Assembly (NCBI RefSeq): GCF_013128195.2
Contig: NZ_CP053452.2
Span: 6,634,001 to 6,698,000, forward strand
Length of the DNA stretch: 64,000 nt
Reading direction: 5' to 3'
Source of the DNA: Frigoriglobus tundricola
GTDB lineage: Bacteria; Planctomycetota; Planctomycetia; Gemmatales; Gemmataceae
A model generated the notes under the pieces. The model was not told where the DNA came from, ran no database searches, and worked only from the letters and a program-made list of their open reading frames with translations. Within the stretch, counting starts at the first letter, position 1. Each line of letters starts with the position of its first letter. Shown piece after piece: positions 1 through 64,000 of this stretch. A program made the translations under genes and the position numbers.

Positions 1-2
1 CG

Positions 3-377
3 GGCACAATGAAGGAGAAACGCGCGGCGGTCATCGAGGCGTGGTATCGGGATCAGGTCCGGCAGGCGGCCCCGGCGCTGATCGCCAAATGGGAGCCGCC
101 GATGGGGGTCGAGGTCGCGCGCCTCTTCGTTCAGCGGATGAAAACGCGGTGGGGAAGCTGCACTCCCGCGACCCGCAGCATCCGGCTGAACACCGATCTG
201 GCCAAGAAGCCGCGGGAGTGTCTGGAGTACATTGTGGTTCACGAGATGTGCCACTTACTCGAACCGACCCACAACGCCCGGTTCGTCGCGCTGATGGACC
301 GCTTCGTCCCGCGCTGGCAGTTCTACCGGAACGCCCTCAACCGGCTTCCCGTGAGCCACGAAGATTGGGAATATTGA
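3..377 (+). CDS. YgjP-family (DUF45) zinc metallopeptidase, C-terminal part
   Basis: The frame is open to the left edge. The 122 codons from the ATG at 9 are about half the usual family length (roughly 230 residues), so that ATG is probably internal and the gene partial. The zinc site is complete: VVHEMCHLL supplies HExxH and EPTHNARF the third ligand His. The preceding RWGSC stretch is typical of YgjP/DUF45, a clan related to SprT and WLM peptidases. The cellular substrate is not established. In other genomes this family often sits beside type I restriction genes on genomic islands. Here its convergent neighbour is a tyrosine recombinase, which fits an island, but no restriction gene is visible. 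The family call is firm; the exact role is not. Confidence 0.85.
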   Translation, partial: GTMKEKRAAVIEAWYRDQVRQAAPALIAKWEPPMGVEVARLFVQRMKTRWGSCTPATRSIRLNTDLAKKPRECLEYIVVHEMCHLLEPTHNARFVALMDRFVPRWQFYRNALNRLPVSHEDWEY

Positions 378-473
378 ACGCCGTCAGCGAGCCCTCGGGC
401 CGACGACCGGGCCGGCAATCGCTCGCGCGAGGGACAGGTTCTCCCGCGAGAGCGGTTGAGCTTCTTCGGCCCA

Positions 474-1670
474 TCAGCCGATTTCCGACGCCACTTTCGC
501 GGAGAGGGCGTGATCGCGTTCGGCGTAGATTTGCGTCGTGTCTGCCTTGCTGTGCCCGAGCGCGACCTGTGCCCCCTCCAGACCGAACAGCCGGCGGGCT
601 GCGGTGGCGAACGTATGTCGAATCTGATTCGGATACCAGCGGTGTTCCTTCTGCCACGCGGTCAACTTCTCCCGCTGTTCCTCCGAGAGCCGCGCCCGCC
701 ACTCCGCAGCGGTCTCGTCTTCGCCTTGCGAGAGCGGTGTCGGCGGTGGGAACGCCCGGTCGCAAGCACGCTCGATGGCCTGCCGATACCCGCTTACGGT
801 GTAGGCCGTGTTGTCCGTCGTCGGGAACACGGGTGCGTTCGGATCGGAGGGCTTGAACTCCTCCAGCAGTTGCCTGCCGCGCGGCCCGATGGCGATGGTG
901 CGGCGTTTCCCGCGCCAGGCGTTCTTGTGCGCGGTCGGGCTATACGTCCAAACGGCGCCGGACGTGTCGATGTCCTTCATGCGGAGAGCCACGGCTTCAC
1001 CCGGCCGGGCACCAGTGTACCGCTGGAACAGGATCAACCCGCGGACGCCGCGGGGCACCAGCGGGAGGATGACATCTACTTGTGCATCGGTGACCGGTGC
1101 CACCGGTTCCGGATCGTGGGCTTCGCTGCGCCCACGCTGGAGTCCGGTGACACTCGCCAGACGCGCCAGCACATCGGCGGGAACCAGCTCTTCCGAAACG
1201 CCCCACTTGAAGATTGACCGCACGCGGGTGACGGATTTGTTGATGGTCTTCCGGCACCAGCCGAGTTCGACCATCTGCGCCCGCAGCGTCTTCAAGGCGT
1301 TCGGGCCGAACTCGCGCACCGGCAGGTAGGCGAACAGTTCCTTCAGCGGCTTCGTGACCAGCTTGAACGACCAGATTTCGGACGTGGGCTTGCCGTCTGG
1401 GTGCCGGTAGTGGCGGTCGGCGTGTTCGAGGAACCCGACCAGCAGTTCCGCCACGGTGAGGTCGGTTGCCTTCGGGCCAGTGACTTCAGTGATGGTGTTC
1501 GTGCTGACGGCTTGCACGCGGCGGGCGTATTCGGCCTTCGATTCGGGACTGCCGTGAACGCCGAGGTAGACCGATTTCCGCTCGCCACCCGGTAGGGTGA
1601 CCCGCATGACGGCTTGGCCGGAAGGCTTGTGATGCTGGTAGGACGGGACGGTGTTCTTGGGACGGGGCAT
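474..1670 (-). CDS. tyrosine recombinase / phage-type integrase
   Basis: A 398-residue site-specific recombinase. An N-terminal arm-type region and a core-binding SAM-like domain (about residues 70-180) precede the catalytic domain. Catalytic residues visible are R222 in YTGARPGEA, R351 in PNQIRHTFAT, H373 in LGHS and nucleophile Y382 in TQIYAE. The usual HxxR histidine is replaced by Asn (N348). The ATG at 1670 has a GGAG ten bases upstream. The gene reads away from the adjacent tRNA-Pro, whose 3' end lies 115 bp beyond the start codon. This is the usual layout for an island integrase next to its tRNA attachment site. The element would extend left of the window. No excisionase is seen between it and the tRNA. 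Confidence 0.93.
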   Translation of the reverse strand: MPRPKNTVPSYQHHKPSGQAVMRVTLPGGERKSVYLGVHGSPESKAEYARRVQAVSTNTITEVTGPKATDLTVAELLVGFLEHADRHYRHPDGKPTSEIWSFKLVTKPLKELFAYLPVREFGPNALKTLRAQMVELGWCRKTINKSVTRVRSIFKWGVSEELVPADVLARLASVTGLQRGRSEAHDPEPVAPVTDAQVDVILPLVPRGVRGLILFQRYTGARPGEAVALRMKDIDTSGAVWTYSPTAHKNAWRGKRRTIAIGPRGRQLLEEFKPSDPNAPVFPTTDNTAYTVSGYRQAIERACDRAFPPPTPLSQGEDETAAEWRARLSEEQREKLTAWQKEHRWYPNQIRHTFATAARRLFGLEGAQVALGHSKADTTQIYAERDHALSAKVASEIG

Positions 1671-1785
1671 GTGTGCGACACTCCAGTTTCGGCGTATGAC
1701 TACGCCTATTCCCTGAGTTTTCGTGTCGCACGCCGGACCACCCGGCGGTAAGCTAACTGCTTCGGCGATATGGACTTCCGCGGAG

Positions 1786-1859
1786 TCGGGCTGACAGGAT
1801 TTGAACCTGCGACCTCTTGGTCCCGAACCAAGCGCTCTACCAAGCTGAGCTACAGCCCG
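1786..1859 (-). tRNA. tRNA-Pro (anticodon CGG)
   Basis: The 74-nt minus-strand gene folds as a standard cloverleaf. A 7-bp acceptor stem (CGGGCTG with CAGCCCG) is followed by discriminator A. The D arm starts GCTCAG, the anticodon stem is CTTGG/CCAAG with loop TTCGGGA, and the T arm contains GGTTCAAATCC. The anticodon CGG reads proline CCG codons, which are abundant in this GC-rich genome. CCA is not encoded. Its 3' end faces the integrase gene, making it the likely chromosomal attachment target. Confidence 0.96.
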
Positions 1860-2041
1860 TCGTTTCCTTTTCCTTCGTGGGTCATGTTAGCGACGGGTAC
1901 GGAGGAGTCAATACCAGCCCCTGAACCGTTGCCACCAGACCTCCGCTGCGTCATACTGAGGGACACCGGTCTCCCCCACCGGTTCGCGCGAATCGCCTGA
2001 TATCATCCTCCGCCGCGAATCGCGGTCGGTCGGCGCAACAC

Positions 2042-4672
2042 ATGATGTACCCCCCGTTCGCCGTCTTCACACCCGCACTCGCCGCCGGTGCCGCTGCCGC
2101 CGCGGTCGCGGTGCCACTCGCCATCCACCTGCTCTTCCGCAAGCGCTACCAGGTCGTGCCCTGGGCCGCGATGCGGTTCCTCGTCGTCGCCGAACGGCGC
2201 CACAAGCGGCGCATCGACCAGTGGCTGCTCCTCCTCCTGCGGACCGCCGCACTCGCCCTGCTGCTCTTCGCCATGCTCGCCACCACCGCATGGGCCGAAC
2301 GGCTGTGGCAGGCCATCAAGCCCGGCACCACCGAAACCATCAACAACGTCCCCCGCACGCACCACGTCATCGTCATCGACACGTCTCTCAGCATGACCGC
2401 TAAGACTGAGGACGGCCAGACCCGGTTCGAGCGCGCCGTCGCCCAGGCGGAACACCTCATCCGCTCCGGCAACCCCGGCGACGGCTACACCCTCCTCAAG
2501 ATGACCGGCACCCTCGCGGAGCCCGTCGTCCCCGGGCCGTCCAATGACCCCGAAAAGGTCGTTGCCGCGCTCCGGGCCGAGGTGAAACCCACCCACGGCA
2601 CGGCGGACCACACCGCGGCCCTCCCGGTGATCGCCGACATCATCACCCGCTCCCCGCGCGCGTACCCCCGGCGCCAACTCACGTTCATCAGCGACCTCCA
2701 GCGCGCCTCCTGGGCCAACGCCGTCCCGCGGCCCGAGAACAGCACCGCCGAAGTGTGGCAGCGGATCACCGCCCGCGCCGACGTGGTCGTGGTCGACACC
2801 GCCCGCGACGACGTCAACAACCTGGCCGTTGCCGACCTCGCCCTCGCCGACCCCATGCCCCTCGTCGATCACCCGGCCGCGGTCACGGTCACGGTCGCCA
2901 ACCTGAGCCGCACCGAGCGGAAAAACGTCCGGGTCGATCTGCTGCTCGGGCGCCCGTCCGGCGGCTCCGACTCCCTCGTCGCCATCGGACAGAAGGCGAT
3001 CGACGCCATCCCGCCCGGCCTGCGCGGCACCGTGAAGTTCGACCTCAGCGGCCCGAACGGGTTCCGCGACCGCGGCATCCACGTGCTCCAGGCGAAGCTG
3101 GTCGAGGGCGACGACCTCCCCGCCGACGACAGCCGCGCGCTGGCGGTCGAGGTCCGCGACGGGATACACGCCCTTCTCGTCGACGGGCGGGCCGATCCGC
3201 TGCCGGAACGGCGCGCGGCCACGTACTTGAACTTCGCCCTCTTCCCGCTCCACGCCAGCCCCGGACTCACACCCGCGCGCCCACGCGTCGTGACGCCCGG
3301 CGAGTTCCTCGACCCCGTCTGCGACCTCACCGGCGTGGACTGCGTGTTCCTCTGCGACGTCCCCAACCCGACGTCCGACCTGGCCGCCAAACTGGACGCG
3401 GTGCTCCGCCGCGGCGGCACCGTCGTCATCGGGCTGGGCCCGAACGCCGCCGCCAGCCGCACCCAGTACAACACGGTCCTGTACCGCGAGGGCAACGGTA
3501 TCCTCCCCGGTGCGCTCGGCGACACCGTCACCGTTGCGAGCCCGGACGACCTCGGGTTCCAACTGCACGCGGACGACGACGAGTACCGCAAGGCGCCGCT
3601 CGTCTCGTTCAACGACGACCGCTTCCGGGCCGGCCTCACCTCCGTCCCGTTCCAGACCTATATGAAGCTCGACGCGCCGCCGGGCGGGCGCGCCCGCCGC
3701 ATCATGACCTTCGCCCGCGCCGGGGCCGCGGCGCCCGACCCCAAGACCGCGGCCGGGGCGAAGCCCGACCCGGCCCTCGTCGAGTGGGGCCGGCACCGCG
3801 GCCGCGTGTACGTGTTCACCAGCACGTTCAACGAGGGCTGGAACGCCTGGCCCCGGCTGCCCACGTTCCCCCCGTTCTGGGGCGAGTTACTGAAACACTG
3901 CGTGGCGAACCCGGACCGCCACACGCTCCGCGTGGGCGAGCCGATCGAAGAGTTCTTCCCCACCAGCGCCGCCGGCCTCGAAGCCGGCCTCAGCGGCCCG
4001 GACGGGCTCACGGCCCACATCCGGCTCGAGCTGGAAGACGAAGCCGGGGTGGGCCGGTTCAAAAACACCGCGGTGAGCGGGCTCTACCGAATGGGGATCA
4101 ACGGCTCCCGCGACCGCGTGTTCGCGGTGAACGTCGCCGAGATCGACCCCGCGCGGGCCAGCGAGTCGGACCTGCGCCGCACCGACCGGAGCGAGTTTCG
4201 CGCGCCGGTGCAGGTGGTGGACGATCCGGCGGAGGTGAAACCGACCGGCGAGAGCGGCGCCGTTCTGACCACCGCACCGAAACCGCACGGCCCGTTCCTC
4301 GCCCGCTTCGCCACGGAGTTCGCCCTGCTCGTCCTGGCGACCGAACTGCTGCTCGCGTGGCGCTTCGGCCCGTCGCGGACCGCGGCCGCCGCGAGCGCGG
4401 CCCCGCGGTCCGCCCTGGCGAAGCGCCTCCAGCGGCTGGCCGGCACCCTGGCGGCGCTGCTCCCCTGGCCCTGGCCGGGTTCGTCCTCGTCGCGGTGTTC
4501 CACGCCGAGCGCACCGGCAACCCGCTCGGGTTCCTCCCGCACGGCCTGCGCGCCGCGATCGAAACGGCCGCGGGCGTACCCGCCGCCGCCCCGGGCGAGG
4601 GCACCAAGTGGCGGCTCGACGGGTTCACCGCGTTCTTCCGCAACGCCGCCACCGACCGGCGCGTGGTGGTGA
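2042..4672 (+). CDS. BatA/VWA-domain membrane protein
   Basis: An N-terminal BatA-type membrane module comprises a hydrophobic helix at residues 12-32, the LLFRKRY motif and a second helix at 61-83. A von Willebrand A domain follows with MIDAS motif DTSLS at D113. A long periplasmic region comes next, then another helix near LLVLATELLLAW. From about base 4462 the frame gives an implausible Ser/Pro/Arg tail. A one-base gain in the C run at 4462-4465 would instead join the sequence to the next reading frame as a continuous hydrophobic segment. The gene is therefore either fused to the following VWA gene in the native genome or separate with an atypical end. There is no clear Shine-Dalgarno. In planctomycetes such genes occur with MoxR and DUF58 genes; the function is unknown, presumably envelope-related. 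Confidence 0.8.
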   Translation: MMYPPFAVFTPALAAGAAAAAVAVPLAIHLLFRKRYQVVPWAAMRFLVVAERRHKRRIDQWLLLLLRTAALALLLFAMLATTAWAERLWQAIKPGTTETINNVPRTHHVIVIDTSLSMTAKTEDGQTRFERAVAQAEHLIRSGNPGDGYTLLKMTGTLAEPVVPGPSNDPEKVVAALRAEVKPTHGTADHTAALPVIADIITRSPRAYPRRQLTFISDLQRASWANAVPRPENSTAEVWQRITARADVVVVDTARDDVNNLAVADLALADPMPLVDHPAAVTVTVANLSRTERKNVRVDLLLGRPSGGSDSLVAIGQKAIDAIPPGLRGTVKFDLSGPNGFRDRGIHVLQAKLVEGDDLPADDSRALAVEVRDGIHALLVDGRADPLPERRAATYLNFALFPLHASPGLTPARPRVVTPGEFLDPVCDLTGVDCVFLCDVPNPTSDLAAKLDAVLRRGGTVVIGLGPNAAASRTQYNTVLYREGNGILPGALGDTVTVASPDDLGFQLHADDDEYRKAPLVSFNDDRFRAGLTSVPFQTYMKLDAPPGGRARRIMTFARAGAAAPDPKTAAGAKPDPALVEWGRHRGRVYVFTSTFNEGWNAWPRLPTFPPFWGELLKHCVANPDRHTLRVGEPIEEFFPTSAAGLEAGLSGPDGLTAHIRLELEDEAGVGRFKNTAVSGLYRMGINGSRDRVFAVNVAEIDPARASESDLRRTDRSEFRAPVQVVDDPAEVKPTGESGAVLTTAPKPHGPFLARFATEFALLVLATELLLAWRFGPSRTAAAASAAPRSALAKRLQRLAGTLAALLPWPWPGSSSSRCSTPSAPATRSGSSRTACAPRSKRPRAYPPPPRARAPSGGSTGSPRSSATPPPTGAWW

Positions 4673-7053
4673 CGCTGGCGGTGGCGTGCGTCGCGCTCAC
4701 GTTCGGCGTGTACCGGCTCGAGCGCCGCGCCGCGGGCGGGTTCGGCCGGCTCCTCCTGCCCGCGCTGCTCCGCAGCGCGGCCTTCTTGCTCGTGCTGTTC
4801 GTCGTCCTCGCGCAGCGGCAACTCGCCTTCGACCGCGAGGGCTGGCCCGAGGTCGTGATCCTGCTCGACACCTCGGCCAGCATGGACACCCGCGACCTGT
4901 TCAAAGACCCCGCCGTGCGCGCCAGGGCCGAGGACCTCGCCGGCACCACGCCGCTGTCGGACGTGAACCGGCTGCGGCTGGCGCAGCTGCTCCTCGCCCG
5001 CCCGGACGCCGACTGGCTCGACCGGCTCCTGAAGGAGAAGCAGGTCAAGGTGCGCCTCTACGCCGTGGACACGGACACCCGACCGCTGGCGACCGTGGAG
5101 GACGAGGACCAGGCCGCCGACGCGCGCGGGGCCATCGCGAAGCTGACGGCCGCGGGCGAAGGGTCGCACCTCGGCGAGGGCGTCGAGGCGGTGCTGAAGG
5201 ACTTCCGCGGCAGCCCGCTCGCCGCCATCATCATGTTCACCGACGGCGTGACCACCGCCGGCGCCGACCTCCCCAAGGCCGCCCGCGCCGCGGCCCAGGA
5301 CGGCGTGCCGCTGTTCCTCGTCGGCGTCGGCGACACCTGGGAGACGCCCGATCTGATCCTCAACGACGTCCACGCCGAACCCGTGGTGGGCCGCGGCGAC
5401 CGGCTCGTGTTCGAGGCCCGGCTCGGCGCCCGCGGCCAGGTCCCGGCGGCCCCGGTCACGGTGTTCCTCCGGGAGAAAACGCCGACCGGGCTCGAGGACC
5501 GCGGACAGGCGACCGTCACGCCCGACCCGTCCGGCAACCCGGTCCCGGTCACCATCGCGCACACGCCGCAGGAGGCGGGCGAGAAGACGTTCGTCCTCGA
5601 GGTCCCGGCCGCGCCCGGGGAGACCAACACGCGGAACAACAAGATCGAGCGCACGGTCCTCGTCACCGACTCGCGCCGCATCCGCGTGCTGTACGTGGAG
5701 GGCTACCCGCGGTACGACTTCCGGTTCGTGAAGGTGCTGCTGGAGCGCGAGTCCGACCGCTCCGTCGGCGGCAAGTCGGTGGAGGTCCAGGTCGTCCTCC
5801 AGGACGCGTCCAAGGGCTGGGCGGAAACCGACAAGTCCGCGTTCCGCGGCGAGTTCCCGACCCGCACCGAGCTGTTCGGGTTCGACGTGGTCATCCTGGG
5901 CGACGTGGACCCCAAGCAGATCGGCGGCGCCCGCACCGCCGTGGTCCTCCGCGACCTCGCGGACTTCGTGAAGGTGAAGGGCGGCGGCCTGCTCTTCCTC
6001 GCGGGGGAGCACGGCACGCCCGCCGCCTACGCCGACACGCCGCTGGCGGAGGTGCTGCCGGTCATCCCCGGCGACGCCCCGGGGGCGACGCGCCCGCCCG
6101 AGGAGCAGCCGATCACCGAGGAGTACCAGCCGAAACTCACGCCCGCCGGCAAGATGCACCCGCTGTTCCGGTTCTCCGCGGACCAGGCCGAATCGGCCCG
6201 CGTCTGGGGCAACTTGAAACCGCTCCTGTGGTACGCCCGGGGCTACCGCCGCAAGCCGCTGACGAGCGTGCTGGCCGAGCACCCGACGCGGGCCGCGGAG
6301 GGCGGCGCGCCGGGCGAGAAGCACCCGCTCGTGGTCCAGCAGTTCGCCGGCGCCGGCCCGGTCCTGTTCTTGGGCCTCGACGACACCTGGCGGTGGCGGT
6401 TCCGCTCCGACGAGGAGCACTTCGACCGGTTCTGGATCCAGGCCGTTCGCGTGCTGTCGCGGTCCCGCATCCGCCGGCCGGAGCTCCGGGTGGTGCCCCG
6501 GGCCGAGTTCCGCCGCGACGAGCGGGTGACGGTCCAGGTGGAGTTCCCGATCGAGTCGCCGGCGCCCGGCGGCGACACGCCCGTGCGCGTGTCGGTCACC
6601 CGGTCGCCGCTCAAGACGCGCGACGGGGCGCCCGGCCCCGGCGCGACCGAAACCTCGACCCTCGCCCTCAACCGCGTCCCCGGCCCGACCATCCTGTTCG
6701 AGGCCACGCTCCCCCGCGCGCCGGAGGGCGAGTATCGGTTCGAGATGATCGACCCGGAGGTCCAGGGGTCGCGGCCGTTCGCCACCGCGTCGGTGCTGCC
6801 GCCGATGAACGAGCGCGACCGCACGGAACTGAACCGCGCCGACATGGAGCGGGCGGCGAGCCAGTCCGGCGGCGGGTTCTACACGCTCGCCACCGCGACC
6901 GACGTGTTCAACGACCTGAAGAACCTCCAGCGCGTGCCGCTGAACCAGCCGTGTCCGCCGGTGCCGCTGTGGAACCAGCCCGCCGTGTACGGCCTCCTGA
7001 TGCTCCTGCTTCTGACCGAGTGGCTTTTGCGGAAGCGCGAGCGGCTGTTATGA
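4495..7053 (+). CDS. VWA / glutamine-amidotransferase-like membrane protein
   Basis: The frame holds about 850 residues of good coding sequence: two membrane helices (around VVVTLAVACVALTFGVY and the LLLPALLRS segment), a VWA domain with MIDAS motif DTSAS, an Ig-like region, and a class I glutamine-amidotransferase-like fold around VVILGDVDPKQIGG and GGGLLFLAGE. I see no catalytic Cys-His pair, so it is probably non-enzymatic. A C-terminal helix ends in LLRKRERLL. The GTG at 4495 is only the nearest plausible start. No ATG or ribosome site precedes it, and the frame joins the upstream BatA gene through a single base at the C run near 4462. Together they resemble the paired BatA-VWA and VWA-GATase proteins of planctomycetes. 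Confidence 0.72.
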   Translation: MFHAERTGNPLGFLPHGLRAAIETAAGVPAAAPGEGTKWRLDGFTAFFRNAATDRRVVVTLAVACVALTFGVYRLERRAAGGFGRLLLPALLRSAAFLLVLFVVLAQRQLAFDREGWPEVVILLDTSASMDTRDLFKDPAVRARAEDLAGTTPLSDVNRLRLAQLLLARPDADWLDRLLKEKQVKVRLYAVDTDTRPLATVEDEDQAADARGAIAKLTAAGEGSHLGEGVEAVLKDFRGSPLAAIIMFTDGVTTAGADLPKAARAAAQDGVPLFLVGVGDTWETPDLILNDVHAEPVVGRGDRLVFEARLGARGQVPAAPVTVFLREKTPTGLEDRGQATVTPDPSGNPVPVTIAHTPQEAGEKTFVLEVPAAPGETNTRNNKIERTVLVTDSRRIRVLYVEGYPRYDFRFVKVLLERESDRSVGGKSVEVQVVLQDASKGWAETDKSAFRGEFPTRTELFGFDVVILGDVDPKQIGGARTAVVLRDLADFVKVKGGGLLFLAGEHGTPAAYADTPLAEVLPVIPGDAPGATRPPEEQPITEEYQPKLTPAGKMHPLFRFSADQAESARVWGNLKPLLWYARGYRRKPLTSVLAEHPTRAAEGGAPGEKHPLVVQQFAGAGPVLFLGLDDTWRWRFRSDEEHFDRFWIQAVRVLSRSRIRRPELRVVPRAEFRRDERVTVQVEFPIESPAPGGDTPVRVSVTRSPLKTRDGAPGPGATETSTLALNRVPGPTILFEATLPRAPEGEYRFEMIDPEVQGSRPFATASVLPPMNERDRTELNRADMERAASQSGGGFYTLATATDVFNDLKNLQRVPLNQPCPPVPLWNQPAVYGLLMLLLLTEWLLRKRERLL

Positions 7054-7149
7054 TGGGGCGATAACGGGGGCCGGCGATCGCCGCGAACCCCGTGCTCGAC
7101 TCGTGGGAAACGGCTCCGTTCTTCCGGTGGCCCGTCGGGGTGTTTCCGC

Positions 7150-8787
7150 ATGGCACTGGTTCTCCGCCCGCCGACCGAGCGCGTGTCGCTCACGGACCAA
7201 CTGGCCGAAATCGGCCGCGCCCGGAAACGGGTCGAAGCCGCGTCCGGGGTCCTGGCCTTCGCCGCCACCGCCGCGGGCCTCACCGCGGCGGTCGGGGTGC
7301 TCGACGCCGCGGTCCACCTCGGCGCCGCGGCCCGGGCGCTGGCGCTGGTCGCGATCCTCACCGCGGCCGGGGCGATCTGGCTGCGCGGGGTCGTGCGGCC
7401 GATGCGGTACCGCACCGACGCGCTGGCCATCGCGCTCGAACTGGAGAACCGGTTCCCGGCCCTCAACGACGCGCTCGCGTCCGCCGTGTCCTTCCTCGGG
7501 TCCGGTGACGCTGACGACGACCGCCCGCGGGCGCGGAGCGGCGTGTCGGGCCGCCTCACCGCGTCGGCCGTGCGGGTCGCCGAGCGGAAGGTCAGCCGGC
7601 TCCCGCTCGACCGGCTCGTGCCCACCTGGCAGTGCTGGCGGGCGGCGTGGGCGTGCGTGATCGTGACGGGGGCGGTGGCGCCGCTCGTACTGTGGAACAC
7701 GGCCCGGGCCGGGACCGCGCTCGTGCGGCTCGCCGACCCGTTCGGCGCCCACCCCTGGCCCACGAAGACGCGCGTCGAGGTCCTCGCGCCGGCGTTCCCG
7801 GCGCGCATGTCGAAGGGCGAGGCGTTCGAGCTGAAGTTCGCCGTCCGCGGCGCCCTCACCGGTGCGGCCACCGTCCAGGTCCGCGTCGAGGGCGGGGGCG
7901 AGTTCGAGGAACAGTTCCCGCTCGCGGTGAACAACGACCCGAAGGTGTCCGGCGCCGCCGTGGTCACCGCCCGGTTCGACCCGGCCCGCGTGCCCGCCTC
8001 CTTTGCCGTCCGGCTCACCGCCAACGACGCCGAAACCGACTGGCTCGAGGTCACGGTGGTGCCCCCGCCGCGTCTCGTGCCGCTCGACGGCCGCCCGTCG
8101 CCCCAGTTCCACGCCACGCCGCCCGCGTACACCAACCTGCCGGCGGCCCAGCTGCCCGACGGGGCCGCGGTGATCGAGGTGCCCACCGGAACGGTGCTCC
8201 GCTTCCGCGCCGCGACGGACGTGCGGCTCTCAGCCGCGTCCCTGGCCTTTTACGGCGACCGGGCCGCGGTCCTCAACGCCGCGCCGGTCGCGTTCCTGGG
8301 CCACATGAACCCGCTCGCCGCCGTCGGGTGCCAGGGGCTGGCCGACGCGCTCGGCGCGGACGTCCCGATCGCGCTTTCCGAAGACGGCCGGGTCCTCACC
8401 GCCGATTTCGTCCCGCCCCTCTCCGGCCAGTACGCCCTGCGCCTGACCGACGACAGCGGGCTCACCGGTACGCGGCTCGTCGAGATCCGCTTGACGATCG
8501 ATCCGGTGCCGGTGGTCACGCTCGCCCGCCCGCTCGCCGGCTCCGACCCGCCGCTGCTGGCACCGACCGCCCGCGTCGCCGTCTCCACGACGGCCGACGA
8601 CAAGTTGTACGGCGTCCGCCGGTCGTTCCTCGAGTACCGCGTGGGCCGAGACGGGCCGGTGCGCGTGTACCCGCTGGCGGAAGTGCCCAACGTCTCCGGC
8701 GCGCGCTCGCCGCGCTCGGGGGCGGCCCGGCTCTCGCCGTCGTGCCGCCAGCGGGCACGGTCGAGACGACCCGCGCCGTACCGGTGA
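7150..8787 (+). CDS. large membrane-anchored envelope protein, N-terminal piece (frameshifted gene)
   Basis: This is the first part of one gene that continues to 11166. Two hydrophobic segments at residues 33-80 and another near residue 160 anchor it. A beta-rich extracytoplasmic region follows (IEVPTGTVLRFRAATDV, TDDSGLTGTRLVEIRL). Coding quality in this frame is lost near base 8699, where it should pass to the next frame (ALAALGGGPALAVVPP) until about 8893 and then return to the original frame. Two compensating single-base errors in GC-rich runs explain this, so the stop at 8787 is probably artificial. The restored protein would be about 1,340 residues. It resembles the large 'DUF4175-like' proteins next to BatA/VWA genes in planctomycetes; that name is tentative. 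Confidence 0.65.
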   Translation: MALVLRPPTERVSLTDQLAEIGRARKRVEAASGVLAFAATAAGLTAAVGVLDAAVHLGAAARALALVAILTAAGAIWLRGVVRPMRYRTDALAIALELENRFPALNDALASAVSFLGSGDADDDRPRARSGVSGRLTASAVRVAERKVSRLPLDRLVPTWQCWRAAWACVIVTGAVAPLVLWNTARAGTALVRLADPFGAHPWPTKTRVEVLAPAFPARMSKGEAFELKFAVRGALTGAATVQVRVEGGGEFEEQFPLAVNNDPKVSGAAVVTARFDPARVPASFAVRLTANDAETDWLEVTVVPPPRLVPLDGRPSPQFHATPPAYTNLPAAQLPDGAAVIEVPTGTVLRFRAATDVRLSAASLAFYGDRAAVLNAAPVAFLGHMNPLAAVGCQGLADALGADVPIALSEDGRVLTADFVPPLSGQYALRLTDDSGLTGTRLVEIRLTIDPVPVVTLARPLAGSDPPLLAPTARVAVSTTADDKLYGVRRSFLEYRVGRDGPVRVYPLAEVPNVSGARSPRSGAARLSPSCRQRARSRRPAPYR

Positions 8788-8898
8788 CGGCGTTCCGCCG
8801 CGACGACGGGACGCCGGTGGGCGAGGGCGACCTGCTCATCATCCGCGCCGCGGCCGACGACCACGACGACGTGGCCGCTTTGAAGGGGCCGGGGCAGC

Positions 8899-11166
8899 GT
8901 GGCCGAGGTGGAGGTCCGCGTCGCCGCGCCGGAGGCCATTGACGCGTGGCTCCAGAAAGAACTCGCCGGGTTCCGGGCGGAACTGATCCGCGCCCGCGAC
9001 CAGCAGCGGGACGCGAAACAGAAGGTCGGGGACGTGACCCCGGTGCCCGGCGGCGCGGTCGGCCCCGCCGACCGCGACCGGCTCGTCGCCGCCGAGCAGA
9101 TCCAGCGGCAGGTGCGCGGCAAAATCGGCGACGCCCGCGACGGGATGCGCGCGAAGGCCGACCTGCTCCGCGCGACCGCGCTGGCGAACAAGCTCCCCAA
9201 GTCGAACACGACCGACCGCGTCGGCGCCGTCGCGGCCGAACTGGACCGCGTCGCGGACAAGCTCCTCGGCACCGTCGAGCAGGAACTCGCCGAGGCCCGC
9301 CAGCTCGCGGCCCAGCCGCCGAAAGCCGGCCAGGAGCACGAACTCCCCGACGCGCTCCGCAAAATCGGGCGGCGGCAAAAGGAGATCGAGGACACCGCGA
9401 CGGGCCTACTCGACCTGCTCTCGCAGTGGGGCGGCGCGGGCGAGATCCGCTCCGAGGCCCGCGTCCTCAAGGACTCGATCCTCCGCCAGCTCGCCGCCAA
9501 CGAGCAACTGAAGGAGCGCGTAAAAGAGGGCAAGGAGAGGCCGACCGAGGACGAGCAGCGGGACCTCGATCGCGCGGCGGCGAAGGCCGAGCAGTCCGCG
9601 GAACAGGCGAGCCAGCTCATTTCCCGCGCCAGCAAGTTGGCCGCCGAAAAGGACAAGCAGGCCGCCGACCTGCGCGCCCAGGCCGAGGCCAAGGAGAAGG
9701 ACGCGACCGACCTGCGGCTCCGGGCGGCCGAGCAAACGAGCCCCGTCGAGAAGTCCGCACTGAACGCCCAGGCGAACGCCGCCGCTGCGGCCGCGACCGA
9801 CCTCAAAGCCGCGGCCGCCAAGGCCGCCGCGGAGGCCGCCGCGCTCCGCAAGGGCATCGCCGCGGCCGGCAGCCAGGGGCTGGCCGACGACCTCCGGAAG
9901 GAGGCGGCCGAGAACCTGCGCGCGAACCGACAGGGCACCGCCGCCGCCGCCCAGCGCGCCGCCGTCGCCCGGCTCGACGCCCTGGCCGACGCGCTCACCG
10001 AAACCGAACTGGACCCGGTGCCCGAACTCACCAAGACGAACAACCTGAAGGGCGCGGCCGACCTGCTCGACGCCCTGGCCGGCGCCCAGGACGACTTGCG
10101 GAAGAAAGCGGACGCCGCGGCCCGGATCGCCGATCCGGAGCAGCGGGCGGCGGCGCTCAAGGACCTCGCGAAGCAGCAGGACCGGCTCATCGAGCGCGGC
10201 CGCGAGGCGCTCCAGCGGCTCACCCGCGAACGGGCCGACGGAGCGGCTCCGAACGTCCGGGCCGCGCTCGACCGCATGGAAGCCGCCCGCGACGATCTGG
10301 AGAAGGGGCAGCCCGCCGGCCGCGCCCAGGCCGAAGCCGTGGACCGGCTCGACACGGCCCGCGACACGCTCGACCAGTCCGCCGCGCAGGCCGGGCGCCA
10401 GTTGTCGGACGAGAAGCGGCGGAAGCTCGCCGACCAGGTGAAAGCGCTGGTGGAGCGGCAGCGGGCGGCCGTCGCCGAGGCCGCGCGCATCCACGGCGAA
10501 ATGGCCCGCGAAAAGGGGTGGAGCAAGCCGCTCCTGACGAGCTATTCCGACCTCGACACGGTGCGCGAGAAGGAGATCGCCGCCGAGGTGCGGAAGCTCG
10601 CGGACGCCGACTTCGCGCCGCTGCCGGTGTTCGTCCGGCTCCTGACGGACGCCGCGGCCGCGGTCGACACGGCCCGCGAGAAGATCCAGACGCGGTGCGA
10701 CGACGCCGACCTCGCCGCCGCGTTCGACGCGGAAGTCGAAGCGGCCAACGACCGCAAGGTGTCGCGCCCGATGGCCCTGGCCCTCCGCCGGCTGGAGCAA
10801 CTCGCGGACGCGCTCAAGCCCGACGACCCGAAGAAGCAACCCGACAAGACGGCCGGCGCCCCGCCCCCGGCGGCGCAGAACCCGCCGCCGAACCCGAACG
10901 GCGGGGGCGAGCAAGACGTGGTCCCGCCGCTGGCGCAGCTCAAAGCGCTCCGCGCGCTCCAGGCCGAACTCAACAGGGACACGGCCCAGTTCGCCACGGA
11001 CCACCCGGACCCCGAGAAGCTGACGGACGCCGAGAAGCAGCAGCTGAAGGACCTCGAACGGGCGCAGCGCGAGATCACCGAGCTGTTCGAGAAACTGGCA
11101 CAGGTGTTCGAGAAGAAGGACGCGGCGCCGCCGGCCGAGAAGAACCAGCCCGAGGGGAAACCATGA
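8899..11166 (+). CDS. coiled-coil C-terminal piece of the 7150-11166 gene
   Basis: In frame with the 7150 piece but separated from it by about 190 bp that code in another frame. Residues 15-640 are Ala/Glu/Lys/Arg-rich with long predicted coiled-coil heptads (for example AAKAEQSAEQASQLISRA). A Pro/Asn-rich linker and a short conserved helical tail (LKALRALQAELNRDT) follow. No enzyme motif is visible. The GTG at 8899 lies inside the restored reading VAALKGPGSVAEVEVRV, so it is unlikely to be the real start. The stop overlaps the ATG of the next gene at 11163, which suggests translational coupling. Confidence 0.65.
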   Translation: MAEVEVRVAAPEAIDAWLQKELAGFRAELIRARDQQRDAKQKVGDVTPVPGGAVGPADRDRLVAAEQIQRQVRGKIGDARDGMRAKADLLRATALANKLPKSNTTDRVGAVAAELDRVADKLLGTVEQELAEARQLAAQPPKAGQEHELPDALRKIGRRQKEIEDTATGLLDLLSQWGGAGEIRSEARVLKDSILRQLAANEQLKERVKEGKERPTEDEQRDLDRAAAKAEQSAEQASQLISRASKLAAEKDKQAADLRAQAEAKEKDATDLRLRAAEQTSPVEKSALNAQANAAAAAATDLKAAAAKAAAEAAALRKGIAAAGSQGLADDLRKEAAENLRANRQGTAAAAQRAAVARLDALADALTETELDPVPELTKTNNLKGAADLLDALAGAQDDLRKKADAAARIADPEQRAAALKDLAKQQDRLIERGREALQRLTRERADGAAPNVRAALDRMEAARDDLEKGQPAGRAQAEAVDRLDTARDTLDQSAAQAGRQLSDEKRRKLADQVKALVERQRAAVAEAARIHGEMAREKGWSKPLLTSYSDLDTVREKEIAAEVRKLADADFAPLPVFVRLLTDAAAAVDTAREKIQTRCDDADLAAAFDAEVEAANDRKVSRPMALALRRLEQLADALKPDDPKKQPDKTAGAPPPAAQNPPPNPNGGGEQDVVPPLAQLKALRALQAELNRDTAQFATDHPDPEKLTDAEKQQLKDLERAQREITELFEKLAQVFEKKDAAPPAEKNQPEGKP

Positions 11167-12073
11167 TTCGCACCGCCGCTTGGTCGGTATTCGCCGCGGG
11201 CGCGGCCGTTCTTATCGGCGGCTCGGTCCGCGCCGAGTTGCCCGTCGCCCCCCGCCGCGCGAGGTCCGCACCGACGGGTCGCGCGACCCGGCCCCCGCGG
11301 CGGAGCCCCCGGCCAAGGCCGAAGACCCGGCCGCGGTCGTGGACCGCATCATCAAGAACTCGAAGGACGTGGGCGACCAGCTCGCCAAGACCGACACCGG
11401 CGCGGGCACCCTCGAGAAGCAGAACAAGATCCTGTCCGACATCGACGCGCTCATCAACCGCCAGGACGACCCGCCGCCGCCAAAATCCGACGACAACAAG
11501 GATAAAGACAAGAACAAGGACAAAGACGACAAAGACCCGATGAGCAAGGACAATCAAGACCCGATGAGCAAGGAGCCCATGAAGTCGGACGCGCCGCCCC
11601 AGAAGGGCGACATGCCGATGGACAAGAATATGGGCTCGGGTAAGGATACGGGCAAGGACGGAGGAACGCCGCCACCCGACAGGGACGAGAAACCGATGGG
11701 CGGGGGCGGGCGCAAGCCGAGAATGGGTGACCCGATGGGGGGGGACAAGAAGGAGCCGCACTCCAACGACCCGAAATCGTCCCCGATGAACCCGGACAGC
11801 AAGGCCGGTGGCACCGGTAAGGAGCCCAAGGACCCGAAGAACCCGTCCGGAACCGCGGGCAATAAATCCGGCGGTAAGACCGCACCGGCGACCGCGGTCC
11901 CGTTCGAAGATGACGTGGCCAAGGACGTGTGGGGACACCTGCCGGACAAGCTCCGCCAGCAGATGACGCAGTATTACAAAGAAGACGTGATGCCCAAGTA
12001 CGCCGAACTGCTCCGGCTGTACTACTCGTCGCTCTCCGATAAGGGCGGCCCGCCGGTTCCGCCGAAGAGGTGA
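11163..12073 (+). CDS. exported Pro/Lys/Asp-rich protein (one frameshift)
   Basis: Starts at ATG 11163 inside the end of the previous gene with a clear signal peptide (about 24 residues, ending GGSVRA). At the six-C run near 11250-11255 the frame is lost. One extra C would give PVAPPPREVRTDGS and join the long frame ending at 12073. The body is low-complexity and hydrophilic (KDKNKDKDDKD, repeated DPMSK), presumably disordered. The C-terminus carries a folded motif, DVWGHLPDKLRQQMTQYY, that recurs at the end of such proteins in planctomycete BatA/VWA operons as I recall them. The function is unknown. Confidence 0.6.
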
Positions 12074-12085
12074 CGTTTCGGGTGG

Positions 12086-12163
12086 GTCGCAGTCTCCGAC
12101 AGCGACAGCGATGGGCGCAAGAGCCCGTTCGAGAACCGCATAACGCCCCCGGGGGTGCGACCC
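12086..12163. repeat. dispersed GC-rich repeat, copy 1
   Basis: About 76 bp beginning with GTCTCCGACAGCGAC are closely similar to a segment at 20132-20207, including the central ACCGCAT block and the C/G-rich end. It lies in the 168-bp gap between the envelope operon and the next gene. It shares the left arm of the inverted repeat seen in the second copy. Probably a non-autonomous repeat; no function is apparent. Confidence 0.6.
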
Positions 12164-12241
12164 CGCCCGTCGGCGACGGGCGGCCACCCGAGGGAACCCG
12201 CGCCGCTCGCCGAGCGGCGACACACGATCCGAGGTGATCCC

Positions 12242-13375
12242 ATGCTGAACCCGTTGCGCCCGGTGACGCGTCGCGAGCTGCTCCGGGGCACGGCCGCGGG
12301 GACCGCCGTGGCCGCCCTGCACCTGGTCGGCTCGGCCCAACCGGCGGGTCCCCGGTCCGACGGCGGGTCCGAGTTCATCACCGCCGACACCCAGGCGGCC
12401 ATCGACCGGGGCCTGGCCCAACTGGCCCAGGGGCAGGGCACCGAGGGCGCGTTCACCGACCCGGTCCGCAGCGGCACCGCCGCGGGCATCGCCGGGCTCA
12501 GCGCCCTGGCCCTGATGAGCGCCGGGCACCAGCCGGGGCGCGGGAAGTACGCCCGGCACGTGACCCGGGCCGTCGATTACGTGACCGGCCTGGCGGGCGG
12601 GGCCAGCCCCGGGTTCCTCACGTCCGACCGGCAGTTCGGGCTCATGGGCAACCACCCCAGTGCGATGTACAGCCACGGGTTCGCGAGCCTGTTTCTGGCC
12701 GAGGTGTGCGGAATGATGCCCGAGGAGGCCCGCCAGAAGAAGGTGCGCGGGGTGCTCGAACAGGCCACCGCGTTCGCCGTCGCCGCACAGAACAAGGAGG
12801 GCGGCTGGCGGTACGAGCCCCGGGCCGCGCACGCCGACGTGTCGGTGACGGTGGCGATCATGATGGCCCTGCGGGCGGCCCGGAACGCGGGCGTGTTCGT
12901 GCGCAAGAACGTCGTCCGCGCCGGCGCCCAGTTCATCCGCGACTGCCAGATCCCCAGCGACGGCGGGTTCAGCTACTTCAAGGGACAGGGCAGTTCGGCG
13001 TTCGCCCGGACGGCGGCGGCGGTGGTCGGGCTGTACAGCGCGAGCGTGCCCGAGGACGAGGAGGTCAACGCGAAGGCGATCGCCCGGGGCCTGGCCTACC
13101 TCCAGCAGTTCATTCCCGGCCGGCAGTTCAACCAGCGCGAAGTTCCGCTCCAGCACTATTATTACGGCCAGTACTACGCGGCGCTGGCGATGTGGACGGC
13201 CGGGGGCGAGTACTGGCGCACGTGGTTCCCGGCGGTCCGGGACGAGCTGCTGGCCCGCGCCCGGGCCTCCGGGGGCGTCTGGACCGACCAGTTCCACGGC
13301 ACGGCCTACGCCACCGCCATGAGCCTGATCGTCCTGCAACTACCCAACAACTACCTGCCCATCTTGCAGAAGTGA
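12242..13375 (+). CDS. Tat-exported prenyltransferase/squalene-oxidase-repeat protein
   Basis: A 377-residue protein with Tat motif TRRELLRG at residues 9-16 and a hydrophobic stretch after it. The body is an alpha/alpha toroid of the terpene-cyclase/prenyltransferase class, shown by repeated GG-x-x-Y/F helices such as NKEGGWRYEP and SDGGFSYFKGQG and a closing GGVWTDQFHGTAYAT. No DXDD cyclase acid motif is visible, so it is likely a non-catalytic or differently active member, as is common for planctomycete homologues. The ATG at 12242 follows GAGGTGATCCC, a good ribosome site. It lies downstream of the envelope operon on the same strand. Confidence 0.82.
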   Translation: MLNPLRPVTRRELLRGTAAGTAVAALHLVGSAQPAGPRSDGGSEFITADTQAAIDRGLAQLAQGQGTEGAFTDPVRSGTAAGIAGLSALALMSAGHQPGRGKYARHVTRAVDYVTGLAGGASPGFLTSDRQFGLMGNHPSAMYSHGFASLFLAEVCGMMPEEARQKKVRGVLEQATAFAVAAQNKEGGWRYEPRAAHADVSVTVAIMMALRAARNAGVFVRKNVVRAGAQFIRDCQIPSDGGFSYFKGQGSSAFARTAAAVVGLYSASVPEDEEVNAKAIARGLAYLQQFIPGRQFNQREVPLQHYYYGQYYAALAMWTAGGEYWRTWFPAVRDELLARARASGGVWTDQFHGTAYATAMSLIVLQLPNNYLPILQK

Positions 13376-13460
13376 GATGTGAGTGTCCGAGAGCGGTGCC
13401 GGCGCTCGTTCCGAGCGCCGGTCCGAAGAATTCTCTCACACCAAGGCCGCCCCCCGCACG

Positions 13461-14666
13461 TCACGGAGCCGCTTCCACCGCGGTCGCGACCACGTAGGGG
13501 CGCGACAACCCGTTGCGCGTCTGCGGGGCGCCGTACACGTCCACCCGCTTGCCGAGCATCTTCTCCAGATCGACACCCGGCCCCGCGGTCACGTACGCCT
13601 TCGGCGCGCCCGGCGCCGATTCCAGGGCGTAGCAGGGTTTGCCGGTGCCGTCCGGCGTGACCGGTGACCGCCGCAGCACGCCGGGGCCGGTCCACCGCGG
13701 GCCGTCGCCGCTCGTCGGCGCGGTCGTGTTCGCGTTCGCGGCCGACGGGAGCACCTGTGGCGGCCCCGGGCGCACGCCGCGGTCCTCGCGCGCCGGCGGC
13801 TGGAGCACGCCGCTGGTGGCGGAGGTCGTTGTGCCGCTGTTCCGCTTCTTCTCCCGCAGTGCGTGGATGCGGGTGTAGCACAGGTTGGCGACATCGTGGT
13901 CGCCGCCGGTCCCGTTCATGAGCGCGGCGAGGTCGAAGTACGCCTTCTCGGCGTCGGGGTACCGGCCCTCGCGCTCCGCGGCTTCGGCCTGCGTCCAGAG
14001 CGGGTGGTTCACCGCCGGCTTGCTCGCGACCACGCTCCCGACCGGCGCGGGGCTGCTGCCCGGTCCGGCAACGGTGGGGAGCGGCTCGCCCGCTGGGGGA
14101 ACTGAGGCCGGGGGCGGCAGTGCCCCCGTGCTCTCGGTCACCCGTACGGTGAAGTTGGCCACGGGCTTCTCGTTCTGCACGGCACTCTTCGGCAGGTACC
14201 GCACGTCGCCGGCCGGCGGCACGACCGGGTACCAGAACTTTTCGGCGAACTTGGTCTTCGGCCCGATCACGAGGAGAACCGTGCCGTTGGGCACCTTCGA
14301 GCGGCGGATGTCCAGCGGTTGGGCCAACCCGGCGCGGCCGGCCGCGAGGGTGATCTCGTCGTCGGCGTGAACGAACACGTTCTTCGGCGTCGGCTTATCC
14401 GGCGTCGGGTCCTCGATGAAGAGCGCCGATACCCAGCTCACGGACCCGGCCGGGGCGGTGACCGCGAGCCAGCCGTTGCCCTCTTCCCCCTCCACGATGA
14501 CCGCCGTGCCCTTGGCCAGGGTACCGCTCTCCTCGAACGTGCTGCTCGGCCCGGAGCGGAGCTTCACCTCCTCGGTGACAATCGCGCGGTACGCCACCGG
14601 TTCCGCCGCGCCGGCGGCGGGCACGAACAGAAGGGCGGCCAGCACGACCAGTGCGGCGGGGCGCAT
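13461..14666 (-). CDS. exported SH3-domain protein
   Basis: A 401-residue protein with a signal peptide ending near AGAAEP. A bacterial SH3 domain follows (VTEEVKLRSGPSSTFEESG, then GNGWLAVTAP). A second SH3-like module spans about residues 95-170. A Pro-rich linker and a small TPR-like segment (AEAAEREGRYPDAEKAYFDLA) come next. The C-terminal region reads GKRVDVYGAPQTRNGLSRPYV and may be another small beta module. The ATG at 14666 has GGAGG six bases upstream, so it is preferred over the GTG at 14690. The domains suggest envelope or cell-wall association; no enzyme motif is seen. It converges with the gene ending at 13375. Confidence 0.78.
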   Translation of the reverse strand: MRPAALVVLAALLFVPAAGAAEPVAYRAIVTEEVKLRSGPSSTFEESGTLAKGTAVIVEGEEGNGWLAVTAPAGSVSWVSALFIEDPTPDKPTPKNVFVHADDEITLAAGRAGLAQPLDIRRSKVPNGTVLLVIGPKTKFAEKFWYPVVPPAGDVRYLPKSAVQNEKPVANFTVRVTESTGALPPPASVPPAGEPLPTVAGPGSSPAPVGSVVASKPAVNHPLWTQAEAAEREGRYPDAEKAYFDLAALMNGTGGDHDVANLCYTRIHALREKKRNSGTTTSATSGVLQPPAREDRGVRPGPPQVLPSAANANTTAPTSGDGPRWTGPGVLRRSPVTPDGTGKPCYALESAPGAPKAYVTAGPGVDLEKMLGKRVDVYGAPQTRNGLSRPYVVATAVEAAP

Positions 14667-14862
14667 GCGAAACCTCCGTTGAGCGCGCACGATGCAGGTG
14701 AGTGCTTCCGCATACCATGCGGGAGAAACGGGTCAAGCCCGGTTCGCGCCGGGGCCGCAGGCCGGGCAACCTGGGCAACGGGAGCGGGGTGCCGGCGGCC
14801 CCCGGCACCGTAAAACACCCCGGTGCCGATACCGTCGCCGAGCGCCCCCAAAGGAACGTGCC

Positions 14863-15549
14863 ATGTCCACCCCGACGATCGCCGAACTGGCCCGCATGTT
14901 CGACCACTCGCTGCTCCAACCGGTCCTGACCGACGCGGACCTCGAACGCGGCTGCCTGCTCGCGCGGGACCTCGGGTGCGCGTCGGTGTGCATCAAGCCC
15001 TACGCCGTTCGGCTGGCCGCGAAGCTGCTCGCCGGCAGCACCGTGCAGGCGAGTACGGTGATCGGCTTCCCGCACGGCGGGCACCTGACCGCGGTGAAGG
15101 TGTACGAGGCCGGGCGGGCGCTGGACGACGGCGCCACCGAACTGGACATGGTGGTGAACGTGGGCAAGGTGCTGTCGGGCGAGTGGAACTACGTGGCCCA
15201 CGACATCGCGGCGGTGGTGGAAGCGGCTCACGCGCGCGTCGCCAAGGTGAAGGTGATTTTCGAGAACGCGTACCTGAAAGAGGACCACAAGCGCGAACTG
15301 TGCCGCATCTGCGGCGAGGTGCGGGCCGACTGGGTGAAAACCAGCACCGGCTACGCGGAAACGGGCGCGACGATCGAAGACCTGAAGCTGATGCGGGAGT
15401 GCAGCCCGGCGTGGGTGCAGGTGAAAGCCGCCGGCGGGGTGCGCACGTTCGAGAAGCTGATGGAAGTGCGGGCGATCGGCGTGAGCCGCGTCGGCGCCAC
15501 CGCGACGAAGGCGATCCTGGACGATGCCAGGGCGAAGCTGGGGGCGTGA
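14863..15549 (+). CDS. deoC: deoxyribose-phosphate aldolase
   Basis: A 228-residue class I aldolase that cleaves 2-deoxy-D-ribose 5-phosphate to glyceraldehyde 3-phosphate and acetaldehyde in deoxynucleoside catabolism. The Schiff-base lysine is K159 in DWVKTSTGY. The proton-relay pair is D97 (ELDMVVNVG) and K188 (VQVKAAGG). Length and motif order match the family throughout. The ATG at 14863 follows AAGGA with suitable spacing. It is divergent from the SH3 gene. No other nucleoside-catabolism gene is adjacent. Confidence 0.96.
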   Translation: MSTPTIAELARMFDHSLLQPVLTDADLERGCLLARDLGCASVCIKPYAVRLAAKLLAGSTVQASTVIGFPHGGHLTAVKVYEAGRALDDGATELDMVVNVGKVLSGEWNYVAHDIAAVVEAAHARVAKVKVIFENAYLKEDHKRELCRICGEVRADWVKTSTGYAETGATIEDLKLMRECSPAWVQVKAAGGVRTFEKLMEVRAIGVSRVGATATKAILDDARAKLGA

Positions 15550-15580
15550 CCGGCGTAGGTGCGGGAACCGGTCGGATCGC

Positions 15581-15859
15581 TCACGAAAGGTGGTCCCGAT
15601 CCGCCTCGGCGCAAGCGGTGATGGTCGCGGCAACGGCCTCGTCGAGAGTCGCGAACTCTCCCAATCGTGCCCCGCTCGGCCCGGAACACCGATGCTCTGC
15701 TGACAGGACGACCGCGAATCGCCCGGACGGCACTTCCGTGACCCGGATTTCGATGTCCGTTCCACTTGGATGGGTGCGGCCGACCAACCATCGGTCCGGG
15801 CTACGGGTCGGGTACTCGGTCCATCCGCTGGGAGGACACGTCACGAGCGATTCCTGCAT
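15581..15859 (-). CDS. small hypothetical protein
   Basis: Up to 92 residues from the ATG at 15859, or 97 from a GTG at 15874; neither has a good ribosome site. The composition is balanced and looks coding (TDIEIRVTEVPSGRFAVVL, LGEFATLDEAVAATITACAEADRD). The C-terminal half resembles small domains in which a beta strand precedes 'tLdeAvaa' helices. I do not recognise a family. It converges with deoC. Confidence 0.5.
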   Translation of the reverse strand: MQESLVTCPPSGWTEYPTRSPDRWLVGRTHPSGTDIEIRVTEVPSGRFAVVLSAEHRCSGPSGARLGEFATLDEAVAATITACAEADRDHLS

Positions 15860-16180
15860 GGTGTTGTTACGCACGCCGACGCGCAGCGCAATCCGCCCAC
15901 CTCGTACATGAACCCGCCGGTGCGTTTGCGGCCGTTCGGAATTCGGATCTTCGGTTGATCTCGGTCCCGAGCCCGGTCGTTCGCCAACCGCCCGTCACGG
16001 CCGCCGTTCTCCTGGAACCGGGCAAACGCCGACCGAAACATTGTAGTGACGGCTCGCAGGAGCGGATTCGGTCATGTTCAGTCGTGCTGATTGCCTCATC
16101 CGGAAAATTCAATTGCTCTCATGATGCCCCGCGTCCGACAATATTATCACATGATCCGCTTCACTCAGTAGAGCCGCCCC
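15860..16180. other. intergenic region without a confident gene
   Basis: About 320 bp. A minus-strand frame around 15841-16041 has coding-like composition (RDRDQPKIRIPNGRKRTGG) but runs into the next gene in another frame, so it may be a decayed 5' extension. The last 100 bp before 16181 are AT-rich for this genome and could hold the promoter of the next gene, but I find no convincing -35/-10 pair. Confidence 0.4.
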
Positions 16181-17605
16181 ATGCCCAGCGACCACCCCGA
16201 CGACCGTGACGATCCACGCACCCGCCGCGACGGCCCGCGCGACCGTGATGGGGACTATGAGGACGACCGCCCCCCTCGTCGGCGGAAAGACAATGGCGCT
16301 CCCCAAAACCAACCGCTACAGGCGAGTGCCCTCGGCGTACTCGCGCTCGTTCAGGGAATCGGCTCCCTGTTCGCCAGTTTCATCCCGTGCGTCGGGGTTC
16401 TGGGCCTCGTCGGCGGTGCGGTCGGGTTGCTCTTGGGGGTGCTCGGGTTCGTGCTCGCGAGAAGGTCCCAACGAACGGGCACGGGCCTCCCCATCGCCGG
16501 CATCGTCGTGAACACGTTCGCCGTCATCATCGGCGGCGGCTGGCTGCTGCTTATGGCTCTGGTGTTCAACAAACGCGACGACGCCCTCCCGGCGGACGAC
16601 GGGGGCTCGATCACCATCACAGCAGTCGCACTCGACCAGGAGTTCGATGCGAACGAACTGGCCGCCGATCGGAAGTACAAGGGTAAGACACTCGTCGTTT
16701 CCGGCGTGGTCAAGCGGATCACGCGGGACGACAAGCCCGGCAAGGTGACGATCGAACTCTCCGGGACCCCGGAGTCCACTGTGGACTGCCACTTCGACCG
16801 GGCCAACCAAGGAGATTTGGGGCCACTCGTCGTCGGCCAGGATGTCACGATCCGGGGACGGTGCCGGGGCAAGGTTCGCTCGTATGTGACTCTGGAAACG
16901 TGCGCGCTCGTGAGCGAGGAGAAGAAAGTCGGACCGAAAGCCCCCGACGAGCCCCCGACCGAGGCCACTGCGGATGCGCTCGTCGCCGAGTATAACGGCA
17001 ATGTCGTCGCCGCCGACACGAAATACAAGGAGAAGGTTCTGGACGTGACCGGTAAAGTGGTCCGGATCATTCGCAACAAACCCGGAAAGGTGACGGTCGA
17101 ATTCGAAAGCGAGTTGGGTCCGACCGTCGCCTGCGACTTCAACTCGAAAGAGGCGCACGCCCAACTCGCCGAGCTGGTCGTTGGCGATTCGGTTGTCATC
17201 CGCGGTTCGTGTCGGGGCACAGTGGATGAGGTCATCACCCTGGGGAATTGCTCGATCGTCAAGAAGGTAGACAAACCTACCGCCGGGCCGGCAACGGCGG
17301 TCACGCTGGACAAGATCAGCAAAGACTACGAAAAGAACGTGGTCTCGGCCGACGCGAAGTACAAGGGAAAGCGGTTGGAAGTGTCGGGCACTGTGATCCG
17401 GATCGTGAAAAACAAGCCCGGCAAAATTACGGTCCAGTTGGGAACGGAGGAGCGCCTGATGATGGACTGCGACTTCCTCGCGAAGGACGGACAGGCCCAG
17501 TTGGCTGAGGTCGATGCGGGCGACAAGGTCGTCATCCGGGGAACGTGTCGCGGGCAGGACTTCGGAACCCTGTTACTGGAAAACTGCTCGGTCGTGAAGG
17601 AATAG
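16181..17605 (+). CDS. membrane protein with three OB-fold (tRNA_anti-like) repeats
   Basis: A 474-residue protein. A highly charged N-terminus (residues 1-40, Asp/Arg-rich) precedes a DUF4190-like hairpin of hydrophobic helices at about 50-130, including a Gly-rich turn. Three tandem domains of about 100 residues follow, each with the pattern K-Y-K-G/E-K-x-L-x-V-(S/T)-G-x-V and ending (V/T)-I-R-G-x-C-R-G. These match the tRNA_anti-like OB-fold family. The repeats begin near residues 155, 270 and 375 and are joined by short linkers. Nucleic-acid binding is not demonstrated for this family. The orientation implies the OB folds face one compartment behind a membrane anchor. Confidence 0.8.
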   Translation: MPSDHPDDRDDPRTRRDGPRDRDGDYEDDRPPRRRKDNGAPQNQPLQASALGVLALVQGIGSLFASFIPCVGVLGLVGGAVGLLLGVLGFVLARRSQRTGTGLPIAGIVVNTFAVIIGGGWLLLMALVFNKRDDALPADDGGSITITAVALDQEFDANELAADRKYKGKTLVVSGVVKRITRDDKPGKVTIELSGTPESTVDCHFDRANQGDLGPLVVGQDVTIRGRCRGKVRSYVTLETCALVSEEKKVGPKAPDEPPTEATADALVAEYNGNVVAADTKYKEKVLDVTGKVVRIIRNKPGKVTVEFESELGPTVACDFNSKEAHAQLAELVVGDSVVIRGSCRGTVDEVITLGNCSIVKKVDKPTAGPATAVTLDKISKDYEKNVVSADAKYKGKRLEVSGTVIRIVKNKPGKITVQLGTEERLMMDCDFLAKDGQAQLAEVDAGDKVVIRGTCRGQDFGTLLLENCSVVKE

Positions 17606-17737
17606 CCGCTCACGAGTGGCGTGTCGGGCGCCGTGCGGCAGGGTTCGTCTCGCGCGCGCCCGACACGTGTACACGCTCCCGGTCCCAGTTGTGGCAGATG
17701 CCCACGGCTCCAATCGCCCGCACCCGTCACCAGCCGT

Positions 17738-18979
17738 CTACGCCTTCATCAGCTCCAGCCGCACGGCGTTGAGCGCCAGCTTCGCCGTGCGGCTCATGAT
17801 CTCGTACCGCGTGCCGAGCCAGCCCCAGCGCACCACCTCGCACCCGCCCGCGTGGGCCAGGCCCACGAACGCCGTACCCAGGGGGTTTTCGTCCGTGCCG
17901 CCGCCCGGTCCCGCGAAGCCGGTCGTCGATACGCCCAGGTCGGTGCCGAACTTCGCGCGCACCCCCTCGGCCATCGCCCGCGCGACGGGCTCACTCACCG
18001 CGCCGTGTTGCTCCAACAGAGCGGCCGGGACGCCGAGCTCGCGGGCCTTCACCTCGTCCGTGTAGCTCACCACGCCGCCGCGGAAGTAGTCGCTCGCGCC
18101 CGGCACCAGGCACACGCGGTGCGCCACCAGGCCGCCGGTGATGCTCTCCGCGGTCGCCAGCGTCTTGCGCTTCTCGTGCAGCAGTCGGACGACCACGTCC
18201 TGAAGTTCCTCCTCCTCGGCACCGAAAACGAGTTCGGCCAGACGTTCGCGGATCGTCGCCTCGACCGGGGTGATCTGTGCCCGGGCTTCCGCGAGGGTGG
18301 CGGCGCGGGCCAGGATGCGGAGCGAGATCACCGCGTCACTCACGGTGATGCCCACTTCCGGGACGTGCCCGCGGCGCGTCAGATCGAGGAGCTTCTCCTC
18401 GACCATCGATTCGCCGGCCCCGAACGTGTTGATCTTCCGCTGAATGAACACGCCGCCGCCGATGCCCATCTTGAGCAACCGCGGCAGCACCTGCTCCGTG
18501 AACATGCGGTGCATTTCGCTCGGCACGCCCGGCATGGCGACCACCACGGCGCGGTTCACCTTCGCCCACACGCCCGGCGCGGTGCCGCACACGTTGAAGA
18601 CCGCCTCCGCCCCGGCCGGGATCAGCGCCTGAACGCGGTTGCGGTCCGGCATCACGCGGCCGCGCTGGGCGAACATGTCCCGAATGTGAGCGAGCGAGGG
18701 TCCGTCCTCCACCAGCTTCACCCCGCCCACGGCGGCGATCACCTCGCGCGTCAGGTCGTCCTGCGTCGGCCCCAGGCCGCCGGTGCTGATGACGAGGTCG
18801 GCCCGCTGGGTCGCCAGCGCGAAGCAGGCCACGTTGTCGGCGATATCATCAGCGACGGTGGTGTGAAACGCGACCGGAACGCCGACCTCCGCCAGCCGGC
18901 GGCTGAGCCACTGCGTGTTGGTGTCGAGGTTCTGTCCGCTGGTCAGTTCGGTGCCGATGGAGATGAGTTCGACTTTCAT
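17738..18979 (-). CDS. cinA: CinA-like protein (nicotinamide-nucleotide amidase)
   Basis: A 413-residue two-domain CinA. The N-terminal MoaB/CinA domain ([18 protein letters not shown], then [15 protein letters not shown]) is followed by the C-terminal deamidase domain ([40 protein letters not shown]). The C-terminal domain hydrolyses nicotinamide mononucleotide to nicotinate mononucleotide in pyridine nucleotide salvage. The N-terminal domain in some homologues is an ADP-ribose pyrophosphatase. The length is standard. The ATG at 18979 is the family start, although it has only a weak ribosome site. The upstream minus-strand gene ends 165 bp away across a strong hairpin, so cinA is probably transcribed separately. 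Confidence 0.93.
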
Positions 18980-19083
18980 GTCAGTGAGGTGCTCACGAAG
19001 GAAATGGTACTTGCCGCGAAGGTGTCGCCGCGCGGAGTGGCCCGGTGTTGGGTGGAGCCTGTGTGCGGCGTGAGTCATGTGAC

Positions 19084-19127
19084 GCGCAGCTCGGGTGCGG
19101 GGTCGAAACCCCGCACCCGAGCTGCGC
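19084..19127. terminator. 20-bp perfect hairpin between minus-strand genes
   Basis: Two perfect 20-base arms (left arm 19084-19103, right arm 19108-19127) flank a CGAA tetraloop. It lies 17 bp after the stop of the dienelactone hydrolase gene and before cinA. No T tract follows on the minus strand, so it is a terminator-like or RNA-stabilising hairpin rather than a classical intrinsic terminator. Confidence 0.6.
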
Positions 19128-19143
19128 GGGCGCCCGCAACGGG

Positions 19144-19998
19144 TCAGGCGACGCCGTTCTTCTTGAACCACTCCTTGAGCCGCTTCCACCCGTCCTCGGC
19201 CGGATCTTTCCGGTAGCTCGGCCGGTAGTCGGCGAAGAACGCGTGCGGGGCGTCCGGGTAGACGACGATCTCGCCCGGCTTGTCCGCCTTCTTCAGCGCC
19301 GCCCGCATCGCCTCGACGTCCTTGACCGGAATGCCGGTGTCCTTCTCGCCGTACAGCCCCAGCACCGGGGCCTTGAGCTCGCCCGCCAGATCGACGGGGA
19401 ACTTCGGCTGCAACTCGGTCGCCTTGCCGGTCAACCGGCCGTACCACGCGACCCCGGCCTTGAGTTTCGGGTTGTGGGCCGCGTACAGCCACACGACGCG
19501 GCCGCCCCAGCAGAACCCGGTGACGCCCAACTTCGCGGTGTCGCCGTTCCCCGACTTCTTCGCCCATTCCACGGTGGCGTCCAGGTCGCTCATCACCTGG
19601 GAGTCCGGAACCTTGGGGACGATCTTGCTGATGATCTCCTGAAGTTCCATCTTCGACACGTCGCCCTGGCGGGCGTACAGTTCGGGGGCGACGGCCAGAT
19701 AGCCGAGCTTGGCCAGCCGGCGGCACACGTCCTTGATGTGCTCGTGAACGCCGAAGATCTCCTGCACGACCAGCACGGTCGGGAACGGCCCGCCCTTGTC
19801 CGGGACGGCCCGGTACGCCGGGATGGTGCCGTCCTTGACGGGGATCTTCACCTCGCCGGCGGTGAGGCCGGTGGTGTCCGTGGTGATCGTGTCGGCGGCT
19901 ACGGGTTGGGTCGAGAGGGCGAAGCCGACGGCGAGTGTCGTCACCGCGAACTCGCGCCGGCTGATCGGGGACGAGGCGTTTGGCGTGTCGTCGTGCAT
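19144..19998 (-). CDS. Tat-exported dienelactone hydrolase family protein
   Basis: A 284-residue alpha/beta hydrolase. Tat-like motif SRREFAV at residues 13-19 precedes a hydrophobic stretch and a cleavage region near VAADT. The DLH triad is visible: nucleophile C163 in GFCWGG, D220 in GEKDTG and H252 in DAPHAF. A catalytic Cys with GxCxGG is diagnostic of this family, which opens dienelactones or hydrolyses related esters; the real substrate here is unknown. The ATG at 19998 follows GAGGGA. It is transcribed alone, with a strong hairpin behind it. Confidence 0.9.
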
Positions 19999-20131
19999 AA
20001 CAATCCCTCGGAGTGGGGGCGAGAGAGGCATTCTCGTTAAGACGGGCGGCGGAGGCCATTTCGTATGGCACAAAATCGGCGCGCCGGGGCAATTATGAAA
20101 ACATCGTGTCCCGCTCCCGAATCCGGGCGGT

Positions 20132-20224
20132 TGCAGTCTCCGACAGCGACGGCGACGCGGCGCAAGGGCCGGTGCGAGCACCGCATGACGCCATCGGGGG
20201 GGGCGACCACCGACTGTCGGAGAC
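20132..20224. repeat. palindromic dispersed repeat, copy 2
   Basis: Flanked by an exact 11-bp inverted repeat (GTCTCCGACAG at 20136-20146 and its complement at 20214-20224). The first 76 bp match the copy at 12086-12163. A run of eight G lies inside. It sits between divergent genes, upstream of the uracil-DNA glycosylase. The structure resembles a small non-autonomous (MITE or REP-like) element. Confidence 0.65.
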
Positions 20225-20317
20225 CGTCGCCCCCCCCGCACTCGCGCACGCGCCGAGCCGACATTGCCGGCGGGCCGCGATTTCCGCTAGTCTGCACGCA
20301 CCTTCGAGGGCAGCGGT

Positions 20318-21088
20318 ATGTCGGCGGACGGTTCGATCGATCTCACGCGGCAGGTCCGGGCGCACCTGGAATCGCTCCGGGCGGCGGGGGTGCTGTTCGT
20401 TCCCCGCGGCGCGGCCATTGCCCTTCCCGGTCCGGCGCAACCACGAGCGGGGGCCGTCCCCGCGGTCGCCCGACCGGAACCGCCCGTCGATCCGCTCGAA
20501 GTCCGGCGGCAGGAGCTGACCGTTCTCAGCGCCGAAGTGGCGGCGTGCGACAAGTGCAGCGAGCTGTTTTCCACGCGGACGGCACCGGTGTTCGGCACCG
20601 GGCCGCTCGACGCCGAGGTGGCGTTCATCGGCGCGGCGCCCGGCGCCGCCGAGGACGCCCAGGGCGAGCCGTTCGTCGGGACGGGCGGACAGCTCCTCAG
20701 CCGCATCATCGCGGCGTGCGGCTTCACCCGCGAGACCGTGTACCTGTTCAACGTCATCAAGTGTAGGCCGCCGAAGAACCGCGCGCCGACCCGGACGGAG
20801 TGCGAGAACTGTCGCGGCTACTTCCGCCGCCAGTACGAACTGGTGAAGCCCAAACACCTGGTCGCACTCGGGGAGTTCACCGCGCGGCTCCTCACCGGCC
20901 GGAGAGACGCCCTCGCGGCCCTGAGAGGCAAACTTCACGAGTACCGCGGGGTGCCACTCGTTTGCACGCACCACCCGGACGACATCGAAACGGACAAGAC
21001 CGGCAAACTGAAACCGGAAACGTGGGAGGACCTCAAGCTGCTGCTTCAGAAAATGGGCCGCCCGGTGGCGGCGGGTAAACGGGAGTAG
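20318..21088 (+). CDS. family 4 (Fe-S) uracil-DNA glycosylase
   Basis: A 256-residue protein with a Pro/Ala-rich N-terminal extension of about 65 residues before the UDG fold. Four cysteines at the iron-sulfur positions are present: C77 and C80 (ACDKC), C149 (IKCRPP) and C165 (ENCRGYF). The active-site loop reads [17 protein letters not shown]; the family usually has GEAPG, so the Glu is replaced by Ala here. The second motif is THHP near residue 218. The enzyme removes uracil from DNA in base excision repair. The UdgX crosslinking insert is not seen. The ATG at 20318 has an upstream GAGGG. Confidence 0.92.
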
Positions 21089-21110
21089 TGCCGCTTTTGG
21101 CGCGAGCCAG

Positions 21111-21194
21111 AAAGTAGGTCACTCGCTCCGCGAGTGACGCGAACCACCGACTCCAAAGGGGCGGGCGCGACTCGCGGAGCGAGTCGCCTACTTT
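21111..21194. repeat. long palindromic repeat between convergent genes
   Basis: The 25-base arms 21111-21135 and 21170-21194 are complementary apart from about two positions. Each arm also contains its own small palindrome (ACTCGCTCCGCGAGT and its relative). It lies between the stops of the glycosylase and the methyltransferase, so it could terminate both transcripts. A related degenerate half-copy is at 23873-23904, marking it as a repeat family. Confidence 0.65.
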
Positions 21195-21212
21195 ACACTT
21201 CCCCAACCACGT

Positions 21213-22010
21213 TCATGTCTTCTGATACACGCCGAGCAAATTGCACTCGGGGTAGCGCAGCGCGACCTTACGGAGCGCGGTGCGCGCGAGCAGCTCCAGC
21301 GTGTTGAGCCGCGGGAAGCGCGAGAGCGCGGAACAGTCGTCCACCCACGCGAACTCGGACTCGCGCAACCCGCCGCGGGCGAAGAGTTTCTTCAGGTCCG
21401 CCCGCGTGTTCATCCGGTAGGCGGTCGGAAAGGTGTCCTTCTCTTCTCCGCCCCACAAAAACTTTTTCACCGGGTAGTGCAGGTCGAACGGCACGGCCCG
21501 CGACACCACCGTGATCGGCGACCACAGATCGACCGTGAACACGATCACCCGCCCGCCGGTTTTCACCAGCCGGCCCAGCGCGCCGACCACGCGCGCCGGG
21601 TCGGTGACGTGCTCGGCCACCATGCGGAGCGTCGCCAGATCGAACGGCGCCGGGGACACGTAATCTTCGATGAACGCCTGCTGCTTCTCGCGCGTGTACG
21701 GGTTGTCGAACACGTTGGCGCTCGGGTCCACGCCGACGAAGCGGTGCGCCCGGGCGGCGAGTTCCGCCGCCAGCTTCGGGTTGTCCGGGAACGGGCTCGT
21801 GCCGCCCCCGACGTCGAGCCAGTCGCAGCCGGGGGTGACGGCGTTGGCGACGGCGGCCTCGTACACGTCGGAGGGGAGGAAATAGTTGTGCCGGTGCCGG
21901 CGGCGCGGGTTCGGGCCGGTCGCGGCCGGGTCGCCGTACTTGAGCGCGAACAGCCGCTCCAGGTCGGCGGGCGTGGGCAGGACCGTGGTGGGGGGAGCCG
22001 GTGGGGTCAT
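21213..22010 (-). CDS. class I SAM-dependent methyltransferase
   Basis: A 265-residue protein with motif I WLDVGGGTSPF, an acidic strand end at FVGVDPS, and MVAEHVTDP as motif II/III. The later GGRVIVFTVD strand is also typical of a Rossmann-fold methyltransferase. The C-terminal part (WVDDCSALSRFPRLN) is found in methyltransferases acting on lipids or small molecules, but the substrate cannot be told. The ATG at 22010 opens with a Pro/Thr-rich tail. It follows the LysR-type gene on the same strand, 42 bp downstream, and may be co-transcribed with it. Confidence 0.82.
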   Translation of the reverse strand: MTPPAPPTTVLPTPADLERLFALKYGDPAATGPNPRRRHRHNYFLPSDVYEAAVANAVTPGCDWLDVGGGTSPFPDNPKLAAELAARAHRFVGVDPSANVFDNPYTREKQQAFIEDYVSPAPFDLATLRMVAEHVTDPARVVGALGRLVKTGGRVIVFTVDLWSPITVVSRAVPFDLHYPVKKFLWGGEEKDTFPTAYRMNTRADLKKLFARGGLRESEFAWVDDCSALSRFPRLNTLELLARTALRKVALRYPECNLLGVYQKT

Positions 22011-22052
22011 GCAGCAACAGTAGTACGGGAACCGCGCGGCGTCCTCTCCGCC

Positions 22053-22928
22053 CTATCCCTTCGCCACATCGACCAGCGCCCGCAGCGACGGCGGGCGGAA
22101 CCGGGCCTTGTGCCACACGGCGCAGAGCGTGCGCGTCGGCGCCGGCTTGCCGAGCGGGCGGTACACGCACTGCTTCGCGGCGTCCGCGGTCGCGGCCATC
22201 TCCGGCACCACCGAGATGCCCTGTCCCGCCGCGACCATCGCCAGGAGCGTGACGATCTGCTCCCCCTTGCAAACCACCCGCGGCTCCAAACCGCCGCGGT
22301 GGCACAGGCTCAGCACCTGATCCCCGAAGCAGTGCATGTCGTCGAGCAGGATGAACGGCTCGTCCACCACGTCGCCCAGCCGCACCTCGGTCTTGGCCGC
22401 GAGGCGGTGCTTCGCCGGCAGCGCCACCACCAGCGGTTCGCTGAACAGCTTCTCGACGTGCAGCCGCTCGTCGCGGATCGGCAGCGCCATGAGTGCGACG
22501 TCGAGTTCGCCGGCCAGCAGGTCCGCCAGTAACCGCTCGGTCAGGTCCTCCTTCAACTGGAGCTGGACCGTGGGGTGGTCCTTGCGGAACCGGGTGACCA
22601 CGCCGGGCAGCAGGAACGGGGCGACGGTGGGGATCGCGCCGACGCGCAGCGTCCCCCCCTCGGCGGAGTCGCGGACCGAGCGCTCGGCCTCCTTCACGGC
22701 CGCGAGAATGCCCTGGGCGTGGCCGAGCAGCTCCTTCCCGGCGTCGGTGAGGACGACCTTCCGCCCGAGCCGGTCGAACAGCCGGCGGTTGAGGCCGTGC
22801 TTCTTGCTCTCCAGCCGCATGATCTGCTCGCTGAGCGTCGGCTGGGTGACGCTCTCGCGCTCGGCGGCGCGGGTGAAGCTGCCCGTTTCCGCGACGGCCA
22901 CGAAGTACCGGAGCTGGTGAATTTCCAT
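22053..22928 (-). CDS. oxyR: OxyR-like LysR-type peroxide sensor
   Basis: A 291-residue LysR-type regulator. The N-terminal winged helix-turn-helix (residues 1-60; FTRAAERESVTQPTLSEQI) precedes the effector domain. Both redox cysteines of OxyR are present with correct spacing and almost the same numbers: C200 and C209 in HCFGDQVLSLC. The downstream VAAGQGISVVPEMA matches OxyR. This supports H2O2 sensing by disulfide formation; the gene symbol is an inference from these residues. The ATG at 22928 follows GGAGGAG. It is divergent from a small membrane-protein gene, and the shared gap holds an operator-like palindrome. No catalase or peroxidase gene is adjacent. Confidence 0.88.
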   Translation of the reverse strand: MEIHQLRYFVAVAETGSFTRAAERESVTQPTLSEQIMRLESKKHGLNRRLFDRLGRKVVLTDAGKELLGHAQGILAAVKEAERSVRDSAEGGTLRVGAIPTVAPFLLPGVVTRFRKDHPTVQLQLKEDLTERLLADLLAGELDVALMALPIRDERLHVEKLFSEPLVVALPAKHRLAAKTEVRLGDVVDEPFILLDDMHCFGDQVLSLCHRGGLEPRVVCKGEQIVTLLAMVAAGQGISVVPEMAATADAAKQCVYRPLGKPAPTRTLCAVWHKARFRPPSLRALVDVAKG

Positions 22929-22937
22929 CGTCTCCTC

Positions 22938-22979
22938 CGATAGCGAATGCGATTCGGATTGATGAATCCAATTCTATCG
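22938..22979. promoter_or_regulatory. possible OxyR/LysR operator
   Basis: An outer inverted repeat (CCGATAG at 22937-22943 and CTATCGG at 22974-22980) encloses a second palindrome, GGATT-GATG-AATCC. The outer ATAG and CTAT lie 30 bases apart; the OxyR tetranucleotide pattern spans 29. It sits just upstream of the regulator's start codon, as expected for autoregulation. This is pattern-based and unproven. Confidence 0.4.
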
Positions 22980-23109
22980 GTCCGTTGAGTTTTCGGGAAT
23001 AGGCGGGCCGCCCGGGAACTCTGTGTAATGGGGGGAGAACGCGCGGTAAAATGTCGGCCGCGGCCGGGCGAATCGCCAGTAGAGCCCGTCTCGGTTCCCG
23101 GGGTGGCCC

Positions 23110-23334
23110 ATGACCATTGAAGAAGCCGTTGCGAAGGACCTGGTCGGCATCCTGTTCGTCACGTTCCTGTTCGGCGGCGGCGCGCTGTGGCTCATCGTCG
23201 CCACGGTGGCGGAACAGTGGCGCAAGTACCGCGTCGCGGACCGGAACGCGGCCCTCAAGCAATCGATGGTCGCAGCCGGCTACCGAGCGGACGAGATCGT
23301 GCGGGTGCTGAACGCCGGCGGCGGCGAGGGGTAG
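23110..23334 (+). CDS. small single-helix membrane protein
   Basis: A 74-residue protein with one transmembrane helix at residues 11-33 (LVGILFVTFLFGGGALWLIV). A charged cytoplasmic tail (EQWRKYRVADRNAALKQSM) and a C-terminal helix (GYRADEIVRVLNAG) follow. The layout resembles PspB or SHOCT-type small membrane proteins, but the match is only in form. The ATG at 23110 comes after GGGTGGCCC. It is divergent from the OxyR-like gene, so it may be controlled by it. Confidence 0.65.
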   Translation: MTIEEAVAKDLVGILFVTFLFGGGALWLIVATVAEQWRKYRVADRNAALKQSMVAAGYRADEIVRVLNAGGGEG

Positions 23335-23492
23335 TGCCTCTTCTCAATACGTGTCGCCGGTCCCCAATCATCCCAGGGACGAAAACGCCACGCGGCGTTG
23401 ATGCGAGTGCGCGGTTGGATTATCATCGGAATGGATTGGGGTTCATCATCCGTTTCCGCCGGCACCGCGTCAGCCGTACAAGACGCACGACA

Positions 23493-23732
23493 GTGGGCGC
23501 CAAGATCCGAGTTCGAGAAGGTGAGTCGATCCCGCAAGCGATGCGACGGCTCCGAAAAGTGATCGAGATGTGGTATCAATACCCGCTCTGCAGACCGAAA
23601 CCGACCAAGAAGCGGGTCGAGTACCGACAGAAACCCTGCGAAGTGCGACACCAACAGCGGTCGCTGGCGAAAACCCGCCAGCGAGTAAATTTCAATCTAC
23701 TCCTCAAAGACCTCGATCTCGGTTTTCGTTGA
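23493..23732 (+). CDS. rpsU: ribosomal protein bS21-like
   Basis: Read from the GTG at 23493, the 79-residue product begins GAKIRVREGESIPQAMRRLRK, the bS21 signature (a short strand with conserved Arg/Glu followed by the long basic helix). It continues with a basic tail rich in Arg, Lys and Gln. It is slightly longer than the usual 58-70 residues. There is no good ribosome site at the GTG, and the frame is open further upstream, so the start is uncertain. bS21 binds the 30S platform near the anti-Shine-Dalgarno region and helps initiation. Many genomes carry more than one copy; this may be an accessory one. Confidence 0.7.
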   Translation: MGAKIRVREGESIPQAMRRLRKVIEMWYQYPLCRPKPTKKRVEYRQKPCEVRHQQRSLAKTRQRVNFNLLLKDLDLGFR

Positions 23733-23872
23733 AGGCCAGGGCATGCGCACAGGCTACGGCCTTGGCCCGTATCAACCTGGCGCAATGCATATCACCACCT
23801 CCTGCACAGCAACGCGGTGTCAGGAATCGATCCGCGGGTTTGGTCAACAGATCATATACGGTTCGCCCCGCT

Positions 23873-23904
23873 AGTGACGCGACTCCCGGAGCGGTTCGCC
23901 TACT
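23873..23904. repeat. degenerate half of the 21111-21194 repeat
   Basis: About 32 bp (AGTGACGCGACTC then GGAGCGGTTCGCCTACT) resemble the right arm and centre of the longer palindrome at 21111-21194. It lies immediately upstream of selA. It no longer forms the long hairpin. Confidence 0.5.
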
Positions 23905-23914
23905 CTAGAACCGC

Positions 23915-25297
23915 ATGAGCAACCCGTTCCGTGATCTGCCGTCGATGACGAAACTCCTCGACGCGCCCGCCCTCGTCGCCGCCCGCGACCGGCACCCGCC
24001 CGCCACGATCACCGCCGCTGCCCGGTCCGCCCTCGATTCCCTCCGTGCCAAACTTTCATCCGGCGCGGCGCTCACCACAAGTGTCGATGCCCTTGCGGCG
24101 CAAATCGTCGCGATGCTCGACGTGGCCACGGCACCGGTGCTCCGCCCGGTCATCAACGCGACCGGCATCGTCCTCCACACCAACCTCGGGCGCTCTCCCA
24201 TCCATGAAGAAGCCGCACGCGCGGCCTACGAAGCGGCGCGCGGTTACCTCAACCTGGAAATGGATCTCGCGAGCGGAAAACGCGCGAGTCGTCAGGGAAA
24301 CGTGCGGGCCGGGCTGAAGGCCATCACCGGCGCGGAATCCGCAACGGCGGTGAACAACTGCGCTGCCGCCACCGTGATCGCTCTTCGGGCCATCGCGGCA
24401 GGAAAAGAAGTCATCGTTTCACGCGGGCAGTTGGTGGAGATCGGCGGCAGCTTCCGCATCCCCGAAGTGATGGCCGTGAGCGGCGCGACGCTCCGCGAGG
24501 TCGGCACCACGAACATCACTCGCGTTTCCGACTACGAACGGGCCATTACGCCGAACACCGCGGCCGTGATGCGGGTTCACGCGAGCAACTACCGCGTGCG
24601 CGGCTACACGAAGTCCGTCGACCTGGCACAGCTCGTGGAACTCGGCCGCAAACACAACCTCACGGTGATCGACGACGCCGGCAGCGGCCAGGCGATCGAT
24701 CTCACACCCTTCGGGCTGCCGGACGAACCGCTGGTCTCGGCGAGCATCGCGACTGGGGCCGATCTCGTGCTGTTCAGCGGCGACAAGCTCCTCGGCGGCC
24801 CACAGTGCGGCATCCTCGCCGGAAAGGCGGCACTGATTCAGTTGATCGAGAAAGACCCGCTCATGCGGGCCTTCCGGCTCGACAAGATGACGCTCGCGGC
24901 GCTCGAAGCGACGCTCCGCTTGTACCGCGACCCGGCGCTCGCCCTCCGCGAAGTGCCCACGCTCCGGATGCTGACGGCGCCGCTCGCCGCGCTGCGGCAG
25001 CGGTGCGAGGCGTTCGCCGAGTGGCTCCGCGCCATCCCCGGCGTCACGGTCGGCGTGCGCGAGGACGTGGCGTTCGTCGGCGGCGGATCGCTGCCGGATG
25101 TGGGCGTGCCGACCGCCGTGCTGGCGGTCTCCGCGGAACGGATCAGCGAATCGGAACTGGCCACGCGGCTCCGCACCGGCACGCCGGCGGTCGTCGGCCG
25201 CGTGCAGGACGGCCGCGTGCTGCTGGACCTGCGCTGCGTACTCGAGTGGCAAGAAGAGGAGTTGTTGGAAGCCGTTCGGCTGGCGGTGCGGGAATAG
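23915..25297 (+). CDS. selA: L-seryl-tRNA(Sec) selenium transferase
   Basis: A 460-residue PLP enzyme that converts seryl-tRNA(Sec) to selenocysteinyl-tRNA(Sec) using selenophosphate. The N-terminal domain (MSNPFRDLPSM) precedes the fold-type I core with NATGIVLHTNLGRSP. The PLP-binding lysine is K291 in LFSGDKLLGGPQCG. The length is normal. It implies that the organism makes selenoproteins, although selB, selD and tRNA-Sec are not in the window. lysS follows on the same strand 111 bp later. The ATG at 23915 starts just after a repeat remnant; its ribosome site is weak. Confidence 0.95.
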   Translation: MSNPFRDLPSMTKLLDAPALVAARDRHPPATITAAARSALDSLRAKLSSGAALTTSVDALAAQIVAMLDVATAPVLRPVINATGIVLHTNLGRSPIHEEAARAAYEAARGYLNLEMDLASGKRASRQGNVRAGLKAITGAESATAVNNCAAATVIALRAIAAGKEVIVSRGQLVEIGGSFRIPEVMAVSGATLREVGTTNITRVSDYERAITPNTAAVMRVHASNYRVRGYTKSVDLAQLVELGRKHNLTVIDDAGSGQAIDLTPFGLPDEPLVSASIATGADLVLFSGDKLLGGPQCGILAGKAALIQLIEKDPLMRAFRLDKMTLAALEATLRLYRDPALALREVPTLRMLTAPLAALRQRCEAFAEWLRAIPGVTVGVREDVAFVGGGSLPDVGVPTAVLAVSAERISESELATRLRTGTPAVVGRVQDGRVLLDLRCVLEWQEEELLEAVRLAVRE

Positions 25298-25408
25298 CCG
25301 GCATTCGGTCGACGTCCGGGGCGAACGTCCCCGTCACGGCGGGTGTCCTTGTTCGCAACCGGTGGCTAAAACGGCTCCACCGCACTCGTACCAGAACGGA
25401 ACACTCTC

Positions 25409-26995
<1,587 letters not shown>

Positions 26996-27039
26996 GGATG
27001 TTTCGACCGCCCCGGTAACGTCCGAATCCGAGGTTCCGC

Positions 27040-28350
27040 ATGTCCGCGATTCGTGCCCTGTGCGCGGTGTGTGTGGTCGCCGCCCTCGCCGCCCCGGCAG
27101 CGGCCCAACCGCAGCCGAAGTTCAACACCGCGGAAGTCCGCAAGAGCGTGGTGTTCGTCAAGCGGATCACGCCCGGTGTCGAACCGGTGAGCGGGTCCGG
27201 GTTCATCGTCGGTAAGGACGGGCTGGTCTACACCAATCGGCACGTCGTGGTGCCCGAGGCAGCCGCCGCCGGCACGGTCGTCATCGTCGGCGTTCCGGCC
27301 CCGAAGGACCCCGACGAACTGCGGTTTTACAAGGCCGAGGTGGTGTACGCCACGCCCGCCAAGGACAACCGCGACTTCGCCGCGCTGAAGATCACGGCGA
27401 AGGCCGGCGATCCCGCCTTCCCGGCCCTCGCACTCGCGACCGGCAAACTCGAGCTCGGGGCAGACGTCGCGGTCCTCGGTTACCCGATCGTGAAGTCGGA
27501 CCTGCCGACCCTCTCGTTCAACAAGGGGAGCGTGTCCGGCGCGAAGGTGGTTCTCGACGGCGTCGCGTACTACCAGACGGATGCGGCCGTGAACCCCGGC
27601 AACTCCGGCGGCCCCATGATCACGCCCGCGGGCGAGGTGGCCGGCGTGGTCACCGCCCGGAAGCGCGGGTCGGACAACATCGGATTCGCCATGCACGCCG
27701 CCGAGATCGCCGGGCTTAAGGCGGACGTCGAGAAGAAGGCCAAGGACGCGGCCCCGCCGGCCGGACCGCTGACCGCCATTGAGGTGAAAGCCTTGATCCC
27801 GCCGGCGATCGCCCCGACGACCGACAACTGGACCGTCGGCGCCGGAACGGTGAAGGAGAAAAAGGGCGTACTCGTCGCGGAGAACGAGGGCGGCTCCTAC
27901 TGGCTGGTGAGCAAGGACCCGCTGCCGGACGACTTCCAGATGACGATCCGCTGCGGGGTCGAGTTCTTCAAGGGCAGACAGGTGCTCCAGCCGTCACAGA
28001 AGGACGTACTGCGGATGCTGTGTGTCCGGTTCGCAACCGACGACACAAAATCCGACATCATGGAGCGAAAGGGGAACCTGCTCCAGTTCAGTCACTCCCA
28101 GATGCTGCTCTGGAAGGCGGGCGACGCGTTGAAGGTCGAGCGCACAGGCAATCCGGAGGATCCGTTCACGCTCACGGTCACCAAGACGGGCGGTGACTAC
28201 TCGGTCGCCGTCGACGGCAAGGTGCTGCTGAAGCACACCGACGACAAGCCGCTCAAGGGCGGGCAGAAGGTGTGCATCGGCGGGTTCACGTCCCGTCTGT
28301 ATCTGGGCGAGGTGACCGTCGTCCCGCTCGGCGAGAAGTCGAAGAAGTGA
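27040..28350 (+). CDS. exported trypsin-like serine protease with C-terminal lectin-like domain
   Basis: A 436-residue protein with a signal peptide (cleavage near AAAQ). The chymotrypsin-fold triad is complete: H68 in TNRHVVV, D112 in NRDFAALKI and S189 in NPGNSGGP, as in DegP/HtrA-type S1C proteases. No PDZ domain is present. The C-terminal 190 residues (NWTVGAGTVKEKKGVL ... YSVAVDGKVLLKH) look like a concanavalin/LamG-type or DUF1080-like beta sandwich, which could bind polysaccharide. It presumably acts in the periplasm. It lies 44 bp after lysS and is probably independently expressed. Confidence 0.85.
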   Translation: MSAIRALCAVCVVAALAAPAAAQPQPKFNTAEVRKSVVFVKRITPGVEPVSGSGFIVGKDGLVYTNRHVVVPEAAAAGTVVIVGVPAPKDPDELRFYKAEVVYATPAKDNRDFAALKITAKAGDPAFPALALATGKLELGADVAVLGYPIVKSDLPTLSFNKGSVSGAKVVLDGVAYYQTDAAVNPGNSGGPMITPAGEVAGVVTARKRGSDNIGFAMHAAEIAGLKADVEKKAKDAAPPAGPLTAIEVKALIPPAIAPTTDNWTVGAGTVKEKKGVLVAENEGGSYWLVSKDPLPDDFQMTIRCGVEFFKGRQVLQPSQKDVLRMLCVRFATDDTKSDIMERKGNLLQFSHSQMLLWKAGDALKVERTGNPEDPFTLTVTKTGGDYSVAVDGKVLLKHTDDKPLKGGQKVCIGGFTSRLYLGEVTVVPLGEKSKK

Positions 28351-28455
28351 CCCACGCGATGTGCGTGCCAACGGCTTCCAAAACGTGACGCGCTGCCGCG
28401 TCCGAAGCTTGTCAAAGCAACGTTAATTTTCGGACAAATTTACCATCGCACCTGA

Positions 28456-28938
28456 CTACTTGCGACCGGTCTTTTTGTAAGTGCCGATCACTTCGGCGCT
28501 GGCGAGGATGTGGCCGCGCATGGCCTTTTCCAGATCGTGCTTGGCCGGCGCCTTGAGATCGGGAAGGGCCACGTCGAGGGCGTAGAGCTTGAAGAAGTAG
28601 CGGTGGCGGCCGATCGGCGGGTTCGGCCCGCCGTAGCCGGTTCGTTTCCAGTCGTTGGTGCCCTCGCACGTCCCCGCCGGCAGGGCATCCGGCGGAACGG
28701 CTTCGGGCAGGCGAGTCGTATCAGGTGGGAGGTTGTACAGCACCCAGTGAACCCAAACCCGCTTCGGAGCGGCCGGGTCGGGTGCGTCCGGATCGTCCAC
28801 GATCAGGGCCAGTGTTTTCGTACCGGCCGGTACTCCGGTCCATTCGAGGGGCGGCGACGTGTCCGCGCCTTCGCTCGTGTGCGTGGCCGGAATTTCCCCG
28901 CCCGGTTGGAAGGCGGGGGACGTGATGGTCAACGACAT
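28456..28938 (-). CDS. YbhB/YbcL-family PEBP-like protein
   Basis: A 160-residue phosphatidylethanolamine-binding-protein homologue. Typical motifs are TSPPLEWTGVPAGTKTLALI, DDPDAP, VHWVLYNLP and GTNDWKRTGYGGPNPP ending in HRYFFKLYALD. The ligand pocket residues are in the DDPDAP and HW segments. The bacterial role is poorly defined. The ATG at 28938 has GAGGG just upstream and is preferred over the ATG at 28950. The gene before it, encoding a cytochrome, ends 30 bp upstream on the same strand, so the two are likely one operon. Confidence 0.92.
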   Translation of the reverse strand: MSLTITSPAFQPGGEIPATHTSEGADTSPPLEWTGVPAGTKTLALIVDDPDAPDPAAPKRVWVHWVLYNLPPDTTRLPEAVPPDALPAGTCEGTNDWKRTGYGGPNPPIGRHRYFFKLYALDVALPDLKAPAKHDLEKAMRGHILASAEVIGTYKKTGRK

Positions 28939-28968
28939 CGGCACCCTCATCTCTGCGGCCGAGCGGCG

Positions 28969-29361
28969 TCAGTCCTTCTTTGCACCGGCGGCGATCCACG
29001 CCTTGATGACCGCGATCTGATCCTCGGCCAGCGGGTTCTTCGGCGGCATCTGCTTCGCGCCCTTGCCGAGCAACGAATTGTACAGCTTGCTCTTGTCCGG
29101 ATCACTCGCCTTCACGAATTTCATCAGCGAATCATATGAGGTCACGTCGAGCCGGGCCTTTTGCTTCGCCCCGCTGTGGCACCCCGCGCACGCGTCCTTC
29201 AGCAGCGGGGCCACGTCCGTTTTGAACGACGGGGCCTTGTCGGCCTTCGGGTCCACCGGCGCCGTGTATGCGGTCGGCGCCTTCCGGTCGTCGGCCGAAA
29301 CGGCCAGACCCACGCCACACACGCCACAGATCAGCAGGGCCGTGACGATTTGCCAACGCAT
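28969..29361 (-). CDS. exported mono-heme c-type cytochrome (planctomycete type)
   Basis: A 130-residue protein with an N-terminal signal segment ending near VSADD. One heme site, CAGCH at C58-H62, is followed by a likely Met ligand in KQMPPKNPL (M105). The layout (DVAPLLKDACAGCHSG ... MPPKNPLAEDQIAVIKAWI) is that of planctomycete-type cytochrome-c domains, which usually occur in DUF1549/DUF1553 proteins; here the domain stands alone. It probably carries electrons in the periplasm. The ATG at 29361 follows GAGGGG. Confidence 0.9.
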   Translation of the reverse strand: MRWQIVTALLICGVCGVGLAVSADDRKAPTAYTAPVDPKADKAPSFKTDVAPLLKDACAGCHSGAKQKARLDVTSYDSLMKFVKASDPDKSKLYNSLLGKGAKQMPPKNPLAEDQIAVIKAWIAAGAKKD

Positions 29362-29453
29362 CGGTTTTCCCCTCGGAGTTCGGGCTGACGCACCAACGTT
29401 CTCAACACCACACTAGTAGAAAAGTTTCACCCGGCTGTGGGTCGCGGTCAAGA

Positions 29454-29981
29454 TCAGGGGCGCTCCACGCTTTGGAAGTTGGGCGTCATACGCGCTTTCG
29501 ACGGCTCGGCGGAGGTGGCGCCGAGTTGGCTCAGGGGGCTTTGATGGCGGCCTTGAAGGCGGCGAAGCCCCACGCGCCCCGCCCCGGCCGCATCCGGGCG
29601 GGGGTTCAACTGGGTATCGAGGAACGCCCGCGGCGTTCCGACATGCTCGGCGAGCGCTTTTTTGGGGATCGGGATCGCCCGGACCCGCTCGTACGTGAAC
29701 CCGAGCCCGGCCCGGAAGGCGCGGGTCCGGGTTGGTTGGCGGCGGATCCCGGTCGACCGCGCGAGCCGGTCGGCGGTCTCGGCAATGGTCCGGACCGGTC
29801 GGGCCGTGAGAGACGCTCGGATCGCGTCGGCACCGGTCCGGTCGCTGACGGGGGCGGTGCCCCCCACGGCCGGAGCCCGTCGAGTGCGCCACTCGTGTAC
29901 GCCTGGACGCACTTCGGGTGAATCCCTACAGCCGTTAAGTTCGGCACGGGCGGTCACCGATAACATTTCCGGAGATCCCAC
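29454..29981 (-). pseudogene. remnant of an IS630-type transposase
   Basis: The minus-strand frame carries VRTIAETADRLARSTG and, later, AGLGFTYERVRAIPIPKKA. This is the helix-turn-helix and winged-helix portion of IS630-family transposases (pattern GxxxxRVRAIP). The DDE catalytic domain is missing and the tail is low-quality sequence. No inverted repeats or TA duplication can be identified. It occupies most of the 680-bp gap between the cytochrome and the lipoprotein gene; nothing else is recognisable there. Confidence 0.55.
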
Positions 29982-30044
29982 GGACCACCGAGAAGTGACA
30001 TCGCCGCGTCGCGCACCGGCAACTCGCCAAGGGGGCCGCGGATC

Positions 30045-31301
30045 ATGCGTTTTGCCGTGATCCTCTTACTGACCTCCGGATTCGCGAGCGGTTGCACCCT
30101 CGGCCCCCGCGCGCTGGAGAAGTCACACGGCAAGTACAACGAGTCGTTCGCGCGGGTCGATGCGGAAGAGCTGCTGCTGAACATCGTCCGCTTGCGGTAC
30201 GACGACCCGCCGGCCGAAGTCGAGGTGTCGGCGATCGCCGCCCAGTACGAACTGGCCGCCCAGGCCGAGGCCCGGCCGTTCTTCGCCGCGCCCAACCCGG
30301 CCGGGAGCACGTTCCACACGTTCACGACGGTGCTGCCGTTCGCCGGGGGCACCGCGTCCTCGCGCCCCACGCTCTCCCTCACTCCGATCCAGTCCGGCGA
30401 AACGGTCGCCCGCTACCTGCGCCCGGTCACCCTCGACGGGCTGATCGTCCTCGCCGAGACGAGCTGGCCGATCTCGACCATCCTCCGCCTGTGGCTGGAG
30501 GGCGTGAACGGGTTGCCGAACGCCCCGTCGGCGAGCGGCCCGACCCGGAGCTTCCCGCCCGAGTACCAGGAGTTTCTCCGCGCGACTCAACTCTTGCAGG
30601 TGCTCCAGGACCGCGGGGAACTGACCTTCCGAAAAGTCGAGGTGGAGGTCCCCGGGGACCCGATCCCGGCCGAGCGGGTGTCCGGTGCGGACCTCGTCGA
30701 GGCCCGGAAGCTCGGCGACGAGTACCGGCTGGCCCCCGACGGGAAGTCCTGGCGGCTGGTCCGGCGGGTCCACAAGCTGTACCTGGACCTGAGCCCCAAC
30801 GCGTTGAACACCCCGGAGTACCTCGAGGCGTTGAGCTTACTTCACCTGAAGCCCGGGCTGACCCGCTACGAGGTGACCCAGAGCACGGTCGGGTTCATCG
30901 AGAAACGGCCGGACGCACCACCGTCCGAGAAACTCAACCTCGTCCCGCGGTCCCTCGTCCAGGTGCTGTTTTACATCTCCCACGGCGTCGAGGTGCCGCC
31001 CGAACACCTGGCCGCCGGGCTCGCCAAGCCGACTCTCGAACCGGACGGCCGGCCGTTCGACTGGCGACAACTCACCGACGGCCTGTTCACCGTCCGGGCG
31101 GTGTGCCAGAAGAAGCGGCCGGCGTGCGCGGCCGTCGCGGTGTACCACCGCGGGTACTGGTTCTACATCGACGACACGGACCACGCCACGAAGAGCACCC
31201 TCAGCCTGCTGCGCCCGGCCCGCCGGCTCGATCTCGGGGCCGTCACGGGCGACCGGCGCCCGCCCGCGGGGCCGACCCTCACCCTCCCGGTCGGCCGCTG
31301 A
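30045..31301 (+). CDS. conserved lipoprotein of unknown function
   Basis: A 418-residue protein with a lipoprotein signal: hydrophobic residues 3-12 and GFASGC, giving a lipidated Cys at residue 17. After it comes a conserved stretch, SHGKYNESFARVDAEELLLNIVRLRY, that I recall in uncharacterised proteins from several phyla. The central region has helices around QEFLRATQLLQVLQ, and the C-terminal part repeats TDGLFTVRAVCQKKRP. No catalytic motif is evident. The ATG at 30045 is preceded by a G-rich stretch. It converges with the outer-membrane protein gene across a long hairpin. Confidence 0.72.
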   Translation: MRFAVILLLTSGFASGCTLGPRALEKSHGKYNESFARVDAEELLLNIVRLRYDDPPAEVEVSAIAAQYELAAQAEARPFFAAPNPAGSTFHTFTTVLPFAGGTASSRPTLSLTPIQSGETVARYLRPVTLDGLIVLAETSWPISTILRLWLEGVNGLPNAPSASGPTRSFPPEYQEFLRATQLLQVLQDRGELTFRKVEVEVPGDPIPAERVSGADLVEARKLGDEYRLAPDGKSWRLVRRVHKLYLDLSPNALNTPEYLEALSLLHLKPGLTRYEVTQSTVGFIEKRPDAPPSEKLNLVPRSLVQVLFYISHGVEVPPEHLAAGLAKPTLEPDGRPFDWRQLTDGLFTVRAVCQKKRPACAAVAVYHRGYWFYIDDTDHATKSTLSLLRPARRLDLGAVTGDRRPPAGPTLTLPVGR

Positions 31302-31395
31302 CCCTCGTTCGCGGGCGCGACCAATTCCGGACCGTGCCGGAACATACGGGACCGGGCATCGGGCTCGAACTCGTTCTGCCACCACGTTGTTGTGT

Positions 31396-31460
31396 TGAAC
31401 CGGGCGGCGGGCTCGGGCGTGGGCCATCGCCACGCGCCCGAGCCCGCCGCCCCGGTTCAA
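31396..31460. terminator. bidirectional terminator-like hairpin
   Basis: A long inverted repeat runs from TTGAACCGGG at 31396 to CCCGGTTCAA ending at 31460. The GC-rich arms are about 27 bases with one or two bulges, closed by a short loop around GCCATCG. It lies between the convergent lipoprotein and beta-barrel genes and would act on both transcripts. No poly-T tract follows. Confidence 0.65.
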
Positions 31461-31475
31461 GACAGAACCGCCACG

Positions 31476-32534
31476 CTAATACCGGAAGACCATTTTCACG
31501 AGCAACCCGTTCGCGCTGAAGCCGTGCTGGCTGGCGATCAGGGTCGAGTAGACGGCCCCGAGCTCCACCTTGTTGCGCACGAGCACCGCGTTGGCCCCGA
31601 CCGCCATCGCGACGGCGTTGCCGCTGGTCGAGAAGGTGTCCGTGTTGATGAAGCCGAACCGCGTCGGCAGGTTCAGCGAGGCGCTGGTGGTGTGGTAGGT
31701 CGAGTTGAACTCGATGAGCGGGTAGAACCAGCCGAAGCACTGCCGGTCGAGGTGCAGGTTCAGATAGAAGAAGTCGCTGTTCACGGGCGCCGACCCGGCC
31801 GGGAAGCTGAACCCCGTCGTCGCGAGGACGTGGAACAGGCCGATCTCCTTGCCGACCGTGACATACGGCGCCAGCCCCCAGGGCGGCTGCCCCTGAAACA
31901 GTTGCGACGCCCCGCTGGGCGCCACCCACCTCATACCCGCCGTGAGCAGGAACTGGCGCTCCGCGTCCGCGATCAGCGTGTACTGCACGAAGCCGCCGAG
32001 GTTGAGCCAGCCCTCCCGCAGGCCCGCGTACTGGCGCCGGTTCTGCAAAACGCCTTGAAGGTTCGGGAAGAGCCCGGGCTGGTTCCGCGACAACACGATC
32101 TGGGCGTACCCGCCCTGGTTCATGCCGAACGCGAGGCGATCGGAAAGGGCGACGGTCACGCCGGCTCCGTACACCTGTGCCGTCGCGGACGGCAGCGCGG
32201 GGAGGGCCGAGGTGTGGACGGTGTCGAAGACCGGCCAGAACGCGGTGACCGCCCGGGGGTCGATGTTTTGTGTCGGGTTGCCCATGAACCCGATGAAGTT
32301 TTGAAAGCTCTGATTCCCACGCAGCCGGTCGGCCGGGGTCAGGTCGATGATCGGAAACTCGGGCGCGCCTTCGAGGAGCGTCTTCGGGTCCGGGTTGAAT
32401 AACGGATCGATGCTCTCGGGGGCTGCGGGTCCGGCCGCTGGTGGCGGCTGGGAGAACGCGGACGAGCTGAACCCGCCGAGCGCTATAAGAGCTGCAAACC
32501 AGTAATTCTGATACACGGGTCGATTCCTTTCCAT
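31476..32534 (-). CDS. outer-membrane beta-barrel protein
   Basis: A 352-residue exported protein with a signal segment (WFAALIALGGFSSSAFSQ). A Pro-rich linker is followed by many amphipathic strands (VYGAGVTVALSDRLAFGM, FVQYTLIADAERQFLLTAGM) and a C-terminal aromatic residue (LLVKMVFRY). The terminal aromatic and alternating strands are the usual signs of a beta-barrel recognised by BamA. It resembles uncharacterised 'transporter' porin-like proteins. The ATG at 32534 has no strong ribosome site. Confidence 0.75.
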   Translation of the reverse strand: MERNRPVYQNYWFAALIALGGFSSSAFSQPPPAAGPAAPESIDPLFNPDPKTLLEGAPEFPIIDLTPADRLRGNQSFQNFIGFMGNPTQNIDPRAVTAFWPVFDTVHTSALPALPSATAQVYGAGVTVALSDRLAFGMNQGGYAQIVLSRNQPGLFPNLQGVLQNRRQYAGLREGWLNLGGFVQYTLIADAERQFLLTAGMRWVAPSGASQLFQGQPPWGLAPYVTVGKEIGLFHVLATTGFSFPAGSAPVNSDFFYLNLHLDRQCFGWFYPLIEFNSTYHTTSASLNLPTRFGFINTDTFSTSGNAVAMAVGANAVLVRNKVELGAVYSTLIASQHGFSANGLLVKMVFRY

Positions 32535-32964
32535 TGGCGAATTGGCCCGCGGTCCTGCCGACGGCCCGCCATTAATTGGCTTCCTTGCCGTCCGTTAGAT
32601 CGTCGCTGTGGCTTTTTCAAAAGGCTCTGATTGTGGTGAAGGTGATGAGCTGACGGCGAGGTGGCACGTTCCCGTCGGAATTTCCCGCGTAACCCAAAAC
32701 CGCTGGGCGCCTCGATCGAGTCAGCGGGCCGCCCGACCGACTCGCCCTGCACTCGGGTTCGGTTCTCCGGCACCGGGGTGCGGCGTGCGCGGTTGGACAC
32801 GCGCTTCTCGGCCAAAAATTCACTCAAGTTGCCCGCGGGGCGGTTCTATAGAGGGGGCCGCGTGATGATTGTTATAATGTTATGAAAGTACGGGGATCTC
32901 CTGGTTTTTCGGATTGGAGAGCGACGCTCCGCGACGAGAAGCCGAAGGTCGCACCCGGTTGGGA
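32535..32964. other. intergenic region, no gene seen
   Basis: About 430 bp upstream of the beta-barrel gene. Short frames here have poor composition. The segment 32865-32885 is AT-rich and contains TATAAT with no matching -35 and no gene close downstream on the plus strand. Probably regulatory or decayed sequence. Confidence 0.4.
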
Positions 32965-33016
32965 GCGGATGGCACGTGATCGGCCGGCCGGGAACCGTCA
33001 ACCACGTGCCATCCGC
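32965..33016. terminator. terminator-like hairpin after the glycine-rich gene
   Basis: A perfect 14-bp stem (GCGGATGGCACGTG at 32965-32978 with its complement at 33003-33016) surrounds a GC-rich loop that can itself pair (CGGCCGGCCG). It lies 31 bp beyond the stop of the minus-strand gene ending at 33048. No T run is present. Confidence 0.6.
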
Positions 33017-33047
33017 AGGGTGTGAACGGTGCAAGGGACGCGGCGAA

Positions 33048-34375
33048 TCACTTGCCGTCCGGCGCACCGCCTTCGGGTTGCTCGACCCGGACCAGCGTGA
33101 ACTGCTGCGCGTTCTCCTTAGAGAAGTGGACGAGCAGTGGGGTCTCGTCCTTCGTCAGGTTGGCGATTCCCGCCTCGTACACGGGGGCCTTGCGGTCCGC
33201 AACGGTCCACGCCGCGCGCTGCGTCTTCCCGTCCACCGCCCCGTACACCGGCTCCGTCGTGTCGGTCAGCGCGTTGTAGTAGTTCCCCCGAATCACCCCG
33301 TCCTTATTGAGAGAGAGCTGGAAGATGTTCGTCGCCTTCGTCTCGCCCTCGCCGACCATCGCGAACACTCCCAGGGGCTCGAAGTCGTCCCCCTTGGGCT
33401 CGACCTTGGCTTCCTTTCCGGCGGTCGCGAGGTCCGTGGCCTGCTGGGCGTACTGCTCGGCCGGGACCTCCGTCTGGCCGTTGATGATGACCGTGGGCCC
33501 GGAGTACACGACCGTCTCGCCGTAGTCGTAGTAGACCGGCTCGGCCGGGTAGCTGCAAAAGCCGCTCACGGTTCCCCAGGCCGGGGCCGACCAGATCCGG
33601 GCCGCCGTCCACCCGGCCGCGAACCACGCGCCGGGGTACCGGGTGTACCAGATCGGGGTGAACGCGTTGTAATAGCCGAAGTTCGTGCGGACCGCCCCGC
33701 CGGTGGTCGCGAGGGTCGTGCGCGACGCATAGTAAGTGCCGCCCGGTCCGCGGGCGACGGTCGTCCGTCCGGCAACCGCTCCGTAGGGGCCGACGGCGAC
33801 CCCGCCCCGGGTCGCAGCCGAGACGGTCCCGCCCGGCCCGGTCGCCACGCCCACGCGCGTCCCCCGGCCCGCCCCCGTGCGGCCCGACGACCACGCCGCC
33901 GTGGTACGCGGACCCGAAGGCCCCGCCCGGTCCGCTGCCGACCGTTACCCCCGACCGGACCCCCGCCGCGTTCCCGCCCGGCCCCGCGATCCCGCCGGCC
34001 GTACCCACCTTGGTGGCCGTCTGACCGCCCGGGGTCGTCACTTGAACGGGCGCCGACCCCGCGCCCCGCCGAGACCCCGCCGGGCGTGGTCCCGCCCCGG
34101 GCGGCCCCGGCGTAGTCGATCGTGGTCCCGCCCCGTCGTGTACGAGCCGCTGCCCGCTGCGGCCGAGCGGCTGCCGCCGGCCGGACCGACCACGGTCCCG
34201 CTCGACCGGGTCGCGACCCCGGCCCCGCCGTAGGGGCCGGCGACCGCCCCGCCGCGCACGGAGCCGCCGGCCGCGAACCCGCCCCCGCCCCGCCCCCGCG
34301 CTGGGCCGGTGAGTCGTGCCCCGCGGCCAACAGGATCACGACCGCCGCCCCGACCACCACGTTCGTCCGCCGCAT
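33048..34375 (-). pseudogene. glycine-rich exported protein gene with several frameshifts
   Basis: Starts at ATG 34375 after GGAGG, with a signal peptide (MRRTNVVVGAAVVILLAAG). Coding sequence then moves between frames at about 34300, 34135, 34055 and 33858. The pieces together give a Gly/Ala/Thr-rich repeat region (GGAVAGPYGGAGVATRSSG, GGVAVGPYGAVAGRTTV) followed by an intact 268-residue C-terminal part from 33854 to 33048. That part has a Tyr-rich segment (TNFGYYNAFTPIWYTRYPG) and a beta-rich domain ending VRVEQPEGGAPDGK. Each shift is repairable by one base in a G/C run, so sequencing indels are more likely than decay. The unbroken gene would encode about 440 residues. It follows a SnoaL-like gene. 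Confidence 0.65.
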
Positions 34376-34407
34376 GACTGGTTCCTCCGGGTGTGGTTGT
34401 GTTCCGC

Positions 34408-35382
34408 TCACGGCTGGGCCCTCACGCGGGTCACTTTGATCGGCGGCAGGTCGGGCAGCGCCTCGCCGTCGAGCGCGCGCCCGACCGAGTGCCAGAGGAA
34501 CGCGTCGGCGTCGAGCGGGGTCAGGAGGTTCGTGGCGGTCAGCACGCGGCCCTCGGCCGTGACCCCGCGGGCGGTGTACACCCACTTCTTCCCGTCCCGG
34601 GTGATCTCCGTGTCGCCGATCCCCCCCTCGTCCTCGAACGTCCACACCCGGAGGCCCCCGGTGGCCGGGTCCTTCCCGATCATCTGCGTCCCGGTGTTCG
34701 CCTTCCCCTCCTGGGTGATGGTGAACTGGCAGCGGATGAACGACTTGTTCGCGGTCCACTCGTACTTCGTGCTGACGGCCGTTCCGTTGCGCTTCGCCTC
34801 CCAGGTCCCGATCAGCCACTCCAGGTCGCGCAGCGAGAGTCCGTCGCCGGGCCACTCGCGGGCGATGGCGATGAGCCACTTTCCGTCTTCCCGCGCGTAC
34901 AGGACGCTGCACCGGCTGACGGTCAGTTCCTTCTTCGGCCCCTTGCGGAGCTTGAAGTGCCCCTCGACGACCGCCGTGTCGCGGGACGGGAACCGGACCT
35001 GATCGACCTCGACCTCCAGTGCGTTGTTCGGGCCCTTGGCGAAGAGTTCCGCGTACGCCTTCTCCAGGGCCGCCCGCCCGCGGAACGTGGTTCCGTCGTC
35101 GCCGATGTATTCGCCCTCGGCCGCCCACTGACCGGCCACGGCCTTCGCGTCGCCCGCGCGGAACCCCGCCGCGAAGGCGTCGAGCGCTTTCTGAATGCCG
35201 TCCCGATCGGCCGGCCGTTCCTCGGGCGCTTTCTGCGCCGCCGGCGCCCCGGTCGGAACGGGGGCGCCGGGGGGCTGCCCGGCGCTGCCCGGATGGCTCC
35301 CCCCGAACGCGAACCAAATCGCGACGCCGAGACCGCCGAAGAGTAGGAGCCGGGTGCGGACTGCGCGGGGCTGCAGGGTCAT
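34408..35382 (-). CDS. exported SnoaL/SgcJ-like (NTF2-fold) protein
   Basis: A 324-residue protein with an N-terminal membrane or signal segment at residues 11-28. Residues 60-170 form an NTF2/SnoaL-like domain (ALDAFAAGFRAGDAKAVAGQW, FRGRAALEKAYAELFA). A second domain, 180-320 (WLIGTWEAKRNGTAVSTKYEW), resembles lipocalin or DUF1579-like sandwiches. The family hosts small-molecule binders and isomerases; no specific activity can be assigned. The ATG at 35382 follows AAAGGA. It is upstream of the glycine-rich gene on the same strand. The gene at 47820 is a paralogue with the same partner type. Confidence 0.8.
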   Translation of the reverse strand: MTLQPRAVRTRLLLFGGLGVAIWFAFGGSHPGSAGQPPGAPVPTGAPAAQKAPEERPADRDGIQKALDAFAAGFRAGDAKAVAGQWAAEGEYIGDDGTTFRGRAALEKAYAELFAKGPNNALEVEVDQVRFPSRDTAVVEGHFKLRKGPKKELTVSRCSVLYAREDGKWLIAIAREWPGDGLSLRDLEWLIGTWEAKRNGTAVSTKYEWTANKSFIRCQFTITQEGKANTGTQMIGKDPATGGLRVWTFEDEGGIGDTEITRDGKKWVYTARGVTAEGRVLTATNLLTPLDADAFLWHSVGRALDGEALPDLPPIKVTRVRAQP

Positions 35383-36105
35383 GGCTGAAGTCCTTTATCG
35401 TGGGGACCCGTCGGGAGGGTAACTCGGGGCCGGGCGGAACCGGTCCGCCCCGGCGAACCGGGACGCGTCCTCAACGGAGGAAGAATTTGTCGTTCACGCG
35501 CCCCGCGGCGGCGTCCGTCGCCGCCAGGCACGGGTGCGGAACCGGGCCGCATCAGCGCCAGGCGGACGCCCCGACAGTTGAGGGCCACGTCGGCACTCCG
35601 CTGCCCGGGGAACGCCATCCTCAACGACAACGGCATACGCGACAACTTGAAAATCAATAACGTGGGCGATTTCGGGCACGGTGGCCGCAAACGTGAGCGA
35701 GGTCGGTGTCGGGAAGACCGGCTCGGGCTTCGTATTCCGGCGCCCGGGCGAAGAACCTGCCCCCGGCCTCGGAATGCGGCGTGCTCGGTGGTGAGCCGCC
35801 CCGGTCGTTCCCCACGGGCGGATACCGTACTCCTCCCGACGGAACGTTGAGCGAATGTGCTCTCGTTCGACCTCGGAAGTCCGTGAAAAGTGCGAGTGGG
35901 GCCCGGAATAGTTCGACAACCGCTAAAAAACCCCTAGGTTCCCTACACGCATCTCAGAACTCCAGCCAGAGCCACCGTCCGCTGCCGCTCGATCGGATCG
36001 ACCACATCCGCAGGACGCGGTTGCGAGCGGGGGGCGAGCGGCTCGCTGTCCTGTGCGACGGCAACGCCCGTGCGGTGCGGCGGGCGTCACCGGAGGGGCA
36101 ACACC
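35383..36105. other. intergenic region of about 720 bp
   Basis: No frame on either strand has coherent composition. A GC hairpin (35429-35454) lies 47 bp upstream of the SnoaL-like gene. Both neighbouring genes point away, so promoters for both are expected here, but I cannot define them. Confidence 0.4.
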
Positions 36106-37209
36106 GTGAAGGGCTCCGATCCCGGGCGACGGTCGCTCGCCGCCACACCGGCCCCGCGACCGGGGCCGCACCTCTCTCGGCGCGTGCTCCTCGCCGGTCT
36201 GGCGGCGGGCGGCTTCGCGACCGCGTTCGGCCTGACCAAGCTCGTCCGATACCAATCCACGCCCCCGGGAATGGTCCGGGTGCCCGGCGGCGAGTTCACG
36301 ATGGGCACCGATTCGGACCTGGGGTGGCCCGACGAGAAACCGGCCCACCGGGTGCGGGTGGACGGGTTCTTCATGGACGAGCACGAGGTCACCAACGCCC
36401 AGTTCCGCGCGTTCGTGGCGGCGACGGGGTACGCGACCACGGCCGAGAAGCCGGTCGACGTCGCGGCGATCCTCCGGCAGTCGGCGCCGGGCACACCGCC
36501 CCCGACCGGGGACGGACTGCTCCCGGGGTCGGTGGTGTTCGTCCCGCCGAGCGGTCCGGTCCCGGTACACGGTTCCGAGGTGTACCGGCAGTGGTGGCGG
36601 TGGACCCCGGGCGCGTGCTGGAAGCACCCACAGGGGCCGGGCAGCAGCGTTGAGGGGAAGGACGACCACCCGGTCGTTCACGTCTCGTGGGACGACGCCG
36701 TCGCCTATGCGAAGTGGGCCGGGAAACGGTTGCCGACCGAAGCCGAGTGGGAGTTCGCCGCCCGGGGCGGGCTGGACCAGAAGCCCTACGTGTGGGGCGA
36801 CGAGCGGCCCTCGGACGCGGTCGTCCACGCGAACATCTGGCAGGGCGAGTTCCCGGTCCACAACACGGCCCGCGACGGCTTCGAGGGGACCGCGCCGGTC
36901 AAGTCCTACGCCCCCAACGGGTACGGGCTGTACGACGTGGCCGGGAACGTGTGGGAGTGGTGCGCCGACTGGTACGACCGCGACCTGTACCGCACACGGG
37001 CCGGCGCCGGGGTGACCGCCAACCCGACCGGCCCGGACCGCAGCTCCAATCCCGCGCGGCCGTACACGCCCGAGCGCACCCAGCGAGGCGGGTCGTTCCT
37101 GTGCAACGACAGCTACTGTTCGCGGTACCGGCCGAGCGCCCGGCACGGGTGCAGCCCGGACACGGGCATGTCGCACGTCGGGTTCCGCTGCGTCCGGACC
37201 CCCGACTGA
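36106..37209 (+). CDS. formylglycine-generating enzyme (SUMF1-type)
   Basis: A 367-residue protein starting at GTG 36106, seven bases after GGAGGGG. A Tat-like or signal-anchor segment (SRRVLLAGLAAGGFATAFG) is followed by the FGE-sulfatase domain (MVRVPGGEFTMGTDSD ... HEVTNAQFRAFV ... LPTEAEWEFAARGG). Both copper-binding active-site cysteines of aerobic FGE are present: C333 and C338 in FLCNDSYCSRY, with the downstream GFRC also conserved. It oxidises a sulfatase Cys to formylglycine with O2. Many bacterial SUMF1-like proteins lack these cysteines; this one looks like a true FGE. It opens the plus-strand cluster of a DUF1254 protein and four sulfatases. Confidence 0.93.
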   Translation: MKGSDPGRRSLAATPAPRPGPHLSRRVLLAGLAAGGFATAFGLTKLVRYQSTPPGMVRVPGGEFTMGTDSDLGWPDEKPAHRVRVDGFFMDEHEVTNAQFRAFVAATGYATTAEKPVDVAAILRQSAPGTPPPTGDGLLPGSVVFVPPSGPVPVHGSEVYRQWWRWTPGACWKHPQGPGSSVEGKDDHPVVHVSWDDAVAYAKWAGKRLPTEAEWEFAARGGLDQKPYVWGDERPSDAVVHANIWQGEFPVHNTARDGFEGTAPVKSYAPNGYGLYDVAGNVWEWCADWYDRDLYRTRAGAGVTANPTGPDRSSNPARPYTPERTQRGGSFLCNDSYCSRYRPSARHGCSPDTGMSHVGFRCVRTPD

Positions 37210-37308
37210 GCGCGGACCCGGCGCCGGCCCCTCGCGCCCGCGCGTCCGGCCCGCACGGACGATGATGCGTTCCCGGCCCCACCCACGGCCCCAGGAAAGA
37301 ACGACCCC

Positions 37309-38718
37309 ATGAGCGCCCCCCCACTCACCGCGGCCCTCTTCACCGGTCTCGCTCTCGCGGCCCTTGCGCCGGCCGCCCGCGCGCAAGCCCTGACGGAAAA
37401 CGAGGCCGCGCAAATCGGCACCGCGGCTTACATCTACGGCTACCCGCTCGTCACGATGGAGTACACGCGGCGGGTCATGACCAACGCGACCGAGCCGAAG
37501 GGCAACCACGCCCCGATGGGCCAGTTCTTCAAGTCCCGCGTTTACCCCGACGCGAAGTTCCGCGACGTGACCGCCCCCAACGCCGACACCCTGTACTCGA
37601 CCGCGTGGCTCGACCTGACGAAGGAGCCCTACGTCCTCAGCCTCCCGGACATGGGCGACCGCTACTTCCTCATGCCCATGCTCAGCGCCTGGACGGACGT
37701 GTTTCAGGTCCCGGGCACGCGCACCACGGGCAACAAGGCGCAGACCTTTGCCGTCACCGGCCCCGGCTGGACCGGCACGCTGCCCGCGGGCGTCAAGGAA
37801 CTCAAGGCGCCCACGAACATTGTCTGGGTCCTCGGCCGCACCTACTGCACCGGCACGCCCGAGGATTACAAGGCGTGCCACGCCGTGATGGACAAGTACG
37901 ACCTGCGCCCGCTGAGCGCCTGGGGCAAGCCCTACGCCCCACCGGCGGGCACGGTCGATCCGGCGATCGACACGAAGACCGCGGTCCGCGAACGGGTCCA
38001 CGCGCTGGACGCGGGCGCGTACTTTGCCACACTCGCCGCACTGATGAAGGACAACCCGCCGGCGAAGGGGGACGCCCCGATGGTCGAACAACTGGCGAGG
38101 ATCGGCGTCGTCCCCGGCAAGGGCTTCGACCCCGCCAAGCTCGACCCGGCGGTGGCGAAGGGGTTGGCAACGGCCCCGAAGGCGGCCCAGGCGGCAATCA
38201 TCGGCAATTTCAAGAACGCGGGCAAAGAGGTCAACGGCTGGCAGGTCATGACGAAGACCGGCCTGTACGGAACCGAGTACCTCCAGCGCGCGTTCGTCAC
38301 CGCCGTCGGCCTCGGGGCGAACCGGCCGGAGGACGCGGTGTACCCCACGTCGGTTACCGACGCGACCGGGAAGAAGTACAGCGGCGCGAACAAGTACGTC
38401 GTCCATTTCGACAAGGGCCAGGTGCCGCCGGTGAAGGCGTTCTGGTCGATTACGATGTACGACGCCGGGTACTTCTTCGTGGCCAACCCGCTGAACAAGT
38501 ACACAGTCAGCCCCCGGAACGACCTGACGTACAACCCGGACGGCTCCCTGGACCTGTTCATCCAGCACGAATCGCCGGGCAAGGACAAGGAAGCGAACTG
38601 GCTGCCCGCCCCGAAGGGCGAGTTCGTGTTGATGCTGCGGATGTACTGGCCGGAGGTCCGGAGCCCGTCGGTCATCGACGGCTCCTGGAAGCCGCCACCG
38701 GTGACCCCCGTGAAGTGA
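37309..38718 (+). CDS. exported DUF1254/DUF1214 protein
   Basis: A 469-residue protein with a signal peptide ending ARAQA. The N-terminal DUF1254 domain (AAYIYGYPLVTMEYTRRVM, TAPNADTLYSTAWLDL) and the C-terminal DUF1214 domain (WSITMYDAGYFFVANPLNKY, DLFIQHESPG) are both complete. The activity is unknown. These proteins are widespread in soil and aquatic bacteria and are often near sulfatase or lipase genes. It sits 99 bp after the FGE and 111 bp before the first sulfatase, with an aligned orientation that suggests a shared function. Confidence 0.92.
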   Translation: MSAPPLTAALFTGLALAALAPAARAQALTENEAAQIGTAAYIYGYPLVTMEYTRRVMTNATEPKGNHAPMGQFFKSRVYPDAKFRDVTAPNADTLYSTAWLDLTKEPYVLSLPDMGDRYFLMPMLSAWTDVFQVPGTRTTGNKAQTFAVTGPGWTGTLPAGVKELKAPTNIVWVLGRTYCTGTPEDYKACHAVMDKYDLRPLSAWGKPYAPPAGTVDPAIDTKTAVRERVHALDAGAYFATLAALMKDNPPAKGDAPMVEQLARIGVVPGKGFDPAKLDPAVAKGLATAPKAAQAAIIGNFKNAGKEVNGWQVMTKTGLYGTEYLQRAFVTAVGLGANRPEDAVYPTSVTDATGKKYSGANKYVVHFDKGQVPPVKAFWSITMYDAGYFFVANPLNKYTVSPRNDLTYNPDGSLDLFIQHESPGKDKEANWLPAPKGEFVLMLRMYWPEVRSPSVIDGSWKPPPVTPVK

Positions 38719-38829
38719 GTGCGCGGAAACGGTCCGGTCGGGAACGCCCCTGTGCGGGTGCGTGCGGCTCGCTTCCCGTGGTCGGGCGCGGATTGATTTC
38801 CAAACGACTCGTTACTACAGAGGGGTTCC

Positions 38830-40587
38830 ATGTTCACGGGATCGAGAATCCAGACCGCCCTTGTGCTCGCCGTCGGCCTGACGGCCGGCTACGCGGCGGC
38901 GTCCGGGCGGTTCAACTCGTTCGCGAGCACCGGGGCGGCCCCCGCCGGCGCCGCCGACCCGACCGCCGGACCGGCCGCCGGTGGCTGTTGTGCCGGCGCC
39001 GATCCGGCGGCGCTGGCGGCGGTCGCCGCCCACAACGCGAAAGTGGCCGCGGCGGCACAAAAAGATGGCAAGAAACCGAACGTCTGCGTCATCTGGGGCG
39101 ACGACATCGGCCAGTCGAACCTCAGCTGCTACACCCGCGGGGTCATGGGGTACCACACGCCCAACATCGACGGCATCGCCAAAGCCGGGATGATGTTCAC
39201 CGACTACTACGGCGAGCAGAGTTGCACGGCCGGGCGGGCGTCGTTCATCACCGGGCAGCACGGCCTGCGCACCGGGCTGACGAAGGTCGGGCTGCCGGGG
39301 GCGACCCTCGGCTTGCAGAAAGAGGACCCGACCATCGCCGAACTGCTCAAACCGCTCGGGTACGCCACGGGCCAGTTCGGCAAGAACCACCTGGGCGACC
39401 GCAACGAGTTCCTGCCCACGGTTCACGGGTTCGACGAGTTCTACGGTAACCTGTACCACCTCAACGCCGAGGAAGAACCGGAACTGCCCGACTACCCCAA
39501 GGACCCGGCGTTCCGGGCGAAGTACGGCCCCCGTGGCGTCCTGGACTGTAAGGCCACCGACCGGGACGATCCGACGGTCGACGGGCGGTTCGGGAAAATC
39601 GGCAAGCAGACCATCAAGGACACCGGCCCGCTGACCCGGAAGCGGATGGAGACGATCGACGACGACGTGGCGGACCGGGCCGCGGAGTTCATCAAGCGAC
39701 AGGCGCAGGCGGACAAGCCGTTCTTCGTGTGGGTCAACTTCACCCACATGCACTTCCGCACGCACGTCAAGCCGGAGAGCCGGGGGCAGTCCGGGCGGTG
39801 GATGGGCGAGTACGCCGACGCCATGATCGACCACGACAAGAACATGGGCACGGTGCTCACTGCCCTCGACGCCGCCGGGGTCGCGGACAACACGTTCGTC
39901 GTGTACTCGACCGACAACGGCCCGCACATGAACACCTGGCCGGACGGGGCGATGACCCCGTTCCGGAACGAGAAGAACTCCAACTGGGAGGGCGCGTACC
40001 GGGTGCCGTGTCTCGTCCGCTGGCCGGGCAAGGTCGCGGCGGGCAGCGTGTCGAACCAGATCACGGGCCACCACGACTGGATGCCGACCGTGCTGGCGCT
40101 GGCCGGGGACGCCGGGGTGACCGAGAAGTTGCTCAAGGGGCACCCGGTCGGGGACGCGACCTACAAGGTCCACCTGGACGGCTACAACCTGGTCCCGCAC
40201 CTGACCGGTCAGAGCGCCAGGGGGCCGCGCGAATCGTTCCTGTACTGCAACGACGACCAGCAACTCGTCGGCCTGCGCTACGACAACTGGAAGCTGGTGT
40301 TCATGGAGCAGCGGGCGCCGGGCACCCTGCTGGTCTGGGCCAACCCGTTCACGACGCTCCGGGTCCCCAAAATGTACAACCTGCGGCTCGACCCGTACGA
40401 GCGCGCGGATCTCACCTCGAACACCTACTACGACTGGCTCATGGATCACGCCTTCCTGTGCGTGCCCGCGCAGGACTACGTGGGCAAGTTCCTGATGACC
40501 TTTAAGGACTACCCCCAGCGGCAGAAGGCGGCCAGCTTCAACCTCGACGAGGTCATGAAGAAGTTGCAGGAGAGCGGGGGGAAGTGA
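38830..40587 (+). CDS. exported arylsulfatase, CxAxR type
   Basis: A 585-residue sulfatase. An N-terminal signal segment (residues 8-25) and a Gly/Cys spacer with a CC pair (GGCCAGAD) precede the alkaline-phosphatase-like fold (NVCVIWGDDIG supplies metal Asp residues). The modified Cys is C132 in SCTAGRAS. The canonical third position Pro is Ala, giving CTAGR. TGQFGKNHLGDRNEFLPT and STDNGPHMN complete the active site. It hydrolyses sulfate esters; the natural substrate is unknown, likely a sulfated polysaccharide. The ATG follows AGAGGGG. It is a close paralogue of the gene at 44773. Confidence 0.92.
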   Translation: MFTGSRIQTALVLAVGLTAGYAAASGRFNSFASTGAAPAGAADPTAGPAAGGCCAGADPAALAAVAAHNAKVAAAAQKDGKKPNVCVIWGDDIGQSNLSCYTRGVMGYHTPNIDGIAKAGMMFTDYYGEQSCTAGRASFITGQHGLRTGLTKVGLPGATLGLQKEDPTIAELLKPLGYATGQFGKNHLGDRNEFLPTVHGFDEFYGNLYHLNAEEEPELPDYPKDPAFRAKYGPRGVLDCKATDRDDPTVDGRFGKIGKQTIKDTGPLTRKRMETIDDDVADRAAEFIKRQAQADKPFFVWVNFTHMHFRTHVKPESRGQSGRWMGEYADAMIDHDKNMGTVLTALDAAGVADNTFVVYSTDNGPHMNTWPDGAMTPFRNEKNSNWEGAYRVPCLVRWPGKVAAGSVSNQITGHHDWMPTVLALAGDAGVTEKLLKGHPVGDATYKVHLDGYNLVPHLTGQSARGPRESFLYCNDDQQLVGLRYDNWKLVFMEQRAPGTLLVWANPFTTLRVPKMYNLRLDPYERADLTSNTYYDWLMDHAFLCVPAQDYVGKFLMTFKDYPQRQKAASFNLDEVMKKLQESGGK

Positions 40588-40685
40588 CCCGATGGGGGGC
40601 GCCGCGCCGGCCGGGCGGTCGAGCCCTCCGGTCGGCCCATCGCCGGTTCGGTGACGCGCCCCGCTACCCCACAGGAACCTACACC

Positions 40686-42167
40686 GTGTGTTCGCGACTC
40701 CTCCTGACGGCCGCACTCGGCGCGATCGGCTGGGCCGTCACCGCGCCCGCCGCACCAGCGGCGGACAAGCCCAACATCGTCGTCATCCTCGCGGACGATC
40801 TCGGCAACGCCGACCTCGGCTACCGCGGGAGCAAGATCAAGACGCCCAACATCGACGCTCTGGCAAGGGGCGGGGTGCGGCTCGAATCGTATTACGGCCT
40901 GCCCCTCTGCACCCCCGCCCGTGCGGCGCTCATGACCGGCCGCTACCCGATGCGCCACGGGCTGCAGACGCTCGTGATCTTCCCGGGCCACAAGTACGGT
41001 CTGCCGACCGACGAAAAGACCCTGCCGCAGGCGCTCAAAGAGGTGGGCTACGCGACGTACATGGTCGGGAAGTGGCACCTCGGCCACGCGGACAAGAAGT
41101 TCTGGCCGCAGAACCGCGGGTTCGACCACTTTTACGGTAACGTCGTCGGCGAGGTGGATTACTTCACCAAGGACCGGGGCGGCGTCACCGACTGGCAGCG
41201 GAACGGCACCTTCCTCAAGGAGGAGGGCTACTACACGCACCAGATCGGCCGCGAGGCGGTCGGGCTGATCGAAAAGCACGACACGGCCAAGCCGCTGTTC
41301 CTGTACTTCGCCTCCCTCTCCGCGCACGCCCCGTACCAGGCGCCGAAAGACGAGATCGCCGCCTACAAGGACGTGTTCCCGGACCCGCAGCACCGGACCT
41401 ACGCGGCGATGGTCACCGGCCTGGACGCGGAGGTGGGGCGGATCGTCGCCGCGCTGGAAAAGAAGGGGATGCGCGAGAACACCGTGATCTTCTTCACCTC
41501 GGACAACGGCGGGGCCACGAGCGCGCTGTTCGCCACCGGGGCCCGGTCCCCGGAGGAGCGCGGGGCGAGCGGGGGCGTGGCGCTCGGGGCCAAGCCGCCG
41601 TGTTCGAACGCCCCGTTCCGCGGCGGCAAGGGAAGCCTCAAGGAGGGCGGGGTGCGCCTGCCCGCGATCGTGAACTGGCCGGCGAAGCTCAAACCCCGCG
41701 TCGTGAACGAGCCGCTGCACCACGTCGACGTGATGCCGACCCTGCTCGGCCTGGCCGGCGGGAAAGGGAGTTCCGACCACCCGTTCGACGGGGCGGACGC
41801 GCTCGCCACCATCGCCGAGGGCAAGCCGTCGCCGCACGACGACATCTTGATCAACGTGGAGGCGTTCCGCGGGGCCATCCGAAAAGACAATTGGAAGCTC
41901 ATCAAGGTCGCCGCGCTTCCGGGCACGACCGAACTGTTCGACGTTTCGAAAGATCCGGGCGAGACGGAGAACCTGGCGGCCAAGTACCCCGACGTGGTCA
42001 AGGGGCTGGAAGCCCGGCTCCTGAACTACGCCCGGCAGCAGAAGCCGAGCGAGTGGTTGAAGTCGCAGGTGGACTTCCTCGGCTTCCAGGGCGAGACGTT
42101 CCTCGACCCGGAGTACAGCACGGACGGCGGCCTGCCGCACGAGAAGCCGGTTCTCCCCAAGAAGTGA
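40686..42167 (+). CDS. exported sulfatase, canonical CxPxR
   Basis: Starts at GTG 40686 (AGGA upstream), yielding 493 residues with a clear signal peptide ending APAAD. The N-terminal metal motif IVVILADDLG is followed by the modification site CTPAR at C75 and the HGLQ segment. MVGKWHLGH carries the Lys/His pair, and FFTSDNGG supplies the distal metal ligands. This is a typical S1-family sulfatase resembling N-acetylgalactosamine-sulfatase-type enzymes; the substrate is not deducible. An upstream in-frame ATG at 40584 overlaps the previous stop but would place 34 residues before the signal peptide. Confidence 0.92.
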   Translation: MCSRLLLTAALGAIGWAVTAPAAPAADKPNIVVILADDLGNADLGYRGSKIKTPNIDALARGGVRLESYYGLPLCTPARAALMTGRYPMRHGLQTLVIFPGHKYGLPTDEKTLPQALKEVGYATYMVGKWHLGHADKKFWPQNRGFDHFYGNVVGEVDYFTKDRGGVTDWQRNGTFLKEEGYYTHQIGREAVGLIEKHDTAKPLFLYFASLSAHAPYQAPKDEIAAYKDVFPDPQHRTYAAMVTGLDAEVGRIVAALEKKGMRENTVIFFTSDNGGATSALFATGARSPEERGASGGVALGAKPPCSNAPFRGGKGSLKEGGVRLPAIVNWPAKLKPRVVNEPLHHVDVMPTLLGLAGGKGSSDHPFDGADALATIAEGKPSPHDDILINVEAFRGAIRKDNWKLIKVAALPGTTELFDVSKDPGETENLAAKYPDVVKGLEARLLNYARQQKPSEWLKSQVDFLGFQGETFLDPEYSTDGGLPHEKPVLPKK

Positions 42168-42169
42168 CC

Positions 42170-42199
42170 GGGTCCGGCGCGGAACCCCGCGCCGGGCCC
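42170..42199. terminator. GC hairpin between sulfatase genes
   Basis: The arms GGGTCCGGCGCGG (42170-42182) and CCGCGCCGGGCCC (42187-42199) pair with one G-T wobble around an AACC loop. It begins two bases after the stop of the second sulfatase and lies before the third. It could attenuate read-through or stabilise the upstream message. Confidence 0.5.
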
Positions 42200-42231
42200 T
42201 CAGGTCGCCGACCACACCCCGAGGGCCCGCC

Positions 42232-44646
42232 ATGCGCTCGCGCTTCCTGCTTACCGCGGTCTTCGCCCTTGGTGGGTTCTCCGGTTGGATGGCCGCATCC
42301 GGTCGGCTCGCGGACCTGTTCACTCGGGAGCAGACGACCGCCGCGAAGGGGGACGGCTCCGTGCTGCCGTTCCCCCCGACGCCGTCGGCGAGTGTCGCCG
42401 GTCCGACGGTGCGGGACTCGAAGATGGCGTGGCGGAAGGAGCCGGACCGCCTCAAGCCCGGCGCGCCGAACGTGCTGATCGTGCTGATCGATGACGTGGG
42501 GTTCGGGACGCCCGACACGTTCGGCGGCGAGTGCCGCACGCCGACGCTCACGAAGCTGAAGGCCGAGGGGGTCTGCTACAACACGTTCCACACCACCTCG
42601 ATCTGCTCCCCGACGCGCGCCGCCCTGCTGACCGGCCGGAACCACCACCGCGTGGGCAACGGCACCATCGCGGAGCGGGCCTCCGACTTCGACGGCTACA
42701 CCGGCACCATCCCGAAGACCGCCGCCACCGTTCCCGAGGTACTGCACCACTACGGCTACAGGTCCGCGGCGTTCGGCAAGTGGCACAACACGCCGGCCAA
42801 CCAGACCACCGCGATGGGGCCATTCGACCGCTGGCCCACCGGCCACGGGTTCGACCATTTCTACGGGTTCCTCGCGGGCGAAACGTCGCAATGGGAACCG
42901 CGCCTGTACGAGAACGTCACCCCGATCGAGCCGCCCCGGAGCGAGAAGTACCACCTGACCGAGGACATGGTCGAGAAGGGCCTCGCGTGGCTGAAGCGGC
43001 ACCAGGCGTTCGCGCCGGACAAGCCGTTCTTCATGTACTGGGCGCCCGGCGCCGCCCACGGGCCGCACCACATCTTCAAGGAGTGGGCCGACAAGTATAA
43101 GGGCCGGTTCGACGACGGCTGGGACAAGTACCGCGAACGCGTCTTCGCCCGCCAGACGCAACTCGGCTGGGTCCCGAAGGGCACGAAACTCACCCCGCGC
43201 CCCGACACGCTCGCGGCGTGGGACAGCATCCCGGAGGCGGAGCGGCCGTTCCAGCGCCGGCTCATGGAAGTGTTCGCCGGGTTCGTGGAACACACCGACG
43301 CCCAGGTCGGCAAGCTGGTGGACGGGATGGAGCGGCTCGGCCTGCGCGAAAACACGATCATCCTGTACGCGTGGGGCGACAACGGGTCCAGCGCCGAGGG
43401 GCAGAAGGGGACCGTCAGCGAACTGCTGGCCCAGAACAACGTCCCGAACACGGTCCAACAGCAACTCGCGGCGCTCGATCGGGTCGGCGGGGTCCCGGCG
43501 CTGGGCGGCCCGAAGGTGGACAGCATGTACCACGCGGGGTGGGCCTGGGCCGGCTGCACACCGTTCCGATCCACGAAGCTGGTCGCGGCGCACTTCGGGG
43601 GCACGCGCAACCCGCTGGTCGTCACGTGGCCGAAAGGCATCAAGCCGGACGCCGCGCCGCGGCCGCAGTTCCACCACGTGAACGACATCGCCCCGACGCT
43701 CTACGAGGTGATCGGCGTCCGGCCGCCCGACGAGGTGAACGGCTTCAAGCAGGACCCGATTGACGGCGTGAGCTTCGCGTACACGTTCGCCGACGCCACG
43801 GCGGCGGGCCGGAAGAGGACCCAGTACTTCGAGAACAACGGCAGCCGCGGCGTCTACCACGACGGCTGGTTCGCCGGCACGTTCGGGCCGCTCGTCCCGT
43901 GGGACACGGCCGGGTCCGCACCGACGCTCAAGGCGTGGGACGCGAACCAGGACGTGTGGGAACTTTACGACCTCACGAACGACTTCTCGCAGGCGAACGA
44001 CGTGGCCGCGAAAGAGCCCGCCCGGCTGGCGGCGATGAAGGCCCTCTTCCTGTCCGAGGCGAAGGCGAACAAGGCGCTCCCGATCGGCGGCGGGCTGTGG
44101 ACGCGGTTGCACCCCGAAGACGCCGTCGGCAGCCCGTACACGTCGTGGCGGTTCGACGCGACCAGCGTCCGGATGCCGGAGTTCACCGCGCCGCCCCTCG
44201 GTAAGCGGAGTACGCACGTCACCGCCGATGTTGAGGTCGGCAAAGGCGCCTCCGGGGTGCTGTACGCCCTCGGCGGCGCGAGCGGCGGTGTGACGCTTTA
44301 CATGGACAAGGGCCAGCTCGTCTACGAGTACAACATGCTGATCATCGAGCGGACGACCGCCCGGAGCGACGCGAAGATCGCACCCGGCAAGCACAGGATC
44401 GAGGTCGTCGAGACGATCGCGCGGCCCGGCGCCCCGGCCGACGTGGTCCTGAAGGTGGACGGCAAAGGGGTCGCGAAGGTCACGGTGAAGCGGACCGTAC
44501 CGGGGGCGTTCACGGCGAGCGAGACGTTAGACGTCGGGGCCGATCTCGGCTCGCCCGTCTCGCTCGAGTACTTCGACCGCGCACCGTTCAAGTTCGACGG
44601 CACGATCGAGAAGATCGTCGTCGAGTCAACGGCGCCCGTGCGGTAA
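42232..44646 (+). CDS. large exported arylsulfatase with C-terminal beta domain
   Basis: An 804-residue sulfatase of the long arylsulfatase type. An N-terminal membrane or signal segment at residues 4-22 and a Ser/Pro spacer precede VLIVLIDDVGFG. The modification site is CSPTR (C125). FGKWHNTP and YAWGDNGSS complete the core. A long insertion and a C-terminal beta sandwich (ADVEVGKGASGVLYALGG ... KIVVESTAPVR) extend it by about 170 residues, perhaps a carbohydrate-binding module. The ATG follows GAGGG. It has the highest length in the cluster and is not a close paralogue of the others. Confidence 0.92.
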   Translation: MRSRFLLTAVFALGGFSGWMAASGRLADLFTREQTTAAKGDGSVLPFPPTPSASVAGPTVRDSKMAWRKEPDRLKPGAPNVLIVLIDDVGFGTPDTFGGECRTPTLTKLKAEGVCYNTFHTTSICSPTRAALLTGRNHHRVGNGTIAERASDFDGYTGTIPKTAATVPEVLHHYGYRSAAFGKWHNTPANQTTAMGPFDRWPTGHGFDHFYGFLAGETSQWEPRLYENVTPIEPPRSEKYHLTEDMVEKGLAWLKRHQAFAPDKPFFMYWAPGAAHGPHHIFKEWADKYKGRFDDGWDKYRERVFARQTQLGWVPKGTKLTPRPDTLAAWDSIPEAERPFQRRLMEVFAGFVEHTDAQVGKLVDGMERLGLRENTIILYAWGDNGSSAEGQKGTVSELLAQNNVPNTVQQQLAALDRVGGVPALGGPKVDSMYHAGWAWAGCTPFRSTKLVAAHFGGTRNPLVVTWPKGIKPDAAPRPQFHHVNDIAPTLYEVIGVRPPDEVNGFKQDPIDGVSFAYTFADATAAGRKRTQYFENNGSRGVYHDGWFAGTFGPLVPWDTAGSAPTLKAWDANQDVWELYDLTNDFSQANDVAAKEPARLAAMKALFLSEAKANKALPIGGGLWTRLHPEDAVGSPYTSWRFDATSVRMPEFTAPPLGKRSTHVTADVEVGKGASGVLYALGGASGGVTLYMDKGQLVYEYNMLIIERTTARSDAKIAPGKHRIEVVETIARPGAPADVVLKVDGKGVAKVTVKRTVPGAFTASETLDVGADLGSPVSLEYFDRAPFKFDGTIEKIVVESTAPVR

Positions 44647-44772
44647 GTGCGTCGGCGCGAAGGAGCGTCCGCGCGTTGGTGCGAGTGAGTGGGCCGGCGA
44701 ACGTTACCCCGGTCGCGTTGGGGCGCCGGGACCCACTCGGAGAGTCGTGTTCTACACCCAGAGGAAGACCCC

Positions 44773-46533
44773 GTGAGACGTTCCAGACTTCAACTCCTCG
44801 CCGTCCTGGTGGTCGGCGCGGTGTTCGGCTACGCCGCGGCCGACCCGGCCGTGCTGCACCCGTTCCGGAGTACGCAGGCGGCTCCGCCGGCCGCGGCCGC
44901 CGGCGGGCTCGATGGGGGCTGTTGTGGCGGCGCCGATAAGGCGGCTCTGCTGGCGGTTAGTGCCCACAACGCGAAGGTGTCCGCGGCGGCCCAGAAGGAC
45001 GGCAAGCAGCCGAACATCGTCGTCATCATGGGCGACGACATCGGCATCTGGAACATCGGTGCCTACCACCGGGGCATGATGGGCGGGCGGACCCCGCACC
45101 TCGACAAGCTCGCCAAGGAGGGCATGCTGTTCACCGATTACTACGCCGAGGCGAGCTGCACCGCGGGCCGCGCGGCGTTCGTCACCGGCGAGCTGCCGAT
45201 CCGCACCGGGATGACCACGGTCGGCCAGGCCGGCGCCAAGACCGGGCTGCCCGCCGAAGCCTGCACGATCGCCACCGCGCTCAAGGACCTGGGCTACGCC
45301 ACGGGCCAGTTCGGCAAGAACCACCTGGGCGACCGCAACGAGTTCCTGCCCACCGTCCACGGGTTCGACGAGTTCTTCGGCTACCTGTACCACCTGGACG
45401 CGATGGAGGACCCCGCGCACCCCGGCTACCCGCAGGAACTACTGGACCGCGTCGGGCCGCGCAACATGGTCCACTCGTGGGCGACGGACAAGGACGACCC
45501 GACCGAGATGCCCCGGTGGGGCAAGGTCGGCAAGCAGAAGATCGAGGACGCGGGCACACTGTACCCGAAGCGGATGGAGACGGTCGATGACGAGATCCGC
45601 GACCTCTCCTTCAAGTTCCTCGACAAGGCCAAGGCCGACGGCAAGCCGTTCTTCCTCTGGCTCAACCCGACCCGCATGCACATCGTCACCCACCTCTCGG
45701 ACAAGTACCAGAAGGTGCGCAACTCGAAGAACGGCTGGTCCATCCAGGAGGCCGGCATGGCCCAGCTCGACGACATCGTCGGCGAGACGATGCAGAAGCT
45801 CAAGGACCTGGGCGTGGACGACAACACCATCGTCGTCTTCACCACGGACAACGGCACGGAAACGTTCACCTGGCCGGACGGCGGGAACACCCCGTTCCGG
45901 GGGCAAAAGGGTACGATCTACGAGGGCGGGTTCCGCGCCCCCGCGCTGGTCCGCTGGCCGGGCCGCGTGCCCGCCGGCGCGGTCGAGAACGGCATCATGT
46001 CCGGCCTGGACTGGTTCCCCACGCTCGTCGCCGCCGCCGGCAACCCGAACATCAAGGAGGAGCTGCTGAAGGGCAAGACGATCGGCGCCCGCACCTACAA
46101 GAACCACCTGGACAGCTACAACCAGTTGGACATGCTCACCGGCAAGGGGCCGTCCAAGCGCCACGAGATCTTCTACTTCGGCGAGAGCACCCTCGGGGCG
46201 GTCCGCATCGGCGACTTCAAGTACCGGTTCATCGACCAGCCGAAGGGCTGGATCGGGGGCAAGGTCCAGGTCGACGCGCCCGTGCTGACGAACCTGCGCC
46301 TGGACCCGTTCGAGCGGTTCGATTACCCGGAGAACGGGACGCTCAACGGCACGCAGAATTACTTTAGCTGGTTCCAGTACGAGTTCTGGCGGTTCGTGTT
46401 CGTCCAGGAGGAGGTGGCGAAGCTGGCCGTGACGGCGCTCGAATACCCGCCCATGCAGAAGGGCGCGAGCTTCAACCTCGAAGCCGTGAAGGCGAAGATC
46501 GAGGACGCCATGAAGGCGCAGCGCGCCCGGTAA
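44773..46533 (+). CDS. exported arylsulfatase, CxAxR type, paralogue of 38830
   Basis: Starts at GTG 44773 after GAGGAAG and encodes 586 residues. It parallels the first sulfatase throughout: signal segment, a spacer with a CC pair (GGCCGGADKAALLAV), NIVVIMGDDIG, the modification site CTAGR at C129, TGQFGKNHLGDRNEFLPT and TTDNGTETF. As in the first gene the Pro of CxPxR is Ala. The two probably arose by duplication within the cluster. A strong hairpin follows the stop, ending the sulfatase group. Confidence 0.92.
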   Translation: MRRSRLQLLAVLVVGAVFGYAAADPAVLHPFRSTQAAPPAAAAGGLDGGCCGGADKAALLAVSAHNAKVSAAAQKDGKQPNIVVIMGDDIGIWNIGAYHRGMMGGRTPHLDKLAKEGMLFTDYYAEASCTAGRAAFVTGELPIRTGMTTVGQAGAKTGLPAEACTIATALKDLGYATGQFGKNHLGDRNEFLPTVHGFDEFFGYLYHLDAMEDPAHPGYPQELLDRVGPRNMVHSWATDKDDPTEMPRWGKVGKQKIEDAGTLYPKRMETVDDEIRDLSFKFLDKAKADGKPFFLWLNPTRMHIVTHLSDKYQKVRNSKNGWSIQEAGMAQLDDIVGETMQKLKDLGVDDNTIVVFTTDNGTETFTWPDGGNTPFRGQKGTIYEGGFRAPALVRWPGRVPAGAVENGIMSGLDWFPTLVAAAGNPNIKEELLKGKTIGARTYKNHLDSYNQLDMLTGKGPSKRHEIFYFGESTLGAVRIGDFKYRFIDQPKGWIGGKVQVDAPVLTNLRLDPFERFDYPENGTLNGTQNYFSWFQYEFWRFVFVQEEVAKLAVTALEYPPMQKGASFNLEAVKAKIEDAMKAQRAR

Positions 46534-46546
46534 GGCACGAGTCCCC

Positions 46547-46570
46547 GCGGGCGCCCCACGGGGCGCCCGC
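46547..46570. terminator. terminator-like hairpin after the sulfatase cluster
   Basis: An 11-bp perfect GC stem (46547-46557 with 46560-46570) has a two-base AC loop and starts 13 bp after the last sulfatase stop. No T tract follows. Such a tight loop would open to a four-base loop in practice. Confidence 0.6.
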
Positions 46571-46598
46571 ACACCACAACCCTCGGGTGGTCCGCGCG

Positions 46599-47006
46599 AT
46601 GTCACCGGCCCCGCTCCTGATCGTGACGGCTGTGGTCGAGGTCGGCGCGGGCGCCGGGTTCCTGCTCGCGCCCGGGGCGGTGTTCGACCTGCTCCTCGGC
46701 GAGGGGCACCCGGCGCCGGACGCGACGTTCGTCGGCCGGGTCGCGGGGGCCGCCCTGCTCGCCCTGGGAGTGGCCGGCGGATTGGGGCGGAACGATAACA
46801 GCAGCCCGGCCCAGCGCGGGCTGTTGACCGGTCTCCTGGTCTACAACGGTGCGGTCGGGGCGCTGCTCGTTTACGCCGCGCTGGGGTTGAATAAGGCCGG
46901 TGTCGCGCTCTGGCCGGCCGTGGCGCTGCACGCCGTACTGGCCGCCGGGTGCGCCGCGGGCCTCCGGAGCGAGCCGTTGTCACCCGTTCGGGAAAGCCGA
47001 TCGTGA
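46599..47006 (+). CDS. small four-helix membrane protein
   Basis: A 135-residue protein with four hydrophobic helices (LLIVTAVVEVGAGAGFLLAP, VGRVAGAALLALGVAGGL, GLLTGLLVYNGAVGALLVYA, VALHAVLAAGCAAGL). It resembles small uncharacterised membrane proteins of the DoxX/DUF4345 kind only in form. The ATG at 46599 is chosen because a GGTGG precedes it, over a GTG at 46587. Its stop overlaps the GTG start of the next gene (GTGA), indicating translational coupling. Confidence 0.72.
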   Translation: MSPAPLLIVTAVVEVGAGAGFLLAPGAVFDLLLGEGHPAPDATFVGRVAGAALLALGVAGGLGRNDNSSPAQRGLLTGLLVYNGAVGALLVYAALGLNKAGVALWPAVALHAVLAAGCAAGLRSEPLSPVRESRS

Positions 47007-47764
47007 ACTCCGTTACCATCGCCGGCACCGTCTTCGCGTGTACCTTTGGCGGGGCACTGTTCGGGATGCGCCTGCGCCGCGCGCTGCCCGAAGCGCACCT
47101 GAACGGCGACTCAAGGGACGTCGTCAAAATGGGTACGGGGCTCCTCGCCACGCTCGCCGCGCTCGTGCTCGGCTTGTTGGTGGCCTCGGCCAAGAGCTCT
47201 TACGACGCGCAGCGGGCCGGGTTCCAACAACTGTCGGCGAACCTCATCGTCCTCGATCGGGCGCTGAAATTGTACGGCCCGGAAACGAAGGACATCCGCG
47301 ACCAGTTGCGCCGCACCGTCGCGCTCGTGCTCGACTACCGCTGGCCCGCCGACGGGTCCCGGTCCAGCGGGCTGGCCGCCCCGGAAATCACGGACCGCGC
47401 CGGGGCGTTGTACGCCGCCATCCTGAACCTGGCGCCCCGAACGGACGCCCAGAAGGCGGTTCAGTCCCAGGCCCTCCAGATGAGCGCCGACCTCGGCCGG
47501 ACCCGCTGGCTCTTGAACGAGCAGGAGGAGAGCTCCATCCCGGCCCCGTTCCTGGTCGTGCTGGTCTTCTGGCTGACCGTTCTGTTCGTCACCTTCGGTC
47601 TGTTCTCGCCCCCGAACGCGACCGTCGGTGCGGCCCTGTTCATCTGTGCGCTGTCTCTCGCCGGCGCCCTGTTTCTGATGGTCGAACTGGACCGGCCGTT
47701 CAGCGGCCTGATTCAAATATCGAGCAAGCCGCTCCGGGACGCCCTCGGGCAGCTCGGTCAGTAG
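47003..47764 (+). CDS. DUF4239-like membrane protein
   Basis: A 253-residue protein with two N-terminal helices (VTIAGTVFACTFGGALFGM, MGTGLLATLAALVLGLLVA), a soluble helical central part (QQLSANLIVLDRALKLYGPET), and two C-terminal helices (FLVVLVFWLTVLFVTFGLF, VGAALFICALSLAGALFLM). The arrangement and the LDRALxxYGPE segment match DUF4239, a bestrophin-like family of unknown transport role. The GTG start overlaps the preceding stop by four bases, so the two genes are coupled. Confidence 0.8.
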   Translation: MNSVTIAGTVFACTFGGALFGMRLRRALPEAHLNGDSRDVVKMGTGLLATLAALVLGLLVASAKSSYDAQRAGFQQLSANLIVLDRALKLYGPETKDIRDQLRRTVALVLDYRWPADGSRSSGLAAPEITDRAGALYAAILNLAPRTDAQKAVQSQALQMSADLGRTRWLLNEQEESSIPAPFLVVLVFWLTVLFVTFGLFSPPNATVGAALFICALSLAGALFLMVELDRPFSGLIQISSKPLRDALGQLGQ

Positions 47765-47819
47765 GCGCTGGTGTCGGACGGGTCCGATAGAGACGGTTTC
47801 ACACCCCGTGGAGTCACCG

Positions 47820-48764
47820 ATGAGAGTTCCCGCGATGCTGTTCCTGGCCGCGGCCGTGCTGGCCGCCGCCTCGGGGGGCCGCCCCGGTTCGGCCCAGCCG
47901 CCGAAGAAGGGCCCCCGGGCTGCGGCCCAATCGCCCAAGAAGGACAACCCCGAAGAAGCGGCCCTCCTGAAACGGGCCGAGGCGTTCGTGGAGGCGTTCC
48001 ACAGCGGTGACGCCAAGCGCGTCGCCGCGTTCTGGGCGGCCGACGGCGACTACACCGACCTGACCGGCAAGCGGCTGACCGGCCGCGACGCCCTCGAGAA
48101 GTCGTTCGCCGCGTTCTTCGAGGCGAACAAGGGGGCGAAGCTGCGGATCGAGATCGAGTCGCTCCGGTTCGTCACCCCGGAGGTCGCCATCGAGGACGGG
48201 GTGACCGCGGTCCTCGCTCCCGACGGCGGCCCGCCGAGCCGGGCGAAGTACACGATCGTTCACGTCAAGAAGGACGGGACCTGGTTCCTCGGCAGCGTGC
48301 GGGAATCGGTGTACACGCCGCCGAGCAACGCCGAGCACCTGAACGGGCTCGAAGGGCTGATCGGCTCGTGGGCCGCCGAGGACGGCGGCGGCGGCGAGGT
48401 GGCCCGCGTCTCGTTCGAGTGGGCGGAGAACCAGAACTTCATCACCTCGACGTTCACGACCACCTTCAAGAACATCAGCGTGGGCGGCGGGACGCAGTGG
48501 GTCGGGTGGGACGCCGCGGCCAAAACGGTCCGGTCCTGGTCGTTCCACGCCAACGGCGGCTTCGGCGAGGGCACCTGGGCGCGCGACGGCAAGACGTGGA
48601 CGGTCAAGACGGCGGCGGTGCTGCCGGACGGGAAGAAGGCGACCGCCACGGAGGTCATCACCCTCATCGACGCGGACACGGTCGGCCTGGCCGCGAAGGA
48701 CCGGACGGTCGATGGGAAGCCGGTGCCGGACGTGAAGGAAGTCAAACTCAAGCGCGTGAAGTGA
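47820..48764 (+). CDS. exported SnoaL/SgcJ-like (NTF2-fold) protein, second copy
   Basis: A 314-residue protein with a signal peptide (FLAAAVLAAASGGRPGSA). A Pro/Lys spacer, an NTF2/SnoaL-like domain (AEAFVEAFHSGDAKRVAAFWA, LTGRDALEKSFAAFFEA) and a second beta domain (LIGSWAAEDGGGGEVARVSF ... VKEVKLKRVK) follow. It is clearly paralogous to 34408-35382 across its length. The ATG at 47820 follows GTGGAG. The next gene, 30 bp downstream, encodes a Gly/Tyr-rich protein, the same gene order as at the other copy. Confidence 0.82.
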   Translation: MRVPAMLFLAAAVLAAASGGRPGSAQPPKKGPRAAAQSPKKDNPEEAALLKRAEAFVEAFHSGDAKRVAAFWAADGDYTDLTGKRLTGRDALEKSFAAFFEANKGAKLRIEIESLRFVTPEVAIEDGVTAVLAPDGGPPSRAKYTIVHVKKDGTWFLGSVRESVYTPPSNAEHLNGLEGLIGSWAAEDGGGGEVARVSFEWAENQNFITSTFTTTFKNISVGGGTQWVGWDAAAKTVRSWSFHANGGFGEGTWARDGKTWTVKTAAVLPDGKKATATEVITLIDADTVGLAAKDRTVDGKPVPDVKEVKLKRVK

Positions 48765-48794
48765 CCTCGCCCCCCTAATTTCTGGAGAGCTATC

Positions 48795-49154
48795 ATGGTT
48801 CGGAACTCGTTCTTCGCGGCGGTCGCGGCCGCTCTCGTGGCGCTGCTGACGCCGACCGGTGCCCGCGCGTGGGGCGCGGCGCACGTGGGCTACACCCACG
48901 CCGGCCCCAACGGCGTGTACCACTACGGCGCGACGGCCGCGCGCGGGCCGTACGGGGCGTACTCGGGGTCCCACGCCGGGGCTTACGGGGCCGGCGGGGC
49001 GTCGTACCACGCCGGGAGCGCGTCCGGCTACCACTCCAACACCGGGTCCGGCGGCGCCTACCACTACAACACGGCCTCCGGCGGCGCCTACCACTACGGG
49101 ACGACACCGAGCTACGGCTACGGGTACTCGAGTGGCGTCTACCGGGGCTGGTAA
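48795..49154 (+). CDS. small exported Gly/Tyr/His-rich repeat protein
   Basis: A 119-residue protein with a signal peptide (FFAAVAAALVALLTPTGARA). The rest is low-complexity: GxxxYHYG/N-type repeats such as GAYHYNTASGGAYHYGT and alternating Ala/Gly/Tyr. The composition resembles glycine-rich surface or matrix proteins. No catalytic motif is present. The ATG has GGAGAG upstream. It follows the SnoaL-like gene, with which it probably shares a transcript. Confidence 0.75.
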   Translation: MVRNSFFAAVAAALVALLTPTGARAWGAAHVGYTHAGPNGVYHYGATAARGPYGAYSGSHAGAYGAGGASYHAGSASGYHSNTGSGGAYHYNTASGGAYHYGTTPSYGYGYSSGVYRGW

Positions 49155-49340
49155 CCGCCCGCGCGGCCGCCGCGTCTCATCGTCAGCGCGTGGTCGTCAC
49201 AGCTGCACGATCGGACCCACCCGTCGGGTGTCACCTGATGCCCCCGCGAGCTGGACTGCGTGCGAATAACTCTTCGCCAGTCCAGTTTGTTTGTTTGATA
49301 TAAATTAATATTAAATATCTAGTTTTTAGAAATCTGTTCA
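49155..49340. other. intergenic region with an AT-rich island
   Basis: Bases 49283-49345 are almost pure A/T (ATATAAATTAATATTAAAT at its core), in sharp contrast with the surrounding GC-rich DNA. No gene is seen. It could be a strong promoter region, a protein-bound site or a scar of foreign DNA. Confidence 0.6.
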
Positions 49341-49523
49341 TTGTGTTCAAGTGGGCGAATGTTTTTAGTATCAGGTTGCCGCGCGCGGGACTGGAAGATT
49401 CGGACCTGGGCGTTGGTGCGCGGTACGCCGGTCTACCTTGTGCGCGTGGAGGGCAAGGGCGACGCGGCGACCGGCGACGACGCGAAGCGGTTTTACGAGT
49501 CCTTCAAGATTAGCGATCAGTGA
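49341..49523 (+). pseudogene. C-terminal remnant of an unidentified gene
   Basis: The last 35 codons (TPVYLVRVEGKGDAATGDD, then AKRFYESFKISDQ) look like the C-terminus of a real protein, with a strand-turn-helix pattern ending in a 'K-F-x-x-S-F' motif typical of small exported planctomycete proteins. The upstream part has poor composition and no start signal, so only the tail survives. The next 370 bp to the sigma-factor gene show nothing recognisable except a short palindrome around 49668-49700. Confidence 0.4.
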
Positions 49524-49897
49524 CCGGCGTTCGCTCCGGCTTTGAGCCGGTGTGTGGCGACGGAGAGAACACTCGCGTCGCTGTAGGTCGGTTATCTGCG
49601 AGTATCTGCCGAACCTAACGCTCCACCGGAACCGGCCACATAATTTGTGTCGTACGTGTTTAGAAAGCGTCCGGTGACGCGCCACCGGACGCTTTCTGCA
49701 CACGTGAGGCCGCACGCCACGTGAGGCCGGCGGTCGGAGGGGTGGTGAACGATCAGAAGGCGGGCGGCGAGGCTGCCGGGGTGGTGGTGGCCCGGGAACC
49801 CGCTCGTCGCACCCGAACCGACTGGGGCATCGTCGCTTTTGTTGAGCTGTCCGACGCGCCTCCGGGCATACTCTCTACCAGCATTCGGAGGCGCGTC

Positions 49898-50410
49898 ATG
49901 CCGGCGAGCGTAAAGTGGAGGCGGATCCTCATCCCCCGGCCGCGCAGCGACCGGGACCTCCTCCGCGAGTTCGCCGCCGGCGGCGACCCGGCCGCGTTCG
50001 CCGAGGTGGCCCGCCGGCACGCCGGGCTGGCCCTCCGCGCCGCCGCCGAGGTGTGCCCCGCCGCGGCGGACGATGCGGCCCAGGCCACCCTCATCCTGCT
50101 CGGGCGGAAGGCCGCGGCCGTTGCGGGCCGCGAGTCGGCCGCCGGGTGGGTATTCGAGACGGCCCGCCGGCTCGCGCTCAAGGCCCGCACCGCCGCCGCC
50201 CGGCGGGCGGTCCGCGAGGCCCGGTCCCCCGCGCCCTCGCCGCCCGGCGACCCGCTCGACGCCCTGACCCTGCGGGAGCTGCAGGCCGCCGTCGCCGAGG
50301 AACTGGCCCGCCTGCCGGACGACCTCCGGGTGCCGCTCGTCCTCCGCTACTGGGAGGGGAGTCGCAGGCGGTGGCGGCGGCCCGGCTGGGTTGCTCAGTC
50401 AGTACGCTGA
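49898..50410 (+). CDS. ECF sigma-70 factor, N-terminal part of a sigma-WD40 gene
   Basis: Starts at ATG 49898 with GGAGG six bases upstream. Region 2 is visible (DRDLLREFAAGGDPAAFAE ... DDAAQATLILLGRKAAAV), then a linker and the start of region 4 (LPDDLRVPLVLRYWEG). The frame breaks at the four-G run 50356-50359. One more G restores YWEGESQAVAAARLGCSVSTLKRR, the region 4 helix-turn-helix, in the next frame. The stop at 50410 is therefore probably artificial. Sigma factors with long sensor-like C-termini are a known feature of Gemmata-type planctomycetes. No anti-sigma gene is adjacent; regulation likely runs through the fused domain. Confidence 0.8.
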   Translation: MPASVKWRRILIPRPRSDRDLLREFAAGGDPAAFAEVARRHAGLALRAAAEVCPAAADDAAQATLILLGRKAAAVAGRESAAGWVFETARRLALKARTAAARRAVREARSPAPSPPGDPLDALTLRELQAAVAEELARLPDDLRVPLVLRYWEGSRRRWRRPGWVAQSVR

Positions 50411-52947
50411 AGCGCCGGCTGGACGCCGGCCGGGACCGGCTGGCCGCCCGGCTCGCTCGCCGCGGGTTCGCCGGCCCCGCCCTGCTCGCCGCGCTGACCG
50501 CGGCCCAGGCCAGCGGGCGAGTCGCTCCGCCGGCGTGGGTGACGTCCCTCGGCGAAGATTCACTCCGCGGCGGTGTGACGGAGTTGCTGCAACCCGGCGG
50601 CCCGCTCGCGCTGTTCGGCAAGACAACGGCGGTCGTCGCGGTACTCGCGGTCGGGCTGGCGGTCGCGGGCGGCGGCCCGGCCCAGCCGCCCGCCGAACAA
50701 ATGCCGACGGCCCCGCCGTTGCACGAGACGCGGGTGGACCGGCTCGGGGACCCGCTCCCGCCGGGGGCGGTGGCGCGGCTCGGGTCGAACCGCCTGCACC
50801 ACGGCGAAGAGGTCGAGCGGCTCGCCGTCTCGGGGGACGGCCGGCACGTGCTCTCGCAGGGGAAATCCGCCTGGAAGTTGTGGGAGGTCGAAACGGGGAA
50901 GCCGCTCCCGGGCGCCGGCGGGAAGTACGCCGGGAAGGCGATTCTGGCGGCCGGCCCGGCCGGCCGCGGGGTGGCGGTGGTGGCCTGGACGGATACGGGG
51001 TGGGTGCTGGCCGACGCGCTCACCGGGGCGACGCTCCTGAACATGCCGGGCGTGGGCGGACACGCGAGCGGCCCCGCGGTCCGGCCGGACGGCAAGGCGG
51101 TCGCGTACGTCCAGTCCCGGGTGGACGAACGCACCCGGAGTTGGTGGCATGGGGTGAAAATCTGGGAGGCCGGCAAGACGGAGCCGACCGACCTGGCAGG
51201 CCCGGTGAATCGCGTTTTCCTCACGCAGTTGCTCTACTCCCCGGACTCGCGGCGGCTGGCCGTCCAGCACGGCGGCGACGAGGGCACCCAGGTGTGGGAG
51301 CCGGCGACCGGCAAACTGCTGCTCCAGGTCCCCAACCCGGAGAACCTCGTCACCCAAAAGTACGCGTTCTCGCCGGACGGGCGGCGGTTCTACAAGGACC
51401 AGCGGACCAAGCAGAAGATCCGCTGCTGGGACCTGGACACGGGCACCGAGCAGACGCCGAGCACCTTCGCGGAAGGCATCTGCTACGGCCTCGCGGTCAG
51501 CCCCGACGGCAAGACGGTCGTGATCTCGACGAGTTCGCCCCAGGTGTTCTGGGTGCTGGACGCGGCGACGGGGAAACCGATCCGGCAGGTCCGGACCCGG
51601 GGCGGCAGCGTGACCGACGCGGCGTGGGCCCCGGACGGGAAGCGGTTCCTTACCGCCGAGCGCGACGACGTGATCGTCCGCGACGCCGCGACCGCGGCCG
51701 TGGCGTTCGATCCACAGGGGCACTGGTTCATGCCCGGCGGCGTCTTCTGGTCGCCCGACGGGAAACAGGTGACGACCTGGTCCAATTTCCCCGTCCTGCA
51801 GGTTCGGCGGTGGGACGCCGCGACCGGGCAGCCCGTCGCCGTTCCCCCGCGCTCGCCCGCGATCCCGGCGGAGGCGGCCGACACCGGGGACGGGACGCGC
51901 GCGACCTTCGCGGACAAGGCGGGGGTGGTGCGGGCCTGGGACGCGGTTACGGGCCGGGAGCTGGCGCGGGTCGAGACGAAGGACGCGCCGGTCTGGCACG
52001 CGACGCTCACCCGGGACCGCAACCTGGTGGCGGCCGGGCGGACCGCGGTCCACGTCTGGGACGTGGACCGGGCCAAGATGCTGGCGACCCTCCCGCACAC
52101 GTTCAAGGAGGCCCTCACGGTGCGCGTCACGGCGGGCGGCCGCCGGCTCGTGGCTCTGGGCCGCGAGTCGACGGCCGTCGTCTGGGAGCTGCCGTCCGGG
52201 AAGCTCGTCCGCCGGTTGGAACTGGGCGGGCGCTGGCTCGACGTGTCGGCGGACGGGCGGTTCCTGTTGACGGATTCGCACCCGGGCGGTCGGGTCGAGT
52301 TGTGGGACCTCGACACCGGGGGCCGGCCGCGGGTGCTAACGACCAAAGGGGGCGACGGCGCGGACGCGAAGCCCGTGATGTTCGCCCGGTTCGCCCCGGA
52401 CGGTCGGTCCGTTGCTGTCGGGTTCCGCGGCCCGGAGGTGCTGGTGGTCGAGACGGCGACCGGCGGGCGGCGGTTCACGTTCGACAGCGGGGTGGAGACC
52501 ACCGGGTACGGGGCCGAGTTCTCGCCCGACGGCCGATGCCTGGCGACGGCGGCGGGCCGGTCCACCCTGGTCTGGGACGTGAGCGGAGAGGGCCGCGGCA
52601 GGCCACCCGCGTCGGCGGAAGCGGCGTGGGCGGACCTGAAAGAGCCGGACGCGGTCAAGGGGTTCGCCGCGGTGCGCTACTTGGCGGCACGGAAGGATGA
52701 AGCGGTGAGGCTGCTGTCGGAGCGCGTCCCGCCGGCCCGGCGGCCCGACCCGGAGCAAGTTGCCGCGTGGGTCGCCCGACTCGCGGCCGACGAGTTCGCG
52801 GAACGGGAAGCGGCGGAGCGGGCGCTCGCCGGCGTCGCGGACGCCGCCCGCCGGCAGCTCGAAGCGGCGCTCGCGGAAACGGTCTCCCCGAGGTCCGGCG
52901 GCGGTTGGCGGCCGTGCTGGGCCGCGGCGACGCCGCGAAGCCCCTGA
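50359..52947 (+). CDS. WD40-repeat C-terminal part of the sigma-WD40 gene
   Basis: Continues the sigma factor: ESQAVAAARLGCSVSTLKRR completes region 4.2. A short helical linker and one transmembrane helix (AVVAVLAVGLAVAGG) follow, then a long WD40 propeller with blades ending IRCWDLDTG, VRRWDAATG, VRAWDAVTG, VHVWDVDRA, VELWDLDTG and TLVWDVSG. After the propeller the frame is lost at the C run near 52888; one extra C gives SPEVRRRLAAVLGRGDAAKPL and continues to a stop at 53108 with a helical HEAT-like tail. As a whole the gene encodes roughly 1,070 residues, placing a cytoplasmic sigma factor on one side of a membrane and a propeller on the other. Confidence 0.75.
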   Translation, partial: ESQAVAAARLGCSVSTLKRRLDAGRDRLAARLARRGFAGPALLAALTAAQASGRVAPPAWVTSLGEDSLRGGVTELLQPGGPLALFGKTTAVVAVLAVGLAVAGGGPAQPPAEQMPTAPPLHETRVDRLGDPLPPGAVARLGSNRLHHGEEVERLAVSGDGRHVLSQGKSAWKLWEVETGKPLPGAGGKYAGKAILAAGPAGRGVAVVAWTDTGWVLADALTGATLLNMPGVGGHASGPAVRPDGKAVAYVQSRVDERTRSWWHGVKIWEAGKTEPTDLAGPVNRVFLTQLLYSPDSRRLAVQHGGDEGTQVWEPATGKLLLQVPNPENLVTQKYAFSPDGRRFYKDQRTKQKIRCWDLDTGTEQTPSTFAEGICYGLAVSPDGKTVVISTSSPQVFWVLDAATGKPIRQVRTRGGSVTDAAWAPDGKRFLTAERDDVIVRDAATAAVAFDPQGHWFMPGGVFWSPDGKQVTTWSNFPVLQVRRWDAATGQPVAVPPRSPAIPAEAADTGDGTRATFADKAGVVRAWDAVTGRELARVETKDAPVWHATLTRDRNLVAAGRTAVHVWDVDRAKMLATLPHTFKEALTVRVTAGGRRLVALGRESTAVVWELPSGKLVRRLELGGRWLDVSADGRFLLTDSHPGGRVELWDLDTGGRPRVLTTKGGDGADAKPVMFARFAPDGRSVAVGFRGPEVLVVETATGGRRFTFDSGVETTGYGAEFSPDGRCLATAAGRSTLVWDVSGEGRGRPPASAEAAWADLKEPDAVKGFAAVRYLAARKDEAVRLLSERVPPARRPDPEQVAAWVARLAADEFAEREAAERALAGVADAARRQLEAALAETVSPRSGGGWRPCWAAATPRSP

Positions 52948-53229
52948 CCGGCGAGCGGCTCCGGGCCGAGCGGTCCGTGGACGTGCTGGAGCGCGTCGGC
53001 ACCCCAGCGGCACGGGCAGTGTTGGCCGAGTTGGCGGCCGGGGCGGCCGACGCGGAACTGACGCGGGCCGCCGCCGCGTCCCTGATGCGGCCCGCCATGG
53101 GCCGATGAGCGTTCATCCGCCTGTACATCGAACCCGTCCGTTGACCGGCGCGGAAGTCACGGCTGAGAGTCCGGCCGCCACGACCGAGCCCGTTTCTCCG
53201 CCGCACGATTACGGCCCCCGCGCCGGGGG

Positions 53230-54471
53230 CTACTTGGCCGCCTCGACCGTGAGCGCGGTCGGGTCCGAGGTGATCTTCAACCCCGGTACGGTGACGCACC
53301 CCTGAGCGTCCGCCTTGACTTCACCTTTGGCCGCGCCGAACGTCCAGCTCACGGCCGCGCCCGGGGCGACGCGGAACTTCTGCACCCGGCGCAAGCTGAC
53401 GTCCGCGGTCGCCTCGGACGGGATGGTGAACGCCGTCTTCAGGTCCTTGTCTGAGACCAGAAAGAGCTTCGTTTCGACCCCGTGCGCCGTGTCCCTGACG
53501 TTCTTCCAGCGGAAGAACGCGTTGACCTGGCCCGCCTTCTTTTCGGCGAGGCGGTCCGGCCACGGCAGGGCGTTGTTGGTCGAGGCGCGGGTGAACACCG
53601 GGTAGGATTCGTCCTTCCTGACGCTCAGCCAGTCGAACGAGTTGATCAGGTCGTTGACCTTCAGGATGCTCTCGTGGTTGTTGGCGTGGCCGAACGGCCC
53701 CCAGTAGAGAATGAGCGGGTACTTCCGCTCGGTCATGGCCGCGACGAAGGCGTCGTGGCCCTTGGACCAGCCGTCGTTCGGGGCGGAATAGTCCACCACG
53801 ATCGGCGGGTCGGGCAGGGTCACGTCCGCGGGCACCTTCCGGGGCGGGAAGTACATCCGGCTGGACACGTGTTCGACCCTGGCCGGCACGTTCGCCTTGA
53901 CGGCGGCGAACACGTCGCCGTGGCGCATCCCGATCCCCAGGGCCCCGCTCCCGCCCATCGAGTTCCCGCACAGGTAGACCCGGTTCGCGTCGAGGCCGTA
54001 CTCCGCGATCACCCATTTCACCGTGTCGACCACCCGCTTCTCCGTGGGGCCGACCTCGGGGCCGGGGTACTTTTCGCTCCCCCACCACCAGTCCCCCTTG
54101 TTGGCCCGGCAGTCGAGGTACAGCGCGAAGAACTCGGGCGGCGCGTGGTAGATGTCGTGGTTGCCGACCTGGGCGGTGCAGGCGAGACAGGAGTGGACGT
54201 CGTGCCCGGCCGAGTGGAGGACGACGTACAGCGGGGCGTTCGGTTTCGCCCGTTTCGGGTGGAGCACCAGGACCGTGTCCCGCTGGGGGCCGGCGTAGCC
54301 CCACTCCTTCTTGGTGCCGTGCTGAAAGGTCTCCAGCTTCCGCCCGGTGAACTCCGACTCCTTTTGCCGTTCCGGGGGCCACTTGGCCTCCTGAGCCGGG
54401 GCCGGGGCCGGGACCGCCGGCAGGACCAACAGGGCGAGGACCACCGGTCCGGTCCGGAGAAGCAGGTTCAC
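53230..54471 (-). CDS. exported alpha/beta hydrolase (PHB-depolymerase/esterase-like)
   Basis: A 413-residue protein starting at GTG 54471 after AAGGAG. The signal peptide ends PAPAQE. The hydrolase fold has APLYVVLHSAGHD, nucleophile S171 in CGNSMGGSG, an acid candidate near VDYSAPNDGW, and a His in FGHANNHES. It resembles exported polyhydroxybutyrate-depolymerase-like or prolyl-oligopeptidase-like esterases. A C-terminal beta module (about 340-413) probably assists binding. It sits downstream of the DUF1501 gene on the same strand, 158 bp apart. Confidence 0.82.
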   Translation of the reverse strand: MNLLLRTGPVVLALLVLPAVPAPAPAQEAKWPPERQKESEFTGRKLETFQHGTKKEWGYAGPQRDTVLVLHPKRAKPNAPLYVVLHSAGHDVHSCLACTAQVGNHDIYHAPPEFFALYLDCRANKGDWWWGSEKYPGPEVGPTEKRVVDTVKWVIAEYGLDANRVYLCGNSMGGSGALGIGMRHGDVFAAVKANVPARVEHVSSRMYFPPRKVPADVTLPDPPIVVDYSAPNDGWSKGHDAFVAAMTERKYPLILYWGPFGHANNHESILKVNDLINSFDWLSVRKDESYPVFTRASTNNALPWPDRLAEKKAGQVNAFFRWKNVRDTAHGVETKLFLVSDKDLKTAFTIPSEATADVSLRRVQKFRVAPGAAVSWTFGAAKGEVKADAQGCVTVPGLKITSDPTALTVEAAK

Positions 54472-54629
54472 AGCGTCACTCCTTGTCCAAACGTGCGAGA
54501 GGGCGGGGGTTCGAACTTGCCGGGCGCGTGGCGCGACGCACTCCGGTGCGCGGCATGCGCGAACCTTCGGCGCGGGACCCTGCGGGGTTCAGCCGGTGGG
54601 TCGCGCCGGCGGGCGGCGCGGGCCGCGCG

Positions 54630-55970
54630 TCAGACGACTTCGGGCAGCGCCTTCCACTCGTCCACCAGGTAGTGCGGGCGCCCGGTGTAGTCCGGGAGCG
54701 TCACGGCGTGCGGGTCGATCCCGAAGTGGCGATAGAGCGTGGCGTGGACCTCCCCGAAGTGGACGGGACGCCTGGCGATCGTCCCGCCGGTGCGGTCGGT
54801 GGCGCCGATCACCTGCCCGGTCCGGAACCCGCCGCCCGCGAGCAGCCCGCCGCCCACCTGCGGCCAGTGGTCGCGCCCGGCGTCCTTGTTGATCTGCGGC
54901 GTGCGGCCGAACTCGCCCCAGGCGACGACCGCAACGTCCCGGTCGAGCCCCCGGTCGTGCAGGTCCGAGATCAGGGCGTGCATCCCGTGGTCGAACCACG
55001 GGAAGTGCGTGTTCTTGCACTCGCTGAAGTTGCTGCTGTGGAAGTCCCACCGGCCAAAGTTCAGCGTCACCACCCGCGCCCCGGCCTCGACCAGCCGGCG
55101 CGCCATCAGGAAGTGCTCGAGGTTCCGCGGCGCGCCGTCGCCGTAGTTCTTGGGGTCGCCCGTGCCGTACCGCTCGCGGACGGCGAGCGGCTCCCGCGAC
55201 AGGTCGAGTGCGTCCAGCATCTTGCTCGACGTCAGGATCTCGAGCGACTGGCGCCGGAGCGAATCCGGCCCGTCGAACGAGCCCTTCGCGTCGAGACCGC
55301 TCCGGACGCGGTCGAACTCCTTGAGGAGCCCGAGCCGGTCCGAGAGGTGTACCGCGTTGCTCGGGTTCGGCGTGAGGTTCTGACGGATCGGGCCCGACGG
55401 GCGGAACGCGCCGTGGGCGGCGCCGAGGAACCCGGGGTGCCCGGGCGAGCCGTACGGCGGGTGCCCCGCATCGGGCGCGAGGCCGACGAACGGGGCGACC
55501 GACGCGTCCGACGGGCCGAGCACCTTCGAGACCGTCGAGCCGAGCGACGGCCACCCGCCCGGCGGCTGCTTCGGCACCGGGCGGCCGGTGTAGCAGATGA
55601 ACGAATCGTGGTCCCCGCTCGGCGACCCGTAGACCGACCGGAGCGGCACGAGCTTGTCCATGATCGAGGCGAGCTTCGGCAGGTGCTCGCAGATCTGGAT
55701 GCCGGGCACCTTCGTGTGGATCGGCTTGAACTCGCCGCGGATCTCCGCGGGCGCGTCCATCTTCAGGTCGTACATGTCCTGGTGCGGCGGTGCGCCGACC
55801 ATGTAGATCATGATGACCGCCTTGTGCGATCGGCCGATGCCGGCGGCCCCTTCGGCGCGGAGCAGCCCCGGCAGCGACAGCCCGCCCAGCCCCAGCGCGC
55901 CGACCGTCAGGAACTCGCGACGAGAGGCGCGACCGCCCGCAGAATTCGGGGCTCCGAACACGGAGAGCAT
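54630..55970 (-). CDS. Tat-exported DUF1501 protein
   Basis: A 446-residue protein with Tat motif ASRREFLTVGALGLGGLSLPG. The DUF1501 domain has the usual landmarks: VIMIYMVGAPPHQDMYDLK, GDHDSFICYTG, NFGRWDFHS, VVAWGEFGRTP and GRDHWPQ. These proteins have a sulfatase-like fold and usually accompany a DUF1549/DUF1553 cytochrome gene in planctomycetes; no such partner is adjacent here. The ATG at 55970 with AAGGA upstream is preferred over an earlier ATG at 56045, since the Tat motif then has normal spacing. Confidence 0.93.
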   Translation of the reverse strand: MLSVFGAPNSAGGRASRREFLTVGALGLGGLSLPGLLRAEGAAGIGRSHKAVIMIYMVGAPPHQDMYDLKMDAPAEIRGEFKPIHTKVPGIQICEHLPKLASIMDKLVPLRSVYGSPSGDHDSFICYTGRPVPKQPPGGWPSLGSTVSKVLGPSDASVAPFVGLAPDAGHPPYGSPGHPGFLGAAHGAFRPSGPIRQNLTPNPSNAVHLSDRLGLLKEFDRVRSGLDAKGSFDGPDSLRRQSLEILTSSKMLDALDLSREPLAVRERYGTGDPKNYGDGAPRNLEHFLMARRLVEAGARVVTLNFGRWDFHSSNFSECKNTHFPWFDHGMHALISDLHDRGLDRDVAVVAWGEFGRTPQINKDAGRDHWPQVGGGLLAGGGFRTGQVIGATDRTGGTIARRPVHFGEVHATLYRHFGIDPHAVTLPDYTGRPHYLVDEWKALPEVV

Positions 55971-56301
55971 GGCGACATCCTTCGATGAGACGGGGCAGGG
56001 GGGCAGTAACGCGAACGGATTCGCGAGCGGCGTGTCGGTATGCAAAACAAGACTGTACCCGCTTTTCTCGCCCTTGAGTAGCCCGAGCCCCAGATTTTGA
56101 GGGGCTTGCGCGTTTCTGGTGCGCCTGGAATTGCAGGCGTTGGAGCATGTGGCCGAAAATCGTTACCCCAACCCTCTCGGGCGCGGAGCCGTCTTTTCCA
56201 CGTCGGGGGCGACTTTCTCGGATTTTTACCCTAACGGTGCGGTTGCGCGGGGAGGTGTTGCGCGCCCCCCCCTCCGAGCGCTCACCCGCACCGGAGGTCC
56301 C

Positions 56302-57365
56302 ATGCTGCTCTACGCCACCCGGCCCGTGTTTCCCTGGGACGAGCTCGACATCTCGCCCACACTCGGCACCATCCGCGAGGCGCTCCGCGCGATCCCGGAC
56401 GGGAAACTGCTCGCGACCCTCAACGCGCGCCGGCACAACGGGTGCAACACGTATCCGGTGTCCGTACGCTGGGGCGTCCTCTTGCTCCCGATCATCCTCC
56501 GGAACGCGACCCTCGAAGCGTGTCTCGAGGAACTCCGGCGCGACGCGGCGCTGCGGTTGCTCATCGGCATCGCGAGCGAAGGCGCCGGGCCCAACGGCTG
56601 GAACCGGACCCGGTTCCTCGCCGTCTTGGGTGAGGCTCCGGACCTCGTTTTGCTCCGCGGCATCTTCGATCACGTGGTCCAGCGTCTCGGGGCGGCGGTG
56701 CCCGATCTGGGGCGCCACACGGCCGGCGACTCCACCGGATTGCGGGGGCGCCGCGAACCCAACGCCGACCGCGTGGCGGCCGAGGTGGCGGACGGGTTGC
56801 CCCAAGCCAGCGGAGGACGCAAGGAGTACAAGGACGACGAGGGCCGGGTCCCGAAGGTGGTCGAGTGGTTCGGGTACAAGTTGCACCTGCCGGTCGGTGC
56901 CCAACACGAGGTGGTGTTGGCGTACCACATCAGCGACACCGAGGTTGGCGACAACGAGTGCATCGGGCCGTTGGTCGAGCCGGGCCAGGGCCACCGGCCC
57001 GAGGACCGCATCCCGACGTGGGCGTACGACAAGGCCGCGGGCGACACGACGGTTCACGAACTGCGGTACGAGGCGGGAATCAAGCCGTTAATGCAGAACC
57101 GTTCCTGTTGGCCCAAGGACGGCGAGAGAGGGGAAGCGATCGGCGGGCGGATCCCGTGTCACGTGGTTCACGATGAGGCCGGGCCCGTGTACTGTTACGC
57201 CACGGTGAGCGCGCCTCCGGTGCGCCGGGCCATGAGTTCCGCGGGGCACGAGAAGAGTCGCGGGACGTTGAAGTACCGGTGCCCAGCGAAGGTCCAGGGG
57301 TTCACGTGCGCGAGCGCGTCGAAGTGCAACGCGGGTAAATCGTACGGCCTTACGGTGCGGGTGGT
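56302..57365 (+). pseudogene. IS5/IS1182-type transposase, 3' end lost
   Basis: Starts at ATG 56302 with GGAGGT just upstream. The first 350 residues are intact: an N-terminal helical domain (LEACLEELRRDAALRLLIG), the first catalytic Asp region (HTAGDSTGLRGRR), GYKLHLPVGAQHEVVLAYHIS, and a zinc-like Cys segment near the end (LKYRCPAKVQGFTCAS). The frame runs into the IS1-like element at about 57366, so the C-terminal domain with the catalytic Glu is gone. No continuation is found to the right of the IS1-like element, so the event was more than a simple insertion, probably with deletion. Confidence 0.8.
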
Positions 57366-57368
57366 GGG

Positions 57369-58169
57369 CTACCTGCATTGCACCGCTGGCAGGGTCAACC
57401 ATTCGGATAGCGCCCACACCCGATCGGTCAGTCCCGCGGCCATTGCCGGTGTTCTCTGGTGCCAGCGCCCGTCGGCACCCTTGTGGCGGAGCGTGCGGAC
57501 CGGCCAGCAGAAGTTGTAGCTGAAGTAGCTGAAGGCGGTGGCCGCACGGTGCGTGTCCCAGTCCTTCGAGAACCCATAGCTCTTGCGCACCTTGCGGCTG
57601 CACCGATTCCGGTCCGTCCCGTTGTGTCGCTCCACGAAGCACGTGTTGACCGCCGTGCTCACCGCCGAGGCGAGTAGCGCGGCCGTGACCGCCACCACCG
57701 CCCCGAACACCACCCGCGTGCTCACCGCCACCACCCGGTTGTTCTCCCGCTCCTTGTGGACGGTCGCATAGGTGACCTCGGGCGGGATGACCCGGTGGGC
57801 CTTGCGCGGCCGACCGGGTCGCCCGGTTCGCGGCGGGGTCACCAAGTGCCCGTAGGTGTCCCGGATCGCCGAGGCGTACACCGGGTACTCGTCGGACGTC
57901 ATGAGCCGCATCACTCGGCCCCCGGTGCGCCGGTGGAAGTCACGGACCAGGGCGTGGGTCGCGTCCTCGGTCCGCTTACCGACCAACAGGCTCACGACCA
58001 ATCGGCTCTCGGGATCGAGGGCCACGTGGTCCCAGCAGTCCCCGCGCCGGGTCTCGTCGGGGCCGCAGTTCTTCTCCTTACGGCCCACGAAATCCCACTT
58101 CTCATCGAACTGCACTTCGCGGGTCGTCGGGGGAAAAAGCCACGAGCTCGTCGTGCAACGCGCGGGCAT
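57369..58169 (-). CDS. IS1-like transposase, catalytic part (InsB-like)
   Basis: The frame contains the DDE set of IS1-family transposases: the first Asp in VQFDEKWDFVGRK, the second in TSDEYPVYASAI, and the Glu in CFVERHNGTDRNR. The YGFSKDWDTH and SYFSYNFCWPVRTLRHK ending is also typical of the family. It needs the upstream frame for the helix-turn-helix. The overlap at the T5/C5 run near 58122-58131 requires a plus-one shift (or one base fewer) to fuse the frames as AFPPTTREVQFDEKW. Classical IS1 uses a minus-one shift, so a base-calling indel is also possible. Confidence 0.85.
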   Translation of the reverse strand: MPARCTTSSWLFPPTTREVQFDEKWDFVGRKEKNCGPDETRRGDCWDHVALDPESRLVVSLLVGKRTEDATHALVRDFHRRTGGRVMRLMTSDEYPVYASAIRDTYGHLVTPPRTGRPGRPRKAHRVIPPEVTYATVHKERENNRVVAVSTRVVFGAVVAVTAALLASAVSTAVNTCFVERHNGTDRNRCSRKVRKSYGFSKDWDTHRAATAFSYFSYNFCWPVRTLRHKGADGRWHQRTPAMAAGLTDRVWALSEWLTLPAVQCR

Positions 58170-58476
58170 GTTGGCCGGCCCGTCGGATGTACCGGGTCAC
58201 CGTATTGGTATGAACCCCGGTGAGCCGTGCGGTCTTGCGGGTCCCGATCCCTTCGGCCACGTGAGCCAGAACCGCGGTCACCCGCGCGGCCGGCAGTCGG
58301 GCGTCGAACAGTGGGGTGCCCTTGCGCTCGGAGAACCGGGCCTTGCAGGTCCGGCACCGGAGCACCCGCGTCTTGTTCGGCCCATAACGGGCCGGCACGG
58401 TCAGGTTCCCGTGGTTCCGTTTCCCATGGTCGGGACAATGGGCATTGAGGCAACAGAAGCGGCTCAGGTCGTCCAT
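58102..58476 (-). CDS. IS1-like transposase, DNA-binding part (InsA-like)
   Basis: A 124-residue frame with an N-terminal zinc-ribbon (CCLNAHCPDHG ... VLRCRTCKARFSERKGTP) and a helix-turn-helix (AEGIGTRKTARLTGVHTNTVTRYIRR), as in InsA. The ATG at 58476 is the nearest start; the ribosome site is weak. It ends shortly after the slippery T5/C5 run, where it overlaps the catalytic frame. Confidence 0.8.
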   Translation of the reverse strand: MDDLSRFCCLNAHCPDHGKRNHGNLTVPARYGPNKTRVLRCRTCKARFSERKGTPLFDARLPAARVTAVLAHVAEGIGTRKTARLTGVHTNTVTRYIRRAGQHARALHDELVAFSPDDPRSAVR

Positions 58477-58525
58477 GACGGATCTCAATCCGTGGGAGCA
58501 AATGCCAACCGAGAAGCGGAATCCC

Positions 58526-58750
58526 TTACCATACCTCCGGTAACTCGTGCAAGGCTAATAAGACACCACCGAACTCCGGCAAGTTCTGCGATTCTGCCCG
58601 CTCCGCACCCGGATCGAAGACGGCCGGCCACAACGGCCGGGGCACAACGACCTCATACCCCGTCGGTTCATGGGGGCGCAATTTCAGTTTAACCCACGCG
58701 GCCTCAAAGGGGACAGGGGTACCACCGATGGTGAACGACGGTGTTTGCAT
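58526..58750 (-). CDS. integron-type cassette gene, hypothetical protein 1
   Basis: A 74-residue protein starting at ATG 58750. An ideal AGGAGG lies six to eight bases upstream, and the whole leader is only 13 nt long, counted from the GTT box of attC-like site A. The sequence (ITIGGTPVPFEAAWVKLK-like start, then EPTGYEVVVPRPLWPAVFDP) is coherent but unfamiliar. The gene ends at the edge of the IS1-like element, so the attC site expected behind it is missing or was destroyed by that insertion. Confidence 0.6.
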   Translation of the reverse strand: MQTPSFTIGGTPVPFEAAWVKLKLRPHEPTGYEVVVPRPLWPAVFDPGAERAESQNLPEFGGVLLALHELPEVW

Positions 58751-58763
58751 CGGCCCTCCTGCC

Positions 58764-58853
58764 GCCGAACGATGTAGCTCACCGGCCGCGCACGCCGCGC
58801 TCGGTGCGGGAAACAACGCATGTGCAGCGGTCCGGTGCAGCGGCGGGTTCGGC
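58764..58853 (-). repeat. attC-like site A (90 bp)
   Basis: Outer boxes GCCGAAC (58764-58770) and GTTCGGC (58847-58853) are complementary. The inner boxes GCTCACCGG (58777-58785) and CCGGTGCAGC (58832-58841) pair with one extra base in the right arm. The spacers are 6 and 5 nt. Read on the minus strand the extra base falls in the L'' position, matching the direction of the cassette genes. Confidence 0.75.
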
Positions 58854-59182
58854 CTGTTCGCCGGCCTCGACGGTTCCGCGAAGCCTGCGCCACCGTGGCG
58901 GATCGGCGGAGCGGGAGCGACACACCCCGGTGCGTGCGGCCCACCGCAACGCTCAGTCGGGGCCGCGGGGGCACCGGCCACCTCCCCACCGACCCGCATC
59001 CGCTGTGCCCGTGGCACCCACGCGGCGCCGCGGAGCCGACGCGCCGCGCCGAGGTGGGTGCGGCCGCCGCATTCTCTGTCCGGGCCGCGGGGTCCGCAAC
59101 CCCCTCGTGCTCCGCGCCCCGGGCCACCGACGCGGGCGGGCCAGGGGTCTTCGCTCGGGGCGACGCAGAGGAGCGGTCCCCC
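58854..59182 (-). repeat. cassette without a clear gene, copy 1
   Basis: About 330 bp between sites A and B. It is strongly similar to 59800-60129 (shared blocks such as CCCACGCGGCGCCGCGGAGC and CGCAACCCCCTCGTGC), so the same cassette is present twice. Several frames are open because of high GC, but their sequences drift in frame between the two copies, arguing against a protein. It may carry an RNA or be non-coding. Confidence 0.55.
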
Positions 59183-59295
59183 GCCGAACGAATCAGCTCA
59201 CCGGCCCGGCCGCGATACCAGTAACGCACACGGACACGCGGTGAGCAACGAGAAACGAACTACGTGGCCGGGTCCGGTGCAGCGTGGGGTTCGGC
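59183..59295 (-). repeat. attC-like site B (113 bp)
   Basis: Outer boxes at 59183-59189 and 59289-59295; inner boxes at 59196-59204 and 59274-59283, with the same extra base as in the other sites. It belongs to the longer sub-type, whose stem continues with GGCCCGGCC on the left and GGCCGGG on the right, around a centre containing GTAACGCACACGG. Confidence 0.75.
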
Positions 59296-59399
59296 TGTCT
59301 TTGGGCGCTCGCAACCACCAGTCGGGGCGTGCCAGTTCCTGAACCACGCACCGCGAAGTCGCAACTCTTGCGGGACCGCCCAGAAGAGCGGGCCAGCGA

Positions 59400-59693
59400 T
59401 CACTCCCAGCCCTCGAAGTGATCGAACGTAACCCGCCCGGAGTCCGCCCAGACGTACACGGTGATGTGGGTGTTGCTCATGCACACGCCCGCAGGCACCA
59501 CCCGCACGAACTCCACATACCACCGCCGACCCGGGAGACTCGCCGAACTGAATACCACCGGGATATAGTCCCCAGCCCAGTCCACTTCAGCTTCGGTCGC
59601 GACGACACGGCAGTCGTTGGTTGCCAGGAACGCTGTGGCGAGGGCTATCGCCCGGCCGCGGTTCACCGGCCTACGGAACAGCCAGCCCAACAC
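59400..59693 (-). CDS. integron-type cassette gene, hypothetical protein 2
   Basis: A 97-residue protein from GTG 59693, 16 nt after the GTT box of site C, with GAGGG in between. The composition is coherent: a helix (GRAIALATAFLATNDCRVV), then strands (DYIPVVFSSASLPGRRWYVE, ITVYVWADSGRVTFDHF). The strand-rich C-terminus resembles small one-domain proteins that occur as immunity or unknown cassettes; I recognise no family. About 100 bp separate its stop from site B. Confidence 0.6.
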   Translation of the reverse strand: MLGWLFRRPVNRGRAIALATAFLATNDCRVVATEAEVDWAGDYIPVVFSSASLPGRRWYVEFVRVVPAGVCMSNTHITVYVWADSGRVTFDHFEGWE

Positions 59694-59709
59694 GGCTGCG
59701 CCCTCTGTG

Positions 59710-59799
59710 GCCGAACGATGTAGCTCACCGGCCGCGCACGCCGCGATGGGTGCGGGAAACAACGTATGTGCCGCGGTCCGGTGCAGCGGCGGGTTCGGC
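59710..59799 (-). repeat. attC-like site C (90 bp)
   Basis: Outer boxes at 59710-59716 and 59793-59799; inner boxes at 59723-59731 and 59778-59787, again with the extra base on the right. It is nearly identical to site A over its whole length, including the central AAACAACG and ATGTG blocks. Confidence 0.75.
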
Positions 59800-60129
59800 G
59801 TCTTCGCCGGCCTCGGCGGTTCCGCGCCGCCCGCGCCACCGACGCGCCTCCGCGGGGCGGGAGCGACACGCCCCGGTGCGTGCGGCCCACCGCTGGTCTC
59901 CATCGGGGGCCGCGGGGACGCCCGCCACCTCACCCCCGACCCGCATCCGCTGTGCCCGCGGCACCCACGCGGCGCCGCGGAGCCGACGCGCCGCGCCGAG
60001 GTGCGTGCGGCCGCCGCATTCTCCGACCGGGCCGCGGGGTCCGCAACCCCCTCGTGCCCCGCGCCCGAGGCCACCGACGCGAGCGGGCCAGGGGTCTTCG
60101 CCCGGGGCGACGCGGAGGAGCTGTCCCCC
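59800..60129 (-). repeat. cassette without a clear gene, copy 2
   Basis: The second copy of the 330-bp cassette described at 58854-59182, flanked in the same order by a short-type site on the left (C) and a long-type site on the right (D). The two copies are collinear but differ at scattered positions and small indels, so the duplication is not recent. Confidence 0.55.
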
Positions 60130-60243
60130 GCCGAACGTAAAAGCTCACCGGCCCGGCCGCGACTCCAATGTGCGACAACAGGAGTTGGTGAGCGCCCAGA
60201 ACCAAAAGACGTGGCCGGGTCCGTGTGCAGCGGCAGGTTCGGC
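60130..60243 (-). repeat. attC-like site D (114 bp)
   Basis: Outer boxes at 60130-60136 and 60237-60243; the left inner box is at 60143-60151. The right inner box is altered (CCGTGTGCAGC), so pairing is slightly weaker than elsewhere. It is a long-type site. The next gene's stop codon begins 5 nt to its right. Confidence 0.72.
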
Positions 60244-60248
60244 GAGGA

Positions 60249-60893
60249 TCACAGCAACCCGGCGTCGTTCCCCAGCGCCATCAAGTGCAGCAGGAAGTAC
60301 ACCAGCGCGGCCTCGCGGTGCTTGGTGATCCCCAACTGATCGATCCAGGAGTCAATTGCGCCCTCATCTCGAAGCACCAACGGCTTGAGTGCCCGCAAGG
60401 TTCCCCGGTCCGCATCGGTTGCTTCCCGCTCGAGGAAGTCCATAATCCGAGTCGCGAACTGAAGCTCACCGTATCGGGCAGCCGGTTCGGCTAAGTACTT
60501 CAGGTCAGGTGGCAGCTTGTTCCAGTCCAGTTCCGCGGGAAACTCCATGGGCCGGACGGCCCCATCGTTGAACGGGGCGAGCCCGCGTTTGCTCAGTTCG
60601 GCGAACAGACACAGCAACCCGTAGACTGGCCAAGTTGTCTCCGCAGGGCACGTTCCCTTTACCGAATGTTTGTGGTGCCAGCGATTGATCAAAGGGCCGT
60701 GACCCTTCGCATGGATTTCGGCGTAGAGCTGTCTCAGCGGCTCAATCTCAACCGCCGATAATCGCTCGGCGTACTGCACATGCCGGCCAAGCGCGCGGTC
60801 GTATTCTGCGACCCGAGCGTCCGTGCCGTGCAACTCGGCGAGCGGGATGATGTAGTGCAACTCGCTCGGCAGGTACTCGGGTGAAATCGGCAT
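60249..60893 (-). CDS. integron-type cassette gene, hypothetical protein 3
   Basis: A 214-residue protein from ATG 60893, 16 nt after the GTT box of site E, with GGAGGGG seven bases before the start. It is mainly helical (VAEYDRALGRHVQYAERLSA, ELQFATRIMDFLEREATDAD, EAALVYFLLHLMALGND) with a conserved-looking WPVYGLLCLFAELSKRG. I recognise no family. The stop lies 5 nt before site D, so gene plus one site make up the whole 0.78-kb cassette. Confidence 0.7.
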   Translation of the reverse strand: MPISPEYLPSELHYIIPLAELHGTDARVAEYDRALGRHVQYAERLSAVEIEPLRQLYAEIHAKGHGPLINRWHHKHSVKGTCPAETTWPVYGLLCLFAELSKRGLAPFNDGAVRPMEFPAELDWNKLPPDLKYLAEPAARYGELQFATRIMDFLEREATDADRGTLRALKPLVLRDEGAIDSWIDQLGITKHREAALVYFLLHLMALGNDAGLL

Positions 60894-60909
60894 CCGCAAC
60901 CCCTCCGCT

Positions 60910-61023
60910 GCCGAACGAGAAAAGCTCACCGGCCCGGCCGCGACTCCAGTAACGCACACGGACGCTCGGTGAGCAACGGGAAACAAGTTACGTGGCCGGG
61001 TCCGGTGCAGCGGAGGGTTCGGC
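60910..61023 (-). repeat. attC-like site E (114 bp)
   Basis: Outer boxes at 60910-60916 and 61017-61023; inner boxes at 60924-60932 and 61002-61011. The left spacer is 7 nt rather than 6. It is a long-type site, very similar to B. Confidence 0.75.
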
Positions 61024-61038
61024 CTGCCTTTGTCGAGC

Positions 61039-61264
61039 CTACCCGATGCAGAACTCCGGGATGGTATCCTTCGGCGCGATTTCGACCAATAGGTGGTAAC
61101 AGTAGACCAAGCGGGACAGCCACGCAGCCTTCACCTCCGCGTCGAACTCGATGCTTTCCAGGTGCAGTTGGAGAAGCTCGATCTCGCGGTGTAGTTCCGC
61201 GAGATCGTCCCAGCCGATGAAGTGTACTTGTTTAGCGCGTCGATCTCTGCCGCGCCTCGATCAC
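61039..61264 (-). pseudogene. broken small cassette gene
   Basis: A minus-strand frame ending at TAG 61039, 15 nt before site E, has coherent sequence (VHFIGWDDLAELHREIELL, FDAEVKAAWLSRLVYCYH, VEIAPKDTIPEFCIG). It lacks a start codon after the in-frame TGA at 61261. A GTG at 61264 opens the neighbouring frame (IEARQRSTR) and would join it through one base near 61232. It is either a gene with one indel or a truncated one. Confidence 0.45.
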
Positions 61265-61291
61265 CAAGCCGTTAACCCGCTAAGTCGCCGA

Positions 61292-62008
61292 TCACTGTTT
61301 GTTGAGCACGGCATCCAACACCCAGCATCCTCGGACGTGAAGGCCGGGGATGCGGCAGTGGGCCAGAATGTCCGTGTTCTCGCAGCCCGCGTCCTGTAGC
61401 GCGTCGGCGAGGATCGGCATCGCGCCGAAGTCGCGTGACTCGTACATCTGTCGCGCGAGGGCAACGGCGGTGTCAGTCCGCCACGACGGAGAGAAGGCGA
61501 CCGGGCGGAAGGGGTTCCCGAAGATGTCGCGGATGAGTCCCGTCTGCGCTGCCAACTCTTTGCCTCTGGCTGCTCGCTCGGACTTCTTGTTGAGCCGCTT
61601 GTAAACTGTTGCCTGGGCTGCACACTGCGAACTGTCTTCAGCCGCTCGATAGTCGTCCTCGTCACTCTCGCGTGGGAGAAATGCTCGATCATCATCCGCC
61701 GCCGACATCGAAGCGCAGTTGCTCATCTCGCGCGCTGAATCGCGCTCTCCATCCACCCGCGTAATCTGCCAGTCGAGTTCGATGGTCGCGGTACGCGCAG
61801 CCTCCCGCTCTTGGTCCGTTGCGAGGTCGTCCGCGTAGCGCTCAGCGACTTCGACCGCAGTGCGACTCCGCGCATCAGTGAGAAGCGGCCACACGCGACG
61901 GCAGCAAGAACAAGCAAACAGTCGGAGCTTCCGCGCTCTCGCCCCATCACCGAGGAACCTTAACATCTGGCGTGGTTCAACGCACGTCTCCCATTCCGCT
62001 TCGGTCAT
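61292..62008 (-). CDS. hypothetical protein of a Gemmata-type paralogous family
   Basis: A 238-residue protein beginning MTEAEWETCVEPRQML and continuing RKLRLFACSCCRRVWPLLTD and VEVAERYADDLAT, with a C-terminal LADALQDAGCENTDILAHC and HVRGCWVLD. I recall this pattern from multi-copy uncharacterised genes of Gemmata-like planctomycetes; no activity is known. The ATG at 62008 has GAGGGG about eight bases before it. It is in the cassette array but has no attC-like site directly upstream, where the IS66-type gene lies instead. Confidence 0.72.
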   Translation of the reverse strand: MTEAEWETCVEPRQMLRFLGDGARARKLRLFACSCCRRVWPLLTDARSRTAVEVAERYADDLATDQEREAARTATIELDWQITRVDGERDSAREMSNCASMSAADDDRAFLPRESDEDDYRAAEDSSQCAAQATVYKRLNKKSERAARGKELAAQTGLIRDIFGNPFRPVAFSPSWRTDTAVALARQMYESRDFGAMPILADALQDAGCENTDILAHCRIPGLHVRGCWVLDAVLNKQ

Positions 62009-62111
62009 CGGTCACCCCTCGGGCATTCCCTTCCACAGTAACCCCGGCGTTCATCGGATTCTTTCTCCGGTGGTCTCACCCCGACCGACCTCCTTTTCCG
62101 GCAGTCGTTCA

Positions 62112-63488
62112 TCACCCTAACAGCAGCGGGCGCGGCAGGAGCCGGTTACCGAACCAGCGCAACGTCCGGCTGACGTGATCCACGACCGAGAGCGTCTGGC
62201 GGCGGCACGTCTCGAACACGGACATCAACACGCCCTGCGCTCGCGCGCCCGTGACGGTCCGGTTGCCGCCCCACACCTTCCGATTTACCACCGCCGGGCG
62301 GATCGCCTGCTCGGCCTTCCAGTTCGTCGGCTCGATCCGCGGGTCGAACACGAACGCGAACCACTGCTCGAAGTGGTTCCACAGGTGCCTCGCCAGGGTC
62401 GCGTACTCCGGCACCGCCCGCGGTCGCGTCACCAACTCCAGCAGGCGGTCGTCGAACTGCCCCCGGTGCGCGTCGAGTTGGTCGTCGGTCCACGTCCCCG
62501 GCACATACCCGTTCCGCCAGTGGATCGCCTCGGTGAGCAGCGCAATCACCTGCCGTGGGAACCGCACGGCCCCGCGGGTGGCGCGCTCCAGCAACTCCCG
62601 CGCGCGGCGGAGCACGTGGGCCAGGCACTGCTGGTGGATCGCCGCCTCGAACCGGTCGTACGAGGCGAACCCGTCGTGGCTCAGGATGCCGGACCAGTCC
62701 GCCCCGATCACCCGCTCCAGGACGGCGGCACTGCGTTGGGAGTCGATACCGTAGGCGGTGGCCCGGTCACCGACCCACGCATGGAGCCAGGCGGGATGCC
62801 CTCCGATCCGCCACCCCGTCTCGTCGGCCGCGATCTGCTCGGACGACCGCACCTCGTCGAGGATCAGTTGGTAGTCGGGTTCCAGTCGCGACGCTGTGCG
62901 GAGGTCGATCTGGGCGCTGGCCCCGCGGGTCAGGGTGATGCCGAACAGGGTCCGGAACACCGACGCGACCTTGCCGTGCGACAGGCCCATCTGGGTGTGC
63001 AGGACCGCGGCCGCGGCCTGGGCGTCAGGGCCGATCTGGCTGGCAGCCGCGCCAAGGGCGTCGGACGTCTGGAGCGGATGCCGGCCCTGGGTCCGCTTCC
63101 CGCACGACTCGCAGTGACCGATGTGGACGCGGAACTTGCGGAGCAGCGGGGTGCGTGGGATCTCGGTCTGGAACTGCTCCGCCGTGCCGGTCTCGACCAG
63201 CCGGCCCCGGCAGTGCGGACAGGAGTCGGGGAGGTGCGCCTCGTGGCACTCCGCAACCTGATCGTGAGGCGGGGGCGGGCGGCGCCCGTGCTTGCCGTGG
63301 GCGTCGCCCGACTTGCGACCGGGTGTCTTCGGGTCGGGCTTGGGCGGACCCTTGCGGAACGGGGCGGCCTGTCGCTTGCCGGCGCGCACTGCCTCGTCGA
63401 GCCGCCGGGTCAACTCGGCGACCTGGGCTTCGAGTTCGGCGACACGCTGGAGGAGATCCCGACAGCCAGGACACGCGGGTTCGGCCAT
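62112..63488 (-). CDS. IS66-family transposase (TnpC-type)
   Basis: A 458-residue protein. An N-terminal leucine-zipper-like helix (LLQRVAELEAQVAELTRRL), a basic linker and a zinc-finger (CPHCRGRL ... CESCGKR) lead into the DDE domain. The catalytic residues are visible in AADETGWR, LSHDGFASYD and NWKAEQAIRP. The C-terminus ends with GGNRTVTGARAQG, typical of IS66. The accessory tnpA and tnpB genes of full IS66 elements are absent. I could not define terminal repeats; GTCGTTC occurs near both sides. It splits the cassette array between sites E and F. Confidence 0.9.
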   Translation of the reverse strand: MAEPACPGCRDLLQRVAELEAQVAELTRRLDEAVRAGKRQAAPFRKGPPKPDPKTPGRKSGDAHGKHGRRPPPPHDQVAECHEAHLPDSCPHCRGRLVETGTAEQFQTEIPRTPLLRKFRVHIGHCESCGKRTQGRHPLQTSDALGAAASQIGPDAQAAAAVLHTQMGLSHGKVASVFRTLFGITLTRGASAQIDLRTASRLEPDYQLILDEVRSSEQIAADETGWRIGGHPAWLHAWVGDRATAYGIDSQRSAAVLERVIGADWSGILSHDGFASYDRFEAAIHQQCLAHVLRRARELLERATRGAVRFPRQVIALLTEAIHWRNGYVPGTWTDDQLDAHRGQFDDRLLELVTRPRAVPEYATLARHLWNHFEQWFAFVFDPRIEPTNWKAEQAIRPAVVNRKVWGGNRTVTGARAQGVLMSVFETCRRQTLSVVDHVSRTLRWFGNRLLPRPLLLG

Positions 63489-63537
63489 GACGACATCGTA
63501 GTGACCGGGGCGTCGAGCAGTCCGAACGACGCGCTAA

Positions 63538-63738
63538 TCAAGTACCGATGAAGTACACTGGATCGGTGACGCCTAACTCAGTCAGTCGGGTGAGTCCAAC
63601 GGCACGAAGCCTCGGGAGATTCCAGAACTCCATGCTGGGGCCTTGAGTTCCGAACAGGAAATACGGGGCGTTCACCTCAATGGGTTTGTACGGGCTCTCC
63701 GTTTCGTCTCGATAGCCGATGCTGAGCGTTCGACTCAT
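63538..63738 (-). CDS. integron-type cassette gene, hypothetical protein 4
   Basis: A 66-residue protein from ATG 63738, 27 nt after the GTT box of site F (GGAAG in the leader). The sequence is compact (SIGYRDETESPYKPIEVNA, then NLPRLRAVGLTRL and ELGVTDPVYFIG) and unfamiliar. A GTG two codons earlier is an alternative. Its own downstream attC site is missing; the IS66-type region starts within about 50 bp. Confidence 0.55.
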   Translation of the reverse strand: MSRTLSIGYRDETESPYKPIEVNAPYFLFGTQGPSMEFWNLPRLRAVGLTRLTELGVTDPVYFIGT

Positions 63739-63765
63739 TGACACACTTCCGCTACGCCCTCTGGT

Positions 63766-63855
63766 GCCGAACGATGAAGCTCACCGGCCGCGCACGCCGC
63801 GATCGGTGCTGCAAACAACGCATGTGCAGCGGTCCGGTGCAGCGTGGGGTTCGGC
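63766..63855 (-). repeat. attC-like site F (90 bp)
   Basis: Outer boxes at 63766-63772 and 63849-63855; inner boxes at 63779-63787 and 63834-63843 with the shared extra base. It is short-type like A and C. A stop codon of the next gene lies 7 nt to the right, the normal gene-attC spacing. Confidence 0.75.
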
Positions 63856-63862
63856 CTCGGGC

Positions 63863-64000
63863 CTACGGGGCAGCCGGTACCGCGCGGCCCTCTTGATCAT
63901 GTCCCAGACAGAAACGTGCTTGCCCCCGCAGGAAGCCCACGCCGGTCGCCAGCTCGGTGAGGTCGCCGCGGTTCCGCGGATGCTCGAACCAACCGACTAC
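63863..64000 (-). CDS. 3' end of a further cassette gene (partial)
   Basis: The minus-strand frame is open to the right edge and ends at TAG 63863. The visible 45 residues (VVGWFEHPRNRGDLTELAT, GVGFLRGQARFCLGHDQEG) look coding. The start is outside the window. Placement directly before site F fits the cassette pattern. The product is unknown. Confidence 0.5.
   Translation of the reverse strand, partial: VVGWFEHPRNRGDLTELATGVGFLRGQARFCLGHDQEGRAVPAAP

What the first reader, a model, noticed from the sequence alone, without database searches (positions are those of the whole stretch)
38830..46533. Two of the four sulfatases carry CTAGR instead of CxPxR and share an N-terminal CC motif
The genes at 38830 and 44773 have Ala where aerobic FGE recognition normally needs Pro, while the other two are canonical. 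Both Ala-type enzymes also share a spacer with GGCC-(A/G)-GAD before the catalytic domain. Either the local FGE accepts Ala, or another system modifies these two. The paired cysteines may have their own role, such as metal or lipid attachment.
Basis: seen in the sequence. Interest (0 to 1): 0.6.

Follow-up and report, generated by a model that had tools for sequence, protein, structure and literature searches.

The report
Alanine-motif sulfatases beside their activating enzyme
Two of four sulfate-removing enzymes in this planctomycete gene cluster have a known but less common activation motif (alanine for proline); comparison with relatives suggests the ordinary oxygen-using activating enzyme next door handles it, while the neighbouring cysteine pair is a separate, lineage-specific feature of the export tail.

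Summary
The genes at 38830 and 44773 carry CTAGR; the two between them carry CTPAR and CSPTR. Both Ala-type proteins have a GGCC spacer. Of 11 strong sulfatases in the genome, 8 have Pro, 2 Ala (these two) and 1 Val at that position.

CTAGR is not an oddity of this locus. It is the usual state of one sulfatase family (137 of 153 non-redundant rows), and Ala there is described in print (369 of 4058 sulfatases, PMC5066984).

Best explanation: the co-directional aerobic FGE at 36070, with the Cys pair, modifies all four. The genome has no anaerobic maturase over the family cut-off. In 48 of 78 genomes with an Ala-type gene a Cys-pair FGE is the only maturase found; in two draft genomes the only strong sulfatase is CTAGR, beside the FGE. 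Against this, 19 of 78 show neither maturase, so a further route exists or something was missed.

The CC spacer is not linked to Ala. It belongs to one planctomycete lineage, lies in a linker after a hydrophobic helix, can be one C or absent, and occurs on a CTPGR relative. It is no lipobox. Homologues on rhizobial plasmids (85% identity) show inter-phylum transfer. Ordinary overall.

The parts
36070..37209 (+). Aerobic formylglycine-generating enzyme (FGE) with the Cys pair GGSFLCNDSYC; N-terminal hydrophobic segment preceded by SRR
   Evidence: PF03781 1.5e-88; best solved relative 6s07 FGE, 1e-86; Cys pair; N-terminus
37309..38718 (+). DUF1254/DUF1214 protein in the same run of genes; a homologue recurs near Ala-type sulfatases
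   Evidence: Pfam; homologue in 6 of 86 related loci
38830..40587 (+). S1, Ala-type sulfatase (CTAGR) with N-terminal anchor and CC spacer
   Evidence: PF00884 5.5e-52
38986..38991 (+). CC codons of the S1 spacer
   Evidence: sequence
39223..39237 (+). CTAGR of S1
   Evidence: sequence
40584..42167 (+). S2, Pro-type sulfatase (CTPAR); the true start is probably downstream of 40584 (judged by eye)
   Evidence: PF00884 3.1e-65
42232..44646 (+). S3, Pro-type sulfatase (CSPTR); shares the hydrophobic-helix half of the N-terminal module, no CC
   Evidence: PF00884 4.2e-59; module half match at G000:C1:6676232
44773..46533 (+). S4, Ala-type sulfatase (CTAGR) with N-terminal anchor and CC spacer; catalytic part 85% identical to a rhizobial plasmid protein
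   Evidence: PF00884 2.4e-53
44920..44925 (+). CC codons of the S4 spacer
   Evidence: sequence
45157..45171 (+). CTAGR of S4
   Evidence: sequence; C129 at the start of a helix in the model

Best explanation
A co-directional, probably co-transcribed sulfatase cluster with its own aerobic, copper-dependent FGE. The FGE converts the motif Cys to formylglycine in both Pro-type (CTPAR, CSPTR) and Ala-type (CTAGR) sulfatases. The Ala-type pair belongs to an old, widely transferred S1 sulfatase family in which Ala is the usual state. The CC spacer is part of a planctomycete-lineage membrane anchor plus linker fused to these enzymes, not part of FGE recognition. Shown: motifs, gene order, FGE type, no anSME over cut-off, family-wide Ala, complete active site, purifying selection, CC not tied to Ala. 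Inferred: that the FGE acts on CTAGR, that the cluster is one operon, and that the enzymes work outside the cytoplasm.
For: FGE upstream on the same strand, with the Cys pair. No anSME over cut-off in this genome. 80 of 80 named related loci have CTAGR; 19 of 80 also hold an FGE homologue, 18 of those showing the Cys pair, as do two alphaproteobacterial plasmid loci. In 8 of the 23 planctomycete genomes with a Cys-pair FGE, the own genome included, the FGE lies within 8 kb of an Ala-type gene (coordinates). Of 78 genomes with an Ala-type gene, 48 have a Cys-pair FGE only, 8 anSME only, 3 both, 19 neither. G362 and G359 have one PF00884 match each at E <= 1e-20, CTAGR, beside a Cys-pair FGE, and no TIGR03942 match. 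Ala/Pro changes only 4 times on a 159-row tree, against 10.8 in shuffles. Catalytic residues kept. dN/dS 0.10-0.17 in seven orthologue pairs.
Against: No biochemical test here. PMC8068374 (passage) reports that a radical-SAM AtsB recognises CTAGR while CTPSR is used for classical FGE, and PMC4505483 (passages) gives the FGE motif as CXPXR, so Ala is probably a poorer FGE substrate. 19 of 78 genomes have an Ala-type gene but neither maturase, so FGE cannot be the whole story everywhere. The own genome holds a second Cys-pair FGE, so the local one may not be the one that acts. The two single-sulfatase genomes are MAGs and may be incomplete.
Confidence: 0.78

Rival explanations
1. A different, undescribed maturase modifies the CTAGR sulfatases, and the FGE serves only the Pro-type ones.
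For: 19 of 78 genomes with an Ala-type gene show neither Cys-pair FGE nor anSME over cut-off, including single-contig planctomycete genomes rated 99% complete. CTPSR rather than CTAGR is used with classical FGE in tag work (PMC8068374 passage).
Against: FGE-only is the commonest state (48 of 78), and in G362 and G359 the FGE's only strong sulfatase is CTAGR. G050 and G054 also yield many sulfatase candidates (first look: 110 and 108), so a missing maturase there need not be Ala-specific.
Confidence: 0.12
2. The CTAGR sulfatases are unmodified and inactive, or act as something else.
For: Weaker use of Ala motifs with classical FGE in tag work. PsFucS1 (7aj0), the nearest solved relative, showed unmodified Cys in its crystal after E. 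coli expression, though with activity (PMC8484680 passages).
Against: Catalytic residues kept over 27 aligned rows, low dN/dS, transfer between phyla with the motif kept. M. mazei AtsB is reported to recognise CTAGR.
Confidence: 0.05
3. CC is a functional partner of the Ala motif: metal or copper handling, disulfide or lipid anchor tied to maturation of these two enzymes.
For: In the 41 genomes the full-length matches to the CC module coincide with genes of the Ala-type family; the hydrophobic half alone is on other sulfatases.
Against: Absent from nearly all Ala-type rows outside the lineage, present on CTPGR L057, reduced to one C in L019, L046 and L047 and absent in L037; low-confidence, disordered stretch in the model; no lipobox.
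Confidence: 0.05

Closest known systems
S1 formylglycine sulfatases with the C/S-X-P/A-X-R signature (SulfAtlas S1; PROSITE PS00523 as updated in PMC5066984)
   Same: PF00884 fold, catalytic residues, Ala listed at the Pro position in print
   Different: No close relative with a solved structure: best sequence match PsFucS1 7aj0, 26% identity by Foldseek, with CTSSR in the alignment
Aerobic FGE (SUMF1 type; 6s07)
   Same: PF03781, Cys pair C....C, high similarity
   Different: N-terminal hydrophobic segment; natural neighbours include CTAGR sulfatases
Methanosarcina mazei AtsB / CTAGR aldehyde tag (Kruger et al., as told in PMC8068374)
   Same: Same pentapeptide
   Different: Radical-SAM maturase; no TIGR03942 member over the cut-off in the window's genome

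Membership tests
S1 FGly sulfatase | PF00884 domain over cut-off | tested here: met
   all four proteins
S1 FGly sulfatase | C/S-X-[PA]-X-R catalytic signature | tested here: met
   signature wording
S1 FGly sulfatase | conserved Ca-binding and catalytic Asp/Lys/His/Asn residues | tested here: met
   invariant or nearly invariant columns; which residues are catalytic follows PMC5066984
S1 FGly sulfatase | formylglycine actually present; sulfatase activity | not testable with these tools
   needs mass spectrometry and assay
aerobic FGE | PF03781 and nearest to solved FGEs | tested here: met
aerobic FGE | copper-binding Cys pair | tested here: met
   GGSFLCNDSYC; that these Cys bind copper is recalled knowledge
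aerobic FGE | acts on a CTAGR substrate | not testable with these tools
   needs a bench assay
anaerobic maturase (anSME/AtsB) | TIGR03942 match over cut-off in the genome | tested here: not met
   best 23 bits, cut-off 349.45
lipoprotein | lipobox directly after the signal h-region | tested here: not met
   read by eye: CC well past the hydrophobic segment, preceded by AGG or DGG; the lipobox rule is recalled

The most novel reading that the evidence does not exclude
Some aerobic FGEs have co-evolved with CTAGR sulfatases and convert Ala motifs as well as or better than Pro motifs, travelling with them between phyla as a cassette. The FGEs of G362 and G359, whose only strong sulfatase is CTAGR, would be natural Ala-specific enzymes and ready-made partners for a second protein tag.
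Probability: 0.25. Interest if true: 0.5.

Novelty: new member of a known kind. Interest (0 to 1): 0.33.

Why it matters
It turns an apparent motif defect into a testable statement about FGE specificity, and points to natural FGE-CTAGR pairs useful for protein tagging. It also separates the CC spacer, a lineage-specific tail, from catalysis. Genomes with Ala-type sulfatases but no known maturase point to a further formylglycine route or to undetected maturases.

Tried and rejected
Rejected: CC as a lipobox (position and context wrong). CC as an Ala-linked feature (L057). Loss of active site. The acesulfame sulfatase of Shinella as a relative (PMC11500405: its motif is given as CxPxR, passages). 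An early reading that the rhizobial FGEs lack the Cys pair was an error of my search expression (His for Phe); one search corrected it. One search read only the + strand; one search repeated it on both strands and on the FGE matches not yet read, and took the Cys pair away from G047 and G056, which I had counted as FGE (partial matches of 180 bits). FGE pocket residues were not analysed. A literature search for CXAXR with formylglycine found 0 papers; CTAGR was met in two papers.

Rows and counts: 163 family rows, 10 of them contained repeats, leave 153 (137 CTAGR, 1 STAGR, 9 CTPGR, 2 CTPSR, 1 CSGSR, 3 fragments without the motif). The tree used 159 rows (163 less 4 motif-less fragments), repeats included, by FastTree with warnings about long branches. 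The tree's CC count (24 rows) includes two spurious ones (L053, L060). In one search CC counts only at 20-33 residues before the catalytic part; L034, L052, L089, L099 and L140 have a CC at other distances and were not counted. The named scan kept the best 80 of at least 578 relatives. Only 50 of the 80 named loci were searched genome-wide, because of a cap. 28 of 59 genomes, the own one included, went into the maturase table, namely those with an orthologue at E <= 1e-118. In one search many genomes had only 28 candidates scored; 17 of the 19 'neither' genomes were searched again with all candidates scored, G047 and G056 were not. One 'neither' genome (G382) has a 263-bit anSME fragment at a contig end, under the cut-off. 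In one search the pair S1-L018 was out of frame (20 codons) and is dropped; the paralogue pair S1-S4 gave 0.63 with an implausibly low synonymous rate, and synonymous rates are distorted by high GC.
Full report
What is there. The window is G000:C1:6634001-6698000 of a 9.86 Mb planctomycete-like genome (the group is inferred from its relatives). From 36070 to 46533 six genes run on the + strand: an FGE, a DUF1254/DUF1214 protein and four sulfatases S1 to S4. S1 and S4 carry CTAGR, S2 CTPAR and S3 CSPTR. Short gaps suggest an operon; this is inference.

Genome-wide check. PF00884 gives 14 matches, 11 strong. At the Pro position 8 of 11 have Pro, 2 Ala (S1 and S4) and 1 Val (CGVSR at C1:5701764). 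PF03781 gives 12 matches. Of the ten places outside the window, all fetched, one shows the Cys pair (C1:1809790), so with the window gene the genome has two Cys-pair FGEs. The anaerobic maturase family TIGR03942 reaches 23 bits against a cut-off of 349.45.

Is Ala odd? No. A library paper counts Pro in 87% of 4058 S1 sulfatases and Ala in 369 (PMC5066984 section 7, read). A review gives the consensus C/S-X-P/A-S/X-R (PMC10154612 passages). A review passage (PMC8068374) says that M. mazei AtsB recognises CTAGR, Ala in place of Pro, while CTPSR is used for classical FGE. PMC8909960 (passages) speaks of a CTAGR tag within FGE recognition motifs and cites work on aerobic FGEs; I recall, but could not read, that aerobic FGE with copper converts it (papers not held).

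The family. In the 59 genomes (own included) 28 have a strong S4-like gene, and 40 of 294 genomes drawn from the phylum do at E <= 1e-60. A scan of named genomes with patterns that allow Ala or Pro kept the best 80 loci, all 80 with CTAGR in the main match. Hosts include rhizobia, Pseudomonas, Vibrio, Shewanella, Methylobacter, Desulfovibrio, Obscuribacterales, Eremiobacterota and the methanogen Methanolobus. Of 153 non-redundant rows 137 are CTAGR, 1 STAGR, 9 CTPGR, 2 CTPSR, 1 CSGSR and 3 lack the region. On a 159-row FastTree, repeats included, Ala/Pro needs 4 changes against 10.8 in shuffles (0 of 500 as low). Two Pro groups (L033/L049/L050 and L182) lie inside the Ala clade; one Ala row on a long branch (L191) lies with the CTPGR sister group. 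Ala is thus an old state that can change back.

Transfer. Over residues 78-581 S4 is 84.7% identical to a protein encoded on a Sinorhizobium terangae plasmid and 80% to one in Bradyrhizobium, more than to several planctomycete relatives (63-72%). The tree places it with three planctomycete genes beside that plasmid gene. A CSPTR or CSPSR sulfatase of the S3 kind lies in the same locus in 6 of 86 related loci (L062, L067, L068, L074, L089, L096) and a DUF1254 gene in 6 of 86.

Which maturase? Of 80 named loci 19 hold an FGE homologue, 18 of them showing the Cys pair; the other is cut by its contig end. In 78 genomes (28, 50 named) anSME over cut-off occurs in 1 of 28 and 10 of 50. The FGE profile matches 25 of 28 and 28 of 50 at E <= 1e-50. 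I read the best match of all 53: 30 and 23. 51 have the Cys pair; G047 and G056 do not. So Cys-pair FGE occurs in 23 of 28 and 28 of 50. Cross-table: FGE only 48, anSME only 8 (G353, G369, G372, G377, G387, G388, G391, G392), both 3 (G045, G375, G394), neither 19. In 8 of the 23 planctomycete genomes with a Cys-pair FGE, the own one included, it is within 8 kb of an Ala-type gene; no chance level was computed, and FGEs may lie near sulfatases in general. In ten genomes searched for PF00884, G362 and G359 each have a single match at E <= 1e-20, a CTAGR sulfatase beside a Cys-pair FGE. They are MAGs (L084, L081), so a second sulfatase may be missing.

Against. 17 of the 19 genomes without either maturase were searched again with all candidates scored; the best FGE-profile match was 109 bits, and no Cys pair appeared in the 16 loci fetched, both strands read. 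The 19 include single-contig G050 and G054, rated 99% complete, and isolates such as Hyphomicrobium facile and Pseudomonas mandelii 6A1. So either a further formylglycine route exists or known maturases were missed. This weakens 'FGE everywhere' but not the case in this window, where the FGE is present.

Are S1 and S4 real enzymes? The family alignment keeps the motif Cys and Arg, the GKxH Lys and His, the later His, the DNG Asp and Asn and the Lys, with the first two Asp nearly invariant. dN/dS is 0.10-0.17 in seven orthologue pairs (one out-of-frame pair dropped, the paralogue pair S1-S4 gives 0.63; synonymous rates are distorted by high GC). The model of S4 (mean pLDDT 73.3, pTM 0.78) puts C129 at the start of a helix. 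Foldseek ranks human arylsulfatase A and PsFucS1 first.

The CC spacer. The N-terminal module is a hydrophobic helix with GxxxG[YW], a variable linker, CC and then AHNxKVxAxxQ (those rows were chosen for having CC). In the model residues 3-23 are helix, 23-54 low-confidence without structure (CC at 50-51) and 56-76 helix. In 41 genomes the full-length module matches coincide with genes of the Ala-type family, while the hydrophobic half alone also lies on CSPTR sulfatases such as S3. CC is present in 19 of 24 Ala-type rows of the two families nearest the window; the rest have one C (L019, L046, L047), none (L037) or an incomplete start (L027). Of 114 other Ala-type rows 3 score, of which L067 and L110 are planctomycete MAGs and L053 is spurious. 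L057, a CTPGR relative cut at its contig end, has CC and AHN. CC therefore follows the host lineage. Its function is unknown; I think a structural or redox role in the linker most likely.

Verdict. Observation confirmed; the FGE reading is favoured at 0.78; the CC-Ala link is not supported. Ordinary but useful.

Noticed in passing
genomes G046, G047, G050, G054, G056 and 14 named genomes (for example L070, L073, L082, L104, L113): Ala-type sulfatases present but neither Cys-pair FGE nor anSME over cut-off found, including single-contig genomes: hint of a further formylglycine route or of undetected maturases.
   Followed up: partly
G000:C1:5701764-5702735 (L007): A sulfatase of the same genome has CGVSR, Val at the Pro position.
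   Followed up: no
L178, L181: S3-type sulfatases of Bradyrhizobium carry CSTTR, Thr at the Pro position.
   Followed up: no
36070-37209: The FGE starts with a hydrophobic segment preceded by SRRVLL, resembling a Tat signal (recalled); it may work outside the cytoplasm. L110 also has a hydrophobic start; the annotated FGEs of L061 and L062 start close to the domain.
   Followed up: no
L061, L062, L071, L074, L098, L106, L109: Alphaproteobacterial FGEs beside CTAGR sulfatases carry a CC[IV]P.NPRGG loop before the Cys pair.
   Followed up: no
37309-38718 and L072, L090, L105, L113, L134, L144: A DUF1254/DUF1214 protein recurs near Ala-type sulfatases; role unknown.
   Followed up: partly
L145:16661-18295: A STAGR (Ser-type) member of the same family in Vibrio owensii, whose genome (G377) has four anSME matches over cut-off.
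   Followed up: no
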